Assembly: GCF_001192795.1 (NCBI RefSeq)
Contig: NZ_DF968179.1
Coordinates: 1 to 64,000, forward strand
DNA: 64,000 nt
Reading direction: 5' to 3'
Source of the DNA: Flexilinea flocculi
GTDB taxonomy: Bacteria; Chloroflexota; Anaerolineae; Anaerolineales; Anaerolineaceae
The translations under genes were made by a program, and so were the position numbers. This document shows positions 1 through 64,000 of the stretch, piece by piece. The notes beneath the pieces are model-generated. The model saw nothing but the letters and a program-made list of their open reading frames with translations. It ran no database searches and was not told where the DNA came from. Numbering within the stretch: the stretch's first letter is position 1; each line of letters begins with the position of its first letter.

Positions 1-1622
1 GGGGTTGTTCCTAAAGGAAATATTTGTTAAGGATGGCATAAAACTACGAGTAAAATTGGATAAAAAAGGATCTTTCTGATACAATTAGTGCACGGAAAAA
101 AGCAAAAAGAACCAAAAAACCTTGCATCAATCAGAAAGAAAAGCCGATGTATCTGCGAAAGAATCAACAGCAAGATTTGTGTAAAACCGCTCAGTGGTAT
201 CAATTCGATCGGAATTTAAATCCGGAAAACCGATGGGTAAGATTAGCAGAAATCATCCCATGGGATAGTTTTGAAAAAGAATATGCCAAACAATTTTCTG
301 AGAAATCCCGGCACACAGCGCATCCGGTAAGAATGGGATTGGGGACGTTGATAATCCAGCGAATGATGGATTTGTCAGATCGGAAAACGATAGAAGCAAT
401 TGTGGAAAGTCCGTACTTACAATACTTTATCGGGTTGGAAAGGTTTGAATTTGAGCTGCCATTCAGTTACAGTATGTTGAGCAAATGGCGAGACAGGATC
501 GATCTGGGGATGATTATGGGACTGATTGAGGAAATCGGACGTCCCGGAGAAAATTCAAATACGGCTGGAAAAAAGAGCGATGATGAGAGAAAAGGTGACA
601 ACAAGGGCGAACTGATAATTGATGCAACTTGCGTACCCTCCGATATACGATATCCGAAAGATACCGATCTATTGAATGAAGGAAGGGAAAAGCAGGAAAA
701 AATCATCGACATCATGTATGCTGGAAGCAGCGAACGGAAAAAGAAACCAAGGACTTATCGAAAAACTGCCCGAAAAAAGTATTTGATGTTTGCAAAGAAC
801 CGGAATCCAAGTCAAAGAGCGATCCGAAATGCAATAAAAGCACAAATCGGCTATGTCAGGAGGAATTTCAAAACTATCGATCAGATGCTGGAAAAAGAGC
901 CGGGTTTAATTGAATTATTGAGTGAGAAACAAAAAAGGGAATTGGAGACAACTCGTCTGGTATATCAACAACAGGAGGAAATGTATCGCGCAAAAAAGCA
1001 TAATGTCGAAAACCGGATTGTCAGCATTTCACAGCCATACATTCGTCCGATTGTCCGGGGAAAAGCAAAAAATAAAACAGAATTCGCAGATGATGTCAAT
1101 CAGCGTAATTGATGGGTATTCATATTTGGATCGCGTCCAATTCGATTCCTACAATGAAAGTGAAGACCTTTGGTCACAGATAGAAGCGTATAAACTTCGC
1201 ACGGGGCATTATCCGGAAGCTGTTCTGGCAGATCAAATCTATCGAACAAAAGAAAACCGGCGAAAATGTGCTGAATTAGGAATACGACTGAGTGGGCCAA
1301 AACTTGGCAGAAAACAGGTCAATCAGGAGAAAGCGGAAAGAAAAATTGCCCAAATGGATTCCAGAAAACGGAATGCTGTTGAAGGCAAATTTGGTGAAGG
1401 GAAACGGTTCTATGGAATGGATTGTATCAAAGGAAAGACTGAACATACATGCAAGGTCATGATTGCTCTGTATTTTGTAGTTCTGAACTTAGCTAAAAGG
1501 CTAAGAGATTTTTTGTCGCAATTTTTAGATTGGATTTTAATCCTGTGCAAGTTCAATATTTTCATTAATTTTGGAAGAAAAAATGGGGCTATTCCACAAC
1601 TTGCATAATATGGAACAACCCC
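1..1622 (+). mobile_element. IS5-superfamily insertion sequence, inactivated
   Basis: The element is bounded by a perfect 11-bp terminal inverted repeat: GGGGTTGTTCC at 1-11 and its reverse complement GGAACAACCCC at 1612-1622. It encloses a single DDE transposase gene that is now frameshifted. The left terminus coincides with the first base of the window, so the target duplication cannot be examined and a slightly longer terminus cannot be excluded. The length of about 1.6 kb is normal for this type of element. The right end lies about 180 bp upstream of the large gene at 1804. Confidence 0.8.
147..1608 (+). pseudogene. IS5-type DDE transposase, frameshifted
   Basis: The gene reads in one frame from 147 to about 1085 (N-terminal DUF772-like region with PVRMGLGTLIIQ, then LIIDATCVPSDIRYP carrying the first catalytic Asp) and in another frame from about 1090 to 1608 (ISVIDGYSYLDR, AVLADQIYRTKENR with the second Asp, KRNAVEGKFGEGKRFYG with the Glu region). 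The first frame ends at the TGA at 1110-1112 after a non-native tail FADDVNQRN. The family normally has EFGAK before this point, so a short segment was replaced and the frame changed by -2 or +1. The replaced segment is identical over 26 nt to a repeat unit of the gene at 1804 (see findings). Translation of a full transposase is not possible without a frameshift. Confidence 0.85.
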
Positions 1623-1722
1623 TAATTAGAAAACACGCGAAAAATTGCTTTCTGGAGTTATTTTCCTCGTGTTTCGCAGATTGTTCTTATGTGGACTTAA
1701 TTATTCACTGTAAAACTCGGGT

Positions 1723-1803
1723 TATAATATGGATCAGACGCTTGAACGAGCACTAGAGTTTTGCAATCAGCTTGGTCGTTATTTTTCGGGAGATTTAGCA
1801 TAA
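1723..1803 (+). other. TATAAT box followed by a 24-codon ORF abutting the next gene
   Basis: A perfect TATAAT lies at 1723-1728, without a convincing -35 hexamer. An ORF begins with ATG at 1729 and reads MDQTLERALEFCNQLGRYFS followed by GDLA; its TAA at 1801-1803 directly touches the ATG at 1804. It has a plausible amphipathic composition but no ribosome site, and the TATAAT is too close to its ATG for that promoter to express it. It may be a leader ORF, the tail of a gene cut by the insertion sequence, or chance. The GGGAG at 1788-1792, which serves the next gene, lies inside it. Confidence 0.25.
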
Positions 1804-4800
1804 ATGGAGAACAAAAACAACGAAACACAGAAGTGTTGGAAAGACCGAGAGATGGAGCAAGGATTTGACTGGCGGATATATGAGGCAAGGATTCTGACAT
1901 TATCGAAGTATATCGATAATAAGGATACATCTATTCTTGATTTAGGTGCCGGAAAGATGTATTTAAAAAAATTGATCCCTGAGTCTATAACATACTTTCC
2001 AGTAGATTTCGTCGCAAGATGCGAACAGACAATTGTCTGCAATTTCAATAAAAAAGAGTTTCCTGATCTGCAAGCTGATGTGGCATTCCTTTCAAGTATA
2101 TTGGAATATATCGAAGATACAGAATGGTTTTTTGAACAAATTTCTTTGGTTGTGAAAAAAATTATTTTATCTTATAGTTGTTTGGAAGCCTTTCCTGATA
2201 TTAATTATCGGCGAAGCCGCGGATGGCTAAATGATTTATCAACAGATGAAATAATCAGCTCACTCCAAAACAAAGGATTCATACTCATAGATCGGAGTCA
2301 ACGGGGTACAAATCAATCATTTTTATGCTTCATTAAAGCAAAACCTGAGAATCTCCCACAAAACTTTTATTGTTCTGGATGCGGTTCATGTGCGAATGCC
2401 TGCCCCACGGATGCAATACAATTGCATCCTGACGTAAATGGCTTCTATCGCCCGTTGTTTGATCATGCAAAGTGTATCCAGTGTGGCAAGTGTGTTGATA
2501 TTTGTCCAACGCTTCATCCGTCCTACAAAAATGTAGCTACACCACCCTGCTATGCATTTATGGCAGATGATTATACCCGTTCCGAAAGTTCATCCGGCGG
2601 TGTATTCCCTCTTATCGCAAAAAAAATGTTAGAAACTGGGGGAGTTGTTTGCGGGGCAGCATGGGACCAAAATTTTTGTGTGGAGCATATTATTATTGAT
2701 CATGAAGATAACCTGGATCGACTGCGTCATTCAAAATATCTGCAAAGCTATATAGGAACCATCTATCGAGAAGTTAAATCTCGTTTGGGGAAAGGTACCC
2801 CGGTTTTGTTTACCGGTTGCCCTTGTCAAGTTGCAGGGTTAAACGCTTTTCTCAATAATAAATATGAGAATTTATATACCATAGATTTATTCTGTCATTA
2901 TTCCCCTTCACAACTCCATTTTAAAGAGTATCTAGAAGATACGTTTGGTATAAGAAATATTAGTAAATACGAATTTCGTGTAAAAAACACGGGTTGGCTT
3001 GACGATACACACAAGGTTGTTTTTAAGGATGGAATTGAGCAAATCCGTCATTTGGATGATGACATGTATCAACAAGCCTATCATCCTAGGTTGCTCATGA
3101 ATAAGGCATGCGAAAATTGTCGTTTTTTTGGTTTTCCGAGGCAGGGGGATATTTCGATAGGAGATTTTCATGGGATAGATGCTTATGATCCGTCGCTGAA
3201 CGATAAAAAGGGGACAAGTGTAATTCTTGTCAACAACGAAAAGGGAGAACAGCTTTTGCAAATAGCTCAGACCGGGAGTAAGTTATGTAAAGAAGTTCCT
3301 CTTGCATGGATTATGAACAATCGGGTTACTAATAATTTTCCGGCGCATCCGGCACGCAATAGATTCTATGAACTCTCAAGATACATGCCTTTCCGTCAAG
3401 CAGTGGAGTATTCACTGAAAAGCAGATATGATGTAGGAATTGTTGGAATATGGAGTGTAGAAAACTATGGCTCCAATATGAGCTATTATGCCCTGTATCA
3501 AGTGATACGCGATATGGGCTTTGAGCCTCTCATGATTGAACGGCCGACAGATTCTATATGGAAACCGCATGATATGCCTATTAGGTTCAAATACAATCCG
3601 TATCGCTCCTTTGATCTTGCACATTTATATCAAAGTAAGATTGAAATGAGAGAACTCAATAACTTTTGCGATATGTTTTTGGTTGGATCAGACCAACTTT
3701 TCAGAGACAATTTGTATCATCAATTTGGTAAATATATAACGCTGGATTGGGTAAGTGACCGAAAGAAAAAAGTTGCATATGCTGCATCTTTTGGTGCTGA
3801 TTATTTCGAAGGATCGGATGAAACCCGAGCTGAAATGTCTTATTTTATGAATAAATTTGATCGGTTTTCGGTTAGAGAAAAATGCGGTGTTGATTTAGCC
3901 AAAAATGCTTTCGGCATTGACGCGGATTTTGTTCTTGATCCCGTATTTTTGTGTGATAAAAAGCACTATGACGCTCTGGTCGCAAAGGGACACAAGCCGA
4001 AAGAAAAACATATCGCAGCCTATATACTGGATCCTGACGATGATAAACAAGAGATACTCACATCCATATCCAAAACGTTAGGGTTGAATTGTAATATCTT
4101 CTCAGATTCTAATTATCAGAATGATAGATTCGGGGAATGGTGGCATATTTCTGCAAGCAGTTCCACTTACAACGAGGACTGGTTGAGAGATATTGTAGAC
4201 AGTGATTTTGTAATTGCCGATTCATTCCATGGGATATGTTTTGCAATCATCTATAGAAAACCCTTTATCGCAATAGCAAACAAAAGAAGGGGAATAACTA
4301 GATTCACATCCCTGCTGAATTTGCTCGGATTAGGAGACAGGCTCATTTTCAATGCACAACAACTTGAGAACAAGTTCGAGTACCTTATGAAGATCGATTA
4401 TGACAAAGTTTATTTGATTTTAAACAAGGAAAAAGCACGAAGCATAAACTGGCTTAAAAGTACCCTTACTCCAATGATTCCCAAAAAACCGATGTCAACG
4501 TACGATTTTTTCAGTGAAAAACTACTTACGGTCGACCAGCGTTTTGCCAGAGTAGACAATTTTGCAGACGATGTCAACCAACGTTTTACTGCGATCAACG
4601 ATTTCACGGATAATGTCAATCAACGTTTTACTGTAGTAGACAAATTCGCAGACGATGTCAACCAGCGTTTTACTGCAGTCAACGATTTCACAGATAATGT
4701 CAATCAGCGTTTTTCTGTAGTAGACAAATTCGCAGACGATGTCAACCAACGTTTTACTGCAGTCAATGATTTCACAGATAATGTCGACCAGCGTTTTTCT

Positions 4801-5286
4801 GTAGTAGACAAATTCGCAGACGATGTCAACCAACGTTTTACTGCGATCAACGATTTCACAGATAATGTCAATCAGCGTTTTACTGTAGTAGACAAATTCG
4901 CACACGATGTCAACCAACATTTTACTGTAGTAGACAAATTCGCAGACGATGTCAACCAACGTTTTACTGTAGTAGACAAATTCGCAGATGATGTCAATCA
5001 GCGTTTTACTGCGATCAACGATTTCACAGATAATGTCAATCAGCGTTTTACTGTAGTAGACAAATTCGCAGATGATGTCAACCAACGTTTTGTTTTGATA
5101 GAGAAATGGGTTAACAACCAAAATAATCAAATAAACTCGTTAAATAATGATATAACCCGTTTACAAGACACATTGTGCCAGAAGGAACAGGAATTGGCGA
5201 GAATGTATAAATCGAAAACATTTAAAATTGGTCGGATAATTGCCTATATTCCTCGAAAGATATATTTTTTACTTTCAAGAAAATAG
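1804..5286 (+). CDS. Fused methyltransferase-like / 4Fe-4S FrhB-like / polysaccharide pyruvyl transferase protein with coiled-coil repeat
   Basis: This is a 1160-residue multidomain protein. Residues 1-175 resemble a class I SAM methyltransferase (SILDLGAGK near residue 43). Residues 185-240 hold two 4Fe-4S motifs (CSGCGSCANACP, CIQCGKCVDICP). Residues 245-525 match coenzyme F420 hydrogenase/dehydrogenase beta subunits (SSGGVFPLIA, FTGCPCQVAGL, CENCRFFGFPRQGDISIGDF). Residues 540-880 match polysaccharide pyruvyl transferases (GIWSVENYGSNMSYYALYQ, FLVGSDQLF, ADSFHGICFAI). Residues 913-1094 are 13 tandem 14-residue units, followed by a coiled coil and a basic tail (KTFKIGRIIAYIPRK) like those in cell-surface glycosyltransferases. 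FrhB-like and pyruvyl-transferase domains do occur together in glycan clusters. A role in capsule or glycan decoration is inferred; the substrate is unknown. GGAG at 1789-1792 supports the start. Confidence 0.8.
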   Translation: MENKNNETQKCWKDREMEQGFDWRIYEARILTLSKYIDNKDTSILDLGAGKMYLKKLIPESITYFPVDFVARCEQTIVCNFNKKEFPDLQADVAFLSSILEYIEDTEWFFEQISLVVKKIILSYSCLEAFPDINYRRSRGWLNDLSTDEIISSLQNKGFILIDRSQRGTNQSFLCFIKAKPENLPQNFYCSGCGSCANACPTDAIQLHPDVNGFYRPLFDHAKCIQCGKCVDICPTLHPSYKNVATPPCYAFMADDYTRSESSSGGVFPLIAKKMLETGGVVCGAAWDQNFCVEHIIIDHEDNLDRLRHSKYLQSYIGTIYREVKSRLGKGTPVLFTGCPCQVAGLNAFLNNKYENLYTIDLFCHYSPSQLHFKEYLEDTFGIRNISKYEFRVKNTGWLDDTHKVVFKDGIEQIRHLDDDMYQQAYHPRLLMNKACENCRFFGFPRQGDISIGDFHGIDAYDPSLNDKKGTSVILVNNEKGEQLLQIAQTGSKLCKEVPLAWIMNNRVTNNFPAHPARNRFYELSRYMPFRQAVEYSLKSRYDVGIVGIWSVENYGSNMSYYALYQVIRDMGFEPLMIERPTDSIWKPHDMPIRFKYNPYRSFDLAHLYQSKIEMRELNNFCDMFLVGSDQLFRDNLYHQFGKYITLDWVSDRKKKVAYAASFGADYFEGSDETRAEMSYFMNKFDRFSVREKCGVDLAKNAFGIDADFVLDPVFLCDKKHYDALVAKGHKPKEKHIAAYILDPDDDKQEILTSISKTLGLNCNIFSDSNYQNDRFGEWWHISASSSTYNEDWLRDIVDSDFVIADSFHGICFAIIYRKPFIAIANKRRGITRFTSLLNLLGLGDRLIFNAQQLENKFEYLMKIDYDKVYLILNKEKARSINWLKSTLTPMIPKKPMSTYDFFSEKLLTVDQRFARVDNFADDVNQRFTAINDFTDNVNQRFTVVDKFADDVNQRFTAVNDFTDNVNQRFSVVDKFADDVNQRFTAVNDFTDNVDQRFSVVDKFADDVNQRFTAINDFTDNVNQRFTVVDKFAHDVNQHFTVVDKFADDVNQRFTVVDKFADDVNQRFTAINDFTDNVNQRFTVVDKFADDVNQRFVLIEKWVNNQNNQINSLNNDITRLQDTLCQKEQELARMYKSKTFKIGRIIAYIPRKIYFLLSRK
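4540..5085 (+). repeat. 13 tandem 42-bp coding repeats (14 residues each)
   Basis: The units read RFTVVDKFADDVNQ (type A) or RFTAINDFTDNVNQ (type B). From unit 1 to unit 9 they alternate A-B, forming an 84-bp higher-order unit; units 9, 10 and 11 are all type A, and alternation then resumes. Each 14-mer equals two heptads with hydrophobic residues at 2, 5, 9 and 12, which fits an uninterrupted coiled coil. A fourteenth degenerate unit (RFVLIEKW...) leads into the C-terminal helix. The near-identical DNA suggests recent expansion by slippage or unequal crossover, so the copy number may vary between strains. Confidence 0.95.
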
Positions 5287-5367
5287 TCCAAGGTTAAATG
5301 CCTCAAAATATCCTCTGAGCGAATTTTTCATTACTTATAGATTGTTACTCAACCGGGTCTATGCTAA

Positions 5368-5610
5368 AATATCGGACAGAAAGTTAAGCAGAAAAGTACC
5401 GAAAAATTTGAATCAAATGGGGTTGAGGAATTGACCCTTGCAAAAAACACGAATGGCTTGATGAACGATTATGAAGCTGTTCAGAATGCAGTGATTTATC
5501 CTTACTCAAACGGATTTGTTGAGGGTTGTAATAACCGGTTGAAAATGATAAAACGGACGATGTATGGAAGAGCCCGGATATCACTATTACGTGCGAAGAT
5601 TATTTTGTAA
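5368..5610 (+). pseudogene. ISL3-family transposase, C-terminal remnant
   Basis: The open frame ending at the TAA at 5608-5610 contains AVIYPYSNGFVEGCNNRLKM and IKRTMYGRARISLLRAKI, the conserved C-terminal block of ISL3-family transposases (typically NGFVEGNNNRLKxIKRxxYG). Nothing upstream of about 5440 is recognisable, so only the last 60 or so residues survive. The sequence just downstream (ACTTTGCGGAAGAACCC, 5628-5644) resembles an ISL3 terminal inverted repeat and starts the 133-bp direct repeat that recurs at 7992. Confidence 0.7.
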
Positions 5611-5628
5611 TGATAAAAGTACTCTCAA

Positions 5629-5761
5629 CTTTGCGGAAGAACCCAAATTCACCGGATTACGCACTCAGTAAAAACATGCATTTATCAGGAGGAAAAACAT
5701 TAAAGTGAAGCCTCTTTCCTTTTGCTCCACTTTAATGTTTATAAATTGCACTTAGCTTTTT
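5629..5761 (+). repeat. 133-bp direct repeat, copy A
   Basis: This stretch recurs, apparently base for base, at 7992-8124. It starts with CTTTGCGGAAGAACCC and ends in GCACTTAGCTTTTT. Inside is an 11-bp perfect inverted repeat (ACATTAAAGTG at 5697-5707, CACTTTAATGT at 5728-5738) able to form a hairpin with a 20-nt loop. Copy A directly follows the ISL3 transposase remnant and borders the left end of the IS1634-type element. Confidence 0.9.
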
Positions 5762-5764
5762 CCC

Positions 5765-7800
5765 GACTTTAGGAGAACGAAACGCAAGTTACTCATAAGA
5801 AAAAGATAAAATGAGCCAAAAAACGGTTGGAGAATTTGTCCTCTTATCTAAGGTTAATAGAAAGGTCGAGTTTGGTAGCAGCCCGGAATTGAGTCAACGT
5901 CATATTCGTTTTCAAAGGAGGGCAACCGATAAGTTGAGCAAGATCGAGAAAAGACTGCTCAGTAATCGTGGGCGTCACCACGCAACGGGGAAACTTACCC
6001 TGTACCAGGATTTCAGCTTCACGAACTGAACGCATAATATCTTCAGCCGAAATTGAAGTTTTGTACTGTTGGTTCCATAAAAACTGGATATAACGAATAA
6101 TACACAGACAAAGATAACAAAGTAAGAAGTGCCCACGAATATGGGCATCATTCCAAACGAACACAGGGCGAGCTTGCAAGTCAGTTTTCAACACTCTGAA
6201 GCTTTCTTCGATTTTCCACAATCCGCGGTAAATCCCCGTAACCTTGGCAGTGTCCAGATCAAGATTGTTTGTGATATATGCATAGTAACCATCAAACCTT
6301 TCGGACTCCGCGACTTTGGCGTTATCAATCATCCAATCACTCGTATCCAGTTCCATGGCAAGAAACTGGTTGCAACCACGTCTCATATCAGCCTTCAATT
6401 GATATGGCTTATCCAGACGTTTTCCAAGTTTCGCAAGCAATTGTTCCCGATCCAACCGATCTTTTGTCGCCCGTTCCTTTGTCCAGGTCATATGTATTTT
6501 CACGGGAACCCGCATCATATCGTACTTTTTGGGGCGGCCTCTCTTTTTGGGCGTATCTGTTTTTTTACTGTTATCGATTGGAACATGAACTTCAAGGTAC
6601 TCTTCGCTAATCTTGCTTTTTGAGAGAACTTCTCCGGTTTTATTATCCCTGATTTCTTTCCAGTCAGTATCGTTGAATACCAGATTACGAAAAGCTTGTG
6701 GTGACTTTTTCAGCGTGTAGCTTATAACAAAGTCATGCCCGGAATTGTATAGAAACTCCAAATTGGTGCCACTGTTCAGGCCACGATCTGCAACGATCGT
6801 TATCTTGTCCAAATTGTACAAACGTTTCAGCTTTTCGACAGCCTTTGTCAGTGTGGTCTGATCCATCGTATTCCCCGGAAACAGTTCATAGGTGATCGGA
6901 ATGCCATTACTGTCGATCAGTAGTCCCATAACAACTTGTACTTCATTGTTTTTGTGATCTTTTGAAAACCCGAACATCCGTAATTCACCCCATTGCGTGC
7001 TTTCAAATGCATATGTCGTTACGTCATAAAAGGTCACCTTCTCATTACGATCCGTTGCCTTTCCTAAGAAACTTGAAAGATGCTCAATAACGGTTTCCTT
7101 TTGCTGATCCAGGACATCCAGAACATCATAACAAACATCAAGGCCAACCGGGTATACGCCAGCGTATGCAGTTTGTTCCTTCTGACTGCTGACTATACTG
7201 TCAGGATTGATGCATCGGTGAGCAACAAGATAATATAAAGCATTGGCAACCATTTCGGCATTTCGCTTCCCGCAGTTGTCTATAAAAAATTTGTCTAATC
7301 CCATCTTTTTCCATATCTGCCTGATGATCGCATGTCCGAATTGATATCTTGGCGTGCAATCTTCAACGCATTCGATCTGTTTTACCGGAAGAGATATCTG
7401 GATGGGTGCAATTGCCTCTTTCTTTTGGCGGGTTATTTCTTTTGCTTCCTCTCGGAGTTTTGCGATTATGTCAGGATCATCGGCCAGCATTCTTTCATAA
7501 TTACCAATTGTCTTGACGACATGTGTAGTCTTTTTCTTTGTTCCAGGAATTCTTGTGTCTTCACGATACTGGATAACGCGCGCGTGTCCATTCCCTGAAA
7601 TAGCTACATACATGACAAGCCTCCATAAAACATTTTATGTCTGAATTATACTCGACGTCCAAGGCGCAGTCAAGGAAATAACAGTTCATAACAGGACATT
7701 AATAAACTAATATGAAGCAAAGAAAAAGCTTGAAATCCTGAGGTAATTTCAGCATTTCAAGCTCCAAATAAGCTGTTGTTATCGATTATCTTCTAAAGTC
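5765..7800 (-). mobile_element. IS1634-type insertion sequence
   Basis: An intact 589-codon transposase lies between candidate imperfect terminal repeats: GACTTTAGGAGA at 5765-5776 and the complement of GACTTTAGAAGA at 7789-7800 (11 of 12 matching). The exact termini are uncertain and no target duplication of a few bases is evident next to them. The element lies between the two copies of the 133-bp direct repeat, with about 190 bp of other sequence between its right end and copy B. Confidence 0.6.
5844..7613 (-). CDS. IS1634-family transposase
   Basis: The protein has 589 residues and catalyses DNA cleavage and strand transfer for its own element. The N-terminus (MYVAISGNGHARVIQYREDT) and the DDE core are recognisable: VTFYDVTTYAFES with the first Asp, KITIVADRGLNSGTNLEFL with the second Asp, and a C-terminal YRGLWKIEESFRVLKTDLQ carrying the Glu and the IS4-superfamily Y-(2)-R/K-(3)-E-(6)-K signature. 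The length is normal for IS1634 members and no internal stop is seen, so it may still be active. The start is the ATG at 7613, preceded by GGAGGCTTGTC. It has no neighbours in its operon. Confidence 0.9.
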   Translation of the reverse strand: MYVAISGNGHARVIQYREDTRIPGTKKKTTHVVKTIGNYERMLADDPDIIAKLREEAKEITRQKKEAIAPIQISLPVKQIECVEDCTPRYQFGHAIIRQIWKKMGLDKFFIDNCGKRNAEMVANALYYLVAHRCINPDSIVSSQKEQTAYAGVYPVGLDVCYDVLDVLDQQKETVIEHLSSFLGKATDRNEKVTFYDVTTYAFESTQWGELRMFGFSKDHKNNEVQVVMGLLIDSNGIPITYELFPGNTMDQTTLTKAVEKLKRLYNLDKITIVADRGLNSGTNLEFLYNSGHDFVISYTLKKSPQAFRNLVFNDTDWKEIRDNKTGEVLSKSKISEEYLEVHVPIDNSKKTDTPKKRGRPKKYDMMRVPVKIHMTWTKERATKDRLDREQLLAKLGKRLDKPYQLKADMRRGCNQFLAMELDTSDWMIDNAKVAESERFDGYYAYITNNLDLDTAKVTGIYRGLWKIEESFRVLKTDLQARPVFVWNDAHIRGHFLLCYLCLCIIRYIQFLWNQQYKTSISAEDIMRSVREAEILVQGKFPRCVVTPTITEQSFLDLAQLIGCPPLKTNMTLTQFRAATKLDLSINLR

Positions 7801-7947
7801 AGGTGGAAAGGAGATCTCCAGCCACCGCGCCCAAGAAGCTACTCAACGCATGCAAGAAGAAACCATTGAATAGTTGTTTATCCAGGGGCTCAGCTGTACC
7901 CACTGCTATAGCCCTGCACACCTTTCAGGTGTATTATTCCTAATGGG

Positions 7948-7987
7948 CATTTCTAATTGTCGCCATATCCATTTCTAATTGTCGCCA
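7948..7987. repeat. Tandem 18-bp repeat, possible IS21-type end
   Basis: CATTTCTAATTGTCGCCA occurs at 7948-7965 and again at 7970-7987, four bases apart. On the other strand this reads TGGCGACAATTAGAAATG twice, which resembles the repeated subterminal binding sites of IS21-family ends. No istA/istB gene is present, so this would be a solo end. The 147 bp between the IS1634 end and this repeat (7801-7947) hold no recognisable gene. The repeat stops five bases before the second copy of the 133-bp direct repeat. Confidence 0.4.
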
Positions 7988-7991
7988 GGGG

Positions 7992-8124
7992 CTTTGCGGA
8001 AGAACCCAAATTCACCGGATTACGCACTCAGTAAAAACATGCATTTATCAGGAGGAAAAACATTAAAGTGAAGCCTCTTTCCTTTTGCTCCACTTTAATG
8101 TTTATAAATTGCACTTAGCTTTTT
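7992..8124 (+). repeat. 133-bp direct repeat, copy B
   Basis: This is identical by eye to 5629-5761 (offset 2363), including the 11-bp inverted repeat (8060-8070 and 8091-8101). Unlike copy A it has no ISL3 transposase remnant before it. It lies 85 bp beyond the stop codon of the protease at 8209. Beyond it, 8150-8208 is nearly identical to the 3' flank of the second protease gene (about 11600-11655). Confidence 0.9.
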
Positions 8125-8208
8125 TTTTACCTTATTTCAATCCATCATGTTTACTTATATTAAATTCACGGTGCATTTTAATTCTTTTCCTGTTTCATTA
8201 GTGACCAG

Positions 8209-10488
8209 TTATTTTCTACTCGGAATCGGGATATCACCAGACAAACCAAATTGCACATTGTACTGGTCTTTTACATACCATGTACCGTTTGAAGGCCGGT
8301 ATACAGCTACATCAGTTTTTCCATCTCCGTTATAATCTCCCGGTACTGGGATTTCTTCAGAAGTGCCCCAACCTACATTGAATTGATTTCTTACATACCA
8401 TGTACCGTTTGAAGGCCGGTATACAGCTATATCAGTTTTTCCATCTCCATTATAATCTCCCGATACTGGAATTTCTTCAGAAGTGCCCCAGCCTACATTG
8501 AATTGATTTCTTACATACCATACACCATTTGAAGGCCGGTATACAGCTATATCAGTTTTTCCATCTCCGTTATAATCTCCCGGTACTGGAATTTCTCCAG
8601 AAGTGCCCCAACCTACGTTGAATTGATTTCTTACATACCATACACCTTCCCACGGCCGGTATACGGCTATATCAGTCTTTCCATCTCCGTTATAGTCACC
8701 TGGCACTGGAATATCACCAGATAAACCAAACACTCCATTGAACTGGTTTTTGACAAACCATTCACCACTCCACGGTCGGAATACAGCTACATCAGTCTTT
8801 CCATCTCCGTTATAGTCACCTGGCACTGGAATATCACCAGATAAACCAAACACTTCATATAACTGGTCTTTGACAAACCATTCACCATGCCACGGTCGAA
8901 ATAAAGCTACATCGGTTGTACCATTTCCATCAAAATCAGAGGCGATATTTTGTTTATAATTAGTAAACGCTTTGATTCGGGCGCAACCTAATGAAGTGGA
9001 AGCCATATCATACCACTTACTATTGTAATAAAAACTTTGACCTGCTGATGAATTATTAACAAATTGTATCCAGTTACCGTTTGTATAGGAATAGTCAATA
9101 AAATAACTATTTTCATTGGCGGCTAAATCTACAACAACAGAGAATTTCGTACCCGATGTGATTGCAATCGGGTTTGTCAGCTTAACTGTATGATAGCCTG
9201 CATAAGTTTCTGTGCCAGTAATTACAGCCGATAAAGTCCCATATTCTGGATTAGTTGTTCCAATAACATTTGTGTAAATTTTTATCGTATAGCCTATGTT
9301 TGTTTCGTTTGAAGCGAATGAAACAGCTTCAATCCGTTCATTCTTTTGTGAAGTGAACACGTTTGCCATCTTGTCTACTTTAGTCATATATGCCGAACCT
9401 GCTGATCCGTCATATTGGTAATTTCGATCATAATTATTAGATGACTCAGTATCAAAAAAGAAGAAAGTATTGTCAATGGAAGTATCATAGTAGGAAAGCC
9501 AGAAGTATCCACTATTTCCCCAACCAGAACCCCAGCTGTTTTTAATCAACCAAGCTCCATTCTCAGGCGGATAATCTCCGGAGACATAACCTTTTTTAAA
9601 ATTGTACTTGGAATAATCATCATCCCAGCCAACTACACTTACAATATGATTTATAGATGTGAAGTAATCATTATAATAAGCATAATTTGTATTATAGAAT
9701 AAAGAGTAGGAATAATATTGAATCACACCTGATCCATATTCCATGATTAGTGTCTTGATAGCATTAGTATCTGCGCTATTGATTCTGTAAATATTTTGTA
9801 CATGTCCAGCATCATTCCAATAAGATAATGAACTATCCAATGTCATGTTTGAATCAGCACTAGAATAGGGGGCGAGGTATTCATGAATCGGACCAGTCCA
9901 ACTGGCAGCAGTCCAAGATGAAAAAGATGTATTATGTCCAACATCTAACCAACTATATGAACTAATATTATTTACTTTATCATTAGTGATCAGATTTAAA
10001 GGATCTGCAACACGATGGTAACAAAAATAAGCGAATTGCAGTTCTGAAAAATCAAGATTTGTCGTTGTGACTCTGTTATTAATTATTGCTGATTCTTCTG
10101 CATTCATAGCAGCATGTGCCCAGCAGGTGCCATATGAACCTTGATTTTTTACAGACGTAACTTTCCCATAATTTCGCGAATCATAGCTGACTGGAACTGT
10201 AGCTGGAAGAGTTTTTTCGTCATAGGTAATTCGCGGTGGTATATTAAGATCACTCAACACATCTTCACGTGCGCCATAATTTTCAGGCTTTACTCCGGTA
10301 GCCTGATATATTTCCAATTCTTTTTGTTGCTGTTCATCAGCTTTGGCTGAATTAAAAACATCTCCATCTCTAATGATTGTTTCTTCCCCCCCTAAATCCA
10401 ACTGGTATGCATTGACTGTAAAAGCATTTACCAAGAAAATAATTATTGCAATCAATGTAATCCGAATGCCCAAAGTTTTCTTTTTCAT
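8209..10488 (-). CDS. Secreted papain-like (C1) cysteine protease with six FG-GAP-like repeats
   Basis: The 759-residue protein has a signal peptide (MKKK, hydrophobic stretch to about residue 27) and acts outside the membrane. The papain fold carries Gln116 and Cys122 (VKNQGSYGTCWAHAA), His281 (INHIVSVVGW) and Asn317 (GAWLIKNSWGSGWGNSGYFW). Residues about 355-510 match the lectin-like domain often found after such proteases (FTSQKNERIEAVSF, GYHTVKLTNPIAITSGTKFSVVV). Six 40-residue repeats (DYNGDGKTDIAVYRPSNGTW type) with DxNGDGxTD calcium-binding loops follow, and the protein ends IPIPSRK. GAGGTG at 10494-10499 supports the start. It is a paralogue of the gene at 11656. Degradation of extracellular protein or adhesion is inferred. 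Confidence 0.85.
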   Translation of the reverse strand: MKKKTLGIRITLIAIIIFLVNAFTVNAYQLDLGGEETIIRDGDVFNSAKADEQQQKELEIYQATGVKPENYGAREDVLSDLNIPPRITYDEKTLPATVPVSYDSRNYGKVTSVKNQGSYGTCWAHAAMNAEESAIINNRVTTTNLDFSELQFAYFCYHRVADPLNLITNDKVNNISSYSWLDVGHNTSFSSWTAASWTGPIHEYLAPYSSADSNMTLDSSLSYWNDAGHVQNIYRINSADTNAIKTLIMEYGSGVIQYYSYSLFYNTNYAYYNDYFTSINHIVSVVGWDDDYSKYNFKKGYVSGDYPPENGAWLIKNSWGSGWGNSGYFWLSYYDTSIDNTFFFFDTESSNNYDRNYQYDGSAGSAYMTKVDKMANVFTSQKNERIEAVSFASNETNIGYTIKIYTNVIGTTNPEYGTLSAVITGTETYAGYHTVKLTNPIAITSGTKFSVVVDLAANENSYFIDYSYTNGNWIQFVNNSSAGQSFYYNSKWYDMASTSLGCARIKAFTNYKQNIASDFDGNGTTDVALFRPWHGEWFVKDQLYEVFGLSGDIPVPGDYNGDGKTDVAVFRPWSGEWFVKNQFNGVFGLSGDIPVPGDYNGDGKTDIAVYRPWEGVWYVRNQFNVGWGTSGEIPVPGDYNGDGKTDIAVYRPSNGVWYVRNQFNVGWGTSEEIPVSGDYNGDGKTDIAVYRPSNGTWYVRNQFNVGWGTSEEIPVPGDYNGDGKTDVAVYRPSNGTWYVKDQYNVQFGLSGDIPIPSRK
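8215..8935 (-). repeat. Six 120-bp FG-GAP-like coding repeats
   Basis: Each 40-residue unit follows GDYNGDGKTDIAVYRPSNGxWYV..FGLSGDIPVP. The three units at the C-terminal end (lower coordinates) are nearly identical to the last units of the paralogue at 11656, while the first three have PWHGEWFVK-type sequence specific to this gene. The pattern fits tandem duplication plus exchange between the two genes. Confidence 0.9.
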
Positions 10489-10707
10489 AATTCACCTCTT
10501 TTTATCTTAAATTCCTTTAGTATGCTTTTTAATTACTTTTTAATTAAACGCAGAGTTCTTTTTAATATGGTTATTTTACATGCGGCGTTTATTTAACCAA
10601 ACTTTTTTATATTATAATTCTCAACCTTCTCCCAAAGAATTGTGAGGAAACAAGACCAAAAAGTACAACCCTTTACAAAAATAGCACCTTAACAAAATCA
10701 TTTTGAA

Positions 10708-11400
10708 TAACAGGGCTTTGCGAAATCCAATCCAAAATGCTTCGGAATACGACTGACAAAAGTATCTAAAAGAGCATTTGCAGATGAGATCACATCAACA
10801 TTTGAACAAAAAGCGGATCTGACCTCAGAAAAAGCCTCGAAAAAGATTTGGGCCAGCGATTCGAAAACCGAAAACCATCTCTGATTTCATCACACAGGGC
10901 GAAAAACAGGATACCGAAAGTTTTTGCATCCTCATGATTGCGAACTTCAAGACAAATCATGCTGTAGCGTAAGAAGACAATTAAAATAAAAGCAACCATG
11001 GCATCTTAATTGGGATCCTCATATTCTTTCGTCAGATTCAGGTAAGTCTTGCCCATTTTGAAGAACGTTTCAATCTTCCAGCGTTTTCCATACATCTGAA
11101 TGATCTCCAGACTGCTCAAAGCAATGTCATAAGATGCGATGATTTGGAAATCATTGGTGTCTGATTTGCTCTAAACATAATCAATCCCGAAATGCTTCAC
11201 CTTCTCCAACATCTTGAGGGCTGCTTCCGGCATTGGTAACAGGGACTCAATCCTTCTTTTTCCAGACAGTGTCCGTTTGTCATATTCTTTTCCCTGAAAA
11301 AGCAGACAATGGGGAGAGCTAATTAAACGGAAAGCTACCGGTACAAAGCTGAATCGATTTCCCTGATGGCAGGTATTTCTTGAAGTATTTTGTGGACTCG
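10708..11400 (-). pseudogene. IS4-type transposase, degraded
   Basis: Read on the minus strand, the frame gives RLISSPHCLLFQGKEYDKRT, then a TAG near 11170, YGKRWKIETFFKMGKTYLNL (the IS4 Y-R-E-K signature), a TAA near 11010, and MVAFILIVFLRYSMICLEVR followed by AKTFGILFFALCDEIRD. A further frame change is needed to read the extreme C-terminus (ANALLDTFVSRIPKHFGLDF). Two nonsense codons and a frameshift make it non-functional, and the N-terminal half is unrecognisable. The surrounding AT-rich stretches at 10489-10707 and 11401-11655 hold no other gene that I can recognise. It separates the two protease paralogues. Confidence 0.75.
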
Positions 11401-11655
11401 CTTCGAGTTTTAAGGTCAGATAACTGGTTTTGTGTTAAAGTGGAATCCATAGAAACCTTTGTTAGTATTTATTTATTATATTATCGACAATAATAATTAT
11501 ATCATACTTGAGGCTTCTATTTGTTATTCAATTATATTTTGTTGTCAAGGTTCACATTTTTACTGAGTAATTTCTCCAAAATTTATCTGGGAAGATTGAG
11601 TTATATTTAAATTCATGGTGCATTTTAATTCTTTTCCTGTTTCATTAGTGACCAG

Positions 11656-14109
11656 TTATTTTCTACTCGGAATCGGGATATCACCAGACAAACCAAATTG
11701 CACATTGTACTGGTCTTTTACATACCATGTACCGTTTAAAGGTCGGAATACGGCTACATCAGTTTTTCCATCTCCGTTATAATCTCCCGGTACTGGAATT
11801 TCTTCAGAAGTGCCCCAACCTACATTGAATTGATTTCTTACATACCATGTACCGTTTGAAGGTCGGAATACGGCTACATCAGTTTTTCCATCTCCGTTAT
11901 AATCTCCCGGTACTGGAATTTCTTCAGAAGTGCCCCAGCCTACATTGAATTGATTTCTTACATACCATACACCATTTGAAGGCCGGTATACAGCTATATC
12001 AGTTTTTCCATCTCCGTTATAATCTCCCGGTACTGGAATATCGCCGTTGTATCCATATGGATTCGTAGATTGGCCTCGGATATACCATGTAGCGTTGGAA
12101 GGACGAAACACCGCAATATCTGTTTTTCCATCTCCGTTGTAATCTCCAGGTACCGGAATATCGCCGTTGTGTCCATATGGAATCGTAGATTGGCCTCGGA
12201 TATACCATGTAGCGTTGGAAGGACGAAATACCGCTATATCTGTTTTTCCATCACCATTGTAATCTCCAGGTACCGGAATATCGCCGTTGTGTCCATATGG
12301 AATCGTAGATTGGCCTCGGATATACCATGTAGCGTTGGAAGGACGAAACACCGCTATATCTGTTTTTCCATCACCGTTGTAATCTCCGGATACTGGAACA
12401 TCGGTACTTCTTCCATATGGAATACTTGACATATTCCGGATATACCAGGTGGCATTGGAAGGACGGAACAATGCAATATCGGTTTGGCCATCCCCATTAA
12501 AATCAGCATTTGGTTTTATTTTTTTTACATTGGTCGTTGTAAATGCTTTGATACGCGGATTGAGCTTGTAATTATTGTAATAATATAAATCAGCCCAGGA
12601 ACCAGAAGACCATTGTCTAAAACTGATACCAGGTTTTGATGAATTTATATAGGTTCCACCACTTGAAGACCAATCGACATACAGTATATTTTCTGTTGCA
12701 TTATAAATTTTAACAACTACTGAAAACTGGCTGCCTTTGTTGATGCTAATTGGCGTTGGAAGTTTCACCGTATGATAACCGGCAAAAGATTCTGAACCTG
12801 TCAAAGTCTTTACTAACGTTCCATTCGCTGGATTAGTCGTTCCTGTTACATTCTTATATATCTTGATTTCATACTGATAAACACTGGAAGGTGTACTATA
12901 TGAAACTGCTTCAAGAAATTCATTCTTTTGTGATGTAAAAAGATTTGCCATGGTGATACTAGCTGTTCCATTCGACCACCAAGCGTTCAATGCTGTTCCA
13001 TCATACTGATAATTATGATCATAATTATTAGCCGGCTCAACCTCAAAGAAAGTTATTTCGTCTTCTATTGTTGCGTCATAATATGAAATCCAGAAATATC
13101 CTTCATCGAGCCACCACAAATCAGATCCCCAGCTATTTTTTATCAACCATGCACCATTTCCGGCAGGTCTGTTTACAAAATTTGAAGCAGAAAAATTATC
13201 ATTCCAACCAATAACACTCACTTCGTGATTTGCATATTGAAAATCAGGATAATAATACGCAAATGTATTCGTATTATATGACAAAGACGTATTAAAATTT
13301 GAATAAAACGCGAGATCTCCTGCGCCATATTTCATAATCATTTGTTTTACTGCATTCCGGTCAGTTTTAAGAACCTGGAAGGCGTTCTGTAAATGCGCAG
13401 AATTATTCAGGTAAGACAAGGAACTACTCAATGCATAATTTGCTATATCTGCACTATTGGAAGGATAAGGAGCGCGTATTTCCTCTGTTGCTCCAGTCCA
13501 ACTGCTCATGAGGGCTATCTCTCTAAAGGCGCTCCCGCCGGAATTAATCCAATCACCATAGGAATCATCCCAATTGTTCTTATCATTCGTAATTAGATTC
13601 AGAGGATCAGCAACCCGATGCCATAAAAAATAAGCCTGTTGTGCTTCTGAAAAATCAACACTTTTGTTAAATACGCCATCTTTAATCAAATTTGATTCCA
13701 CAGCATTGATCGCGGCATGTGCCCAGCAAGTCCCATAACTTCCTTGATTTTTTACACTCGTTACAACATTGTAATTTCGAGCGTCATAGCTCGAAGGAAT
13801 CGCTGCTTTATCAATAAAAATATCATTCGCACTTTCTACACTGTTCAGGGGCACTTTATTAAGAACGACTTCATGTCCAAAATTATAATCTCCTGAAAGA
13901 GTTTTGAATGCATTAAAATAGGCTGCATTTTCTGCATCACTTATAAATAGATTATCGGCTTGTCTGGTTTCCAGTTTTCCATTCTCAACAGAGGGTTCAT
14001 TCTCCTCTTTGATGATCGCAGTTACGAGAGACCCTTCCGCTGGTTTTTCATTTTTTCCTTGAGCAGAAACTATTCTGCTGCCTGAGACCAACAATAAAAT
14101 AAAAACCAA
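11656..14109 (-). CDS. Secreted papain-like (C1) cysteine protease with seven FG-GAP-like repeats
   Basis: This is a paralogue of the gene at 8209, with 817 codons from a TTG at 14109. The catalytic Cys128 lies in VKNQGSYGTCWAHAA, the His in YANHEVSVIGWNDN and the Asn in GAWLIKNSWGSDLWWLDEGY. A lectin-like domain and seven 40-residue FG-GAP-like repeats follow. The start is odd: a good ribosome site (AGGAG, complement of 14156-14160) precedes an in-frame stretch KKKSACISKKFVFLVFILLL, a typical signal peptide, but no ATG/GTG/TTG is at the right place. The paralogue has ATGAAAAAG there. Either the start codon was lost or a base is wrong in the sequence; the TTG start would leave a signal peptide without its basic n-region. 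Confidence 0.75.
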   Translation of the reverse strand: MVFILLLVSGSRIVSAQGKNEKPAEGSLVTAIIKEENEPSVENGKLETRQADNLFISDAENAAYFNAFKTLSGDYNFGHEVVLNKVPLNSVESANDIFIDKAAIPSSYDARNYNVVTSVKNQGSYGTCWAHAAINAVESNLIKDGVFNKSVDFSEAQQAYFLWHRVADPLNLITNDKNNWDDSYGDWINSGGSAFREIALMSSWTGATEEIRAPYPSNSADIANYALSSSLSYLNNSAHLQNAFQVLKTDRNAVKQMIMKYGAGDLAFYSNFNTSLSYNTNTFAYYYPDFQYANHEVSVIGWNDNFSASNFVNRPAGNGAWLIKNSWGSDLWWLDEGYFWISYYDATIEDEITFFEVEPANNYDHNYQYDGTALNAWWSNGTASITMANLFTSQKNEFLEAVSYSTPSSVYQYEIKIYKNVTGTTNPANGTLVKTLTGSESFAGYHTVKLPTPISINKGSQFSVVVKIYNATENILYVDWSSSGGTYINSSKPGISFRQWSSGSWADLYYYNNYKLNPRIKAFTTTNVKKIKPNADFNGDGQTDIALFRPSNATWYIRNMSSIPYGRSTDVPVSGDYNGDGKTDIAVFRPSNATWYIRGQSTIPYGHNGDIPVPGDYNGDGKTDIAVFRPSNATWYIRGQSTIPYGHNGDIPVPGDYNGDGKTDIAVFRPSNATWYIRGQSTNPYGYNGDIPVPGDYNGDGKTDIAVYRPSNGVWYVRNQFNVGWGTSEEIPVPGDYNGDGKTDVAVFRPSNGTWYVRNQFNVGWGTSEEIPVPGDYNGDGKTDVAVFRPLNGTWYVKDQYNVQFGLSGDIPIPSRK
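11662..12505 (-). repeat. Seven 120-bp FG-GAP-like coding repeats
   Basis: The three units nearest the C-terminus are almost identical to those of the gene at 8209 (NGVWYVRNQFNVGWGTS, then NGTWYVKDQYNVQFGLSGD). The four upstream units form a separate homogeneous block (SNATWYIRGQSTIPYGHNGD). This mosaic indicates local expansion of one unit type and gene conversion of the tail between the paralogues. The DxNGDGxTD loops are conserved in all units. Confidence 0.9.
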
Positions 14110-14305
14110 AAATACAAATTTCTTTGATATACAGGCTGATTTCTTTTTACAATATCTCCTTACATGTATTTCTATATTAATTACAATTGTTACTATTCAT
14201 TATTGCAAGAATAATGCCATTACTGTAGTTGGGATAAAAATCAAATAGCAATCCAGCAAGTAAACCGATCTAAAAAATAATTTTTCGATAATCAAATTTA
14301 AAGAT

Positions 14306-16105
14306 CTATTTTTCACGAAAATGATTCCATGGTCTGTCAATAAAATAATCCAGGATATCGATTTTTCCCAGCGGATTAACCCGAATTTCAGAAGTATCAT
14401 AGGATAAATTCGGATTAAAACAGGGGTCATGCTTTTGAATAAAATTTTTCCAACGGGTGATAAACAGTCTTGCCTCCCGGCAAAAGCGCAAATGCTTTTC
14501 GCTGTTGGAATCTTCTGCACCGCGTGTCAGGGATTCATGGTGAAAAAGTTCAGCATAGGGTGTCCAGACATTCCGATAATCCTTTTCCAGCAATCTAAGA
14601 CAAAAATCCACATCATTGTAGGCGAATTGAAAACGCTCGTCGAATCCACCCGCTTCTTCAAATTTCTTCTTCTGCACCATCAGACAGGCGCCGGTCACTG
14701 CCGAGTAATTTTGGATGACCTGCAGACGGCCAAAATATCCCATCGAGGTTGACAATTCACCCAGATAAAGATGTCCTGCGACGCCTCCCATTCCAACAAC
14801 AACACCTGCATGCTGCAGCGTGTGATCGGGATAATATAATTTCGCGCCGACCGCACCAACATCCTTCCGCTGCGCATGCATCAGCAGCTGTTCGATCCAG
14901 TCTTTTGTAATGATCTCAGTGTCATTGTTGAGAAATAAAACAAATTCACCCCTGGCTCTCTGAACCGCAAAATTATTGACAGATGCGTAATTGAAATCTG
15001 CATCCCAATGCAATACCTTTATACTTTTTTCCTGTAATTCCTTATACAAATGAAAAATTTCAGGCGAAGAACTGCCGTTTTCGATGACGATGATTTCGTA
15101 ATTTGCATATGTTGACAATGTTTGGATGGAATGGATGCATCTGCGTAAGGTTTCAGGCTGCTCTTGATTGGGGATCAGAATGGAAACGAAAGGCTGCCCT
15201 TCAATGTGATAAGAAACTCGGTAGGATGTGGGAATTGGACCTGACTGTACGTCCGCTGCAAGACCGCGTCTGACCAATGCATCTGCCAGTGCGTGCTTGC
15301 CCGCTTCATCCGCATACGGTTTTACCGTTATATCCCTGGCTGTTGAAGTTCGCGCTTCCCGCCAATGATAAAGTATCTTGGGAATATGAGTTACTTTTCT
15401 TGTTTTTTCTACAGCTCTCAGAATGAGATCATAATCCTGCGCACCGTCAAAACCTGGTCTAATCCAATCAATTGATTCTCCTAAAGAACGTCGAACGACC
15501 AGAAAATGGGTAATATAGTTCAGACTTAACAAAAAGTCGGGACAAAAATCCGGCTTAAAATGGGGATTACGGCGGTTGCTTCCGTCTTCATAAATAAAAT
15601 CCTCGTCAGAGTATAGCAAATCAATTTTCGGATCTTCAGTAATTTTCGAAACCATTTCTGCTAATGCAATCGGCGCCAACAGATCATCATGATCCAGAAA
15701 ACCAACCCATTCTCCGGATGCATTTTTAAGGGCAATATTGGTATTTTCTGCAATACCATGATTCTTTTCCAGTCGAATGATCTTGATTCGTGGATCATGC
15801 CGGGAATACTTCTCGAGTAAAGCGGAAACCGGACTGCCCGGCACACTCGCATCTGCAAGTATCCATTCCCAGCGTTGATAAGATTGTGCAAGAACAGATT
15901 GAATGGTTGCATGAATGATAGACAACGCCGGGTCTTTGACAGGGGTCACGATCGTAAAGAGCGGGGATTCCAATTCTTCTTTCAGAATATGCGGAAATAG
16001 ATCATTCTGTTCATTAATCTGAATCCATAACTGATAATCCGGATTTATCGATCTCTGAGGCGGGTGCCAACTGTTGTTTAAAGAATTTACTTTCTGTTCT
16101 TTCAT
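14306..16105 (-). CDS. Two-domain family 2 glycosyltransferase
   Basis: The protein has 599 residues. The first GT2 domain (about 65-290) contains FTIVTPVKDP and GFLDHDDLLAP. The second (about 305-560) contains VSILIPNQEQPETLRR, LFLNNDTEII, and FQFAYNDVDFCLRLLEKGY-like sequence as in rhamnosyltransferases of surface polysaccharides. I chose the ATG at 16105 because it overlaps the stop of the upstream gene in ATGA (16105-16102); the longer frame starting at 16165 would overlap that gene by 64 bp and add an unrelated N-terminus. It probably transfers sugars to a lipid-linked surface glycan at the cytoplasmic membrane. Sugar and acceptor cannot be told. Confidence 0.85.
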   Translation of the reverse strand: MKEQKVNSLNNSWHPPQRSINPDYQLWIQINEQNDLFPHILKEELESPLFTIVTPVKDPALSIIHATIQSVLAQSYQRWEWILADASVPGSPVSALLEKYSRHDPRIKIIRLEKNHGIAENTNIALKNASGEWVGFLDHDDLLAPIALAEMVSKITEDPKIDLLYSDEDFIYEDGSNRRNPHFKPDFCPDFLLSLNYITHFLVVRRSLGESIDWIRPGFDGAQDYDLILRAVEKTRKVTHIPKILYHWREARTSTARDITVKPYADEAGKHALADALVRRGLAADVQSGPIPTSYRVSYHIEGQPFVSILIPNQEQPETLRRCIHSIQTLSTYANYEIIVIENGSSSPEIFHLYKELQEKSIKVLHWDADFNYASVNNFAVQRARGEFVLFLNNDTEIITKDWIEQLLMHAQRKDVGAVGAKLYYPDHTLQHAGVVVGMGGVAGHLYLGELSTSMGYFGRLQVIQNYSAVTGACLMVQKKKFEEAGGFDERFQFAYNDVDFCLRLLEKDYRNVWTPYAELFHHESLTRGAEDSNSEKHLRFCREARLFITRWKNFIQKHDPCFNPNLSYDTSEIRVNPLGKIDILDYFIDRPWNHFREK

Positions 16106-16344
16106 CGGCGTAATAGGATTCGCTTTATCGTAAGTGATCCAGCAGGTAGAGCACGATCCCGCCATGCATAGAGGGCAAGAATCCAGTGCCAGTATCGACT
16201 TTGCGAGACTCTTTGGGTAGTTTTGTTGACGATTCGAAAAGCTCGATAAGCTGCCTGTAACTGGTTGTGAAGCCTTACATTTTCTTGTTCCAGTTCTGTA
16301 ATCCGTTTCGTCAGTTCTTTGATCTGCATTACTTCTGTATTCAT
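16102..16344 (-). CDS. Small coiled-coil protein coupled to the glycosyltransferase
   Basis: The protein has 80 residues and no recognised family. Residues 5-35 form a heptad-rich coiled coil (IKELTKRITELEQENVRLHN); residues 45-80 are Trp/Arg rich (QSRYWHWILALYAWRDRAL, ending in IKRILLRR). Such helical-plus-aromatic tails also occur fused to glycosyltransferases, so this may be a split-off helper or membrane-contact segment. Its stop overlaps the next start (ATGA), so the two are probably translated together. The start lacks a ribosome site; a TATAAT ends 7 bp before the ATG, which fits a leaderless message. Confidence 0.6.
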   Translation of the reverse strand: MNTEVMQIKELTKRITELEQENVRLHNQLQAAYRAFRIVNKTTQRVSQSRYWHWILALYAWRDRALPAGSLTIKRILLRR

Positions 16345-16351
16345 AAATTGA

Positions 16352-16357
16352 ATTATA
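16352..16357 (-). promoter_or_regulatory. -10 element, probably leaderless start
   Basis: On the minus strand a perfect TATAAT is separated from the ATG at 16344 by seven bases, so initiation would fall at or next to the start codon. A TTGACT lies further upstream, but with a 21-bp spacer, which is longer than normal. Confidence 0.45.
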
Positions 16358-16388
16358 CTCTCAGGAAATGGTTTTAAAAGTCAACCGG

Positions 16389-16508
16389 GGATTCGAAATA
16401 TAGGGAGAATTATTTGTTATTGTGTTGTTTTTGCGCAGAGCGCAAAAACAACACAATAACAAGTTTTCTCTTTTTTTTCAAAAGGCTTTTTTTAATTTCG
16501 AATTACTG
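16389..16508. repeat. Dispersed intergenic palindrome, copy R1
   Basis: The core is a perfect 23-bp inverted repeat (16414-16436 and 16440-16462) with the 3-base loop AGA; the arm top is TTTTTGCGC. Outer ends ATTCGAAATA (16391) and AATTTCGAATTACTG (16494-16508) are the family's terminal motif. It lies between the coiled-coil gene and the membrane protein gene, both on the minus strand. Confidence 0.85.
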
Positions 16509-16564
16509 TTAAATTAAAAATTTGCAGGACACATCATTCTCAGATTGATTTACCCATATCGGAA

Positions 16565-17950
16565 CTATGGATTGTCCAGAAATAAATTTTGATGATTTGA
16601 TTCAAAAAAAATCAGACGATCCAGAATCCGTTCCGAGCCTGCGGGATAAATGCTAAAACCGGTTCGTTCATTACAATCCGGATAATCGCCTGTAAGCAGA
16701 TAACACTCCTTCCATTTTGTCTTGCCTTCATAAAAATTAACAATGGAGTCTTGTTCATTATTGTCGAAGGGCAAAATCGTTTTTACCAATGAAAATGCAA
16801 GCAGCACAGAAAGAGCGATCGTTATTTTTGGAATCCTGATTTGTGAAATCGTCATCAGCAATCCAACAAAACCGGGAATCAACAACGTCATATAGCGTGA
16901 CGATTGAGCCTGTTCCAACCCTAAACAGATCCGACCCACCGAAGTGAAAGCAGCAAAAACCAATGAAAAACCGAGCAGGATCGATATGATCTTATGAGTC
17001 TGGTCCGGACTTAATGGGTCAAGCAAATAAGCCCGAAGATTCCAGCCAAATGCAGCAATAAAAGCAGCCAGAATCAGGAGTCCGGCGATGATGGACGGGT
17101 ACGGATTAATTGAATTATTAATACCGAGAAATTTGGCAAGCATCAAACCAACATATACCGGATAGCGCAGTATATAATCCCATTGAAAGCCAAAGCATGC
17201 CACTGCCGGTGAAAACTTATACCCGCAGCTAAATAAGTATAGAGAAGAAACTGCCCCGCTGAATCCAATTACTGAGAAGATCACCAACCTTTTTTGGTGG
17301 CTCCGAATACCCGTGATCAATTCAAGCCCAAAAACTGCTGCCGTGATGAATCCCATAAACAATCCAAAGCCTGTAAAGAGGAGCAGGAAGTTTATCAATA
17401 AAACGATTGTATACCGCCAGGGTTTATTGGGAATCATCCAGGATAGAACGTATACGAATATGAGCAGTAGCGGAAGGACGGAATGTGAAACATTCGGAGT
17501 AACAACAAACTGCTCCCATTGATATTTATTCAGGACAATAAAGGGAATGATGAGGTCTATCCATTGGAATCGGCCTATCAGTTTGCGTTTTAACAACAAT
17601 ACTGGTGGAAGGCTGAGCAGCAGTACCCCGAAAATCATGAATGATTCTGCTCTGGTATTCCATCCGGATAGTCGAATGACTACCCAGGTTAATAATTCGC
17701 CTAATCCTTGGCGATGGGGTCCATGCTGCCAGGTAAACATGGTCCAGGCGTTTTGTTTTAAGAAAAACGGAGTCATAAAATCAAACTGATCCCAGAAAAT
17801 GATATTCACAGAATACGCATCCACAAGTTGATATAATGCTCTCGCCAAGAGGGTTGACAGGATAAAGATGAACAGAATAATCAAATTTTGTTGACCTGAG
17901 GTTTTCCGAAATAATAAATGTCCTAAATGGTTTTTTATTAAAATCTTCAT
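16565..17950 (-). CDS. Polytopic membrane protein of unknown function
   Basis: The protein has about 461 residues from the ATG at 17950, which has GGAG five bases upstream; a longer frame reaches 18043 but adds an unconvincing N-terminus. About ten hydrophobic segments are visible (NLIILFIFILSTLLARALY; LIIPFIVL; YTIVLLINFLLLFTGFGLFM; LVIFSVIGFSGAVSSLYLF and others), with a soluble C-terminus. No catalytic motif is recognised. The topology resembles glycosyltransferase C-fold or lipid-linked sugar handling proteins, and it lies downstream of no gene on its strand but directly upstream (in transcription order) of the coiled-coil/GT2 pair. A function in surface glycan synthesis is a guess from position. 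Confidence 0.65.
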   Translation of the reverse strand: MKILIKNHLGHLLFRKTSGQQNLIILFIFILSTLLARALYQLVDAYSVNIIFWDQFDFMTPFFLKQNAWTMFTWQHGPHRQGLGELLTWVVIRLSGWNTRAESFMIFGVLLLSLPPVLLLKRKLIGRFQWIDLIIPFIVLNKYQWEQFVVTPNVSHSVLPLLLIFVYVLSWMIPNKPWRYTIVLLINFLLLFTGFGLFMGFITAAVFGLELITGIRSHQKRLVIFSVIGFSGAVSSLYLFSCGYKFSPAVACFGFQWDYILRYPVYVGLMLAKFLGINNSINPYPSIIAGLLILAAFIAAFGWNLRAYLLDPLSPDQTHKIISILLGFSLVFAAFTSVGRICLGLEQAQSSRYMTLLIPGFVGLLMTISQIRIPKITIALSVLLAFSLVKTILPFDNNEQDSIVNFYEGKTKWKECYLLTGDYPDCNERTGFSIYPAGSERILDRLIFFESNHQNLFLDNP

Positions 17951-18141
17951 CGGACTCCAAATTCTAAAAATCTTGATTTTTGGAATTATGATTGAAATAT
18001 TTTTATAATTATAGATTAGAAAAACATGGTTTTCGCTTTTCATTCCTACACAAAATGGTAGCTGACATCTGCGCTGGTGGTCGCTATGCTGGTTTGGTTA
18101 ATATTTCTAAATTCCATGGTATCTGTTTCAAATTTCCATGG

Positions 18142-18470
18142 TCAATTTAATGGAAGAAGTTCCGAATGAATTATATTCCTGAAAAGATCATAAAATGGAG
18201 CAGAAGCTTTATAAGAATTTAGAATTGGAAAAGAAGCGTGTTTTCCAGAATATTCACTAACAACAGACTTGTTTCTGCGTGAATTATGATGATTTTTCCG
18301 ATCCTTTGCTCGAATCTCTTCATATCTGAGTGTATGAGCTGATAATTCCTTAATATGAGACAGAATGGCCACCATTGCTTCCGCACCCGAAAGGGACCAA
18401 CTGCAGCCACGGCTTTTCTTTCAGTCTGGTCCAAGGTTTTTTCGTTCTTTTTGCTTTTATTCGGGCACAA
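18142..18470 (-). pseudogene. Possible transposase remnant in a 617-bp gene-poor gap
   Basis: The gap 18044-18660 has no intact gene. Two overlapping minus-strand frames read LSGAEAMVAILSHIKELSAH in one frame and DMKRFEQRIGKIIIIHAETS plus LLLVNILENT in the other, as expected for a frameshifted ancestor. The first resembles the GAEA-type C-terminal block of some transposases and the second resembles IS110-type sequence; neither match is firm. 18577-18615 contains the repeated string ATTTCTTCATCTC. Nothing else is recognised there. Confidence 0.3.
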
Positions 18471-18660
18471 CTTGAATCAGAAAAATCCTTTTTAATCCGC
18501 TTTTACTCGGAATTCTATGCCATCCTTAACCGATATCTCTTCTGGGAACAAACCCTATTTATTCTGCCAAAGTCAGTAGGATGGCATTTCTTCATCTCAT
18601 TTCTTCATCTCATTTCCTCACTTTTTTGTGGGAAGGTTGAATTTCTAACTCAACGGTTCA

Positions 18661-20208
18661 TTACCGCATGCCGCCGCCATTTGGCATACCGCCGCCACCT
18701 GGCCCGCCTGGACCACCGCCCATCATCATTCCAAAATCAAAGAAACCGGGAGTTTCTTCTTTTCCATAAACATCCAATTCAATCTCATCTCCTGCTTTTA
18801 AGTCATCCGAGAAAATCTGAACATTGGAACCGCTGATCAACCCGATTGTTATTTCAACATCTTCAAAGGAACCATCCTCTTTTTTATGATGAACAAGATA
18901 GCGGTCTCCATCCAAAAGCACTGATGTTTGCGGAACATATAACGCATCCGGTACAGAATCAATATTGATGGAGATATCCGCAGTCATTCCGGACTTAATC
19001 TGTTCATCTGCATCCACGATAGCGACTGATAAATTATACGTAACTGACCAGCCGGATGTTGTTCCGGTATCTGCAATATTGGTAACAATACCATGATACA
19101 TTTTTCCTGGAATTGCAGTGAAACTGATATCAACAGGCATATCCAGCGTTATTTCGTTGACATACAGCTCAGATACGCTGAAGTCGATATAGAAAGTGGA
19201 AATATCATCGATTCGGGCGGCAAAAATATTCCGTTGGACACTGGAGGAATCATACGAAACGATGTCATTTTTTTTCGCATCAATTTTTGTGACTGTTCCT
19301 GCAAAAGGAGCGATAATTTTTGATGAATCAATTTTTGTCTGCGCTGCATCGATTGCCGCCTGAGCAGCGTTTATTTTTGCATCGGTCGGTCCGTTAAGCA
19401 ATTTGTTATATTGATACTGCTTATCTTCCAAAGTGGCTTTCGCTAATAGTAATGTCGCTTCCCTAAGCTGCAGCTCCAATTCATCAATTTGTCCCAAATA
19501 CCAGGTATATTGTGCCAAGGCATTATCACGGACGGATCGGTATCCGCCAACATCGCCCAATCTTTTTATTCGGGTGGAATCGTCTGCATCATAATCACGC
19601 GTTGTCTCAAACTTGGCGATGGCAGCCTCATAATCATCCTGGGCTTCTAAATAGGTTTCATAAGCCAAATCAATATTCAAATCTGTAGCCCGAGACAGAT
19701 CCATGCTGTCCAACGATTTCTGTGCATCTTCAACGTCTTGCTGTGCAGTAACCAAAGCTGATAATGCCTCAGCCAATCCCGATGAATTATTTTTAAGTTC
19801 TTCCATCGCGTCCTGGGCGTCACTCAGTTCAAGTTCAGCATTCAAGACATCCTGATCCAAAGTTTGCGGATCGAGCGCTGCCAGCACATCTCCTTTATTA
19901 ACACTGTCACCCGCCTCGAAATATACATCCTTGATTGTTCCGCTTGTCTGCCAATACAAATCAACAGACTGGTTGGAACGCACGGTTCCCGTAACATCTT
20001 CCACAACTAATGAAAGAGGACCTTGTTTGATTTTCGTTGTTTCCGTTTCTGTCAAAGCAGCCAGCTTAGCCGCTGCTTGTGCCTGTTGTTTTTGATATAA
20101 AGAATATATCCCTATCGCTGCCAGCATCAGAATGATGACCAGGATTAATAACGCGATGACACAACCTGGTTTATGATTTACTTTTTTTGTTTCAATTTTA
20201 TGATCCAT
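18661..20208 (-). CDS. MacA/HlyD-type adaptor protein (pair 2, membrane-anchored)
   Basis: The protein has 515 residues. One N-terminal membrane helix (VIALLILVIILMLAAIGIYS) is followed by a split biotinyl-lipoyl hairpin (VTGTVRSNQSVDLYWQTSGT; EAGDSVNKGDVLAALDPQ; IIAPFAGTVTKIDAKKNDIV), a long alpha-helical hairpin, a beta-barrel (YVNEITLDMPVDISFTAIPG) and a C-terminal domain. The tail is Gly/Met/Pro rich (GMMMGGGPGGPGGGG). It resembles the protein at 26741 closely in domain order and even in the VRPNQSVYLYWQTSGT motif, so the two are probably paralogues. It is last in an eight-gene operon, 50 bp after the preceding adaptor. It should link the MacB-like permease to its substrate outside the membrane. 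Confidence 0.85.
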   Translation of the reverse strand: MDHKIETKKVNHKPGCVIALLILVIILMLAAIGIYSLYQKQQAQAAAKLAALTETETTKIKQGPLSLVVEDVTGTVRSNQSVDLYWQTSGTIKDVYFEAGDSVNKGDVLAALDPQTLDQDVLNAELELSDAQDAMEELKNNSSGLAEALSALVTAQQDVEDAQKSLDSMDLSRATDLNIDLAYETYLEAQDDYEAAIAKFETTRDYDADDSTRIKRLGDVGGYRSVRDNALAQYTWYLGQIDELELQLREATLLLAKATLEDKQYQYNKLLNGPTDAKINAAQAAIDAAQTKIDSSKIIAPFAGTVTKIDAKKNDIVSYDSSSVQRNIFAARIDDISTFYIDFSVSELYVNEITLDMPVDISFTAIPGKMYHGIVTNIADTGTTSGWSVTYNLSVAIVDADEQIKSGMTADISINIDSVPDALYVPQTSVLLDGDRYLVHHKKEDGSFEDVEITIGLISGSNVQIFSDDLKAGDEIELDVYGKEETPGFFDFGMMMGGGPGGPGGGGMPNGGGMR

Positions 20209-20258
20209 GCCTTTGCACCTTTCGATTCAAGATTTCTTAATTGTTGTCTGATATCGAT

Positions 20259-22058
20259 TCAATCAGTCGGAGCAGGTGTACTCACCGATTCTTCCACGAA
20301 TTTCTGATCGGCTGACGATACCGTTAAGTTCATTGTGGGCAACATCTCTGATGGGGGGAATCCATCTGCCGATGGTCTATTTCCTTGTCCAGGGGCCATT
20401 ACACCATTCGAATTCGGACCCATCGGCATCTTTGTTCCTTCGAGTCCACCAAATTGGCGATCAGTAACTTGACCAGAAGGGATACCTGTTTGATTTCCAG
20501 GTTGCAGATTTTTTCCATCCATCGAAACATTTGTATCTGCACTTACTTTTCCTGCCACACTTTGATCATCATCGCCGATAATCTGCGTTTGCTCTCCACC
20601 GACCGGATTAAAACTTGCTGAGCCGGGCATTCCTTGAAATTGTCCTGCTACTGCCGGTTGGATCCCCAGTTCAGTATAAATTCTCGAATCAATTGATGGT
20701 ACTTTGACAACGTCACCTTCTGATATTCCGGATGTAATTTCAATAAGAAGGTTCGAACGGATACCTGTTGAGACTTCAACCGAATTCCATCCATTTTCGG
20801 ATGATACCGTTACATAAGATTTTCCATCCTTTTGACTCACTGCATTCGTTGGAATTAGAACGACATTTTCTTTTTCTTCGAGGATAATCTCTGTTTCGGC
20901 AGTCATGCCTGCCTTGATATTCGCATCGGGATCTGTAATTTCAACTAATGTTTCAAAAGTGACGATGGAATCACTTTCCTCACCCAAATCAGAAATTTTG
21001 CCGATTATTCCTGAATAGGTTTTGTCGGGTACTGCATCTAACGAAATATTTACTTTCTGTCCGACAAATAGTTTATGAATGTCAATTTCTGAAATTTGCA
21101 GCGGAATGAATATACTGGTCATATCATCAATTCCGAATGCAACAGTTCCTGCCTCTACATAATGACCAACTTCAGCTTGTGAGGATGTGACCGTTCCATC
21201 AAATGATGCGATAATATTGCGTTTGTTATATACATTCTCAGCATTCGTTACATTGATTTCAGCTTCCTGAATATCTTTTTGACGAGGCATCGACTCGTAC
21301 GTCTGGTATTCCTTCAACGCTTCATCATATGCCTGTTGTGCAACTGCAACAGCCCCCTGAGCTACAGCCAATTCGGTATCGGTTGGCTGCCCTTTTGTCC
21401 ACACCCAGTTTTCATAGGCTTCAATCATAGCATTGTATGTACTGAGGTACGATTCATAATAGGTTTGACGAGCCTGATCTTCCCATCCTTTTGAGTTTTT
21501 CACAGAGTCATAATCAGCTTTTGCATAGTTGAAATTTTCAACAGCCAGCATATAGGCATCATAGGCCATCTCAATGGTTAATTGATCCGCTCTGGGATAA
21601 TATAGAGCTTCCTGTGCCTGTTTGGTGGACTTGAGAGAAATCTCATTCACAGTTAATGTGGAATATGCATTCATTTTAGATGTTTTTGTTTCGATTACAT
21701 CCGATAAAGCCTCCTGAGCATCAATGAGTGTTTTCTCTGCCAGGATCACGGCGGACTTCATGGAATCAGTTTCCAATTCCGCCAGAACATCCCCCTTTTT
21801 TACAGAATCGCCCAATTTCACAAGAACTTTGCCGATGACACCGTCAGTTTTCCAGACCAGTTTCGCAGATTGATTGAATTCGACATTTCCGATAAAATCT
21901 ATCGATCGGTCAATCTTGCCAGTTACAGCAGTAAACGTCAATTCCTGTGTCTCTTCATTTTTAGATGCCTGCAGCTTTGAAAGAAGCGTACAGCCACTTA
22001 TAATCATCATAAAGAGTAGAATCGACAGAATTTTTCGATTTTGTTTTTTATGCGTCAT
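20259..22058 (-). CDS. MacA/HlyD-type adaptor lipoprotein (pair 2)
   Basis: The protein has 599 residues. The signal sequence ends in a lipobox (MIISGCTLL), so it is probably lipid-anchored on the outer face of the membrane. Lipoyl halves (FNQSAKLVWKTDGVIGKVLV, LGDSVKKGDVLAELETDS; IIASFDGTVTSSQAEVGHYV) flank a helical hairpin of about 130 residues. A barrel domain (IHKLFVGQKVNISLDAVPDK) follows, and a low-complexity Gln/Gly/Pro/Met-rich C-terminal 130 residues is longer than usual. It is a paralogue of the lipoprotein at 28375. It lies 55 bp after the response regulator gene and 50 bp before the membrane-anchored partner. Confidence 0.85.
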   Translation of the reverse strand: MTHKKQNRKILSILLFMMIISGCTLLSKLQASKNEETQELTFTAVTGKIDRSIDFIGNVEFNQSAKLVWKTDGVIGKVLVKLGDSVKKGDVLAELETDSMKSAVILAEKTLIDAQEALSDVIETKTSKMNAYSTLTVNEISLKSTKQAQEALYYPRADQLTIEMAYDAYMLAVENFNYAKADYDSVKNSKGWEDQARQTYYESYLSTYNAMIEAYENWVWTKGQPTDTELAVAQGAVAVAQQAYDEALKEYQTYESMPRQKDIQEAEINVTNAENVYNKRNIIASFDGTVTSSQAEVGHYVEAGTVAFGIDDMTSIFIPLQISEIDIHKLFVGQKVNISLDAVPDKTYSGIIGKISDLGEESDSIVTFETLVEITDPDANIKAGMTAETEIILEEKENVVLIPTNAVSQKDGKSYVTVSSENGWNSVEVSTGIRSNLLIEITSGISEGDVVKVPSIDSRIYTELGIQPAVAGQFQGMPGSASFNPVGGEQTQIIGDDDQSVAGKVSADTNVSMDGKNLQPGNQTGIPSGQVTDRQFGGLEGTKMPMGPNSNGVMAPGQGNRPSADGFPPSEMLPTMNLTVSSADQKFVEESVSTPAPTD

Positions 22059-22113
22059 TTTTACTTAACTCCGATTAAGAGGTGAATTCCGCAATTCTTG
22101 CAGCAATTCCCGA

Positions 22114-22797
22114 TTATTTTCCATGTGTATTGTCCCGTTTTTCAAATAATCCTTCCCGCCATGCAAAAACAGCAGCCTGTGTCCGGTCAGCTAAATGCAG
22201 TTTGTGTAAAATATTAGAAACATACCCCTTGACGGTTTTTTCAGTTATAAATAGTTTCCCTGCAATCTCGCTGTTATTGTTACCCTGAGCAATCAATTCG
22301 AGAACGTCATATTCCCTTTCAGTCAATTCTGCGAATGGATCAATCACGCGACCGGGACGATCATGCAGCTCACTCATCAATTTTTTTGCGATTTCAGGAG
22401 ACAAAATTGCAGTTCCTTTTGCTGCCATTCGAATCACATTAATGAGTTCCTCCGGAGGGATGATTTTCAGTACGTATGAAAGCGCGCCGGCTTTCATCGC
22501 AGGGAATACAAGAGAATCATCATGATGGGATGTCAAAACAACGATATGCGTGCGGGGACTGATCTGTTTAATCATTTTTGTCGCTTCAACGCCATTCATT
22601 CCTTCCATGAGCAAATCCATCAGAATCACATCCGGAATATTTGATTTTACAAATTCGATGGCTTCTTCCCCGCTGCCAGCTTCTCCAATTACTTCTATGT
22701 CATCCAATGTTTCCAGATAAGACCGAACCCCATTTCGAACGACTGGATGATCGTCCACCAACAATACGCTGATTTTATTGGATTCTTTATCTGTCAT
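22114..22797 (-). CDS. NarL/FixJ-family response regulator
   Basis: The protein has 227 residues from the ATG at 22797; the longer TTG frame to 22866 is not needed. The receiver domain has VLLVDDHPVVRNG (acidic pocket), phosphoacceptor Asp61 (VILMDLLMEGMNG), VVLTSHHDD and YVLKIIPPEEL. The LuxR-type helix-turn-helix is LTEREYDVLELIAQGNNNSE followed by ITEKTVKGYVSNILHKL. It should be phosphorylated by the kinase encoded just upstream and control transcription, most likely of this export operon. The final residues (ERDNTHGK) are short, as is usual for the family. Confidence 0.93.
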   Translation of the reverse strand: MTDKESNKISVLLVDDHPVVRNGVRSYLETLDDIEVIGEAGSGEEAIEFVKSNIPDVILMDLLMEGMNGVEATKMIKQISPRTHIVVLTSHHDDSLVFPAMKAGALSYVLKIIPPEELINVIRMAAKGTAILSPEIAKKLMSELHDRPGRVIDPFAELTEREYDVLELIAQGNNNSEIAGKLFITEKTVKGYVSNILHKLHLADRTQAAVFAWREGLFEKRDNTHGK

Positions 22798-22869
22798 ATT
22801 CCCTGCTTTCTTTTTTTCTTTTTCATCTACGAACACCACATCAGAAAAACATCGAAGTGAACTCAAACC

Positions 22870-22929
22870 GGCAATTCAAAAAAATAGATGATTCATTCAA
22901 ACAACTGAGAGCATTTTTTGAATTACTGA
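22870..22929. repeat. Dispersed intergenic palindrome, degenerate copy R8
   Basis: GGCAATTCAAAAA at 22870-22882 faces TTTTTGAATTACTG at 22916-22929, an imperfect inverted pair matching the outer ends of the family but lacking the CGAAAT core and the central GC-rich hairpin. It occupies the 132-bp gap between kinase and regulator genes inside the operon and touches the kinase stop codon. Confidence 0.35.
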
Positions 22930-24459
22930 TTAAAAATGCATCGCTCTTGGGATGTGAATCAATAACGTAGTTCCTTCCCTTCCTGACTGAATATGAAACG
23001 TTCCATTCATGTTTTCCACTCGCTCGTGAATTGATTGAAGTCCAATTCCTGACGGCTGTTCCTGTGAATCGAAGCCCTTTCCATTATCGTGAATGGTCAG
23101 ATTTACTTCAATTTCATTTGTTTCCAGTTCAATACGTCCGATTTTCGCCTCGCTATGCCGCATCATATTGGACAATGCTTCCTGACAGATCCGGAATATT
23201 TCTCCTGCCATGTATTCATCCATGGGCGGATAGTTCTGCAGTTTTAATTCCAATTGAATTCCGGAACTCATCTGCCATGTTTTCCCATACTGCTCGAGCT
23301 TGTTAATCAGAGCATTTCCAGAGATGACTGGCGGACGAAGGGTGCCGATTAAATCATCCAGATCCTGCAATGTGTTTTGTGTCAGATTGGCGGCAAGTTC
23401 TATCTTCTCTTTCACTTGTTCCGGTTTTTTTTCGATCAAAACTGCTGCAGCCCCAAGATTCATGTTGATGGAAAAAACTTGCTGTTTAATATTGTCATGG
23501 AGCTCCCGCGAAATCCGGTTTCTCTCCTCGGATGCTGCCAATTCCTGCCGTGTCTGGACCAATTGACCAAGCTGATCAGACATTGTGTTCAGTTTGGAGG
23601 AGACCATATTGAGCTCGCTGTAATCTTGTTCGGTTTCAACGGGTATTTTGAAAGAAAAATTACCTTCTGCCCATTGATTGGATGCCCTGAAGATTTCATC
23701 AAACCATAGCGACCATTTTTTTGAAAAGATATAACCGACAATCAAACCTAATATTGCCGCAAATAGAATCAATCTTAAAAAACTCATCATGGATGACAGA
23801 AATATGGCACGAATCATCTCCCACGAACTTGGCTGCGTAACATACAGAAAAAAATTTCCGACGATATGATTGCTGTCGTCTTTAAAGGGAACCAGCGCCA
23901 TCGAATAGTTTTTTTCTGCCAGGATGATCTGTCCATCAGTAGAACCGGTCATCACTTTTTCGGATAAAGAAACCACTTTTTCTTTAATCAGATTTGCAGT
24001 ACCAACATCCAAATCTTCTAATGGGATTGGAATCGTTCCTCCAATAGAGACTGGAATTATTTCTTGTTTTTCAGTCACAAAGTACATTAGTACTCTGTTT
24101 TTTAAAAAGAATTTTGTGTTGACCCGCAAATCTGCTTCAAAATGATCCGACTGCAAATTGAGATCGCGCGGCGGGATTCCAAAATGTGTCTGCTCTTTGA
24201 TCCACTCGTTTGTCTGATCATGCAAAAATACATTTTTTACCCATGGATCATGCAATAATTGTGTCACTGCATTTGCGATGATGGAACTGCTGTTGCTCTG
24301 GCTTAACTCATAGGAAGTTCGTATATAACGGTAGGCAAGTACGGCAACACACACAATGACCGAACTGACTGTGATCAGCAGTGTGATCTGCCATTGGATT
24401 GTGTGAAACGCTCGTTTCAACCTTCCGAATCGAAGCCTGACAGCATTCATCTTTAGCAT
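22930..24459 (-). CDS. NarX/DesK-type sensor histidine kinase
   Basis: The protein has 509 residues. One N-terminal membrane helix (ITLLITVSSVIVCVAVLAY), an extracytoplasmic sensor of about 170 residues, and a second helix (FLRLILFAAILGLIVGYIF) lead into a HAMP segment. The HisKA_3 dimerisation helix has the phosphoacceptor His near residue 321 (ISRELHDNIKQQVFSI). The ATPase domain carries NMMRHSEA (N box), IHDNGKGFD (G1) and GIGLQSIHERVENMNG (G2). The stimulus is unknown; cell-envelope stress or an exported peptide would fit the adjacent ABC exporter. It starts 11 bp after the permease stop, so it is part of the same transcript. Confidence 0.92.
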   Translation of the reverse strand: MLKMNAVRLRFGRLKRAFHTIQWQITLLITVSSVIVCVAVLAYRYIRTSYELSQSNSSSIIANAVTQLLHDPWVKNVFLHDQTNEWIKEQTHFGIPPRDLNLQSDHFEADLRVNTKFFLKNRVLMYFVTEKQEIIPVSIGGTIPIPLEDLDVGTANLIKEKVVSLSEKVMTGSTDGQIILAEKNYSMALVPFKDDSNHIVGNFFLYVTQPSSWEMIRAIFLSSMMSFLRLILFAAILGLIVGYIFSKKWSLWFDEIFRASNQWAEGNFSFKIPVETEQDYSELNMVSSKLNTMSDQLGQLVQTRQELAASEERNRISRELHDNIKQQVFSINMNLGAAAVLIEKKPEQVKEKIELAANLTQNTLQDLDDLIGTLRPPVISGNALINKLEQYGKTWQMSSGIQLELKLQNYPPMDEYMAGEIFRICQEALSNMMRHSEAKIGRIELETNEIEVNLTIHDNGKGFDSQEQPSGIGLQSIHERVENMNGTFHIQSGREGTTLLIHIPRAMHF

Positions 24460-24470
24460 TCCTTTTCCTT

Positions 24471-25700
24471 TTATTCAGTCCTCAAGGCAATGACCGGCTG
24501 TAATTTTGCGGCTTGATTTGCCGGATAGATCCCAAAAAATAGACCAATGGCAACCGAAAACAAGGTTGACCCAAGGATAAATAACGGATTATAGGAAGCA
24601 TGCAGTTCTGTTCCCATCATTGTCGCAATATATGCAATCAAATAAGCCAAACCAAGACCGAACAGAATACCTAAAATACCGCCAACCAGGCTCAGAACGG
24701 AAGATTCAACCAGGAATTGAGCCAAAATATCACGTTTCTTTGCACCCAGAGCTTTTCGCAATCCAATTTCTTTGGTACGTTCTGTAACCGTTACCAGCAT
24801 AATATTCATGATTCCAATACCACCAACCAACAAAGAAATGCCGGCAACGCCTCCCAGGAACAGAACAAAAGTATTCATAATTGAATTCAGAGTATCCAAT
24901 ATTTCCTGTGTATTCATGATCGTGAAGTCATCGGGGTTGCCTTCAAAAATACCATGTCTTTCCCGCATCAGATTTTCAATCATCGTCTGCGCCTGATCAA
25001 GCGAGACTGAATCTTTCACATTGATGGATATTCGTCCAACTGTGTTCCTTTGCCGGGTTATCAGCCGATTTTGCGCAGTTGACAGTGGCATAAAAACGAC
25101 CTGATCCTGGCTTGTCCCCATTGTGGAACTTCCCTTCGATTTCAAAACCCCGATAACTGTATAAGGCTGACCGCTAATTCGAATGGTTTCACCAACCACA
25201 CTGATATTTGAATTGCTGAATAACGAATCACTGATTTCGGAACCAATCACAACGACCATGGAATTCTCATCCAATTGTTCCTGCGTAATATATGAACCGC
25301 TTTCGATTTCATAATTGCTGATTTCCAGATATTCCGGAATTACGCCGGTTACCGAAGCATTGACCGTGTTTCCATTACTTTGAGAAAGCGTGAAAGGTTG
25401 AGAAACGGTAGGGGCAACAATATCTGCAATACCTAAAGTTTTTATCGCTTCCACATCCGAATTGGTCAGATCCTGCGGATTTCTGACATTTTCAGTGAAA
25501 TTTCCAGCTGATAAATAAAGCGTCTGCGTACCCAGAGAACTCATCTGGTCTGTGATCGAATTTTTCGCACCCTGACCAATTGACATCATCGCAATCACAG
25601 CGCCAACACCGATAAAAATTCCGAGCATCGTTAATAATGAACGAACTTTATTGGAGAGTAAGTTACGGAGAGCCTCAATAATCAATGTGCTGATATTCAT
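24471..25700 (-). CDS. MacB/FtsX-type ABC transporter permease
   Basis: The protein has 409 residues. The N-terminal helix follows LRNLLSNKVRSLLTMLGIFI; a MacB periplasmic core domain of about 200 residues (TLYLSAGNF to about 265) is followed by three helices of the FtsX domain, with LLVGGIGIMNIMLVTVTER and KEIGLRKALGAKKRDILAQF. It works as a homodimer with the ATPase encoded directly upstream (4-bp ATGA overlap, 25697-25700). This type of transporter moves substrates from the outer face of the membrane by mechanotransmission, with a MacA-like adaptor. The substrate cannot be told from sequence. Confidence 0.92.
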   Translation of the reverse strand: MNISTLIIEALRNLLSNKVRSLLTMLGIFIGVGAVIAMMSIGQGAKNSITDQMSSLGTQTLYLSAGNFTENVRNPQDLTNSDVEAIKTLGIADIVAPTVSQPFTLSQSNGNTVNASVTGVIPEYLEISNYEIESGSYITQEQLDENSMVVVIGSEISDSLFSNSNISVVGETIRISGQPYTVIGVLKSKGSSTMGTSQDQVVFMPLSTAQNRLITRQRNTVGRISINVKDSVSLDQAQTMIENLMRERHGIFEGNPDDFTIMNTQEILDTLNSIMNTFVLFLGGVAGISLLVGGIGIMNIMLVTVTERTKEIGLRKALGAKKRDILAQFLVESSVLSLVGGILGILFGLGLAYLIAYIATMMGTELHASYNPLFILGSTLFSVAIGLFFGIYPANQAAKLQPVIALRTE

Positions 25701-26725
25701 GCTGTTTTTCCCTCCTCATTTCCCTTTATCGGATTCACTAAGAATTGTTTCCCCGCAGGCAGCTCTTCATTTGCCACTTTTTTCCTGTTTCCAAAAGCCT
25801 CTGCCAATGCATCAGCGGCAGAAGATTCTTCTTCCTCTTCCAAATCGTTGTCATCTGTTCCAAAAGTATCGGAAAAAGGATTAGAAACGGTTTCTTTTGC
25901 TTCATTTTTCATCTTCCCATTTCCATTGGGATTTATTTGCTCTTTTTTCAATGAGACACTTGCTGAATCCGGTTTCTTTAGACCTGAAACATTCAGAAAA
26001 TCCGGATTTTGCCAGTTTTTAATAATCTCCTGTTCCTCTTCCGTTCCAATCATGCCGTCAAAAACGCTGATGACACGAGGGACCTGCCTTCCAATCTTTG
26101 GATCATGGGTAACCATAAGAATTGTTTTGCCTTTATCCTGATTCAGGCTGATTAAGATCTGCATAATTTCTTTACCGGACTTGCTGTCGAGGTTACCTGT
26201 TGGTTCATCTGCCATAATGATTTCAGGATCGTTGATTAATGCCCGTGCAATGGCGACACGCTGCTGCTGCCCGCCGGAGAGTTCCTTCGGTTTATGACCT
26301 AAGCGGCTGCCCAGACCCACCAAATCCAGTACCTCCGCAGCGCGTTCTTTCGCATGATCTTTATTTCTTGAATATAAAAGCGGCATCATCACATTTTCTA
26401 ACGCGGAAGAACGAGAAAGCAAATTGAAGCTTTGAAAAACAAATCCAATTTTCTTATTTCGCACCTCTGCAAGTTTTGAATCATCCATGCTGGAAACATC
26501 CGTTCCATCCAGAATATATAATCCTCCGGTGGGACGATCCAGACACCCCAGAATATTCATCAGTGTTGATTTTCCTGAGCCCGAAGGGCCCATGATCGCC
26601 GTAAACTCTCCATAATTAACATCCAGACTGATATCATGCAGCGCTCTCACCTCAATATCACCCATGATGTAGTATTTTTTCAAATGTTCTGTGTGTATTA
26701 CGTTTTTCCCGTTTTTTTCTGTCAT
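25697..26725 (-). CDS. MacB/LolD-type ABC transporter ATPase with acidic C-terminal extension
   Basis: The protein has 342 residues. The nucleotide-binding domain (about 1-230) has Walker [14 protein letters not shown]-loop FVFQSFNLL, signature [15 protein letters not shown], Walker [14 protein letters not shown] and the H-loop MVTHD. The usual length is about 225-240 residues, so about 110 are extra. The extension (from [12 protein letters not shown]) is Lys then Asp/Glu/Ser rich ([20 protein letters not shown]) and unlike any domain I know. It is found 15 bp after the adaptor gene at 26741 and overlaps the permease gene by 4 bp. Confidence 0.92.
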
Positions 26726-26740
26726 TTTCGCATTTCCTTT

Positions 26741-28318
26741 CTATTGGGAACGTCCGCCACCTGCACCTGCTCCGGGAGGAGGACCGCCAGCACCACCAGG
26801 GCCGCCTCCCGGACCACCGCCGAATGTTACCCCTCCAATCGTTAAACCAACGTTCACATCCATAGGCATTTTATGATTTTTTATTTCGTCACCTTCCTGA
26901 ATCTGATCCGAAATGATTTGCATATCTGATCCTGATACCATACCCAATTGAACAGAGATATCGGTAAATGTTCCATCTGCATTCTTTTTACTGATGGATC
27001 GCGTTCCATCCGCTTTCATTGCAATGGCTGTCGATGGGACATAAAGGACATCAACCGCTTCTTTCGTAACAATTGCAACGTCAGCCATCATCCCTGCTTT
27101 AACTTTGTTATCCACTCGATCCATTTTTACTGTCAAAGAAAAAGTTACAGTACTATCCGAGACTTCACCGACATTTGAAATATTTGTGATCGTTCCTGTA
27201 TACTCTTTCAAAGGAATTGCATCAAAGGATATGGTCACTTTTTGACCGATAGAAATCTGGTTGATATCTAATTCATTGACGGTTATATCGATAAAATAGG
27301 AAGAGAGATCATCAACGCGTGCAGCCAAGATATCGCGAGATGTCGAAGTAGATTCATAAGCAATTACATCAAATTGTTTAGCACCAACTTCAACAACCGT
27401 TCCATCAATTGGTGCAACAATATAAGCCGTTTTCATCGTTGCTTCAGCTGCTTTAATTTGTGCCTGGAGTGAAGCAATCTGCGATTCGGTCGGACCATTT
27501 TTTATTTTTTCATAAGACCGAACCGCATCCTCATATTGTGCCTGAGCTAACAATAACGCTGCTTCAGCCTGTTGTTTCTCCAATGCGTCAACTTCCCCGT
27601 TGTACCAGTTATACATTGACAGCGCGCTTTCCATTCTGGAACGAGCACCCTCAACCATCTGTACGGCTCGTTGCCGATCCACGTCATCCAGCGCTCTGTC
27701 TCTCATGGTTTCAAAATTATCTAAAGCTTTCTGATAGTTTTCCTTTGCTTCCAGATAGTCATTATAGTAAACCCCGATTTCGACCTCATCTTCACGAACC
27801 ACTCCCAGTGCATCCAGGGCATCTTGGGCATCTTGCACTGCTTTCTTTGTTGTGGCAACGTTGGACATCGCTGTAGCTAAATCGAATGAAGAGGTATAAA
27901 GCCTTTCTAAATCTTCTTCTGCTTCCTCTTTTGTTACTTCGGCTTCAATGATGGAAGTGTCAATCGTACTCCGATCTAAAGCGGCTAATACATCACCCTT
28001 CTTCACATTGTCACCTAATTGAACATTTACATCAGATACCGTGCCGCTGGTCTGCCAGTATAGATATACAGATTGGTTGGGGCGGACAGTTCCGGAAATA
28101 TCATCTAATTTTTCTGTAAGATTTCCTTTTTTTACTACTGTCGTTTCGGTTTGACTGGCAGCAGCTTCATCCTTAATTTTTTGTGCTTGTTTCTGGAGAT
28201 TCAGATATTGCACAACTCCTGCTGCGGCAATCAGCAAAATTATGCCAATCAGCACCCATATAACGATCGTAGTTTTTTGTGGCGGCCTTTTTACTTTAAT
28301 TTCGGACTTCTGATTCAT
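26741..28318 (-). CDS. MacA/HlyD-type adaptor protein (pair 1, membrane-anchored)
   Basis: The protein has 525 residues with one N-terminal helix (IVIWVLIGIILLIAAAGVVQ). Lipoyl halves (NQSVYLYWQTSGTVSDVNVQ, LGDNVKKGDVLAALDRS; YIVAPIDGTVVEVGAKQ) bracket a helical hairpin; the barrel domain has LDINQISIGQKVTISFDAIP. The C-terminus is a run of Gly, Pro and Ala (GGGPGGGPGGAGGPPPGAG). It is the paralogue of the protein at 18661. It lies 15 bp before the ATPase gene, as macA lies next to macB in other bacteria. Confidence 0.87.
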   Translation of the reverse strand: MNQKSEIKVKRPPQKTTIVIWVLIGIILLIAAAGVVQYLNLQKQAQKIKDEAAASQTETTVVKKGNLTEKLDDISGTVRPNQSVYLYWQTSGTVSDVNVQLGDNVKKGDVLAALDRSTIDTSIIEAEVTKEEAEEDLERLYTSSFDLATAMSNVATTKKAVQDAQDALDALGVVREDEVEIGVYYNDYLEAKENYQKALDNFETMRDRALDDVDRQRAVQMVEGARSRMESALSMYNWYNGEVDALEKQQAEAALLLAQAQYEDAVRSYEKIKNGPTESQIASLQAQIKAAEATMKTAYIVAPIDGTVVEVGAKQFDVIAYESTSTSRDILAARVDDLSSYFIDITVNELDINQISIGQKVTISFDAIPLKEYTGTITNISNVGEVSDSTVTFSLTVKMDRVDNKVKAGMMADVAIVTKEAVDVLYVPSTAIAMKADGTRSISKKNADGTFTDISVQLGMVSGSDMQIISDQIQEGDEIKNHKMPMDVNVGLTIGGVTFGGGPGGGPGGAGGPPPGAGAGGGRSQ

Positions 28319-28374
28319 AGAATATTCCTTGAAGTTTTTTGTTTTCTATTACCGTAAGTTTTTTTATCCTGAGA

Positions 28375-29877
28375 TTACTTTTCAAATTCCTGAAAATTTT
28401 GTGCAGGTGTTTCGGACAATATTGGTCGTTGTAGTTGAGGTGCCTGACCATCTACAGATGGCGGGAAACCGGATTGACCAGATGTGTTGGGAAGATTCAG
28501 CTCAGACAATGTTTTCGATTCAATCGAAGGTACTACAACAGAATCTCCTTCTGAAACCTCTCCGGAAGTTATTTCAGTGATCACGCCATCCGTCAAACCG
28601 ATTTCAACGGGTATCTTTCGTCTTTCAGCTCCATGTAGCACTTCTACATAATAATGCCCATCCTCAGATAAAATTGCATTGGAAGCAGTCAATAAGACAT
28701 CGGTTTTTTTCTCAAGAATGATATGAATTTCAGCTGTCATTCCAATTTTTATTGAATCGTCAGGATCCATAATTTCAACATAGGTCTCAAAAGACACGGA
28801 ATTGTCAGTTTCATCACCTTGCCGAGAAATTTTATTAACAATACCTTTGTATGATTTTCCAGTATTCGCATCCAGAACAACATCCGCTTCTTGCCCATTT
28901 TTAATTTTTACAATATCAATTTCAGAAATATTGATCGGCACAAAAAGTCTGTCACGGTTATCAATTCTGACAGCAGTCTCGCCTTTTGTGACATAATCTC
29001 CCGAACGAGGATTAACAATGGTAACAATGCCGTTTATATCCGCAAGGATTGAACGTTTGTTATAGTTTTCCTGAGCTGTCTCTATCGACAATTCAGCAGA
29101 TTTGATATCCTCTTTACGCGGAAAACCATCCGAGTAGGTCTGAAATGTTTTCAAAGCATCTTCATATGCTGCTTTTGCGACTTCGATATCCGCTGCCGCC
29201 TGTTTTTTTGTGTTTTCTGATGTATTGTTTACATCGTACAACCATAAATCGTATGCTTTGGCGTAGGCATTTAATGTACTCTGCAGTTTTTCGTATAAGG
29301 ATTTTTTCTGTTCATCGAGATGATCTCGCAGAATAACACTCTGATACTCCTCCGATGCATTATCATACGCGTCTTTCGCACCATCTAAAGCCTTTTTTGC
29401 CGCATCAATTTCTTCCTGATCGGCAATCGGGTATTTTAAACCTTCAGCAAAGAGTTCCGCATCCCTTAATGCCACTTCTTTATCTCGTAAATCTTTATAT
29501 GCCTGGGCTTTAGCAGTTTCTGAGATTTGCAGATCGTTGAATGATTCCTTTGCTTCAATCAGAGGAATTTCAGCTTTTATGACATCCGCTGAGAGCGTTT
29601 CCTCTTCCAAAACAGCCAATTCTTGTCCAACTGTAACAGAATCACCCAAACGTACTTTGACATCTTCAACCACTCCGGAAGTTTTCCAGGTTAATGTTGA
29701 AGATTCACTGGATTTAACGTTACCAACAAATGTCAGGGTATTTGATATTGGCCCAACGACAATTGGCACACTTAATGCCGTATCTTGAATATCAGTTTTA
29801 CTTTGGCAACCGGTTAAAATGAATAACAAAAGAAACAGTATTCTTTTTAAAATTTGATTGCTTTTATTTTCATGCAT
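28375..29877 (-). CDS. MacA/HlyD-type adaptor lipoprotein (pair 1)
   Basis: The protein has 500 residues from the ATG at 29877, which has GGAG five bases upstream; the longer frame to 29925 is rejected. A lipobox (LFILTGCQSK) indicates lipid anchoring. Lipoyl halves (SESSTLTWKTSGVVEDVKVR, LGDSVTVGQELAVLEEE; SILADINGIVTIVNPRSGDY) flank the helical hairpin, followed by IDIVKIKNGQEADVVLDANT. It is the first gene of the eight-gene operon, so the promoter should lie between here and 30357. It is paralogous to the lipoprotein at 20259. Confidence 0.87.
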   Translation of the reverse strand: MHENKSNQILKRILFLLLFILTGCQSKTDIQDTALSVPIVVGPISNTLTFVGNVKSSESSTLTWKTSGVVEDVKVRLGDSVTVGQELAVLEEETLSADVIKAEIPLIEAKESFNDLQISETAKAQAYKDLRDKEVALRDAELFAEGLKYPIADQEEIDAAKKALDGAKDAYDNASEEYQSVILRDHLDEQKKSLYEKLQSTLNAYAKAYDLWLYDVNNTSENTKKQAAADIEVAKAAYEDALKTFQTYSDGFPRKEDIKSAELSIETAQENYNKRSILADINGIVTIVNPRSGDYVTKGETAVRIDNRDRLFVPINISEIDIVKIKNGQEADVVLDANTGKSYKGIVNKISRQGDETDNSVSFETYVEIMDPDDSIKIGMTAEIHIILEKKTDVLLTASNAILSEDGHYYVEVLHGAERRKIPVEIGLTDGVITEITSGEVSEGDSVVVPSIESKTLSELNLPNTSGQSGFPPSVDGQAPQLQRPILSETPAQNFQEFEK

Positions 29878-29925
29878 GCCATCTCCAAAAAACACACGAA
29901 TTTTTTTACCTAACAGTAAAAACAA

Positions 29926-30357
29926 CTGTACATTTTTCTAAATATCCAAAAACAACTTTCCTCAAAAGAATAATTCACAAATGATGGTTGTTTTTCCGAT
30001 AAACTCACAAAATTTCATCCATCTCATTATACGTATTTTCTATTAGACCGGAACGGACTGCAGACAGAGACTATTACCCTTCCAAAGGTCTGTTTTCTGG
30101 TAAAAATATCAATCTATCAAAAAACAGAAGAATCCTTCCATTGTTTCCAATCAATCGAAAATAAGTTGTAGTTACGTTCTGCGCTCCGCGAAAAAACGAC
30201 ACTACAACAAAGAATTTTTCCCAAATTTCGAATTGCTGATATTCAACTGTGATTGATGAGAATCGATTAGAATTTGATTTATCAGAATCAATATTCGCAT
30301 AAATCGTAATACGCCAGATCTTTCATAATACATTGGATTGGATGAAATAATTCGAAT
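29926..30357. other. 432-bp divergent intergenic region
   Basis: This region separates the minus-strand export operon from plus-strand yitT and must hold both promoters. I see no operator-like repeat or riboswitch, and no coding sequence. It is AT-rich and contains one copy (R2) of the dispersed palindrome at 30150-30239. Confidence 0.6.
30150..30239. repeat. Dispersed intergenic palindrome, copy R2
   Basis: GTTGTAGT at 30165-30172 faces ACTACAAC at 30201-30208 around a GC-rich centre (CTGCGCTCCGCG). The outer ends are TCAATCGAAAATAA (left) and AAATTTCGAATTGCTG (right, 30223-30238). The right end is a perfect match to the family end; the left end has diverged. Confidence 0.7.
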
Positions 30358-31251
30358 ATGGTCAGCAAACTTAAAGGTTTTTTATCGGATTTTCTTAAGA
30401 AAGAAACCATTTACGATTACCTGTATCTATTGTTTGGCAGTGTGATCCAAGCAGCAGGAATGGCTTTCTTTTTAATTCCGTCAAAACTGGTAAGCGGTGG
30501 TGTATCCGGTTTAGCACAAGTTTTGAATCATTATTCTTCCTGGCCGATTGGTATTATGACATTAATTGGAAATATACCGCTCTTTATTTTAGGTTGGCAG
30601 TATTTGGGAAGAATTCGATTCGCTGCCCGGACAATTTTTTCTGTTATCATTTTTTCCATTTTTACGGATCTGTTATCCGGTTGGACTTCGTGTTCAGCGA
30701 TAACTCAGGATATTTTTCTGAATATGATGTTCGGCGCAGTAGTTCTGGGTATCGGATTCGGTTTCGTCTACAAAGGAAGCGGAACCAGCGGCGGCAGTGA
30801 TATCATCGGGCGAATCCTCAATCAGCGCCTGGGTTTGCCAATTTCTCAATCCTATCTTTTAACTGATTCGATTTCCGTTATTTTGGGCGGAATTGCTTTT
30901 GGTTGGGATCTGGCACTCTATGGTCTGATTGCCATATATATCAGCGGATTTGCTGCAGAGATGATTTCAGAAGGCAGCGGATATTTTCGGGATGTCATTA
31001 TTATTACTAAAGAACCGGAGAAGATTACTCGGGCTGTTATTGAAATCCTCGACCGCAGTGTCACACAAATGAAAGGTGTGGGTGGGTTTTCCGGTGAAGA
31101 AAAGTCGATCCTCTATTGTGTCATTGGTCGAAACGAAGTGAATCAATTAAAAAAAATGGTAGTAGATGCCGATCCCGCTTCATTTATGGTTGTCGGACAT
31201 GCTCATGAAGTGCTGGGAGAAGGATTTCAAACGTATAAAAACTTGTCATAA
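30358..31251 (+). CDS. YitT family membrane protein
   Basis: The protein has 297 residues. Five to six membrane helices occupy about 15-195 (AAGMAFFLIPSKLVSGGVSG is the conserved N-terminal block; GFVYKGSGTSGGSDIIGRIL is the family hallmark). A cytoplasmic DUF2179 domain follows (about 225-290, VTQMKGVGGFSGEEKSILYC). Proteins of this family are common in Firmicutes and Chloroflexota; their function is not settled. The gene stands alone, with no clear ribosome site before the ATG, and faces era convergently with 37 bp between the stops. Confidence 0.9.
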   Translation: MVSKLKGFLSDFLKKETIYDYLYLLFGSVIQAAGMAFFLIPSKLVSGGVSGLAQVLNHYSSWPIGIMTLIGNIPLFILGWQYLGRIRFAARTIFSVIIFSIFTDLLSGWTSCSAITQDIFLNMMFGAVVLGIGFGFVYKGSGTSGGSDIIGRILNQRLGLPISQSYLLTDSISVILGGIAFGWDLALYGLIAIYISGFAAEMISEGSGYFRDVIIITKEPEKITRAVIEILDRSVTQMKGVGGFSGEEKSILYCVIGRNEVNQLKKMVVDADPASFMVVGHAHEVLGEGFQTYKNLS

Positions 31252-31288
31252 AAAAAAGCGAACTGTATTTATCGCAGAAACATCCAGA

Positions 31289-32197
31289 TTATTCATTTTT
31301 TGAATATCCAAGAATTTTTAAAATCTGTGGATTATTTTGCCAGTTTTTTTCCACTTTGACCCGCAGTTCGAGATATATTTTTCGATCAGTCATTTTCTCG
31401 ATCTCACGTCTGGCATCGAGTCCTATCTTTTTGATCATCTCCCCGTTTTTCCCGATCACAATGCCCTTATGCGCTTCTCGCTCCAATAGTAGCGTTGCCA
31501 GAATATAGGAATTGATTTCAGACCGATCCTTATAATCATCAATCCGGACGGCTATGGCATGCGGAATTTCATCATCCAGATTCTTTAATAGAGATTCACG
31601 AATGAGATCAGAGGCAATTTCTCTTTCGTATAAATCGGTAATCTGATCGGAATCATAAAAAGCCGGTCCTTCCGGTAATCTGCGAATAATCGATTGAAGC
31701 ATCTCATCGCATCCTTCACCATTTTTTGATGAGATGAAAAACGTTTCTCGAATTGATAATAATTCCTGATATTTCTCTTTAACGGATAATGCCTTTTCTG
31801 CAGATATTTGATCGCATTTATTGATTAAAAGCAAAATTTGATCCTGATTCCTGATTTTCGCAAGCTGTTTGGCAATCATGCGATCCTCTTCTGTCGGAAG
31901 CATTGTCCCGTCAACCATCCAGGCAATACAATCCACATCCTGCAGCGTTCCCAAAGCCGAATCATTCATCACCTCCCCGAGTTTTGATAAAGGTTTATGG
32001 ATTCCCGGAGTATCCACAAAAATCAACTGGTATGCTTCTGTGGTAATGATCCCTAATTGCAATCTGCGTGTCGTTTGCGGACGGGGCGAAACGGCTGCAA
32101 TTTTCTGCCCCAGTAAGTAATTAATCAACGTCGATTTACCGACATTTGGTCGTCCAATGATGCTGACAAAACCGGAATGAAATTCTTTTTCGTCCAA
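31289..32197 (-). CDS. era: GTPase Era
   Basis: The protein has 302 residues. G1 GRPNVGKSTLIN, switch region SPRPQTTRRLQLGI, G3 VDTPGIHKP, G4 INKCDQ and a C-terminal KH domain (GIVIGKNGEMIKKIGLDARR) are all present, and the length is standard. Era binds 16S rRNA near its 3' end and acts in 30S assembly at the membrane-associated ribosome pool. The start is a TTG at 32197 with AAGG ten bases upstream; no ATG gives a full-length N-terminus. The gene is separated from the upstream GIY-YIG gene by 229 bp containing palindrome R3, so it may have its own promoter. Confidence 0.96.
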   Translation of the reverse strand: MDEKEFHSGFVSIIGRPNVGKSTLINYLLGQKIAAVSPRPQTTRRLQLGIITTEAYQLIFVDTPGIHKPLSKLGEVMNDSALGTLQDVDCIAWMVDGTMLPTEEDRMIAKQLAKIRNQDQILLLINKCDQISAEKALSVKEKYQELLSIRETFFISSKNGEGCDEMLQSIIRRLPEGPAFYDSDQITDLYEREIASDLIRESLLKNLDDEIPHAIAVRIDDYKDRSEINSYILATLLLEREAHKGIVIGKNGEMIKKIGLDARREIEKMTDRKIYLELRVKVEKNWQNNPQILKILGYSKNE

Positions 32198-32227
32198 AAT
32201 CTTATACCTTATAAAAAAATAATATTC

Positions 32228-32348
32228 CAGCGATTCGAAATATAGAAAGGATTATTTGTTGAAGTGCTGATTTTACGTTCCGCGGAAAAATCAACATTTC
32301 CACAGGATTTCGCTTTCTCATATGGCTTTATCGAATTTCGAATTGCTG
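32228..32348. repeat. Dispersed intergenic palindrome, copy R3
   Basis: The left end CAGCGATTCGAAATATAG (32228-32245) and the right end CGAATTTCGAATTGCTG (32332-32348) are inverted. The centre contains TTCCGCGGAA (32278-32287) within GCTGATTTT...AAAATCAAC arms. It lies between era and the upstream gene. Confidence 0.8.
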
Positions 32349-32426
32349 ATGGTATCGTTATCAATTCCAGCAATTTTAATTTAACTTTGCTGGCTTAATT
32401 CCGAAAATCTCCTGAAAAACCATAGT

Positions 32427-32723
32427 TTACTGCTTGTTTTTCAACCATTCTTCCGACATTTGGCTCTTTTTATCGCGAGACATTTTTTTAATCTCGATCT
32501 CTCGCAACATTGCATCATGTCGGGATGGTAATTCTTCCATATAAACCAATGTGACTGGACAATGCATTTTTGTATAAGCTGCACCTTGTCCTGCATTATG
32601 AATCTTCACTCGATGTACGGGATCGGTTGTCCAACCGGTATAAAAAGCACCATTACTGCAAAGAACCATATAACAATAAAAATGCTGTTCGGGAACCGTC
32701 GATTCAGCATTTTGTTGAGTCAC
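32427..32723 (-). CDS. GIY-YIG domain protein (UPF0213-like)
   Basis: The protein has 98 residues if it starts at the GTG at 32723, which overlaps the upstream stop in GTGA. This gives the usual length of the small single-domain family; the longer frame to 32819 would run 100 bp into the upstream gene. The core motif is YCYMVLCSNGAFYTGWTTDP (a GIY-YIG variant), with Arg in VHRVKIHNAGQGAAYTK and Glu in MLREIEIKKMSRDKK. Homologues are presumed nucleases but are largely uncharacterised. It is translationally coupled to the TyrA-like gene. Confidence 0.85.
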   Translation of the reverse strand: MTQQNAESTVPEQHFYCYMVLCSNGAFYTGWTTDPVHRVKIHNAGQGAAYTKMHCPVTLVYMEELPSRHDAMLREIEIKKMSRDKKSQMSEEWLKNKQ

Positions 32724-33709
32724 TTTTTTTTCTTTCTGGCCAATCCGCCTAAAAATAGCTGCCCGAAAAAATCCCCTGTTGTCGGAGTTTGCATGTTCGT
32801 CTCCCTTTCGTGACGCCATTCACCAGACTGATACTCCTGCAGCCATTTTTCTCTGTCTTCACCGCAATTTTTTAACAGCGTCTTCAATGCTGCTTCGTCA
32901 TTTTCTTGGATCGCATCACGGAATTCTTTCAAAGTGAACATAAATTCATGAATCATATGTAATGTGTTTTCTCTGTTTTCCAACAGGAATTTTCCATACT
33001 GTTCACGATCCGGCTGCATGGCTGCAGACTGAGTCATTTCGGAAAAAGTCTTCCCTCCCATTTTGCGCACTTCACGCCAACTATTCTGCCGCCTGGCTGT
33101 ATTGAGAATGACATTCCCCATTAAATAGGGCATATTAAAAATCGAAGCGATAAAACCATCCAACTCTTCAGGATCACAAAAAGCGCTAAAGGAACCTATT
33201 AAAGAAGCCAGATCGGATGCCAATTTTACGACACTGGGAGCTGTATCTGCCGTTGAAGAAATAAAAAGAGTGCCATTCTTAAAAAGGTCTTCATGTGCCG
33301 AATGGTATTCATTGGATGTTTCATTCAGCCATGCAGGATTTATTGCGGCATAGAGTCCTGCAAAATTCGACGGGGTTTTTAAATATTGACTCGCCCATCT
33401 TTTTGCAGCAGCCTTTGCAAAGCCGGTCTCAAAAACAACGCAATCTTCTTTCAAATCATTACCGATTAATTTCATCACCGCTTCAACTTCATCGGTTGGA
33501 ATTGTTAAAAAGACGATATCCGCATCTTGGATGGCATTAAAGAGATTATGTTCAATTCGATCAATCGCATCTGCTGACAACGCATTTTGTTCGGCATATT
33601 TATGAATATCCGAACCGACCCGGAGTATAGTCTCTTTCTGATACTTTAATGCCAATCCTAATGAAGTGCCTATTTCACCTAAACCGATAATAGTAATTTG
33701 TACAGCCAT
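32720..33709 (-). CDS. TyrA-like prephenate dehydrogenase family protein
   Basis: The protein has 329 residues from the ATG at 33709 (AGGAGG about ten bases upstream). The N-terminal Rossmann domain has ITIIGLGEIGTSLGLALKYQ and DADIVFLTIPTDEV; the helical C-terminal part fits the prephenate dehydrogenase fold. The expected His of the HPMAGSE-type active-site motif is missing; the aligned segment reads LYAAINPAWLNET. It may therefore act on a related substrate or be diverged. The extreme C-terminus is basic (GGLARKKKK). It is encoded two bases after the M50 gene and overlaps the GIY-YIG gene. Confidence 0.7.
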   Translation of the reverse strand: MAVQITIIGLGEIGTSLGLALKYQKETILRVGSDIHKYAEQNALSADAIDRIEHNLFNAIQDADIVFLTIPTDEVEAVMKLIGNDLKEDCVVFETGFAKAAAKRWASQYLKTPSNFAGLYAAINPAWLNETSNEYHSAHEDLFKNGTLFISSTADTAPSVVKLASDLASLIGSFSAFCDPEELDGFIASIFNMPYLMGNVILNTARRQNSWREVRKMGGKTFSEMTQSAAMQPDREQYGKFLLENRENTLHMIHEFMFTLKEFRDAIQENDEAALKTLLKNCGEDREKWLQEYQSGEWRHERETNMQTPTTGDFFGQLFLGGLARKKKK

Positions 33710-33711
33710 GA

Positions 33712-34365
33712 TTAATTGCCTCCTGTTATCAAACGAAATAATCCTGCAATAATTGGTGAAAGAAGTGACGAAAAAATATGAATCCGGAAATAGGGCAGAA
33801 TCAGAAATCCAAGCAGGAGGATCATCATGCCATAATTTTGAAAACGATCCCAAAGGGGCTTGAATCTTTGGGGGACAAAAAATCCAAACACCTCATGTCC
33901 ATCCAAAGGTGCGAATGGAAGCAAATTAAAAACCATCAGGCTCAGATTGATGTAGATAAATTGAACCAAAAACGAGCCAAAGAAATAAAGTGTCTGAGAA
34001 GTTTGAAAAAGTGATTCCGTTTGCATCAATCGAAATAACAAACCGGCTGTAATAGCCAGCAGCAAGTTTGAAAAAGGACCTGAAAATGAAACAATCATCA
34101 GTCCTGCTTTTGACTTTCTCTCGATGATAGCAGGATTAATTCGGACAGGTTTTGCCCATCCAAAACCGGTCACAATCAGCATAATGGATCCAACGATATC
34201 CAGATGTCTGACAGGATTTAACGTTAACCGACCATCCTGCCTCGGTGTCGGATCGCTAAATTTGTCTGCCACAAAAGCATGAGAGAATTCATGAAAAGAA
34301 AACGAAATCAATAACGTGACAATTCTGAAAATTAGCAGTGTTGGTTCAATTCCTAAACGATTCAT
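33712..34365 (-). CDS. Site-2 protease (M50) family membrane metalloprotease
   Basis: The protein has 217 residues with about five membrane helices. The zinc motif is HEFSH (His25, Glu26, His29) in the first helix; the third ligand is in LLPFAPLDGHEVFGF. This short form without a PDZ domain is the YwhC/Rip-like subgroup found widely in bacteria; its substrates are unknown. It is the first gene of the M50-tyrA-GIY-YIG set. The start is the ATG at 34365, with no obvious ribosome site. Confidence 0.88.
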   Translation of the reverse strand: MNRLGIEPTLLIFRIVTLLISFSFHEFSHAFVADKFSDPTPRQDGRLTLNPVRHLDIVGSIMLIVTGFGWAKPVRINPAIIERKSKAGLMIVSFSGPFSNLLLAITAGLLFRLMQTESLFQTSQTLYFFGSFLVQFIYINLSLMVFNLLPFAPLDGHEVFGFFVPQRFKPLWDRFQNYGMMILLLGFLILPYFRIHIFSSLLSPIIAGLFRLITGGN

Positions 34366-34414
34366 TCCTTAATTATATCAGGTACGATTTTTTGGTAATT
34401 CTATAGGTTTTAGT

Positions 34415-34487
34415 CGCAATGATTTGAAATATGAAAAGAATCCATTGTTGTTATTTATATGAAAAGTCGATCCTTATTTCGAATTAC
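34415..34487. repeat. Dispersed intergenic palindrome, short copy R4
   Basis: The left end CGCAATGATTTGAAATATGA and the right end CTTATTTCGAATTAC are inverted around a shortened centre without the GC-rich tip. It resembles R6 more than R1; both share TTGAAATATGAAAA and GAAAAGTC. The remainder of the 278-bp gap holds nothing that I recognise. Confidence 0.55.
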
Positions 34488-34643
34488 TTTTTTGGTTGTC
34501 AATGTTTCAAATTTACATCATCAAGAAAAATTGAAACAGATTCCAGCGTTGGTGATGATGAATCTTTTTCAAAAATGGAATTCTTTATCCAAATAGATCA
34601 GCTCGTCTTGAAATTGAATTCTTCAACTTCGACCTTATTTCCA

Positions 34644-36134
34644 TTAAAAACCTGAATAGATGAATTGGTTGACGTCGTAACTGGGACCATAAATACCATA
34701 AACCAGGATAAAAAAAATACATCCGATGATCAACATCCAGCGAAACCACAATGGCTGATTGTCAATTTTCTCCCGCAAGCTGCTTTGATCGCGCTGGAGC
34801 CAGTTGACCACAAAAAGAATGAGCAACGAAAAGATGGTAATTTCAAAATTGGTTCTATCCATCCCGAACGTAAACAAATTGGCATTGAACAATAGACTTG
34901 GATTAAATCGGAAAATTCCACGGATAAAAGTAAAAGCATGTTCTAATGATTCTGATCGGAAGAAAATCCAGGCAAAATTAACGAGGCAGAAGGTAAAGAG
35001 AGTCTGGGCTGTTTTAAATCCGAAGGTGCCGTACGTTTTCATATTGTGAATTTTTGTTTGAAAAATAGGAGTCAATATTTTTTCTATAATTTGGAAACTT
35101 CCGTGTAAAAATCCCCAAAAGATAAAATTCCACCCTGCACCATGCCATAGACCGGATACTATGAAAACAATCATAATATTTAAAAAATGCCGAATTTTAC
35201 TTACACGATTTCCTCCCAGAGGAATATAAAGATAATCGCGGAACCATGTTGTTAATGATATATGCCAACGTTTCCAGAAATCCACAATACTTTTTGCAAA
35301 ATAAGGTCTGCGAAAGTTTTCTGAAACGGTAAATCCTAATACTTGCGCAGCTCCAATCGCAATATCTGAGTATCCGGAGAAATCGCAATAAATTTGGAAT
35401 GAATAAAAAAATGAAGCAACAATTCCAATTACGCCTGAGTGTACATAAATCTCTTGATTATTAAAAACTTCATTGACCATTAGCGCCAATCGATCTGCAA
35501 TGACGACTTTTTGAAAATAACCCCACAACATCAGCCATAAGCCATGTTTGACATTTTCAAAACGGAAATTTTTTGATTCTGTAATTTGTGGAATTGTCGA
35601 AATAGCTCTATCAATAGGTCCCGAAACCATTGTTGGGAAGAAAGCTACATAAGCAGCATATTTAAGCAAGTTCTTTTCTGCATCGATTTTCCCTCGATAA
35701 TTATCCATCAGATAGGAAAGGACCTTAAATGTATAAAAAGAAATGCCTAACGGCAAGATAAAGCTGAAAGGATTTTCGACTTGAGTAAAGTGGATCCGGC
35801 TTAATACTTTATTTAAATTAAGAAAGAAAAAATCCAAATATTTATAGAAAAAAAGGATACCAATATTCAGTGAAAAACAAGAAAATAAGATCATTTTTTG
35901 ACCAAATTTCCGTGGTCTTTCCACTCTTTTTTTTACGTATTGAATTCCAATGCCTCCAATGTATGTGGTAATAGTAGAAAATAATAACAATAATGGTAGT
36001 TTTTGATTCCAAGAAAAATAAAAAAAATAACTAGTAATTAGTATCCATAACCAACGGATTTTTTGGGGAATGATATAGTAAAAAAGACAGACAATCGGAA
36101 AGAATAGAAAGAAATTTTGAGATGTGTAAAGCAT
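34644..36134 (-). CDS. MBOAT family O-acyltransferase (AlgI/DltB-like)
   Basis: The protein has 496 residues with ten or more membrane helices. Hallmarks are FFPIVCLFYYIIPQKIRWLW at the N-terminus, NFRRPYFAKSIVDFWKRWHI, SLTTWFRDYLYIPLGGNR and FIVSGLWHGAGWNFIFWGF with the catalytic His. Such proteins pass acyl groups, usually acetyl, across the membrane to an acceptor on a surface polysaccharide with the help of an SGNH partner. The partner is the gene 15 bp upstream. AGGA five bases before the ATG supports the start. Confidence 0.93.
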   Translation of the reverse strand: MLYTSQNFFLFFPIVCLFYYIIPQKIRWLWILITSYFFYFSWNQKLPLLLLFSTITTYIGGIGIQYVKKRVERPRKFGQKMILFSCFSLNIGILFFYKYLDFFFLNLNKVLSRIHFTQVENPFSFILPLGISFYTFKVLSYLMDNYRGKIDAEKNLLKYAAYVAFFPTMVSGPIDRAISTIPQITESKNFRFENVKHGLWLMLWGYFQKVVIADRLALMVNEVFNNQEIYVHSGVIGIVASFFYSFQIYCDFSGYSDIAIGAAQVLGFTVSENFRRPYFAKSIVDFWKRWHISLTTWFRDYLYIPLGGNRVSKIRHFLNIMIVFIVSGLWHGAGWNFIFWGFLHGSFQIIEKILTPIFQTKIHNMKTYGTFGFKTAQTLFTFCLVNFAWIFFRSESLEHAFTFIRGIFRFNPSLLFNANLFTFGMDRTNFEITIFSLLILFVVNWLQRDQSSLREKIDNQPLWFRWMLIIGCIFFILVYGIYGPSYDVNQFIYSGF

Positions 36135-36149
36135 AATTTCCTATCCGGG

Positions 36150-37622
36150 TTACTTCACAGCTTTTAGACCTGTTTGGGGATCAAATGTAACATTGTCAAT
36201 GATCAGTCCCTTTTCTTTGTCATACACAAGTATGTTCAAACCATGTTGATACGTCGCTACAATTTCATGGTTTAATTTGACCTGCATCGGTATCGTTGTT
36301 GTTGTTGAATTTTGAATATAAAGATAGTCATGCAAATATGTATTAAAGGGGTAATTAGCTTCTATTATTCGGCTGTGTTTTTCAACTACCGATTTTCCTT
36401 GATCAATAATTCCAATAAAACAGGTCGAGTGGTCTTTTTTATTGCCAATAAAACCAAAATCCTGCAACTTCTCAATAGCCTCACGGGGCAGAAGGTCATA
36501 ATCCCCATCTCCTCCAGTCAGAACACTGACGTAATGAGGATTGTCAATTCGATTGAGATATTCTGTTAGATCAGTAATTTCTTTGAGATGACGAATATTA
36601 TCATAATATGCGTAAGCGTCATTCCAATTTTGTAGAATATCGCTTTTTTTTGAACTGTTTAAATTGTAAGTCGATGCCAAATATCTTCCAAACCAGGAAG
36701 AGATTTTTTCTGCTCCGAATACATTCGTGTGTCCTTCATCTTTGAAATCAGTTGTCGATAGAATTCCAATCTCTTCAACACGCTTGTTGAGATCGAGAAA
36801 TGGAACATTGTTCTGTTCCGCAATAGAAGCAATGTAATTGATTTGTTGATAATCTGTTAATGATGTTTGATAGGGAATGGCTGTTAAAAGTAGGGGAATG
36901 TGATTATCTTTTGACCATTGAATTATTTCCAACAAAGTCTTTTCATTTTCAGGTTGAATTGCCTTTTTTTCAATAATTTGATTCAGTTTCTTTAAGAACT
37001 CGACCTCATAAATGGAATCGAAATATGAATACCCTTTCAGCAAACTTGTTGTGTTTATTAACGGGTATAAAAAATCTTGATTTGATAATTCTTCTTTCAT
37101 TAATCTGGAATGGTATTTTACAAGAGGAAATAGAAACTCCAATTTGTTTTGAATTCTTTCAGTTTTAATGATGAAAAATGCTTTCTGTAGTGTAAGAGGA
37201 AATGGATCCAGTGCCTTATGATTCCATTCAGATGCATCAAAATTAACCTCTCTAAGAAACATATATACATCTAAGACGATAAGTTTCGGCTTTTGAAAAT
37301 CTTGCGATAACCTGGCAAGCATCAAACTTGCATAAGGCATCTGAGCGTTGGTAGCCAGTGAATAGGATGTGATCTGCTGTTCATTCCAAATAATCAGAGG
37401 ATTTATTCCACAAAGGACATGACTGCTTCCCAGAAAAAGGACATCTATCGAGTTTTTCGGTTCATTAACAAAAAAATTCGAAGCCTCCATTCGATCTTTT
37501 AATAAAAACACTTTGTTCACGTAGCTATATAGAATGACAACCAGAATAATGAAAAAAATAATGGAAAAAAATCTTTTCAATATTGAAGATCGAAAAAACG
37601 CCAGATTCGTTTTTTGTTCCAT
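36150..37622 (-). CDS. SGNH/DHHW-like membrane-anchored acyltransfer partner (AlgX/AlgJ-like)
   Basis: The protein has 490 residues. A single N-terminal helix (FFSIIFFIILVVILYSYVNK) places the rest outside. Ser in IDVLFLGSSHVLCGINP (about 65-68) and Asp/His in FKDEGHTNVFGAEKIS fit the catalytic positions of SGNH hydrolases. A C-terminal beta-rich domain follows (YNTYLHDYLYIQN-like region). Paired with an MBOAT protein, it likely completes acetyl transfer to a surface glycan; this is inferred from the algI/algJ precedent. It is the first gene of the two-gene unit, with GAGAG before the ATG. Confidence 0.8.
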   Translation of the reverse strand: MEQKTNLAFFRSSILKRFFSIIFFIILVVILYSYVNKVFLLKDRMEASNFFVNEPKNSIDVLFLGSSHVLCGINPLIIWNEQQITSYSLATNAQMPYASLMLARLSQDFQKPKLIVLDVYMFLREVNFDASEWNHKALDPFPLTLQKAFFIIKTERIQNKLEFLFPLVKYHSRLMKEELSNQDFLYPLINTTSLLKGYSYFDSIYEVEFLKKLNQIIEKKAIQPENEKTLLEIIQWSKDNHIPLLLTAIPYQTSLTDYQQINYIASIAEQNNVPFLDLNKRVEEIGILSTTDFKDEGHTNVFGAEKISSWFGRYLASTYNLNSSKKSDILQNWNDAYAYYDNIRHLKEITDLTEYLNRIDNPHYVSVLTGGDGDYDLLPREAIEKLQDFGFIGNKKDHSTCFIGIIDQGKSVVEKHSRIIEANYPFNTYLHDYLYIQNSTTTTIPMQVKLNHEIVATYQHGLNILVYDKEKGLIIDNVTFDPQTGLKAVK

Positions 37623-37899
37623 TAATCTCTCGTTACAATCCTTTATATAAAAAAATTTGAAACAAAAATTCAGTATAAGTAATGGGAATCAACAAAAAGC
37701 AATGTTGATATAAATTTTTAATAAGATCTATTTGCTAAATACGCGAATATTTTTTTATTTTACCAGAAACTTTTTTTAGATTTTTGCAGTCGAATTATTG
37801 GCCAGTGTCGCAATTTCCCCTTGACAATGGAAAATTGAAACGCAGACCCGAAGTACCCTTTCATGAAACGACGCGCATTCTCTGGTTTATAATTATCGA

Positions 37900-38118
37900 A
37901 TGTCAGAAATCTATGAAATCGATGAAATCGTGACCTTAAAAAAGAATCATCCGTGCGGCAGTAACCAATGGAAAATCGTTCGTTTAGGCGCTGAAATCGG
38001 TTTAGAATGCCTTGGCTGCCATCATAGAATCTTATTATCCCGCCGTGATCTTCATCAAAGGATAAAACAGAAGACATCTCGTAAGGCAGAAATTGATGAT
38101 CAGAAAGTATCTTTATAA
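37900..38118 (+). CDS. DUF951 family protein
   Basis: The protein has 72 residues. EIDEIVTLKKNHPCGSNQW and GLECLGCHHRILLSR match the small DUF951 family of Firmicutes and Chloroflexota, with Cys in PCG and CLGC that might bind metal. The function is unknown. It begins a run of plus-strand genes, ending three bases before tsaE. The 277-bp gap before it (37623-37899) holds no recognised feature. Confidence 0.9.
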   Translation: MSEIYEIDEIVTLKKNHPCGSNQWKIVRLGAEIGLECLGCHHRILLSRRDLHQRIKQKTSRKAEIDDQKVSL

Positions 38119-38121
38119 TTC

Positions 38122-38616
38122 ATGTCTATTTTAAATTCTGAATCCATTGAATACTTCAGTCGCAGTCCTGAACAATCCAAAAGATTTGGGATGCGTTTGG
38201 GATGCCTGCTTCAAAAAGGGGATTTGATTTGTTTCAGCGGTGATTTAGGCGCCGGAAAAACAACCTTTGTCCAGGGAATCGCAAAGGGATGGGGAAGTAT
38301 CGATCCTGTAACCAGTCCTACGTTTGTCTTGATCAATGAATATAATCGAATGGATAAGAATATATTATTTCATTTTGACGCATATCGCATCGGCAATACA
38401 TGGGAAGCGGAAGATTTAGATGTGGACAGAATGCTACGATTTGGTTCATTAGTAATTGAATGGGCAGAGAGAATTGACGAAATATTACCAAAAGAAAAAT
38501 TATGGATCAAAATGGAGTGGGTTTCTGATGAACAAAGGCGAATTACTTTTACCCCGCAAGGGAAAAGATACGTCCAGATCACTCAATCTTTTCGCCAAAA
38601 AACGTTCGGAGTATAA
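38122..38616 (+). CDS. tsaE: tRNA threonylcarbamoyladenosine biosynthesis ATPase TsaE
   Basis: The protein has 164 residues. Walker A is GDLGAGKTTFVQGIAKGW, followed by VTSPTFVLINEY and Walker B-type LFHFDAYRI, then LVIEWAERI. TsaE works with TsaB and TsaD to make t6A37 in ANN-decoding tRNAs; the ATPase is needed for turnover. It is followed three bases later by tsaB, the standard arrangement. The size is normal. Confidence 0.95.
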   Translation: MSILNSESIEYFSRSPEQSKRFGMRLGCLLQKGDLICFSGDLGAGKTTFVQGIAKGWGSIDPVTSPTFVLINEYNRMDKNILFHFDAYRIGNTWEAEDLDVDRMLRFGSLVIEWAERIDEILPKEKLWIKMEWVSDEQRRITFTPQGKRYVQITQSFRQKTFGV

Positions 38617-38619
38617 AAT

Positions 38620-39345
38620 ATGCTTTTAGCGATTGATACGTCTACCAGCAGCGTTGGAATTGCAATTTTTGACGGCTCGACGATTCTCGGAGAAACTACA
38701 TGGGTCAGCACGAATCGTCATACAACAATCCTTGCCAAAGCAGTAAAACAGATGTTTGAAGATATCGAAATTGACCAATCCGGATTGAAAGGAATCGCGT
38801 GTGCCTTAGGGCCGGGATCCTTCACCAGTCTGCGTGTCGGCTTGTCTTTTGCAAAAGGCATGGCAGTTGGTTTGGAGATACCGGTCATCGGAATTCCAAC
38901 ATTTGATATTCTTGCTTCTGCACAACCGGTCAATGATTTTCCTTTATGTGTACTGCTGCAAGCGGGAAGAACTCGTTTGGCTACATGTATTTATCGACAG
39001 GAAAAAGGTCGTTGGGTTTCGAATTCCGAAATCACAGTTCACACAGTGGAAAGTCTCGTCGATTTCATCCATGAACCGACAAATGTTGCCGGAGAAATCA
39101 ATGCTGATGCGCGAGCAATGTTCCGCAGACAAAATAAGAATATGAAACTGGCTTCTCCGGCTATGTGTCTTAGAAGACCTGGTTATTTGGCAGAATTAGC
39201 CTGGAAACAACTTGAAAAAGGAAATGTTCCATCAGCGGCAGATTTGGCGCCCATATACCTTCACACGAAAGATCCGATGATTCATGAATCCAATGAAAAA
39301 CCGACAGTTTCAGATCCGCAGGATGATTCCGGAAGATATCTCTGA
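38620..39345 (+). CDS. tsaB: tRNA threonylcarbamoyladenosine biosynthesis protein TsaB
   Basis: The protein has 241 residues. LAIDTSTSSVGIAIFDG and ACALGPGSFTSLRVGLSFAK are the conserved N-terminal blocks of this ASKHA-fold protein, which scaffolds TsaD and TsaE. The C-terminal part ends in LAPIYLHTKDP, as in the family. The 3' end overlaps rimI by 62 bp. TsaD is not in the window. Confidence 0.94.
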   Translation: MLLAIDTSTSSVGIAIFDGSTILGETTWVSTNRHTTILAKAVKQMFEDIEIDQSGLKGIACALGPGSFTSLRVGLSFAKGMAVGLEIPVIGIPTFDILASAQPVNDFPLCVLLQAGRTRLATCIYRQEKGRWVSNSEITVHTVESLVDFIHEPTNVAGEINADARAMFRRQNKNMKLASPAMCLRRPGYLAELAWKQLEKGNVPSAADLAPIYLHTKDPMIHESNEKPTVSDPQDDSGRYL

Positions 39346-39781
39346 AGTATTTCGGATTGATGCTCAAACTGCTGCATTGTATTGGCCAGAAAGCTCCTAT
39401 CATTTCGAAACCGAAAGAAACGATGCCTCAAGGTGCTGGGTAGCTGTAAATGAAAACGGATCCATTCTTGGATTTTTGATTTTATGGTTGATCGTTGATG
39501 AAATTCATGTAGCAAATTTCGCTGTACATCCAGAATACCAGAATCAGGGGATTGGAACAGCATTGTTGATCCATGGATTGATCAACGCCTGGGAAGAGGG
39601 TGCCCGAGTTTCCTTTCTCGAAGTGCGTGCAAGCAACCTCTCAGCAATTCATATCTATCAAAAGTTGGGGTACGAACCAGTCGGTATCCGAAAAAATTAC
39701 TATCAAGACAATCATGAAGATGCAATCATGATGAACCTTGAATCAGAAGCCTACACAAAAATATATAATCAACAGGAGTAA
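39284..39781 (+). CDS. rimI: RimI-like GNAT N-acetyltransferase
   Basis: The protein has 165 residues. The acetyl-CoA loop is VHPEYQNQGIGTALLIHGLI; FLEVRASNLSAIHIYQKLGY and the ending EDAIMMNLE match RimI, which acetylates the N-terminus of ribosomal protein S18. The start could be the ATG at 39284 or 39293; no ribosome site discriminates, and both lie inside tsaB. Position next to tsaB/tsaE is the classical neighbourhood. Confidence 0.9.
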   Translation: MNPMKNRQFQIRRMIPEDISEVFRIDAQTAALYWPESSYHFETERNDASRCWVAVNENGSILGFLILWLIVDEIHVANFAVHPEYQNQGIGTALLIHGLINAWEEGARVSFLEVRASNLSAIHIYQKLGYEPVGIRKNYYQDNHEDAIMMNLESEAYTKIYNQQE

Positions 39782-39783
39782 AA

Positions 39784-40470
39784 ATGGACGACCGCCTTGT
39801 CAAAATGAATCAGCTTGCAGCAGAAATTTCTAATTGTTCAAGATGTCAGCTCCATCTATCTCGGAAAAAATCTGTTCCTGGAGAAGGGAACATCTCTACA
39901 AAAATTCTTTTTATCGGGGAAGGTCCTGGTTTAAACGAAAATGAGTCAGGCAGGCCATTTGTCGGTCAAGCCGGAAATTTCTTAAATGAATTGTTATCCG
40001 TAGCAAAAGTAAATCGTTCAGATGTCTTTATCACCAACGTAGTCAAATGCCGTCCACCGGCAAACCGTGATCCTATGCCCGAAGAACTTTCGGCTTGTGC
40101 TGCTTTTCTGGACAAACAAATCGAGATTATTAATCCACTGGTAATCGTCACATTAGGACGTTTCTCCATGGCGAAATATTTTCCGCTTCAGCGCATCTCC
40201 ATGATTCATGGAAAAGGTCACTGGATCGGGGATCGGCTCGTTGTCCCCATGTTCCACCCTGCTGCAGCACTTCATCAACCGAATCTGCGCACTAGCATCC
40301 TGCATGATTTCGCTTTACTGCCAAATTATCTTAAAGAAGCCGCCGCAAGAATTGTAGCAACTCAAGAGGAAGAAATTCCCGCACCAGAATTAGCGAAATC
40401 ATTAAAAATCGAGACTGAGTTAACAGACCATTTATCACAAAATGATGTCACACAGCTCTCTCTTTTTTGA
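39784..40470 (+). CDS. Family 4 uracil-DNA glycosylase
   Basis: The protein has 228 residues. GEGPGLNENESGRPFVGQAG is the family 4 active-site motif, MFHPAAALHQ the second motif. Four Cys for a 4Fe-4S cluster are at 18 and 21 (NCSRC) and in KCRPPANRDP...SAC (16 apart). The enzyme removes uracil from DNA. The C-terminal 30 residues beyond the domain are family-variable. It is the last gene of the plus-strand set. Confidence 0.94.
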   Translation: MDDRLVKMNQLAAEISNCSRCQLHLSRKKSVPGEGNISTKILFIGEGPGLNENESGRPFVGQAGNFLNELLSVAKVNRSDVFITNVVKCRPPANRDPMPEELSACAAFLDKQIEIINPLVIVTLGRFSMAKYFPLQRISMIHGKGHWIGDRLVVPMFHPAAALHQPNLRTSILHDFALLPNYLKEAAARIVATQEEEIPAPELAKSLKIETELTDHLSQNDVTQLSLF

Positions 40471-40539
40471 GTTTATTAAAATTTTTTGCACCAAGCCTGA
40501 TTATTTTTTTTTGGATAACAAATGGCTGATCATAATTTA

Positions 40540-40642
40540 GCGTTTCGAATGATTAGTAGGATTTTTTGCAGTCTATTTGTTTGTGCACTTTATGCGAAAA
40601 CAACCCGACAACAATTTATTTTTCCTAATTTCGAATTGCTGA
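40540..40642. repeat. Dispersed intergenic palindrome, copy R5
   Basis: The left end AGCGTTTCGAATGATTAG and the right end CCTAATTTCGAATTGCTG (40625-40642) are inverted. The centre is weaker: TTGTTTGTGCA faces TGCGAAAACAACCCGACAACAA. It fills the gap between the uracil glycosylase gene and the glycosyltransferase gene. Confidence 0.65.
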
Positions 40643-40707
40643 TTGCTGATGCACCAGGCAACTGTGATATATAATTGTCAAAAAGATTCAATACTAAAGC
40701 AGGTCAT

Positions 40708-41826
40708 GTGAAAGCCATTTTTTTTGCAAATACGGATTGGTATCTCTTCAATTTTCGGCTGGATTTAGCCAAGTTCTTGCGTTCCCGCGGTTGGGAAGTT
40801 GTTTTCATGGCGCCGCCAGGAGATCATTTTAATCAGATCGAAAAACAAGGCTTTCGACAAATCCCTTTTGAATTTTCGCGGAAAGGGATCAACCCAATTA
40901 TCGAGAAAAGAACCATTGACCGAATCGCAAAAATCTATTGCACAGAAAAACCGGATTTGGTTCATCATTTCACAGTAAAGTGCGTCATATACGGTTCAAT
41001 GGCTGCAAAAAAATGCGGTATCCCCTGTATCATCAATTCGATTACCGGTTTGGGATATGTCTTTTTAGGCACAACGCTGATCGCACGGATGATTCGTAGA
41101 ATTGCAATTTTTTTATATAAAAGCGCACTGCAACACACACAGGTGATTTTTGAAAATCCGGATGACGCCGCATTGTTTCAAAAAATGTCGCTTGTCGATG
41201 AGAATAATTTCAATGTGATTCTCGGTACTGGAATTGATACAGATGCTTTTGTACCGGTTCCGCCACCGGATTCAATTCCGTTAGTCGTTCTTCCTGCGCG
41301 AATGCTGTGGGACAAAGGAATCGGGGAATTTGTCGGTGCTGCCGGTCTTCTTCGTGAAAAAGGCATCAAAGCCAGATTTGCCCTGGTAGGGAGAAAAGAC
41401 GAAGGAAATCCAAGCAGCATTTCTTACGATCAACTGACCTTTTGGCAGAAAGAGGGAGACGTTGAATGGTGGGGCTGGCAGGAAGATATTATTACAGTAT
41501 TATCGATGTCAGATATTGTCTGTCTGCCCAGTTATCGAGAAGGGCTGCCAAAGGTTCTAATTGAAGCATGTTCCTGTTCCCGTCCCATTGTTACAACTGA
41601 TGTTCCAGGCTGCAAGGAAGTTGTCTTGGATCAGGTGAATGGATTATTAGTTCCTGCAAAACAAATCTTGCCTCTGGCAGACGCATTGGAAAAATTAATC
41701 CTGGACAAAGACCTTCGAATACAGATGGGAAAAGAAGGCCGAATAAGAGCAGTCAATATTTTTTCTACAACGCGAGTGAATTCAGAAACGCTGAATGTAT
41801 ATCAAAAAGCAGGCTGTAATCCATGA
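40708..41826 (+). CDS. Family 4 glycosyltransferase
   Basis: The protein has about 372 residues from the GTG at 40708, giving the expected N-terminus VKAIFFANTDWYLFNFRLDL; a TTG at 40675 would add eleven residues. The donor-binding half has LPARMLWDKGIGEFVGAAGL, DIVCLPSYREGLPKVLIEAC and TTDVPGCKEVV. The similarity is to undecaprenyl-linked sugar transferases of the WbpH/PglA type. The stop overlaps the next start in ATGA (41823-41826), so it acts with the WecA-like protein on the same lipid carrier. Confidence 0.88.
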   Translation: MKAIFFANTDWYLFNFRLDLAKFLRSRGWEVVFMAPPGDHFNQIEKQGFRQIPFEFSRKGINPIIEKRTIDRIAKIYCTEKPDLVHHFTVKCVIYGSMAAKKCGIPCIINSITGLGYVFLGTTLIARMIRRIAIFLYKSALQHTQVIFENPDDAALFQKMSLVDENNFNVILGTGIDTDAFVPVPPPDSIPLVVLPARMLWDKGIGEFVGAAGLLREKGIKARFALVGRKDEGNPSSISYDQLTFWQKEGDVEWWGWQEDIITVLSMSDIVCLPSYREGLPKVLIEACSCSRPIVTTDVPGCKEVVLDQVNGLLVPAKQILPLADALEKLILDKDLRIQMGKEGRIRAVNIFSTTRVNSETLNVYQKAGCNP

Positions 41827-42917
41827 ATCTCAGTTCTTTTACTACCGGAACGATTTTTGAAGCGCTTTTTATCAGTTTCGTTTCATGCTTGATCATTACT
41901 TTTTTAAGCACAAAATTTGCAGTCCAGACCAAACTTCTGGATATTCCTGCCTCTCAACCACATAAAGTACACCAAAAGCCAGTTCCGATCAGTGGAGGAC
42001 TGGCTTTTTTTGTCACATTATGGCTTTGTAGTATGCTCATGAGGCATGACCTAAGTTCACCAATCATCAAATTGCTCATAGCAGCAACAATCATTTTTAT
42101 TTTCGGATTGTGGGATGATTATTCACCATTAAAACCTTATCAGAAAATCATCGGACAGACCGTTGCTTCCAGTGTATTAATAGCATTTGGCACGCAGGCA
42201 CAAATTGTGGAATCCTTTCCGCTGCCTTTCCAATTAAATCCTTATCTGGTGAAATCGATTGATATTGGAATTACGCTTTTTTGGCTTCTTTTCATAACCA
42301 ACGCTTTTAATTTGATTGACAGCATGGACGGATTAATGGTGGGGATTGCATCCTGGACTATCGGATTTTTTATTTTAGCTGCGATTGATTCAAAACAATG
42401 GCCACTTGCATTTTTCTGCGCAATCATGCTCGGCAGTTGCATCCTCTTAACATTTTTTAACGCTCATCCGGCATTTATTTTTTTTGGAGATTCCGGAGCG
42501 CAAACCATCGGTTTCCTGCTGGCAGCTATTGCAATACTCTATAATCCTCCGGAACGACTGCAGAGTAACACATGGTTTATGCCGATTCTCATGCTGGGCA
42601 TCCCGATTTTTGATACAGTACTTGTTGTTCTTTCAAGAAGACGAAGAGGATTACATTTCTATTCAAGCGGCACAGACCATACGTATCACCGTCTGGTGAA
42701 ACTAGGTCTCTCCAGTGTTCAGGCAGTCCAAATAATGTTATTAGCTGCATTTGCATTAGAGATACTCGCCTTTCTCGCCATTTCTCAGACACCCTTAAGA
42801 GCCAACATTATTTTCGGTATCGTGTTGATTTTCGGAATTCTTGGAATCGTTTTTTTTGAAAGTGAGAAAGTTTGGAAAAAAGAAAATTCAACCCAAAATA
42901 CAGAACAGCGCCAATAA
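41823..42917 (+). CDS. WecA/MraY-type polyprenyl-phosphate sugar-1-phosphate transferase
   Basis: The protein has 364 residues with about eleven helices. Motifs: PHKVHQKPVPISGGLAFF, LWDDYSPLKPYQKI (Asp pair), NAFNLIDSMDGL (catalytic Asp) and FFGDSGAQTIGFL, plus the C-terminal FYSSGTDHTYHRLVKLGLS with the His-rich loop of the WecA/TagO group. It transfers a sugar-1-phosphate, typically GlcNAc-1-P, to undecaprenyl phosphate and starts a lipid-linked glycan. It is coupled to the preceding glycosyltransferase. Confidence 0.92.
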   Translation: MNLSSFTTGTIFEALFISFVSCLIITFLSTKFAVQTKLLDIPASQPHKVHQKPVPISGGLAFFVTLWLCSMLMRHDLSSPIIKLLIAATIIFIFGLWDDYSPLKPYQKIIGQTVASSVLIAFGTQAQIVESFPLPFQLNPYLVKSIDIGITLFWLLFITNAFNLIDSMDGLMVGIASWTIGFFILAAIDSKQWPLAFFCAIMLGSCILLTFFNAHPAFIFFGDSGAQTIGFLLAAIAILYNPPERLQSNTWFMPILMLGIPIFDTVLVVLSRRRRGLHFYSSGTDHTYHRLVKLGLSSVQAVQIMLLAAFALEILAFLAISQTPLRANIIFGIVLIFGILGIVFFESEKVWKKENSTQNTEQRQ

Positions 42918-45538
42918 CGCTATTTTTCTTATTAGCTGCCTTCGAAAGCATCCTTTCCGGAATTTTATTAGCGACAATTCCTTCCGATTCAAAAAACGGG
43001 TTATGGTTTGGCTTTACCCTCGAAAGATGGCTGATGCTATCCTTCTTTGTGCTTTTAACATTCTTTTTTTTAGGAACATACCTTGTACTAAGAAAAAAGC
43101 AACGTTTTTTTAACCGTTTCATTCGTTTCAGCGAAAATCACCTGAAATGGCTGCTTTGGATTTTCGTCATTCTTTTCTGGATTATGTTCTTTTTGTTTTT
43201 TATGCCGGCGTATCGATTTTCGCATTTTCAGGCATATTACCAGCGGCTGCGTCCCTTTTTTCTGTTTGGATTCCTTTCAGGATTAACCGGCTTGATTACA
43301 CTAGTTTTCCAGTTTCCTGCCAAATTCCCGCCATTTTTAAAAATCTTTAAATTTTCAAAACCAATTAATAAACCATTTCTGGTTTTCTTTGGCTGCTTCA
43401 TAATCCTTTTCTTGTTTATCAGACTCAGCGGCTGGGGGATTACGCCGGGAAAAGAAGCCTGGTATGCAAATGCTGTCCCGTTGGAAAGCCTGCAAGTTGT
43501 TCTTATTTTGGCATTTTATATATTATTGTTATTTATGATAAATAAATACAATAATATTATTCGATTCTTTTCTAATCGTGTTGTACTATTTTTCTTACTG
43601 TGGGGAATTGCAGCGTTGATTTGGGGCTTGGCGCCAATGGAGAGACATTTCTTCGCTCCAGGACCTTATCCTCCTAATAATGAATTTTACCCATATTCGG
43701 ATGCTGTTTTCAATGATTTATCGGCGCAATCGGCGCTTGATGGATATGGTTTTAATTTCCATTCGCTTGTTTTCAAACCGGTAGTAACCTTTATTATTTT
43801 TATATGCCATGTGATCACCGGAAATCAAATGAATGAATCCATTATGCTGCAAAGTGCAATGTATGCAATTCTGCCTGCGATTCTTTTTCTGTTTGCTTCG
43901 GCCTTAGCCGGAATTCCCTGCGGGATTTTAGCTTCGGTATTCATGATGCTTCAGGAATGGAATGCTTTGAATACAACACACATTTTAACGATTCATTCCC
44001 GGTTACAGATGAGCGAATTTACTTCCCAGATCATTCTGGCAGCTTTATGCTTTTTTGTTTTCCAATGGTTTCAGAAAGGCAAATACCGTTATCGTTATGC
44101 AGCTGCAGCAGGCGGAATGGCTGCTTTTGGAATTTATACACGCTATAACATGCTGGGTGTTGTTTTTGCCATTGTATTTCTTGCGGTCATCTTTTTTTGG
44201 AAATCAAAAAGACAAATATTTCGATCATTAATCGTTTTTGTTATAGCATTGGTCATAAGCGCTTCCCCATGGTTATATCGTTCCTATCAAATAACAGGTT
44301 TATTTTTACCGGAAATAACCGGATCCTTTCGGGCGGTTGTTATCGATCAACGATTGAAACCGCTGCTCGAAGAATCTGGCGATGTCAAAGATCAGGAACA
44401 AAAACAGGCGATCATATCAGAAACGCAACCACAACCGACACTTGTACCCCAAGAAGAAACAAGCAAGCCGGAAATATCGACGGTTTCGGAAGAGAAAGAA
44501 ACAGAACGTGGAAAAACACTTTCTCTTCAGATTCATCCGCTCATTGACACCTTAGGCAACCATTTTTTTCATAATCTAAGCGCAATTTTTTTCATCCCGC
44601 CAATTCAAATTCAATTTGACAATCTGGAACATCTGTATACGAATAAGGATTCAGTTTGGGCAGACGGCTGGAACGGATCGCACACTTGGCAACAGGTAGT
44701 CTTTATTTTTCTCAATTTTCTGTTGTTAAGTTATGGCTTTTCGTTTCTATGGAAACGTTTTTCATTTTCAGGGATTTCATTTACGCTTTTAGTTCTATCC
44801 TATGCAGCCAGTCTGGGTTTGGCCAGAACATCCGGAGGCAGATATCTGGTCCCGATGAATTGGAGCATGATTCTGTTATACGCTATCAGTCTCAACGCTG
44901 TGATCCAGACTTGTATTGACAAATTATCACAAACAAAAAACAGCATTCCCCTGCAAAAAAAAATTCCGCCATCGGCTGATCCATGGAACCGGCATGAATT
45001 TTTTCCGATCATTAAGGTAATATTCATTTTTTTCCTGTTCTTTTTTTCGATGGTACAAGTGGAGAAATGGATTCCTGAATCGCTAACTCCGCTATCATCC
45101 AATCAAATTATTGACACTTTTCAGAAAGAAACGGATATCACTGCTGATTGGGAAAATGTCCGTAATCAAATCACCGAAAAGAAGATGTTTGCGCTGCAGG
45201 GAAAAGCTTTGTATCCCCGTTTTTATTACTTTAAAACCGGCGAACATGGTACGGATAAAGCTTTTCAATATAAAGATTATTCAAGACTGATTTTTAAACT
45301 AATCGGGAAAAATCAAATCTTGGATCTGGTCATGCCGATCAATACGATCCCGGATGTATTTCCTCAAAACTCCGATGTACTGGCGTTAGTTTGTAAAGAA
45401 AGCCATTACATTGATGTACTGGCGCTGACTGGAAAAACCTCGGATGGGAAGATGTTCACATATATTCGAAATCCGTTACGCGAATTATCCTGCCCTGTTT
45501 CTGAACCTGTTTGTACCGGCATCGAAAACTGTTATTAA
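42872..45538 (+). CDS. Large membrane protein, GT39/GT-C glycosyltransferase-like
   Basis: The protein has 888 residues starting at a TTG, within 46 bp of the preceding gene's end. It has around thirteen hydrophobic segments. The loop FYPYSDAVFNDLSAQSALDG lies where GT-C enzymes carry the catalytic acidic residue of the first extracytoplasmic loop. A hydrophilic stretch of about 45 residues rich in Gln, Glu, Lys and Pro (QKQAIISETQPQPTLVPQEE) is inserted mid-protein, and a Cys-containing tail follows (CPVSEPVCTGIENCY). It may transfer sugars from a lipid carrier outside the cell. No specific family match can be named. Confidence 0.65.
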   Translation: MEKRKFNPKYRTAPITLFFLLAAFESILSGILLATIPSDSKNGLWFGFTLERWLMLSFFVLLTFFFLGTYLVLRKKQRFFNRFIRFSENHLKWLLWIFVILFWIMFFLFFMPAYRFSHFQAYYQRLRPFFLFGFLSGLTGLITLVFQFPAKFPPFLKIFKFSKPINKPFLVFFGCFIILFLFIRLSGWGITPGKEAWYANAVPLESLQVVLILAFYILLLFMINKYNNIIRFFSNRVVLFFLLWGIAALIWGLAPMERHFFAPGPYPPNNEFYPYSDAVFNDLSAQSALDGYGFNFHSLVFKPVVTFIIFICHVITGNQMNESIMLQSAMYAILPAILFLFASALAGIPCGILASVFMMLQEWNALNTTHILTIHSRLQMSEFTSQIILAALCFFVFQWFQKGKYRYRYAAAAGGMAAFGIYTRYNMLGVVFAIVFLAVIFFWKSKRQIFRSLIVFVIALVISASPWLYRSYQITGLFLPEITGSFRAVVIDQRLKPLLEESGDVKDQEQKQAIISETQPQPTLVPQEETSKPEISTVSEEKETERGKTLSLQIHPLIDTLGNHFFHNLSAIFFIPPIQIQFDNLEHLYTNKDSVWADGWNGSHTWQQVVFIFLNFLLLSYGFSFLWKRFSFSGISFTLLVLSYAASLGLARTSGGRYLVPMNWSMILLYAISLNAVIQTCIDKLSQTKNSIPLQKKIPPSADPWNRHEFFPIIKVIFIFFLFFFSMVQVEKWIPESLTPLSSNQIIDTFQKETDITADWENVRNQITEKKMFALQGKALYPRFYYFKTGEHGTDKAFQYKDYSRLIFKLIGKNQILDLVMPINTIPDVFPQNSDVLALVCKESHYIDVLALTGKTSDGKMFTYIRNPLRELSCPVSEPVCTGIENCY

Positions 45539-46674
45539 TGACTTGATGGTTGAAGGACTTCAAAAAAAACTTTTTCATACGCTTCTGCTGTCTTCTTCAT
45601 ATCAAAGCGTTGTGCGAATTCTATGCTGTTTTTTCGAAATCGCATCAGCATTTCCGATTCCTGTAATAGAAGCGACAAGTCTCGGACAAAACCATTAGTA
45701 TCCTCAGGCTCCTCTATAAAACCATTTTCACCGGCAGTTACAATTTCGGGATTCCCACCGGCTGAACTTAGTATTAATGCTAAGCCACAACTCATCGCCT
45801 GGATGCCAACCACTGGCAATCCTTCATTTTTTGAAGGTAAAAAGAGAATATCGCTGTTCTTAAAGATATCAATCACTTCTTCGGGAGTTTTCCAGCCAGG
45901 AATTGAAAATCGATCCTCCAAGCCTGCAGATTGGATCAGTGTGATAATGGAGTCTTTATCTTGTCCTTCGCCAATTAATGTACAATGCCAGGGCAAATCC
46001 TTTATTTTTTCGCAAGTCCGGATGATTTGATTAAGATTCTTTTGTGGGACAAATCTGCCGGCAAATACAATCTGCGGAACTGCATGCAGTTGGACAGAAG
46101 ACGCTTTTATTTTTTGGTAATCGACTCCGTTTGGAATCACCTGAATCGGAACATCGTAGGTTTCTAATGCAATTTTTCGGGAGTATTCACTGACGGCGAT
46201 AACTTTCGCCGCCTGCTTCCAGATAGGAGGAGTTAAAGGTCTGACAAAACGAAACCATTGACCGGTTTTTTCCGGAGAAGCTCCAGGGATATCGCCCAGA
46301 TGCACTGTAAGGACGTAGGGGATTTTTTTCAATTTTGAAACGAGTAAAGCAACCGGTCCACCGGGGACAGCAAAATGAACATGAATCATATCGGGCTGGA
46401 AGTCTTTCATCTTAAATAGACAATACCAAACCGCTGACAGAATGAATCCGGTCATCGCTTTCATTTTCGCACGGAACGGTTCCGTCCTGAATGATGATAA
46501 ACGGATAATCTCAATGCCATTCCAAATCTCTTTATGAGGCAAATCCCCATAATGTGCGCTGATTATCCGAACTTGATGCCCATTTTTTACCCATTCGGCG
46601 GATAAGTCGCGCGCAATTGGACCACCCCCGCCCCCAATAGGGGGAAACTCATGAATAATTACCAGGATTCTCAT
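45535..46674 (-). CDS. Family 4 glycosyltransferase
   Basis: The protein has 379 residues. The N-terminus MRILVIIHEFPPIGGGGGPI is the acceptor-side glycine loop; KVIAVSEYSRKIALETYDVP and VIPNGVDYQKI follow. The donor half has VFAGRFVPQKNLNQIIRTCE and DILFLPSKNEGLPVVGIQAM. It converges with the gene at 42872 (4-bp overlap of the ends) and its ATG overlaps the stop of the GT2 gene by one base (TGATG), so the two are a coupled pair. Confidence 0.9.
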   Translation of the reverse strand: MRILVIIHEFPPIGGGGGPIARDLSAEWVKNGHQVRIISAHYGDLPHKEIWNGIEIIRLSSFRTEPFRAKMKAMTGFILSAVWYCLFKMKDFQPDMIHVHFAVPGGPVALLVSKLKKIPYVLTVHLGDIPGASPEKTGQWFRFVRPLTPPIWKQAAKVIAVSEYSRKIALETYDVPIQVIPNGVDYQKIKASSVQLHAVPQIVFAGRFVPQKNLNQIIRTCEKIKDLPWHCTLIGEGQDKDSIITLIQSAGLEDRFSIPGWKTPEEVIDIFKNSDILFLPSKNEGLPVVGIQAMSCGLALILSSAGGNPEIVTAGENGFIEEPEDTNGFVRDLSLLLQESEMLMRFRKNSIEFAQRFDMKKTAEAYEKVFFEVLQPSSH

Positions 46675-47633
46675 CAGTCCGTTTTATCTTTAGAATCAAA
46701 ATTGATCATCTTTCGAACATAATAGGTCTTTTTATCCTGAGACTCGTAATATGCTCTGGTTAATAACTCTGCGATCAATCCCATCAGAATCGATTGAAAA
46801 CCTAAAATAAAGATCATGGCGCTCATTTGGAATAAAGGAGATTCCATGACGGAAACACCCCAAAACAGTCTGCGAATTGCAAGAAACAACAACACACAAC
46901 CGCTGATGCCAGACAAGACTAATCCAGTTCCTCCAAAGAGATAAATGGGTTTATTGGCATAACTGGATAAAAATTTTACTGTGAACAGATCCAGGATGAC
47001 TTTTGCTGTTCGTTCCATCCCATAATTTGCTTTGCCAAATTTGCGTGGATGATGCGTAACCGGCATTTCCATAATTTTTGCACCAACCGAGTTAGCAAAA
47101 GCCGGTATGAAGCGATGCATTTCGCCATATAAACGATATCCTGTCAAAACCTCGCGGCGGTACGCCTTTAGTGTGCAGCCATAATCATGAAGAGAAACAC
47201 CGGTAACCTTACAAATGATTTTATTCGCAATCCGTGAAGGAATGGTTCTTACGAGACTGTCTTTCCGATCTTTTCTCCATCCGCTGACCAGATCATAACC
47301 TTCCTCAATTTTTTCAAGCATCCGCGGGATATCCACCGGATCATTTTGCAGATCGGCATCCATCAGGACGATAATATCGCCTGAAGCGTGATCCACTCCG
47401 GCAGCGATTGCTGCTGTCTGACCAAAATTTCTCCTGAGGGATACGATTTTTACTCGCTGTGGATCAGCCATGGCAATCTTCTCCAACGCGAGCAAAGATT
47501 CGTCAACTGAGCCATCATCGACCAGAATAAATTCCCAATCTGAAATATTCTTTAATGCTTCTTTAACAGCGTCATACAACAAAGGAATATTGTCATGTTC
47601 GTTATAAACCGGAGCAATCACAGATAGGTACAT
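46674..47633 (-). CDS. Family 2 glycosyltransferase, DPM1/ArnC-like, with two membrane helices
   Basis: The protein has 319 residues. The GT2 domain carries YLSVIAPVYNEHDNIPLLYD, FILVDDGSVDESL, VLMDADLQNDP and VSGWRKDRKDS. Two C-terminal helices (IYLFGGTGLVLSGISGCVLL; FQMSAMIFILGFQSILMGLI) match polyprenyl-phosphate sugar synthases. The likely product is a polyprenyl-phosphate-linked monosaccharide used by GT-C enzymes such as the protein at 42872. It is transcribed before the GT4 gene. Confidence 0.92.
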   Translation of the reverse strand: MYLSVIAPVYNEHDNIPLLYDAVKEALKNISDWEFILVDDGSVDESLLALEKIAMADPQRVKIVSLRRNFGQTAAIAAGVDHASGDIIVLMDADLQNDPVDIPRMLEKIEEGYDLVSGWRKDRKDSLVRTIPSRIANKIICKVTGVSLHDYGCTLKAYRREVLTGYRLYGEMHRFIPAFANSVGAKIMEMPVTHHPRKFGKANYGMERTAKVILDLFTVKFLSSYANKPIYLFGGTGLVLSGISGCVLLFLAIRRLFWGVSVMESPLFQMSAMIFILGFQSILMGLIAELLTRAYYESQDKKTYYVRKMINFDSKDKTD

Positions 47634-47659
47634 AGAAAAATAATCTCCGTTCTTTCTTC

Positions 47660-49558
47660 TTATTCGTCAATATTGATAGAAGCCCATTCTTCAATCATTT
47701 GATTTAGTTGATCCTGAAGCGCATTATATTCCAATCCCAACTTAGCGATTGCCTCAAAATCAAGACTTTTATCTTCAAGTTTTGTCCCAATAAGGCTGCA
47801 TTCTTCTTCTAATTTTTGAATTTCCTCTTCGAGGAAACTCTTTTTTTGTTTCTTTTTTCGATCCGATTGCAATGAAACGTTTTGGGCTGGCGCTTTATAG
47901 TTTTTTTCCTGTTTTATGATGACAGATTTCGCGTTTTGGGCTTCATCTTTCTGTTTAAGCCATTCTTTATATTGGCTGTAGGTTCCCTGATAAAGTTGCA
48001 GCGTCTTCTTTTTTGGCAACACCTCCCAGATTTGGGTGGCAATGCCGTCAATCAAAAAGCGATCATGAGAAACCAATATGATTGTACCGTTAAAGTCTTT
48101 TAATACGGATTGAAGCACTTCCTGTGATTCAATATCAAGATGATTCATCGGTTCATCCAGCATCAGCAAATTCGCACCCTGCAAAGCCAATATAGCCAAT
48201 GCTAAGCGACCTCTTTCGCCTCCTGATAAGATTTTTACTGGTTTATAAATGTCATCTCCAGTAAAATGAAAACGCGCTAAATAGGAACGGATCTCTGATG
48301 GAAGCATCTGCGGTGAAACCGTTTGAATCTCATCCATTAAATCTGAATCGGGATGGAGTCCTTCATGCGCCTGGGCAAAATATCCGATTTTCAAGTTAGA
48401 GCCAAGTTGAACATTTCCGGAAAGCGGTGGAATTTGCGCCAAAATCGTTTTAATTAACGTTGTTTTCCCCACACCATTCGGACCAATCACCGCGGCACAT
48501 TCTCCCCGCACCAATGTCAGATCTGGCAGCGAGAATAAGACTTTCTGATCATCCTGATAACCGATTTTGACATCTTTGGTTCGCAAAACAAGATCACCAG
48601 AACGTAAATCGGAAGATAAGTTCAAACGAATCGATTTTTCCGTTCGCGGTTTTGTAATTTTTGCATCTTTCAGCATTCGTTCCAGACGCGTTCTTCTACC
48701 TTGTGCCTGACGTGTATTCTGTCCTTCAAGATTTCGGCGAATATATTCTTCCTCTTTTTCGATAAAAGCCTGCTGTGCTTCAAATTCCTGCAGGTGGCGA
48801 ACATACCTCTCTTCCCGCTGCGCCAGATAAGCACTGTAATTACCATGATACGTTTCAAATTCAGGAGAAAGCTCCCAAATGATGTTCACGGTTTGATCTA
48901 AAAAATACCGATCATGAGAAACCATTAAAACAGCGCCAGAAAAATCTTTCAAAAAAGATTCCAGCCACTCAATAGCACTGATATCCAAATGATTAGTAGG
49001 TTCATCAAAAACCAGTAAATCCGGATCACTTAACAGTATTTTTGCGATATAGGCTCTGGTTTTCTGTCCACCAGAAAGTTGATTCCACGGGCGATTTTCC
49101 TCACCATTTTTCAGTCCAAGACCCTGCAGCACTTGTTTGACTCGCGCCTCAAATTGATAACCGCCTTTTTCTTCAAATAATATTTGAAGACGTCCATAAT
49201 CATCAAGCACAGACTGATCATAATTCTTCTCCTGCATTTCCTTTTCCAGAGCAATCATCTTTCCCTGAATGGAATCCAGATCAGAGAAAAGGGATAAACA
49301 CTCTTCCATCGGTGTACGAGCATACGAAACGTTAATTTGCTGTGGCAAATAACCGATACGAGTGTTTTTCGCACGAATTACAGATCCGCTGTCAGGAGAT
49401 TCCAAACCGAGCAAAATCTTTAAGAGCGTTGTTTTTCCAGAACCATTCGCTCCAACAAAGCCGATACGAGCTTTATGCGGGACAGAAAGGGAAATGGATG
49501 AAAGAATATCATTATCTCCAAAAGATTTCGAAATATTGTTAGCAGTAATCAATGGCAT
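47660..49558 (-). CDS. ABC-F family ATPase
   Basis: The protein has 632 residues from the ATG at 49558 (MPLITANNISKSFGDN). Two ATPase domains: Walker A GANGSGKTTLLK and GPNGVGKTTLIK, signatures LSGGQKTRAYIAK and LSGGERGRLALAI, Walker B LLVFDEPTNHLD and LLMLDEPMNHLD. Between them is the Glu/Arg-rich linker (IEKEEEYIRRNLEGQNTRQA) and at the C-terminus a coiled coil. There is no membrane domain. Members act on ribosomes as translation factors or in antibiotic protection; the subgroup is not resolved here. There is no ribosome site near the ATG; the 5' flank carries the parS site. Confidence 0.92.
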   Translation of the reverse strand: MPLITANNISKSFGDNDILSSISLSVPHKARIGFVGANGSGKTTLLKILLGLESPDSGSVIRAKNTRIGYLPQQINVSYARTPMEECLSLFSDLDSIQGKMIALEKEMQEKNYDQSVLDDYGRLQILFEEKGGYQFEARVKQVLQGLGLKNGEENRPWNQLSGGQKTRAYIAKILLSDPDLLVFDEPTNHLDISAIEWLESFLKDFSGAVLMVSHDRYFLDQTVNIIWELSPEFETYHGNYSAYLAQREERYVRHLQEFEAQQAFIEKEEEYIRRNLEGQNTRQAQGRRTRLERMLKDAKITKPRTEKSIRLNLSSDLRSGDLVLRTKDVKIGYQDDQKVLFSLPDLTLVRGECAAVIGPNGVGKTTLIKTILAQIPPLSGNVQLGSNLKIGYFAQAHEGLHPDSDLMDEIQTVSPQMLPSEIRSYLARFHFTGDDIYKPVKILSGGERGRLALAILALQGANLLMLDEPMNHLDIESQEVLQSVLKDFNGTIILVSHDRFLIDGIATQIWEVLPKKKTLQLYQGTYSQYKEWLKQKDEAQNAKSVIIKQEKNYKAPAQNVSLQSDRKKKQKKSFLEEEIQKLEEECSLIGTKLEDKSLDFEAIAKLGLEYNALQDQLNQMIEEWASINIDE

Positions 49559-49599
49559 AGCGATTATAATTTTCCTACCGAAGTATACCACTCTGAAAA

Positions 49600-49615
49600 T
49601 GTTTCACGTGAAACA
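49600..49615. other. parS centromere site
   Basis: TGTTTCACGTGAAACA is a perfect 16-bp palindrome and a full match to the consensus ParB-binding site of Bacillus and many other bacteria. It lies in the 102-bp gap between the divergent ABC-F and cyclophilin genes. ParB loads CTP-dependently at such sites and recruits SMC; parS sites normally cluster around the replication origin. parA and parB are not in the window. Confidence 0.9.
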
Positions 49616-49660
49616 TAAAAGGGAAATACGCGGATTCTTATTCAGATAAGTTGAGGATGT

Positions 49661-50173
49661 ATGTCGAATCATAAAAAATGGTCTCAGAAACCTGATTACT
49701 CATTGGATCTCACAAAGAAATACACAGCCACTATTTGTACAGATCTGGGCGATATTATTATATCGTTGTTTGCCGATAAGGTTCCTATGACCGTAAATAA
49801 TTTTGTATTCCTTGCTAATGAAGGATATTTTGATAATACGATTTTTCATCGCGTGATTCCCGGTTTTATGGCGCAGGCAGGAGATCCAACGGGAACGGGT
49901 ATGGGCGGTCCCGGGTACCAATTTAAAGATGAATTCCATCCTGATTTAAAACATTCCAAGCCAGGAATTCTCTCTATGGCAAATGCGGGTCCGAATACGA
50001 ATGGTTCTCAATTTTTTATTACACATGTCCCTACTCCATGGTTAGATGGAAAGCACGCTGTTTTTGGCGAGGTAATTTCCGGTATGGATGTGGTTTTAAG
50101 CATTCCTGCGCATGATCCGCGTATGAATACACCAGCTGGAAAAATTTTAACCATTAATATTTTGACTATTTAA
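49661..50173 (+). CDS. Cyclophilin-type peptidyl-prolyl isomerase
   Basis: The protein has 170 residues. [19 protein letters not shown] contains the catalytic Arg; [20 protein letters not shown] and [14 protein letters not shown] complete the fold. There is no signal peptide, so it acts in the cytoplasm. It is a standard single-domain enzyme for proline isomerisation. GAGG is eleven bases before the ATG. Confidence 0.95.
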
Positions 50174-50207
50174 TTTTATTTTATCTTAATTATCATTATT
50201 TAAATGA

Positions 50208-50236
50208 TTGTCAGGATTTTTATTTTGTGATATCCT
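50208..50236 (+). promoter_or_regulatory. Sigma-70-type promoter for the ferredoxin gene
   Basis: TTGTCA (50208-50213) and TATCCT (50231-50236) are separated by 17 bp and lie 37 bp before the ferredoxin ATG. Confidence 0.5.
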
Positions 50237-50273
50237 ATCTAAAATTATGTAATAAAAAATTCGAGGTGTAGCT

Positions 50274-50447
50274 ATGGCTTATAAGATTAATGCTGATGAA
50301 TGTATCGATTGTGGTGCATGTGAGTCGGAATGCCCTGAAAACGCAATTTCCGAAGCTGATGGTCATATGGAAATCAATCCGGATCTTTGTATCGAATGTG
50401 GCAACTGCGCTGAAGTTTGTCCTGTAGGCGCACCGACAAAACAGTAG
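50274..50447 (+). CDS. 2[4Fe-4S] ferredoxin
   Basis: The protein has 57 residues. The two cluster motifs are [12 protein letters not shown] and [12 protein letters not shown], each a CxxCxxCxxxCP. This is a clostridial-type electron carrier for anaerobic metabolism. GAGGTG is placed seven bases before the ATG. It forms a single-gene unit with its own promoter and a strong terminator just downstream. Confidence 0.96.
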
Positions 50448-50460
50448 CGTTGATTATTAA

Positions 50461-50498
50461 AAAAAAAGGAATCTGCAAATAACAGATTCCTTTTTTTT
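50461..50498 (+). terminator. Rho-independent terminator of the ferredoxin gene
   Basis: GGAATCTG and CAGATTCC pair around the loop CAAATAA, extended by an A-run and a T-run of eight, giving a stem of about 15 bp. It begins 13 bp after the stop. Confidence 0.9.
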
Positions 50499-50514
50499 GT
50501 TTCTATTCATCTAC

Positions 50515-50690
50515 ACATTTTTATAAATATTTTAATAAATATATTCTTTATAGTATAGCTTGTGGAAAATGTGGACAAAGTTTTTCATCCAAAGGAATTC
50601 CTTTGAAAAAAAGGCTTATCTTAAAAATTAATATCTGTGGAATGACCTTAGAATCAATGGGAAAGAAAAAGGATCAAATGTGGAGAAAAA
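50515..50690. other. AT-rich stretch with a cluster of DnaA-box-like 9-mers (candidate origin-type region)
   Basis: Four TGTGGA-type 9-mers in one orientation occur within 127 bp: TGTGGAAAA (50561-50569), TGTGGACAA (50570-50578, directly adjacent), TGTGGAATG (50636-50644) and TGTGGAGAA (50679-50687). The consensus DnaA box is TGTGGATAA; three differ by one base. About 45 bp of nearly pure A/T (50515-50558) precede them, as an unwinding element would. A 14-bp palindrome AAAGGAATTCCTTT is at 50591-50604. parS is about 950 bp away. dnaA is absent from the window. Confidence 0.45.
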
Positions 50691-50731
50691 CGCATTCTTC
50701 AGAAAATAAGTAGTATTCAACAAATAGAAAA

Positions 50732-50763
50732 AAAAGAATCCACAGTTCTTTGTGGATTCTTTT
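50732..50763 (-). terminator. Rho-independent terminator of the nucleotidyltransferase gene
   Basis: AAAAGAATCCACA (50732-50744) and TGTGGATTCTTTT (50751-50763) form a perfect 13-bp stem with a 6-base loop. On the minus strand it is followed by a run of eight T. It overlaps the stop codon of the gene it serves. Confidence 0.85.
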
Positions 50764-51790
50764 AAAGATAGATGGAAGAATTTTCATCAATGCCTTGTTT
50801 TTTCCCCCATTCAAGAATGCTCTCTTCAATAAGGTCAAGATAGTTGTCAACTTGTTTCCTTCTTTTCTCTAAAAATTGAGGTCCAATCTCAATAAAAGAA
50901 CAGAAAGAATGGAAATATTCGTTTTCATCCAACTGATATAACTGAATAATTCGGCTCCAACTTTTTGCGATCAGCCATAATGCTCCAGGGATAAGTTCTT
51001 TCCACAAGCTTTCCACAGCTTTTGTATAATACAACAGCCGATCGGCATGATAACGGATATCATAGTTTACAAGCTCGTTATTCCCAAAATAATCAAGGTA
51101 ATATTTCCAGGAATTGAAGAAATAATCGTAATAAGGAGAAGGATCTTTCTCTCCAATCATCAATCCATATAATTCTCCGGATAAATCTTTCTTATCAATC
51201 GCTTCGGCTTTGCTACGGAAATTTCGCATTAATAAACGATCGGTTAATGGCGAACTGCTTAAACATACGACAGCATTCGAGGCGTTTTCTAAAATCTGGA
51301 GATATTGTTGAACAAAAGAACTTTCCTGAATGATTGATCCCGAGGACAATTCAAGCCATTTTTTCTTTGCTTCATTCAGAAACTGTAAAGATCGCAGGAT
51401 TACGTTTTCGGCCAGAAAAAAATTCGCTTCCAGCGAGGCTTGTGTGAATTTGAACCAATGCCCCCTTTCATATAACAGGATGGGATCAAAGCATAACGAT
51501 GAACCTATCCAAGGATCCGTTCTTAATCTTCTGGGTGGAATAAAAAAGTTTTGGTCGAGATGAAGAATATCAAAAGAAATTTCTGGAGATATTTTTTGGA
51601 TCTCCCGCCGCTGAACGGTATATTCTTCATGGACAATTACCAGATCGATATCCGTTGTTCCATTGATTAATGGTTCGGCTGATGTCATCGAACCAGTCAG
51701 ATAAATACACAGTAAACCGCGATCCTGGTGAATTTTTTTGTTGACGTAACTTTTTGTATAATTGATGAGGCTTTCTTTTGTAACCCGCAT
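50762..51790 (-). CDS. Nucleotidyltransferase-domain protein
   Basis: The protein has 342 residues. The N-terminal fold has LTGSMTSAEPLINGTTDIDL, the GS(x)DxD signature of polymerase-beta-type nucleotidyltransferases, in which Asp-x-Asp binds metal. The remaining 220 residues are alpha-helical without a recognised domain. Relatives include aminoglycoside nucleotidyltransferases and many uncharacterised proteins; the substrate is unknown. It has its own terminator and a 212-bp gap upstream. The start at 51790 is preceded by no clear ribosome site. Confidence 0.7.
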   Translation of the reverse strand: MRVTKESLINYTKSYVNKKIHQDRGLLCIYLTGSMTSAEPLINGTTDIDLVIVHEEYTVQRREIQKISPEISFDILHLDQNFFIPPRRLRTDPWIGSSLCFDPILLYERGHWFKFTQASLEANFFLAENVILRSLQFLNEAKKKWLELSSGSIIQESSFVQQYLQILENASNAVVCLSSSPLTDRLLMRNFRSKAEAIDKKDLSGELYGLMIGEKDPSPYYDYFFNSWKYYLDYFGNNELVNYDIRYHADRLLYYTKAVESLWKELIPGALWLIAKSWSRIIQLYQLDENEYFHSFCSFIEIGPQFLEKRRKQVDNYLDLIEESILEWGKKQGIDENSSIYL

Positions 51791-51931
51791 GTTTTTATTT
51801 TATTTGTTTTCTGCTGATTTTTCAAATCCAAACACATTCCGGAGTTATCCTTTGGGAGATGAAAAGAATTCTTTCATTATTCAATAAGTCAATCCAAATT
51901 TTGAATCGATGGATCCGGACAGTGCTTGGAA

Positions 51932-51989
51932 TCAGGAAATACTTCCTGACAGTGATGGATTGATGGCACAGGGCTATCAATCCATCACT
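51932..51989. terminator. Two adjacent hairpins downstream of pepF
   Basis: A 14-bp perfect stem (AGTGATGGATTGAT 51951-51964, ATCAATCCATCACT 51976-51989, 11-base loop) is followed at once on the minus strand by a 7-bp stem (TCAGGAA/TTCCTGA, 51932-51949). There is no T-run after either, so classical intrinsic termination is uncertain; RNA protection is another option. Confidence 0.45.
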
Positions 51990-52002
51990 ACGAATCAGAT
52001 TA

Positions 52003-53778
52003 TCATTTCATTAAACTCTTTAAGAAGTCCAATTGCTCTCGTAAAACATTAAAACCGCCTTGCCAGAAGGATTCTTCATAAAAATTAAAACCTCCTTTTT
52101 GAAGAATAGCTTCCGGAGACTCTGAACCTCCTGCAGAAATGATCTGCCAATACTTAGGCAAAAAGTCTTTGCCTTCTTCTTTATACTTTTGATATAAACT
52201 CAGAACGAGCAGCTGCCCGAAAGAATAAGCGTACACATAAAAGGGTGTGGCATAAATATGCGGGATGGATATCCATTCCCACTGGAATTCTTCATCAAGA
52301 ATAACCGCATTGCCAAATTGATCTTGCAAATTATCTTTATATGTTTGATTTAGCTCTTCAAAACCAGCCCCCTGAGGAATCATTTGATGGGCTTGTTTTT
52401 CAAATAAAGCAAAATATGCCTGGCGCTGAATCGTAGAATAATTATCATCCATCTGTTTCAACAGCAAATCCCTGCGGACTTCCGAATCGGGTTCTTTTTT
52501 TAACAGGAAATCCGTTAAAACCATTTCAGCAAAAGTGGATGCAGTCTCAGCTAATGGAAGACAGGCTTGCTGTTCAAAGATGTTTTTATCATTTGCGCTC
52601 AAAGAATGAACTGCATGACCAAGTTCATGAGCCATTGTGGATATATCTGTGGATTTTCCCTGGAAATTTTGCAAAACCCACGGGGTTAACTGCGGTCCTG
52701 CCGTCAGACAAAACGCACCGCTCCGTTTGCCATGTCGTATTTCGCTGTCCATGTGATCTTCACGGATGATTCTCATTGCCAAATCTGCAAATCGGGGATC
52801 AAAAGCATAAAAAGCTTCCTGAACGATATCCACCGCGTCAGAGTAGCTGGTTTTTTGATCACTGGAGGATATCGGTGCATAGAGATCATAGCGATGGAAT
52901 TCTTCCAATTTTAATAATTGTTTTTTGACTTGGAAATAATCTTGAAACAATCCCGTATTCTTCTTGCAGGTCTCCAGCAGCAGTTCGACGACCTGGTCCG
53001 GTATATCATTGGAGATATTTCGGGCGGAAATGGCGGATGAATATTTTCTGAGATGTATATTTTCATAATACCAATCCCGAACGATATTCTGATAAATTTG
53101 TCCTAAAATTTTTCCATCATTACCATATACACGATATAACTCCTGATAAGCCGCTTTCCTTTGGTCAGCAGAAGCGCTGTGTGCATACATCATCAGACCG
53201 TCTCTGGTCAGTTTTTGTTCTTCACCGTCTACCGAAAAAGAAAATTGATATCGATTTGTGATCATCTCGTACAAATTCACAAGGGCGCTGACACCTGTAA
53301 TATTTTTTAAATTGATAATTTGTTCGGATGTTTCTGTCAGTGTAAACGGTTTGGTATGACGAATTTCTCTTAAGAAATATTCATGTCGTGGACAATGCTG
53401 GATCAACCGCTCTGCTTCTTCATCGGTCAGGGATTTCCACCATAAATTAAAAAACAGCGTCCGATTTCCGGCTTCTGTAATCACTGATTCGATCTGTGCA
53501 TATAGTGTCATCGCTTCATCATTTTGCGTGTCTTCTGAAAACCATAATTCCGTATAAGCCATTAAGCGGGATTCCAATGTGATCAGTTCTTCATATTTGT
53601 TCAAGATTTCAATAAATTGAATACTCGAAATCTCCGCTGTCAGCAAGGGACGATACTCTTCAAAAGCTGCAGAGAGGGTTTCAACCAGCGCCATTTCTTT
53701 AATAAAACGATCGTCTTTATGACTGGCATAGAGTGCGGACAAATCCCATTTTTTTTGTTTCACTGTCAATTTTTCCAT
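52003..53778 (-). CDS. pepF: Oligoendopeptidase F, M3 family
   Basis: The protein has 591 residues. The zinc motif is ISTMAHELGHAVHSLS, with a downstream Glu in LAETASTFAEMVLTDF as the third ligand. The N-terminal helical domain (QKKWDLSALYASHKDDRFIK) is the PepF type. There is no signal peptide, so it degrades short peptides in the cytoplasm. The start is supported by AAGGAAAAATT before the ATG at 53778. Confidence 0.94.
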   Translation of the reverse strand: MEKLTVKQKKWDLSALYASHKDDRFIKEMALVETLSAAFEEYRPLLTAEISSIQFIEILNKYEELITLESRLMAYTELWFSEDTQNDEAMTLYAQIESVITEAGNRTLFFNLWWKSLTDEEAERLIQHCPRHEYFLREIRHTKPFTLTETSEQIINLKNITGVSALVNLYEMITNRYQFSFSVDGEEQKLTRDGLMMYAHSASADQRKAAYQELYRVYGNDGKILGQIYQNIVRDWYYENIHLRKYSSAISARNISNDIPDQVVELLLETCKKNTGLFQDYFQVKKQLLKLEEFHRYDLYAPISSSDQKTSYSDAVDIVQEAFYAFDPRFADLAMRIIREDHMDSEIRHGKRSGAFCLTAGPQLTPWVLQNFQGKSTDISTMAHELGHAVHSLSANDKNIFEQQACLPLAETASTFAEMVLTDFLLKKEPDSEVRRDLLLKQMDDNYSTIQRQAYFALFEKQAHQMIPQGAGFEELNQTYKDNLQDQFGNAVILDEEFQWEWISIPHIYATPFYVYAYSFGQLLVLSLYQKYKEEGKDFLPKYWQIISAGGSESPEAILQKGGFNFYEESFWQGGFNVLREQLDFLKSLMK

Positions 53779-53847
53779 AATTTTTCCTTATTTTTTTTCT
53801 TTGAATTTCCATGCGTTGCGATAATCAAGCAATTCGATTGAAATCCC

Positions 53848-54207
53848 TTATTTGGAATAGGATTTTCCAGAATTAATATTACTGTTCAATGTAAAAGTTC
53901 CATCCTCCTGTTGGGGAAAAGGTAATACGCGCAGGACTTTTTCAATCCGCAGGATACCGTAATAATGCGGGAAGAGATCTCCTGGATTCTCCGGTGGATT
54001 CTCAAACCGGACGAGAGGATCTTCCTGATCCTCTACTTCTAACAAGACCAGATCCTTATTGTTTTTATAAAATCGATTAGCGGTATCACAAACTTGTTCT
54101 GGCTTGGAAAAATGAATAAAACCGTCTTTTTCATAGTTTTCGGGTTTATAAAACCCTTTTTGCAGAGCGTTTTCCCAATCATTTTTGTTGCATATATGAT
54201 AAATCAT
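53848..54207 (-). CDS. DUF952 family protein
   Basis: The protein has 119 residues. MIYHICNKNDWENALQKGFY, EKDGFIHFSKPEQV and LFPHYYGILRIEKV are the conserved blocks of DUF952. Members are small soluble proteins of unknown function, with a fold related to ADP-ribosyltransferase-like or glutathione-transferase-associated proteins in some annotations. AAAGGATGA precedes the ATG. It lies 69 bp before pepF on the same strand. Confidence 0.88.
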   Translation of the reverse strand: MIYHICNKNDWENALQKGFYKPENYEKDGFIHFSKPEQVCDTANRFYKNNKDLVLLEVEDQEDPLVRFENPPENPGDLFPHYYGILRIEKVLRVLPFPQQEDGTFTLNSNINSGKSYSK

Positions 54208-54344
54208 CCTTCATCCTTTCGGTCAAGTTGCGATTTCCATTGGTTATGAGTATGAGAAATATGAAATCTTGCATTCCGTTAATACTTTTTTGACCATTCC
54301 TCTATCATAATACGAATCTTTTAAATCTCTAAGTAACAGCGATT

Positions 54345-54424
54345 CAGCAGTAGTTTGAAATATGAAAAACATTCTTTGATTTTCCTGATTGATTCGAAAA
54401 GTCAGTCCATATTTCGAATTGTTG
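54345..54424. repeat. Dispersed intergenic palindrome, short copy R6
   Basis: The left end CAGCAGTAGTTTGAAATATG and the right end CATATTTCGAATTGTTG are inverted, with a short AT-rich centre lacking the GC tip. An internal GATTCGAAAAGTC recurs in R4. It lies upstream of the serine hydrolase gene in the 272-bp divergent gap. Confidence 0.6.
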
Positions 54425-54479
54425 ATCAGAAAGAAGTTACAATAGAACCTATATTATCTTCATTCAACAAGGATTCATC

Positions 54480-55232
54480 ATGGATTATCAAGCCATTCAA
54501 TCGATTTGTAATCAATTATCTGATTGTGAATACGTTTTTTATTATTCGGATTCGAAAATTTCTCCAGTCTTATTAACAAATCAACCCCGGGAGCATCGTT
54601 TTCTGACTGCTTCAGTAATTAAGGTTCCGATCCTTTATGCGTGGACATTACTTGAAAGAAAAGGGTTGGTTTCCAGCGATGCGATTTGTGATTTTGCGGA
54701 TGAACCGGTTGTCAAGGGTGCCGGCTTTTCCTATTTGTTTCGGACGCGAAAGCTGGCTTATAACGATGTTCTGACGATGATGATTGCGACTTCAGATAAT
54801 TTTTGTACCAATCTGATCATTCAAAAACTAGGGATGGAGTCAATTAACCGAATTTTTAGAGAGGATTTACAGCTTAAAGATACACATCTTGGTAGAAAAA
54901 TGATGAATGCACCGGATCGGCTGCACGATAGAGATAATTGGACGACGGCTGAAGATATGATCCATTGTTTTGATCTGTTTGAAACTTTTTCGAAAGATGA
55001 GAAAGAATTTATTTCCCAGAAATTGCTGGTTTGTGAATCATCAAAATTATTTTTACGTAACATTCCTGGCGATTCGCTTGATTTCTTTCACAAATCAGGC
55101 GGTCTATCCAACGTCATCAACGAATGGGGGTTTACGGATGACCGGAAAATCTTTTTACTGACCAATGAAATGAAGGATCACAAAAAAGTTTTTGAATGTT
55201 TTGGAAAGTTAGGGGAAGGGCTGCTGATTTAA
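54480..55232 (+). CDS. Class A beta-lactamase-like serine hydrolase without signal peptide
   Basis: The protein has 250 residues. The active-site triad of motifs is complete: Ser45-x-x-Lys48 (TASVIKVP), Ser105-Asp-Asn107 (ATSDNFC) and Lys205-Ser-Gly207 (FFHKSGGLS). The class A ExxLN loop is not evident, so penicillin hydrolysis is doubtful and peptidase or esterase activity is possible. No export signal is visible at the N-terminus, unlike nearly all class A enzymes. It stands alone between two minus-strand genes and has a terminator. Confidence 0.85.
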   Translation: MDYQAIQSICNQLSDCEYVFYYSDSKISPVLLTNQPREHRFLTASVIKVPILYAWTLLERKGLVSSDAICDFADEPVVKGAGFSYLFRTRKLAYNDVLTMMIATSDNFCTNLIIQKLGMESINRIFREDLQLKDTHLGRKMMNAPDRLHDRDNWTTAEDMIHCFDLFETFSKDEKEFISQKLLVCESSKLFLRNIPGDSLDFFHKSGGLSNVINEWGFTDDRKIFLLTNEMKDHKKVFECFGKLGEGLLI

Positions 55233-55270
55233 AGAAAGAACCGGATTATTATATTCGGCTCTTTCTTTTT
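55231..55270 (+). terminator. Rho-independent terminator of the serine hydrolase gene
   Basis: AAAGAAAGAACCG (55231-55243) and CGGCTCTTTCTTT (55256-55268) form a 13-bp stem with one mismatch, then a T-run. It starts within the stop codon. Confidence 0.8.
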
Positions 55271-55326
55271 CGATTATTTGAAAACAAGACAATTTGCTTT
55301 CGCTGTTGAAATCAAGGTGCAGATAA

Positions 55327-56343
55327 TCAGGGAATGTAGCGGATAGCGGCAGCAAAAGAGTCTCTCAGATGTTCCACTTCTTGTACATTGTCAATATAAA
55401 CACCGTTTCTTGACCGGGAAGAGTGGATAACTACCCACCCTCCCAGACTGATGGATGCATGCGTGATGGACAACTTCTCCGGCGTTTTATTCCCATACAA
55501 AACCACATCCCCCGGAAGAAATGGAGGCTCAACAATTTGTTCTGCAATATACTGCATATGAGCATCTCGTTTGATTGAAATACCGGCAAGCCGGTAGGAC
55601 CATTGTGCAAGTCCGGAACAATCGATTCCGTTTGCAGAACTGCCGCCCCATAAATAAGGAACGCCAATCAGACTCTTGGCATTTTGGCAGACCAACTCTC
55701 TCAGCAGATCAGGTTCATCCGGAATTGATGCAAAGGATCTAAGGGCTTCCCGCCGGATCCAACCATCCACACTGGCTCGGATTTTTACCATTTCATGATC
55801 TTCATCCAGAATACCAGTCTTTGTTCCTCCAAACACACGGGAAAGAATTTTCTCTCTTTTTGGTGAATCATAAACTCTGACCACCGGATCTTTAACGATG
55901 TGGGTTAATTGCGGCAATTCCAATTTTGAAAGATAGTTTTTATACGTATGGCTGATATAGCCATCGGTAACATTTCTGCCAAGTACCCAATCCCCTTCAT
56001 CGGCTAAAATTTCAACCGGATCACCAAATAACATCTGCGTTGTCAATTCAGATTGAAAAGAAAGATCACTGTGCATACTGGTCAGATTTTTATTGACATT
56101 CCATATGGGAGTATCCGGATTTCTCAATACGGCTATTTGTCCTGTATCGATGGAAAAATTCGGGAACATATCTAAGATTGCGCCACATAAATTTACCAGG
56201 TTTTCTTTTTCGAGGACGGTTCCTTGCAGTTTGATTTTTTCACCTTCAATCCGATCGACATGTACATCAAAAATATCCAGTTTTGGTTCATTGTATTGCT
56301 TCTTTTTGAGATCATCAATGATCTGTGCGATTTTTTCGATCAT
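55327..56343 (-). CDS. NlpC/P60 endopeptidase with SH3 domains (YkfC-like)
   Basis: The protein has 338 residues. Two SH3-like segments (TQMLFGDPVEILADEGDWVL; DSPKREKILSRVFGG) precede the NlpC/P60 domain with Cys in LWGGSSANGIDCSGLAQWSY and His in KLSITHASISLGGWV. There is no signal peptide. YkfC-type enzymes cleave gamma-D-glutamyl-meso-diaminopimelate bonds in murein peptides. The neighbouring dipeptide epimerase, 93 bp upstream on the same strand, handles the L-Ala-D-Glu product, so the pair recycles wall peptides in the cytoplasm, as ykfB/ykfC do in Bacillus. Confidence 0.9.
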   Translation of the reverse strand: MIEKIAQIIDDLKKKQYNEPKLDIFDVHVDRIEGEKIKLQGTVLEKENLVNLCGAILDMFPNFSIDTGQIAVLRNPDTPIWNVNKNLTSMHSDLSFQSELTTQMLFGDPVEILADEGDWVLGRNVTDGYISHTYKNYLSKLELPQLTHIVKDPVVRVYDSPKREKILSRVFGGTKTGILDEDHEMVKIRASVDGWIRREALRSFASIPDEPDLLRELVCQNAKSLIGVPYLWGGSSANGIDCSGLAQWSYRLAGISIKRDAHMQYIAEQIVEPPFLPGDVVLYGNKTPEKLSITHASISLGGWVVIHSSRSRNGVYIDNVQEVEHLRDSFAAAIRYIP

Positions 56344-56436
56344 AATTAACCTTTCTTTTTCATCACATTCAACAAAAATTCTCTTTACTGATTGAATTTC
56401 AGAAATATTATCTGTTGATTTTTTTTAAAGAATTTA

Positions 56437-57471
56437 TTAACGATCCGATTTCAGTTCGAGACCAATTCCAAAACCTGTCGGAGGGATAAGTTCTGCCTGA
56501 TCCGTATAATGCAATCCACGAAATGGATCATTTGAAATCAGCATGGGTGTATCCAAATCAATCCAGTCTGCCAGCCCCATCAAATGCGTCATAGCTCCTA
56601 CACCAACGGAGGTCTCCACCATACAGCCAAGCATTACTTTCATCCCATAGGATTTTGCTTTCTTGAGCATTAAGAGACCGTTGGTTAATCCACCGCATTT
56701 CATTAATTTGAGATTGATTCCCTGTACACCGGCTGCGTGAAGACGATCGATGTCTTCAATCGTCTGAACCGATTCATCTGCTACAATGGGAATAGCTGTC
56801 TCCGATTGGACACGTCCCATCCCCTGAAAATCTTTTTTCGCAGTTGGTTGTTCGATCAGCTCTAAATTGAACTTCTCCAGTCTTTTAACCAGCCGAATAG
56901 CATCATCTGCTTTCCATCCGGCGTTTGCATCGATACGCAGACGGGCATCAGGACGGACCGCACGGATGGCTTTCAATCGTTTTTCATCCAAATCCTCTTC
57001 GCCGGGAGCACCCAATTTGATCTTGATATACGGATAATTCTGGATACTGTCTGCCATTGCTGCCATTGCTTCCGGAGTATCAATGCTGATGGTATAAGAA
57101 GTGATCATCGGTTGCGGTTTTGGTACACCAAGAAGCTCATAGATCGGTTTGTGCTGCTGTTTCCCGATCCGATCATAAAATGCGATGTCCAGAGCCGTTT
57201 GTGCCGGTGATGGAGCTGTTTTGTCAATCCATTGTGGGATTTCTTCGATCGACTCCGGAAAAGGTTCTTGTTTCTGAGCAGCACGGTCCCAATAATCCGT
57301 CATCGTCTTAAAATCAATTCCGTAATAGAAAGGGATCGTTCCTTCTCCCCATCCTTCATCGTTGTCGAGACGGATCCAATATGCTGTACGTGTTGTAGAA
57401 CTGCCATAGGAAACGGTGAAGGGATTTTTCAAATTTAAGGTAAGTTCAGTCCAGGTGAGGCGTTTATTCAT
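56437..57471 (-). CDS. Dipeptide epimerase (L-Ala-D/L-Glu type, enolase superfamily)
   Basis: The protein has 344 residues. Residues expected of the muconate lactonizing subgroup are present: KIKLG (catalytic Lys pair), RIDANAGW (metal Asp), LIEQP (metal Glu), IVADESV (metal Asp) and GINLKLMKCGG (Lys on the opposite face). It interconverts L-Ala-D-Glu and L-Ala-L-Glu or similar dipeptides. It is encoded just upstream of the NlpC/P60 protein, and the two genes appear to form one operon. Confidence 0.92.
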   Translation of the reverse strand: MNKRLTWTELTLNLKNPFTVSYGSSTTRTAYWIRLDNDEGWGEGTIPFYYGIDFKTMTDYWDRAAQKQEPFPESIEEIPQWIDKTAPSPAQTALDIAFYDRIGKQQHKPIYELLGVPKPQPMITSYTISIDTPEAMAAMADSIQNYPYIKIKLGAPGEEDLDEKRLKAIRAVRPDARLRIDANAGWKADDAIRLVKRLEKFNLELIEQPTAKKDFQGMGRVQSETAIPIVADESVQTIEDIDRLHAAGVQGINLKLMKCGGLTNGLLMLKKAKSYGMKVMLGCMVETSVGVGAMTHLMGLADWIDLDTPMLISNDPFRGLHYTDQAELIPPTGFGIGLELKSDR

Positions 57472-57514
57472 AAAGAAATCCTTATTGGATTAAATTTTGT
57501 TATTTCTTGGTTGT

Positions 57515-57555
57515 TGAAAAAACAGCCAGAAATTTGAGGAACGGTTCTGGCTGTT
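57515..57555 (-). terminator. Rho-independent terminator downstream of rsgA
   Basis: AACAGCCAGAA (57521-57531) and TTCTGGCTGTT (57545-57555) form an 11-bp perfect stem. On the minus strand it is followed by TTTTTTC. It lies 100 bp beyond the rsgA stop. Confidence 0.75.
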
Positions 57556-57655
57556 TGTTTAGCTGTTTTTTATTTTACTCGCTCTGTGGCGGGATTATCA
57601 AAAAGATATACAAAATGATAGGGAGGTGATGATCGATTTTTCAATTAGAAAAAAT

Positions 57656-58567
57656 TTATGCAGGATCATCCTCTCCATATCGGATCCGCAGAAAAGATTC
57701 AAGCCTTTCTTTGCTCACTTCACCGGTTTCAACCGCTTTTTGAACGGCGCATCCGATTTCTTCAGGTCTGTGTGTACAATCGCTGTAAAGACAGTGGGAT
57801 ACTAATGGTCGAATTTCCGGAAAATATCCATCCAGTTCTTCTGGTTCAATATCCCATAATGCAAGTGTTTTCAGTCCAGGCAAATCAGCAACAAATCCCC
57901 CGCCTTTTAACGGAAACATCTCTCGTACAACAGTCGTATGCCGGCCTTTGTCCGTTGCTTCGCTGATCTCATTCACTTTTAAATCCAGTTCTGGATCAAT
58001 CAAATTGATCAAACTGGACTTACCTACACCCGAAGGACCGACTAATCCGGTTACTTTGCCGGTCAGCAGAGATTGCATTGTTTCGATACCTATGTGTTCA
58101 ACCACAGAGGTATACAATACGTGATAACCAATTTTTTCATAGATCTGAAAGATTTTTCGGGCTTTTTCCATACCGATCAGATCTGTTTTATTGATCAGAA
58201 TGATCGGATGAATTGCCTGCTTTTCACAAATGACCAGAAAGCGATCGAGCATTCGCAGTCTTGGTTCCGGCTTGGCACAGGAAAAAACCAGCAGAATCTG
58301 ATCAAGATTACTGATCAGAACCTGCCGATATTCAATTTTTGTACCGGACATCATCCGAATCAATTCATTGCTGCGTGGCAGGATCTTTTCAATAACTCCC
58401 GTTCCATCCTCAAAGCGGATATACTCAACACTGTCTCCGATGGCTACCAGATCTACATTGTGCGTTTGTTTCTTGATTTTGCCGCGCAGCTTGCATATTG
58501 TGATCACTCCATCTGAAAAAACTGAATAGAATCCTGAGTGATATTTTAAAACGCGGCCTTGTAACAT
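57656..58567 (-). CDS. rsgA: Ribosome small subunit-dependent GTPase A
   Basis: The protein has 303 residues with an N-terminal OB domain and a circularly permuted GTPase: G4 LINKTDL comes before G1 GPSGVGKSSLIN, then G3 VADLPGLKTL. The zinc knuckle is CLYSDCTHRPEEIGCAV. It acts late in 30S maturation. The start, at 58567, touches the stop of the PBP2 gene at 58568, so the genes are co-transcribed. Confidence 0.96.
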   Translation of the reverse strand: MLQGRVLKYHSGFYSVFSDGVITICKLRGKIKKQTHNVDLVAIGDSVEYIRFEDGTGVIEKILPRSNELIRMMSGTKIEYRQVLISNLDQILLVFSCAKPEPRLRMLDRFLVICEKQAIHPIILINKTDLIGMEKARKIFQIYEKIGYHVLYTSVVEHIGIETMQSLLTGKVTGLVGPSGVGKSSLINLIDPELDLKVNEISEATDKGRHTTVVREMFPLKGGGFVADLPGLKTLALWDIEPEELDGYFPEIRPLVSHCLYSDCTHRPEEIGCAVQKAVETGEVSKERLESFLRIRYGEDDPA

Positions 58568-60838
58568 TTATTCTCCTGTTTCATCTGTTTCAGGAGTAAT
58601 CTGCCATGGCGCTTTGGTTGGAACCGGCGTCGGTGTTATCGTCGGCGTCGGTGTAGGCGTCTTGGTGATGTACACGCCGGCTTCCCAGTTATATAGCATC
58701 GATGCCTGACCGTTGTAATACAGTTCGAGTACCCGTCGGAATATTGGCGCAGCAAAATCGGATCCTTCTCCAATATTCTCAACCAGGACAGCGATCGCGA
58801 TATTCGGCTTTTCGGGATCTTCTTCATCGGTGAAACCAGCGAACCATGCATTGGGAAGCGCTCCCGGCGATGTTTGTGCAGTTCCAGTTTTTCCCCATAT
58901 TTTTTGTTTGACAAACTTAAAGGTATTATAGGCGGTGCCCCGAACATTGCTGGTTACAGACAACATGGCATCTTTGATATAACCCAGATTTTTTTCTGAG
59001 ACAGGCAATTTTCCCTGTTCTTCCGGTTGAAAGGCATAGACCACATTCCCTGCTGGATCTACGATCTGTTCAACGACCTGAGGACGGTAAAGCGTCCCGC
59101 CGTTGCCGACAGCTGCGACAAATCGCGCCACTTGCAGTGGTGTGACCAGCAAAGTACTTTGTCCGATGCCTAATTGAACAGAGGAATATTCATCCTTCGG
59201 CGTTTCCACATTCCCCGGCTCCTCTTCGATCTCGCCAATGCCGGTTAAAGATCCCAATCCGAATCCCCTTGCCATACTGGAGAGTGCATCTGGACCAACA
59301 CGCCGATATAGTTCAAGGCCGATTTTATAGAACCATGGATTGCAGGAGCGCATGAGGCCTTCACCGAGTGTCAATGTACCACTGGGCGGTATGTCGTGCT
59401 CCAGCGTCCAGTCTGTTAAAGTGACTCCATCCAACTCGTTAAACTCATATCCGCATTCATACGTGTCATTGATATTGTAAATTCCGGTTTCCAGAGCTGC
59501 TGCCATGGAAATGATCTTAAATACCGATCCCAGCGGATACTGTCCCTGCGTTGCACGGTTATACATCGGACGATTGTTTCCATACAGCAAGTCCCCGCTG
59601 TAAAAAGAGTTGTAATTATTGAAATCGAGCAAATTCGGGTCAAAGGTTGGGGATGAAGCCAACCCCAGCACTCTGCCGGTATCTCTTTCCAGGACGACAA
59701 CAGCTGCATTGAATCCGGCGATGGCACGTTGCAGGTCATATTGAAAATCCTCATCAAAGGTTGTGTAAATTGTGTTCGCTGCAAGTGGATCGGTTTTCGA
59801 TAATCGGGTTATAGCATTTCCGTTCGGATCCACAACATACAGCGCTGCCCCGCGTTCCCCATCAAGCTGATCCTGTCCCCATTTTTCGATACCGAGTCGG
59901 CCAATGCGTTCATCAATCCGATAGCCATTCCGTTTCATTTGATCAGCTTCATCAGCCCCGATTGGCTGCACATATCCGACCAGATGCGGCGCAACTCCTC
60001 CATCAAAATAATATCGGCTGGCAGTGTAACGATTCAGGTAAACTCCTTCGTATCCGGATATTACGGAATAACGCTCTTCCAACGTCGCTGCAGGTACTTC
60101 TCCGACAATAACATAATCGTATTGATTCGCTTCCTCAAGAATCTGTGTGATCACAAAAGTCGTCTTGCCTGTCAGTCGAGACAATTCGTTAATCAACGAT
60201 GTCCAACGGTTGGATGGGATGGATGCCGGAACGACACCGATGGCATACGCTTCTGCTTCAGAGGCTAATGGAATCCCGTTAATGTCATAAATCGTGCCGC
60301 GTGACGGAACAGTTATTTCCATTGCCAGTTTATTCCCGCCGCGCAGTTCGGGCATGATCATGCCGTCATCCCACAGAATTTTCCAGTCTTTTGCTTCGAA
60401 CGTCAAATTCATCACCATATCTCTGGAAATGACACCGGCTGCATGGGTTATGAAATCGATTTTATATCCGACCTGGGCGCTCCCTGGATTGGTCAGTACG
60501 GAGGTGATGGCATAATTCAATTCATCAAGTGTCATATTGATTGCGGTGTCTTTGTAGCGCAAGGCAAAATCATCATAACTGATCGTATCCCGTGTGACTT
60601 GGGACAGCATATTGTACATCGTAACGTAGTCCTCTGCTTTCCAGGCGGAAAGGAAGGCTTCGGCTGAAATTCGCGATTCCGGTACGGCTGTTGTCATGGT
60701 TTTTGGGTCTGGCAGCGGAGTATCCGAGGGAATCGGAGTAGGTGGCAGGGGTGTATCTTTTGGTTTCAGAGACGGGAAAATACCGCAGGAAGATATCAGA
60801 AAAGAAAAAATCAGAATTAAAGGAATAATTCGTTTCAT
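58568..60838 (-). CDS. Penicillin-binding protein 2-type transpeptidase with MecA-like N-terminal domain, lipoprotein
   Basis: The protein has 756 residues. A lipobox (SFLISSCGIF) ends the signal sequence, then a Pro/Thr linker, a MecA_N/NTF2-like domain (about 55-170), the dimerisation domain and the transpeptidase domain. Catalytic motifs: SVFK near 436, SCN near 497 and KTGT near 649. The C-terminus is a Pro/Thr-rich spacer (TPTPTPTITPTPVPTK). It cross-links murein outside the cell and is coupled to Maf upstream (4-bp overlap) and rsgA downstream. A lipid anchor in place of the usual membrane helix is unusual for a class B PBP. Confidence 0.9.
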   Translation of the reverse strand: MKRIIPLILIFSFLISSCGIFPSLKPKDTPLPPTPIPSDTPLPDPKTMTTAVPESRISAEAFLSAWKAEDYVTMYNMLSQVTRDTISYDDFALRYKDTAINMTLDELNYAITSVLTNPGSAQVGYKIDFITHAAGVISRDMVMNLTFEAKDWKILWDDGMIMPELRGGNKLAMEITVPSRGTIYDINGIPLASEAEAYAIGVVPASIPSNRWTSLINELSRLTGKTTFVITQILEEANQYDYVIVGEVPAATLEERYSVISGYEGVYLNRYTASRYYFDGGVAPHLVGYVQPIGADEADQMKRNGYRIDERIGRLGIEKWGQDQLDGERGAALYVVDPNGNAITRLSKTDPLAANTIYTTFDEDFQYDLQRAIAGFNAAVVVLERDTGRVLGLASSPTFDPNLLDFNNYNSFYSGDLLYGNNRPMYNRATQGQYPLGSVFKIISMAAALETGIYNINDTYECGYEFNELDGVTLTDWTLEHDIPPSGTLTLGEGLMRSCNPWFYKIGLELYRRVGPDALSSMARGFGLGSLTGIGEIEEEPGNVETPKDEYSSVQLGIGQSTLLVTPLQVARFVAAVGNGGTLYRPQVVEQIVDPAGNVVYAFQPEEQGKLPVSEKNLGYIKDAMLSVTSNVRGTAYNTFKFVKQKIWGKTGTAQTSPGALPNAWFAGFTDEEDPEKPNIAIAVLVENIGEGSDFAAPIFRRVLELYYNGQASMLYNWEAGVYITKTPTPTPTITPTPVPTKAPWQITPETDETGE

Positions 60839-61539
60839 GCAGATAACTCACTCTCTATGCGCTTAACAACAGCGTTTCTTTGGATCTCTTCTTTTTTCAG
60901 ATTGCATGGATAGGTAATATTGGCTTTGCAGCAACTTGAAAAATCTTTGTCAAATTGAATACCCAATTGGGAAAAGAGAAGTTCCGTATGGCATAGTGGC
61001 AGCCCCATCACGCAGGCATAGCATCCCTGGATGGAGGACACCGGTTCAAACACACGATTTTGGATTGCATATGCACCGGCTTTACCTTCCGGATCTCCTG
61101 AGGCGACATAATCTTCAATTTCAGCGTCAGTGAATGGTCGCATCTGAACAGTTGTCTGACACACGCAAAGCGCTGATTCTTGTTTTGTTTGATTTGTGTG
61201 GAGTAATACGATGGCAGTGCACACGACATGAGGCTTCCCCTGCAGTTCTTTAATCATTCGGAAAGCATCGGCAGCATCCCTTGGTTTCCCATAGATCTGA
61301 CAATTGCGAAATACGGTCGTGTCGGATGCAAGGATAAATTTTTCTTCAAGCGGATGAAAACGAGTCAGAACGCTTGCTTTTTCAAGTGCCATCCGCTCAC
61401 AGTATAAAACAGGATCTTCTTCGATATGCGGAGTTTCATCAATATCCGCCGATTGACAGATAAAATTTTTGATAGCCCAGGATAAAATTTGACGTCTTCT
61501 GGGAGAGGCAGAGGCAAGAATAATTTCGATTGCGGACAT
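60835..61539 (-). CDS. maf: Maf-family nucleotide pyrophosphatase
   Basis: The protein has 234 residues. IILASASPRRRQILSWA is the conserved N-terminal motif; FILASDTTVF and KPRDAADAFRMIKELQGK follow, and AYAIQNRV lies near the end. Maf proteins hydrolyse modified NTPs or dTTP/UTP in house cleaning. The C-terminal 40 residues (CCKANITYPCNLKKEEIQRN) exceed the usual 190-200 residues. It is the first gene of the maf-PBP2-rsgA unit. Confidence 0.93.
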   Translation of the reverse strand: MSAIEIILASASPRRRQILSWAIKNFICQSADIDETPHIEEDPVLYCERMALEKASVLTRFHPLEEKFILASDTTVFRNCQIYGKPRDAADAFRMIKELQGKPHVVCTAIVLLHTNQTKQESALCVCQTTVQMRPFTDAEIEDYVASGDPEGKAGAYAIQNRVFEPVSSIQGCYACVMGLPLCHTELLFSQLGIQFDKDFSSCCKANITYPCNLKKEEIQRNAVVKRIESELSA

Positions 61540-61582
61540 ATTTGAAATTCTATCACAGATGATTTTTTGTTTTATGAACCAG

Positions 61583-61679
61583 CAGCAATTCTAAAATGAG
61601 GATTCTATGTTGTGTTGCTTTTGCGTTTCGCGCATGAAAATACAACAACAAAAGAATCCTTCCCAAATTTAAAATTGCT
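61583..61679. repeat. Dispersed intergenic palindrome, copy R7
   Basis: The left half CAGCAATTCTAAAATGAGGA and the right half TCCTTCCCAAATTTAAAATT are inverted; further in, TGTTGTGTTG faces TACAACAACA around TTTTGCGTTTCGCGCATG. It lies in the 331-bp gap between maf and the next plus-strand gene. The rest of that gap (61680-61854) has no recognised feature. Confidence 0.75.
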
Positions 61680-61870
61680 CTCGAAGGTCTGCACCAATAT
61701 GGAAATGAAAGTTGAATCGTATAATTAGGAACATACATACCAACTTTGCAGTCGCCCGAATGGAAATGTTGGTAACTTGTGTTATCAGAAGAATTTTAAG
61801 GGAAAGCAATACGAGAAGCAAACTGTTATATATATTCAAATATTGAAAAAAAACAGGAGCAGACAGTTCA

Positions 61871-62998
61871 TTGAAAATTTTACATGTAATTACTGATCTG
61901 GATCGTGGCGGCGCGGAAATCATGCTGGCAAGGATATTACCTTTGCTGCGGACTGCCGGTTGTCAACAGCAAGTCATCTGTTTGAGCGGTCCGGGCAATA
62001 TAGGTAAAATTATCCAAGAAAATGGTTTTCCGGTTTCTTATTTAAATATGAAACGATCTGTACCGGATCTGTTTGCATGGATTCGGCTGGTGAAAATGAT
62101 CCGGTTGGAACAACCGGATTTGATCCATTCCTGGCTGTATCATGCGGATTTGTATGTCAGTCTGGCAGATCTCTTTGTCCAAAAACCGCTGGTCTGGGGA
62201 TTACATAATTCTACATTAGGTACGAAATCCAACCGTATTACCAGGGTCATTGTACGGATTCTGTCAAAATTATCTCATTTAGTGCCAAGGCGGATTCTCT
62301 CTTGTTCGAAAGAAGCGATGAAAGTTCATCAAGCACTGGGATATCGGCCGGATATCATGCGCTTTGTCCCGAACGGTTTTGATACGGTAACATTCAAACC
62401 CGATCTACACAAACGCATGGTTCTGCGTAATGAACTGAGATTGTCCGATCAACAAATACTGGTTGGCAACATTTCCCGCTTTGATCCACAAAAAAATCAT
62501 ATAGGATTGATTGAATGCTGGGGCATGCTGGCTGCATCGCGGCCGGATGTGCGATTCCTATTGGCTGGCAAGGGACTGGATGCGGGAAATCCGATCATTC
62601 GGGATCTTTTACGTTCTGCAGGTATCGATGATAAAACGATTTTATTGGGTATTCGGGAGGATGTGCCTGCGCTTCTGAATGCGTTGGATCTGTTTGTCTT
62701 CTCTTCCAACAGCGGTGAAGCTTTTCCGTTGATTATCGGCGAAGCCATGAGCAGCGGAATCCTGTGTGTCGGGACAAAAGTTGGAGATACTGCCGACTTG
62801 ATCGGCCCATGCGGACGGGTGGTTGAGCCAGATGACATCCCGGCGCTGCTGCAGGCTTGTCTGGAGATGCTTGCGCTATCAGAGGAAGAAAAAAAAGAAT
62901 TGCGTGAAGATTCCCGAAGGAGAATCAAGGAGCAATTTTCATTGGAAAAGATGAGTCAGGGTTATCTCGCGGTTTATCGCGAAATTCTGGCTTCCTGA
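61871..62998 (+). CDS. Family 4 glycosyltransferase
   Basis: The protein has 375 residues from the TTG at 61871, with AGGAG at 61855-61859. The N-terminus LKILHVITDLDRGGAEIMLA is the typical acceptor loop; PLVWGLHNSTL, MRFVPNGFDTVTFKP, VGNISRFDPQKNHIGLIECW and LFVFSSNSGEAFPLIIGEAM belong to the GT-B domains. It probably makes a surface glycan. It converges with the acyl carrier protein gene, 26 bp between stops. Confidence 0.9.
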   Translation: MKILHVITDLDRGGAEIMLARILPLLRTAGCQQQVICLSGPGNIGKIIQENGFPVSYLNMKRSVPDLFAWIRLVKMIRLEQPDLIHSWLYHADLYVSLADLFVQKPLVWGLHNSTLGTKSNRITRVIVRILSKLSHLVPRRILSCSKEAMKVHQALGYRPDIMRFVPNGFDTVTFKPDLHKRMVLRNELRLSDQQILVGNISRFDPQKNHIGLIECWGMLAASRPDVRFLLAGKGLDAGNPIIRDLLRSAGIDDKTILLGIREDVPALLNALDLFVFSSNSGEAFPLIIGEAMSSGILCVGTKVGDTADLIGPCGRVVEPDDIPALLQACLEMLALSEEEKKELREDSRRRIKEQFSLEKMSQGYLAVYREILAS

Positions 62999-63024
62999 AT
63001 ATGCAGAGATATACGGAAACGGAA

Positions 63025-63267
63025 TTAAAGTGTTCCGGAATGATTTTCTTCGATGATGCGCAGGAAATCCTGAATGCTTTTAACCCGGATAGCCTGTTCT
63101 GTCGTCATCCTGATGCCAAATTCTTTTTCAACCGCAGCACATAAATGAATGTGAGAAAAAGAATCCCATTCCGCAATATCTTCGGCGCTTGTGTGTTCAT
63201 CGATGACAAGCGTCTCATCATCAAAAACATCCTGTAAAATCTTCTGTAATTTTTCGATCGTTTCCAT
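63025..63267 (-). CDS. Acyl carrier protein
   Basis: The protein has 80 residues. The phosphopantetheine serine is Ser36 in IAEWDSFSHIHL. AVEKEFGIRMTTEQAI matches helix III. The sequence differs from fatty-acid AcpP (DSL motif), as in carriers dedicated to a biosynthetic cluster. It lies 41 bp downstream of the FkbH-type gene on the same strand; FkbH proteins load glyceryl units onto carriers of this kind. Confidence 0.9.
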   Translation of the reverse strand: METIEKLQKILQDVFDDETLVIDEHTSAEDIAEWDSFSHIHLCAAVEKEFGIRMTTEQAIRVKSIQDFLRIIEENHSGTL

Positions 63268-63308
63268 CCGTTAAAAACTCCTCTTTACTGGTTTCAGACT
63301 GTTGTTTT

Positions 63309-64000
63309 TCACATGGTTTCTTCTGTAACATGGATTTTTGTTTCACATGGAACATATGAGGATACGGAAAGCGAATATCTGCGCGTTCCATTCTCTTCTG
63401 CGATCAAATCGAAACCCAGATCGTCCAACAGATTTGCCACGTATCCATTTTTGGCTGTCGGAATGTATTCTCCCAGAATCTCTGCACAGCCAAAATTTTT
63501 AGCCACTGCAACTATATGGTTCAGCATGGCTTTTTCGAGATCGCGTTTAAAAACACGGCAGCTCATAACCCAGGATTCGATCCATAACCGCTTCCCTTCC
63601 TGTTTACGCAAAATGCAGGCTGAAATCAAGCCGTAATTGCTGAATTTATCGGCAAGTATCGCCCGCAGCGGGTATACTGCTTCATCATTCAGGAGACAAT
63701 CCATCTCGGCTTCCGAATAACGAACAGTCCTGAGATTGAACTGGTTGGTTTTGTTGATTAATTGAGTGAAGCGTTCTGTTTCGGATCGACTGACGCGCCC
63801 GATCCGGGCGTCCATCTCCAAAGCGGCCAGATACGCATCATAGTCAACCGAGCTTTCGCTCAAGCGGATGCGTTCCTGATCCGCTGCGTACGATTGCGCA
63901 CGGGATAAATCTTCTTTCGACAACTGCAGCCAGTCAAAATAGCCTGCCTTGTCCAGTGCGACGCTGAACTGTGCCGGATCTGCCGGAACATCCAGCACCG
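63309..64000 (-). CDS. FkbH-type HAD protein, 5' part outside the window
   Basis: Only the C-terminal 230 residues are present; the reading frame continues past the window edge, so the apparent GTG at 63998 is internal. INKTNQFNLRTVRYSEAEMD and LEMDARIGRVSRSETERFTQ are hallmarks of the C-terminal half of FkbH proteins; the last 100 residues form a GNAT-like domain (HIVAVAKNFGCAEILGEYIP). FkbH-like enzymes dephosphorylate 1,3-bisphosphoglycerate and attach glyceryl to an acyl carrier protein. The ACP gene follows. Confidence 0.88.
   Translation of the reverse strand, partial: VLDVPADPAQFSVALDKAGYFDWLQLSKEDLSRAQSYAADQERIRLSESSVDYDAYLAALEMDARIGRVSRSETERFTQLINKTNQFNLRTVRYSEAEMDCLLNDEAVYPLRAILADKFSNYGLISACILRKQEGKRLWIESWVMSCRVFKRDLEKAMLNHIVAVAKNFGCAEILGEYIPTAKNGYVANLLDDLGFDLIAEENGTRRYSLSVSSYVPCETKIHVTEETM

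Follow-up and report, generated by a model that had tools for sequence, protein, structure and literature searches.

A perfect parS site beside a candidate replication origin in Flexilinea flocculi, with parAB encoded far away

A perfect 16-bp palindrome lies between two divergently transcribed genes of the Chloroflexota bacterium Flexilinea flocculi, raising the questions of whether it is a chromosomal parS site, which proteins would read it, and whether chromosome replication starts nearby. The window analyzed here is a 64,000-nucleotide stretch (positions 1 to 64000 of contig C1) from a genome assembly of three contigs, with 3,510,630 bases and 97.15% completeness. Our preferred reading, to which we assign a probability of about 0.9, is that a ParABS system uses the palindrome as its chromosomal parS, which is situated at the skew-defined origin with a candidate oriC about 1 kb away. 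The site and its immediate flanks are as follows:

49600 to 49615, no strand assigned: parS, perfect 16-bp palindrome TGTTTCACGTGAAACA (exact match, genome count, conservation in the genus)
47660 to about 49558, minus strand: abc-F, a ribosomal-protection-like ABC-F ATPase flanking parS (NF000355, 450.9 bits, cut-off 380)
49661 to 50173, plus strand: cyclophilin-type peptidyl-prolyl isomerase flanking parS (PF00160, 1.4e-49)

An earlier note had described a perfect parS at this place, and we confirmed the match, its coordinates and both neighboring genes. TGTTTCACGTGAAACA occurs there with zero mismatches, becomes an 18-bp perfect palindrome when one base is added per side, and sits in the 102-bp gap that separates the divergent abc-F and cyclophilin genes (the abc-F open reading frame as listed extends to 49591, with a GTG start). 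The parS consensus is described in a review as the 16-bp palindrome TGTTNCACGTGAAACA (PMC7022226), which the window site matches exactly. The earlier note was also right that a chance match in 64 kb would be very unlikely: a first-order Markov model built on the window predicts 3.1e-5 perfect copies per 64 kb and 0.0017 per 3.51 Mb. The window holds three perfect 16-bp palindromes, parS being one. Searching the whole genome for TGTTTCACGTGAAACA returned a single perfect copy plus three two-mismatch places, against two places for a reversed control pattern. Since the scan gave just one perfect copy, this is a single site with no cluster, and a single parS is fewer than many species have, which counts against our reading. 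The earlier note had proposed counting sites and placing them relative to dnaA and skew; with one site the count has no power on clustering and we dropped that argument, while the position of the site at a skew minimum (below) held up. Nor did we find the evenly scattered sites that the earlier note had named as counterevidence. One of the two-mismatch places, TGTTTCACATGGAACA at 63339-63354, falls in the window near the end of an open reading frame, and the identical 16 bases occur in genome G008 with differing near flanks. It lies within a coding region and overlaps a weak 17-bp repeat, and so was not counted as parS; it is possibly a weak second ParB site, or a chance occurrence. An Rfam scan of 47-53 kb gave no match.

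A genome with a working parS should also encode its reader, and here one ParB gene was found (C3:1,593,020-1,593,556; TIGR00180, 190.2 bits, cut-off 58.45), so that the lack of parB, which the earlier note had listed as a possible objection, does not apply. The protein has the three domains PF02195, HTH_ParB and ParB_C, and its gene follows directly downstream of a ParA gene on the same strand, forming the one parAB operon. Genes for SMC (C3:123,027-126,587, 893 bits) and ScpA (C3:71,727-72,368, 98 bits) are likewise present, and the canonical ParB-SMC system predicted from the window is thus borne out at the level of genes, from which SMC loading itself is suggested. Among structure chains, ParB matched Spo0J (E 1.1e-55), Noc (best E 8.6e-54) and ParB (E 1.9e-52); the match table names molecules alone, and we take the Spo0J and ParB chains to be those of Thermus and Caulobacter. 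The sequences GERR and ENVQR are both present, presumably as part of CTP binding. At the four positions that specify parS versus the Noc site, the protein has R, T, K and G. Jalal and others give RTAG for Caulobacter ParB and QKKR for Noc, and report that R173 and G201 are conserved across all orthologs of ParB and that positions 179 and 184 vary (PMC7383237). R156 and G184 of the Flexilinea protein correspond to R173 and G201 in Caulobacter numbering, and the remaining two positions are T and K here versus T and A in Caulobacter.

Conservation of the site was evaluated in 51 genomes, comprising our own, 11 others of the genus, 19 from other genera of the family and 20 from other families of the order. 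Of these, 42 carry the site with no more than one mismatch (11/12 in the genus, 17/19 in the rest of the family, 14/20 beyond the family). Within the genus, abc-F adjoins parS in all 11 loci and cyclophilin in 10, the 11th locus stopping 391 bases beyond the site. The one genus genome without a site is G006, in which the cyclophilin match starts a contig, so the gap is absent from the assembly there. Among the 11 genus genomes with a site, six carry one and five carry two or three, so genus members do not uniformly keep a single copy. In other genera the same 16-mer, often paired, stands next to different genes: a relative of a window ABC ATPase was found in 12 of 19 parS loci outside the genus, and some other neighbors there are presumably SdpI-like, GntR-like or stomatin-like. 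The closest match to the cyclophilin in the named collection was from Flexilinea sp. MO118 (89%). Together with the exact consensus and a ParB above cut-off that carries the Arg and Gly residues, conservation across the genus upholds the identification of the site as parS.

The same observations bear on two other explanations of the palindrome. It might be a transcription-factor operator serving the divergent abc-F and cyclophilin promoters, its likeness to parS being coincidental. The site does lie midway in a short divergent promoter gap, and a review describes repression of nearby genes by Pseudomonas ParB at the intergenic sites parS3 and parS4 (PMC7022226), which would allow for a regulatory side effect; however, an operator fits poorly with one perfect copy in the genome, with a 16-mer that recurs, often paired, by other genes in other genera of the family, 17 of whose 19 genomes have a site with one mismatch at most, and with a resident ParB that has parS-type residues, and we consider it highly improbable. 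Even less credible is a Noc-like nucleoid-occlusion protein, instead of a segregation ParB, as the reader of the site. The protein does align with Noc structures, and the Noc model TIGR04285 gives it 246.2 bits, but that score is under the 315-bit cut-off, R and G replace the Q and R of Noc, a ParA gene lies directly upstream, and the site on the DNA has the sequence of parS.

With the palindrome read as parS, its position relative to the replication origin can be considered. Raw GC skew in this genome is weak and tracks the coding strand without a clear origin, and we therefore used strand-corrected skew at third codon positions (GC3). The cumulative corrected skew has its minimum at 49.6-53.8 kb of the window; from 56 kb onward the 8-kb blocks have positive values, as do the following stretches up to 114 kb. 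In the closed genome of a genus-mate (G002, 2,945,494 bases), the skew sign flips between the 265-285 kb and 290-310 kb stretches and the parS sites lie at 296,306 and 296,353, placing the skew turn within about 15 kb of them. A minus-to-plus change at parS was seen in all three further tests inside genus loci (G002, G004 and G011). Among 13 loci outside the genus, only one (G016) changes from minus to plus, two (G014 and G023) change in the opposite direction and 10 show no sign change, so that skew fails to place the origin beyond the genus. Corrected skew was unreadable in G041, a closed order-level relative. The method locates the switch to within about 10-20 kb. Thus the suggestion that the window is origin-proximal agrees with a corrected skew minimum at the site and with DnaA-box-like motifs about 1 kb away, which support a parS near the replication origin, yet dnaA itself is 162.6 kb from parS (88.6 kb in G002, where it falls inside the positive arm). 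The origin is probably about 1 kb from parS, in a gap with these features:

50274 to 50447, plus strand: small 4Fe-4S ferredoxin gene, left border (NF058577, 79.7 bits, cut-off 65)
50460 to 50498, plus strand, and 50732 to 50763, minus strand: terminator-like hairpins bounding the candidate oriC
50499 to 50731, no strand assigned: candidate oriC, an AT-rich gap (74% A+T) between the two hairpins, with a putative origin function
50561 to 50578, minus strand: adjacent DnaA-box-like 9-mers TTTTCCACA (50561-50569) and TTGTCCACA (50570-50578), by motif scan
50679 to 50687, minus strand: DnaA-box-like 9-mer TTCTCCACA, by motif scan; the same motif is at the matching place in G008
50762 to 51790, minus strand: gene of unknown family, right border (listed open reading frame; no Pfam or NCBIfam match at E 1e-5)

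The A+T content of the gap is equaled by 0.5% of same-sized windows, and the most AT-rich 200-bp stretch of the whole window begins at 50451. Converging genes flank the gap, each with a terminator-like hairpin (two found versus 1.0 expected in shuffles). The densest group of DnaA-box-like motifs in the window, at 50561-50687, consists of three boxes inside 400 bp, with a single mismatch each. Nowhere else in the window do two boxes stand 80-110 bases apart (0.01 expected), a pattern that was defined once the site was known. The corresponding gap of G008 has TTTTCCACA, TTATCCACA and TTCTCCACA in the same order, TTATCCACA being the second box of the adjacent pair. Exact copies of the DnaA box TTATCCACA were not found in the window, and the 34 places in the genome (13 for a reversed control) form no cluster. 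Another trio of looser boxes on contig C2, found among 824 kb sampled elsewhere, counts against the candidate. A perfect 16-bp palindrome, CAAAGGAATTCCTTTG, also lies inside the gap (50590-50605) and is not kept in G008.

Exact boxes are more frequent across the genus: the 11 genus loci contain TTATCCACA 12 times in 30,858 bases, versus 0.34 expected, with at least one in seven loci and none in our own, G003, G009 and G010, the last two being shortened loci. In the seven loci with a box, and also in locus L257, parS and the closest exact box are 0.65-1.2 kb apart. Among 80 named cyclophilin loci, TTATCCACA was present in 4/4 with parS versus 1/76 without, although three of those four apparently belong to genomes that the genus set includes. 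Among the 15 longer loci from other genera and families, five (G030, G021, G016, G024 and G045) have at least two exact boxes within 400 bp and 10 show no such group. In G024 (locus L339), two TTATCCACA triplets with a spacing of 20-21 bases lie at 9130-9179 and 14599-14648, the first ending 12 bases before parS, an even tighter pairing of origin and centromere.

Alternatively, the palindrome may be a true parS near the origin while the working origin lies elsewhere within some tens of kilobases, or at dnaA, and not at 50499-50731. This finds some footing in the candidate gap and the genome, which are without an exact box and an exact-box cluster, respectively, in the 10-20 kb resolution of the skew, and in the 10 longer non-genus loci without an exact-box pair near parS; moreover, exact boxes of G008 also pair elsewhere (on C12), and in the order-level relative G045 the exact-box pair adjoins dnaA, 17.5 kb from parS. 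Against it stand the enrichment of exact boxes in genus gaps, their near restriction to parS-bearing cyclophilin loci, and the position of G002 dnaA 88.6 kb from parS on the positive arm. In addition, for G030 and G021, which have 43 and 52 exact boxes and for which the genome-wide comparison uses complete lists, the only runs of at least three within 300 bp are 4.3 and 8.8 kb from parS. On balance we judge a different origin unlikely, though considerably less so than the operator or Noc readings, and take 50499-50731 as the candidate for the working origin.

The position of parAB is the part of this system that goes beyond the earlier note, along with a candidate oriC in a window without dnaA. 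Chromosomal par operons are described as oriC-proximal in a review (PMC7022226), and parAB near the origin is usual, though not defining, for a chromosomal parS; that arrangement was not found here. The parB gene is at 1.593 Mb of contig C3, by a plus-to-minus change in corrected skew, which is positive in five stretches from 1.44 to 1.60 Mb, about zero from 1.62 to 1.68 Mb (one stretch at +0.055) and negative in all 11 stretches between 1.68 and 2.29 Mb, though barely so in the final one. Earlier stretches at 1.08, 1.20 and 1.32 Mb are also negative, against this simple picture, two of them with few or one-sided genes. As contig C2 is unplaced and simple joins give unequal arms, the terminus of this genome is read from C3 alone. 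In G002, the skew turns at 1.675-1.695 Mb and parB is at 1.637 Mb, 1.34 Mb from parS, or 0.455 of the genome. Thus, in the two genomes with readable skew, parAB lies near the skew-defined terminus. Sampled stretches of both genomes gave no convincing dif-like site to mark that terminus. Both parS and parB were found in 41 genomes. The only two in which they share a contig are the single-contig assemblies G002 and G041, with separations of 1.34 and 1.09 Mb, respectively; in fragmented genomes, different contigs mean only that the two are not close neighbors. At even odds, abc-F, parS, cyclophilin and oriC form a compact block conserved across the genus, with dnaA outside it and parAB near the terminus. 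ParA and ParB would then be encoded by the last-copied DNA and act on the first-copied, and this split layout, if true, could link the dosage of ParAB to when replication finishes.

From the site and these genes we infer the following route. ParB from the distant parAB operon would bind parS, close there as a CTP-dependent clamp and then slide onto flanking DNA; ParA would move ParB and so separate sister origins, and ParB may help to load SMC-ScpAB at parS. With parS at the skew-defined origin and about 1 kb from the candidate oriC, the first-copied DNA would therefore be segregated first, and the organism probably separates its copied chromosomes by this one parS.

Compared with known systems, the palindrome is a regular chromosomal parS. 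It resembles Bacillus Soj/Spo0J and Caulobacter ParAB in the 16-bp site, the three-domain ParB, the ParA gene beside parB, and SMC with ScpA, and differs from them in having one site and a parAB operon far from it, near the skew-defined terminus. Species with one parS per chromosome exist, such as Xanthomonas campestris (as cited in PMC7333895), which Flexilinea flocculi matches in number, whereas almost half of the genus genomes with a site have more. Noc and its site are a related protein and a related palindrome, from which this system is set apart by R and G in place of Q and R and by the sub-cut-off score. The candidate oriC shares an AT-rich gap, DnaA-box-like motifs and a skew switch with DnaA-dependent origins, and differs in its distance of 163 kb from dnaA and in boxes that are one mismatch off the consensus. 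The parts are known already and only the split layout is unusual.

For relatives of Flexilinea and for Anaerolineales, these results supply a centromere defined by sequence along with a candidate origin. Among the best literature matches we found no account of parS or oriC in Anaerolineae, Chloroflexi or Flexilinea, which is weak evidence of absence since subscription journals are mostly outside the coverage; the checked part of PMC7203096 contains no whole-word parS, ParB, oriC or replication origin. The near-maximal separation of parAB and parS for a chromosome is a natural case in which effects of parAB position or dosage on segregation can be asked about.

Elsewhere in the window, several large open reading frames were observed, as were transposase-like frames near the start of the contig. 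A 1160-aa open reading frame (1804-5286) has pyruvyl-transferase and FrhB-like domains and, near its end, a 42/84-bp tandem repeat that yields repeated FADDVNQRF/FTDNVNQRF units. Two large frames similar to each other, at 8209-10488 and 11656-14109, have 120-bp tandem repeats, and a domain scan of the latter indicated a papain-family protease that carries a lectin-like domain and FG-GAP repeats. Of the transposase-like frames, one at 147-1608 has a DUF772 domain and is apparently split over two overlapping frames, and the other, at 5844-7613, has a DDE domain.
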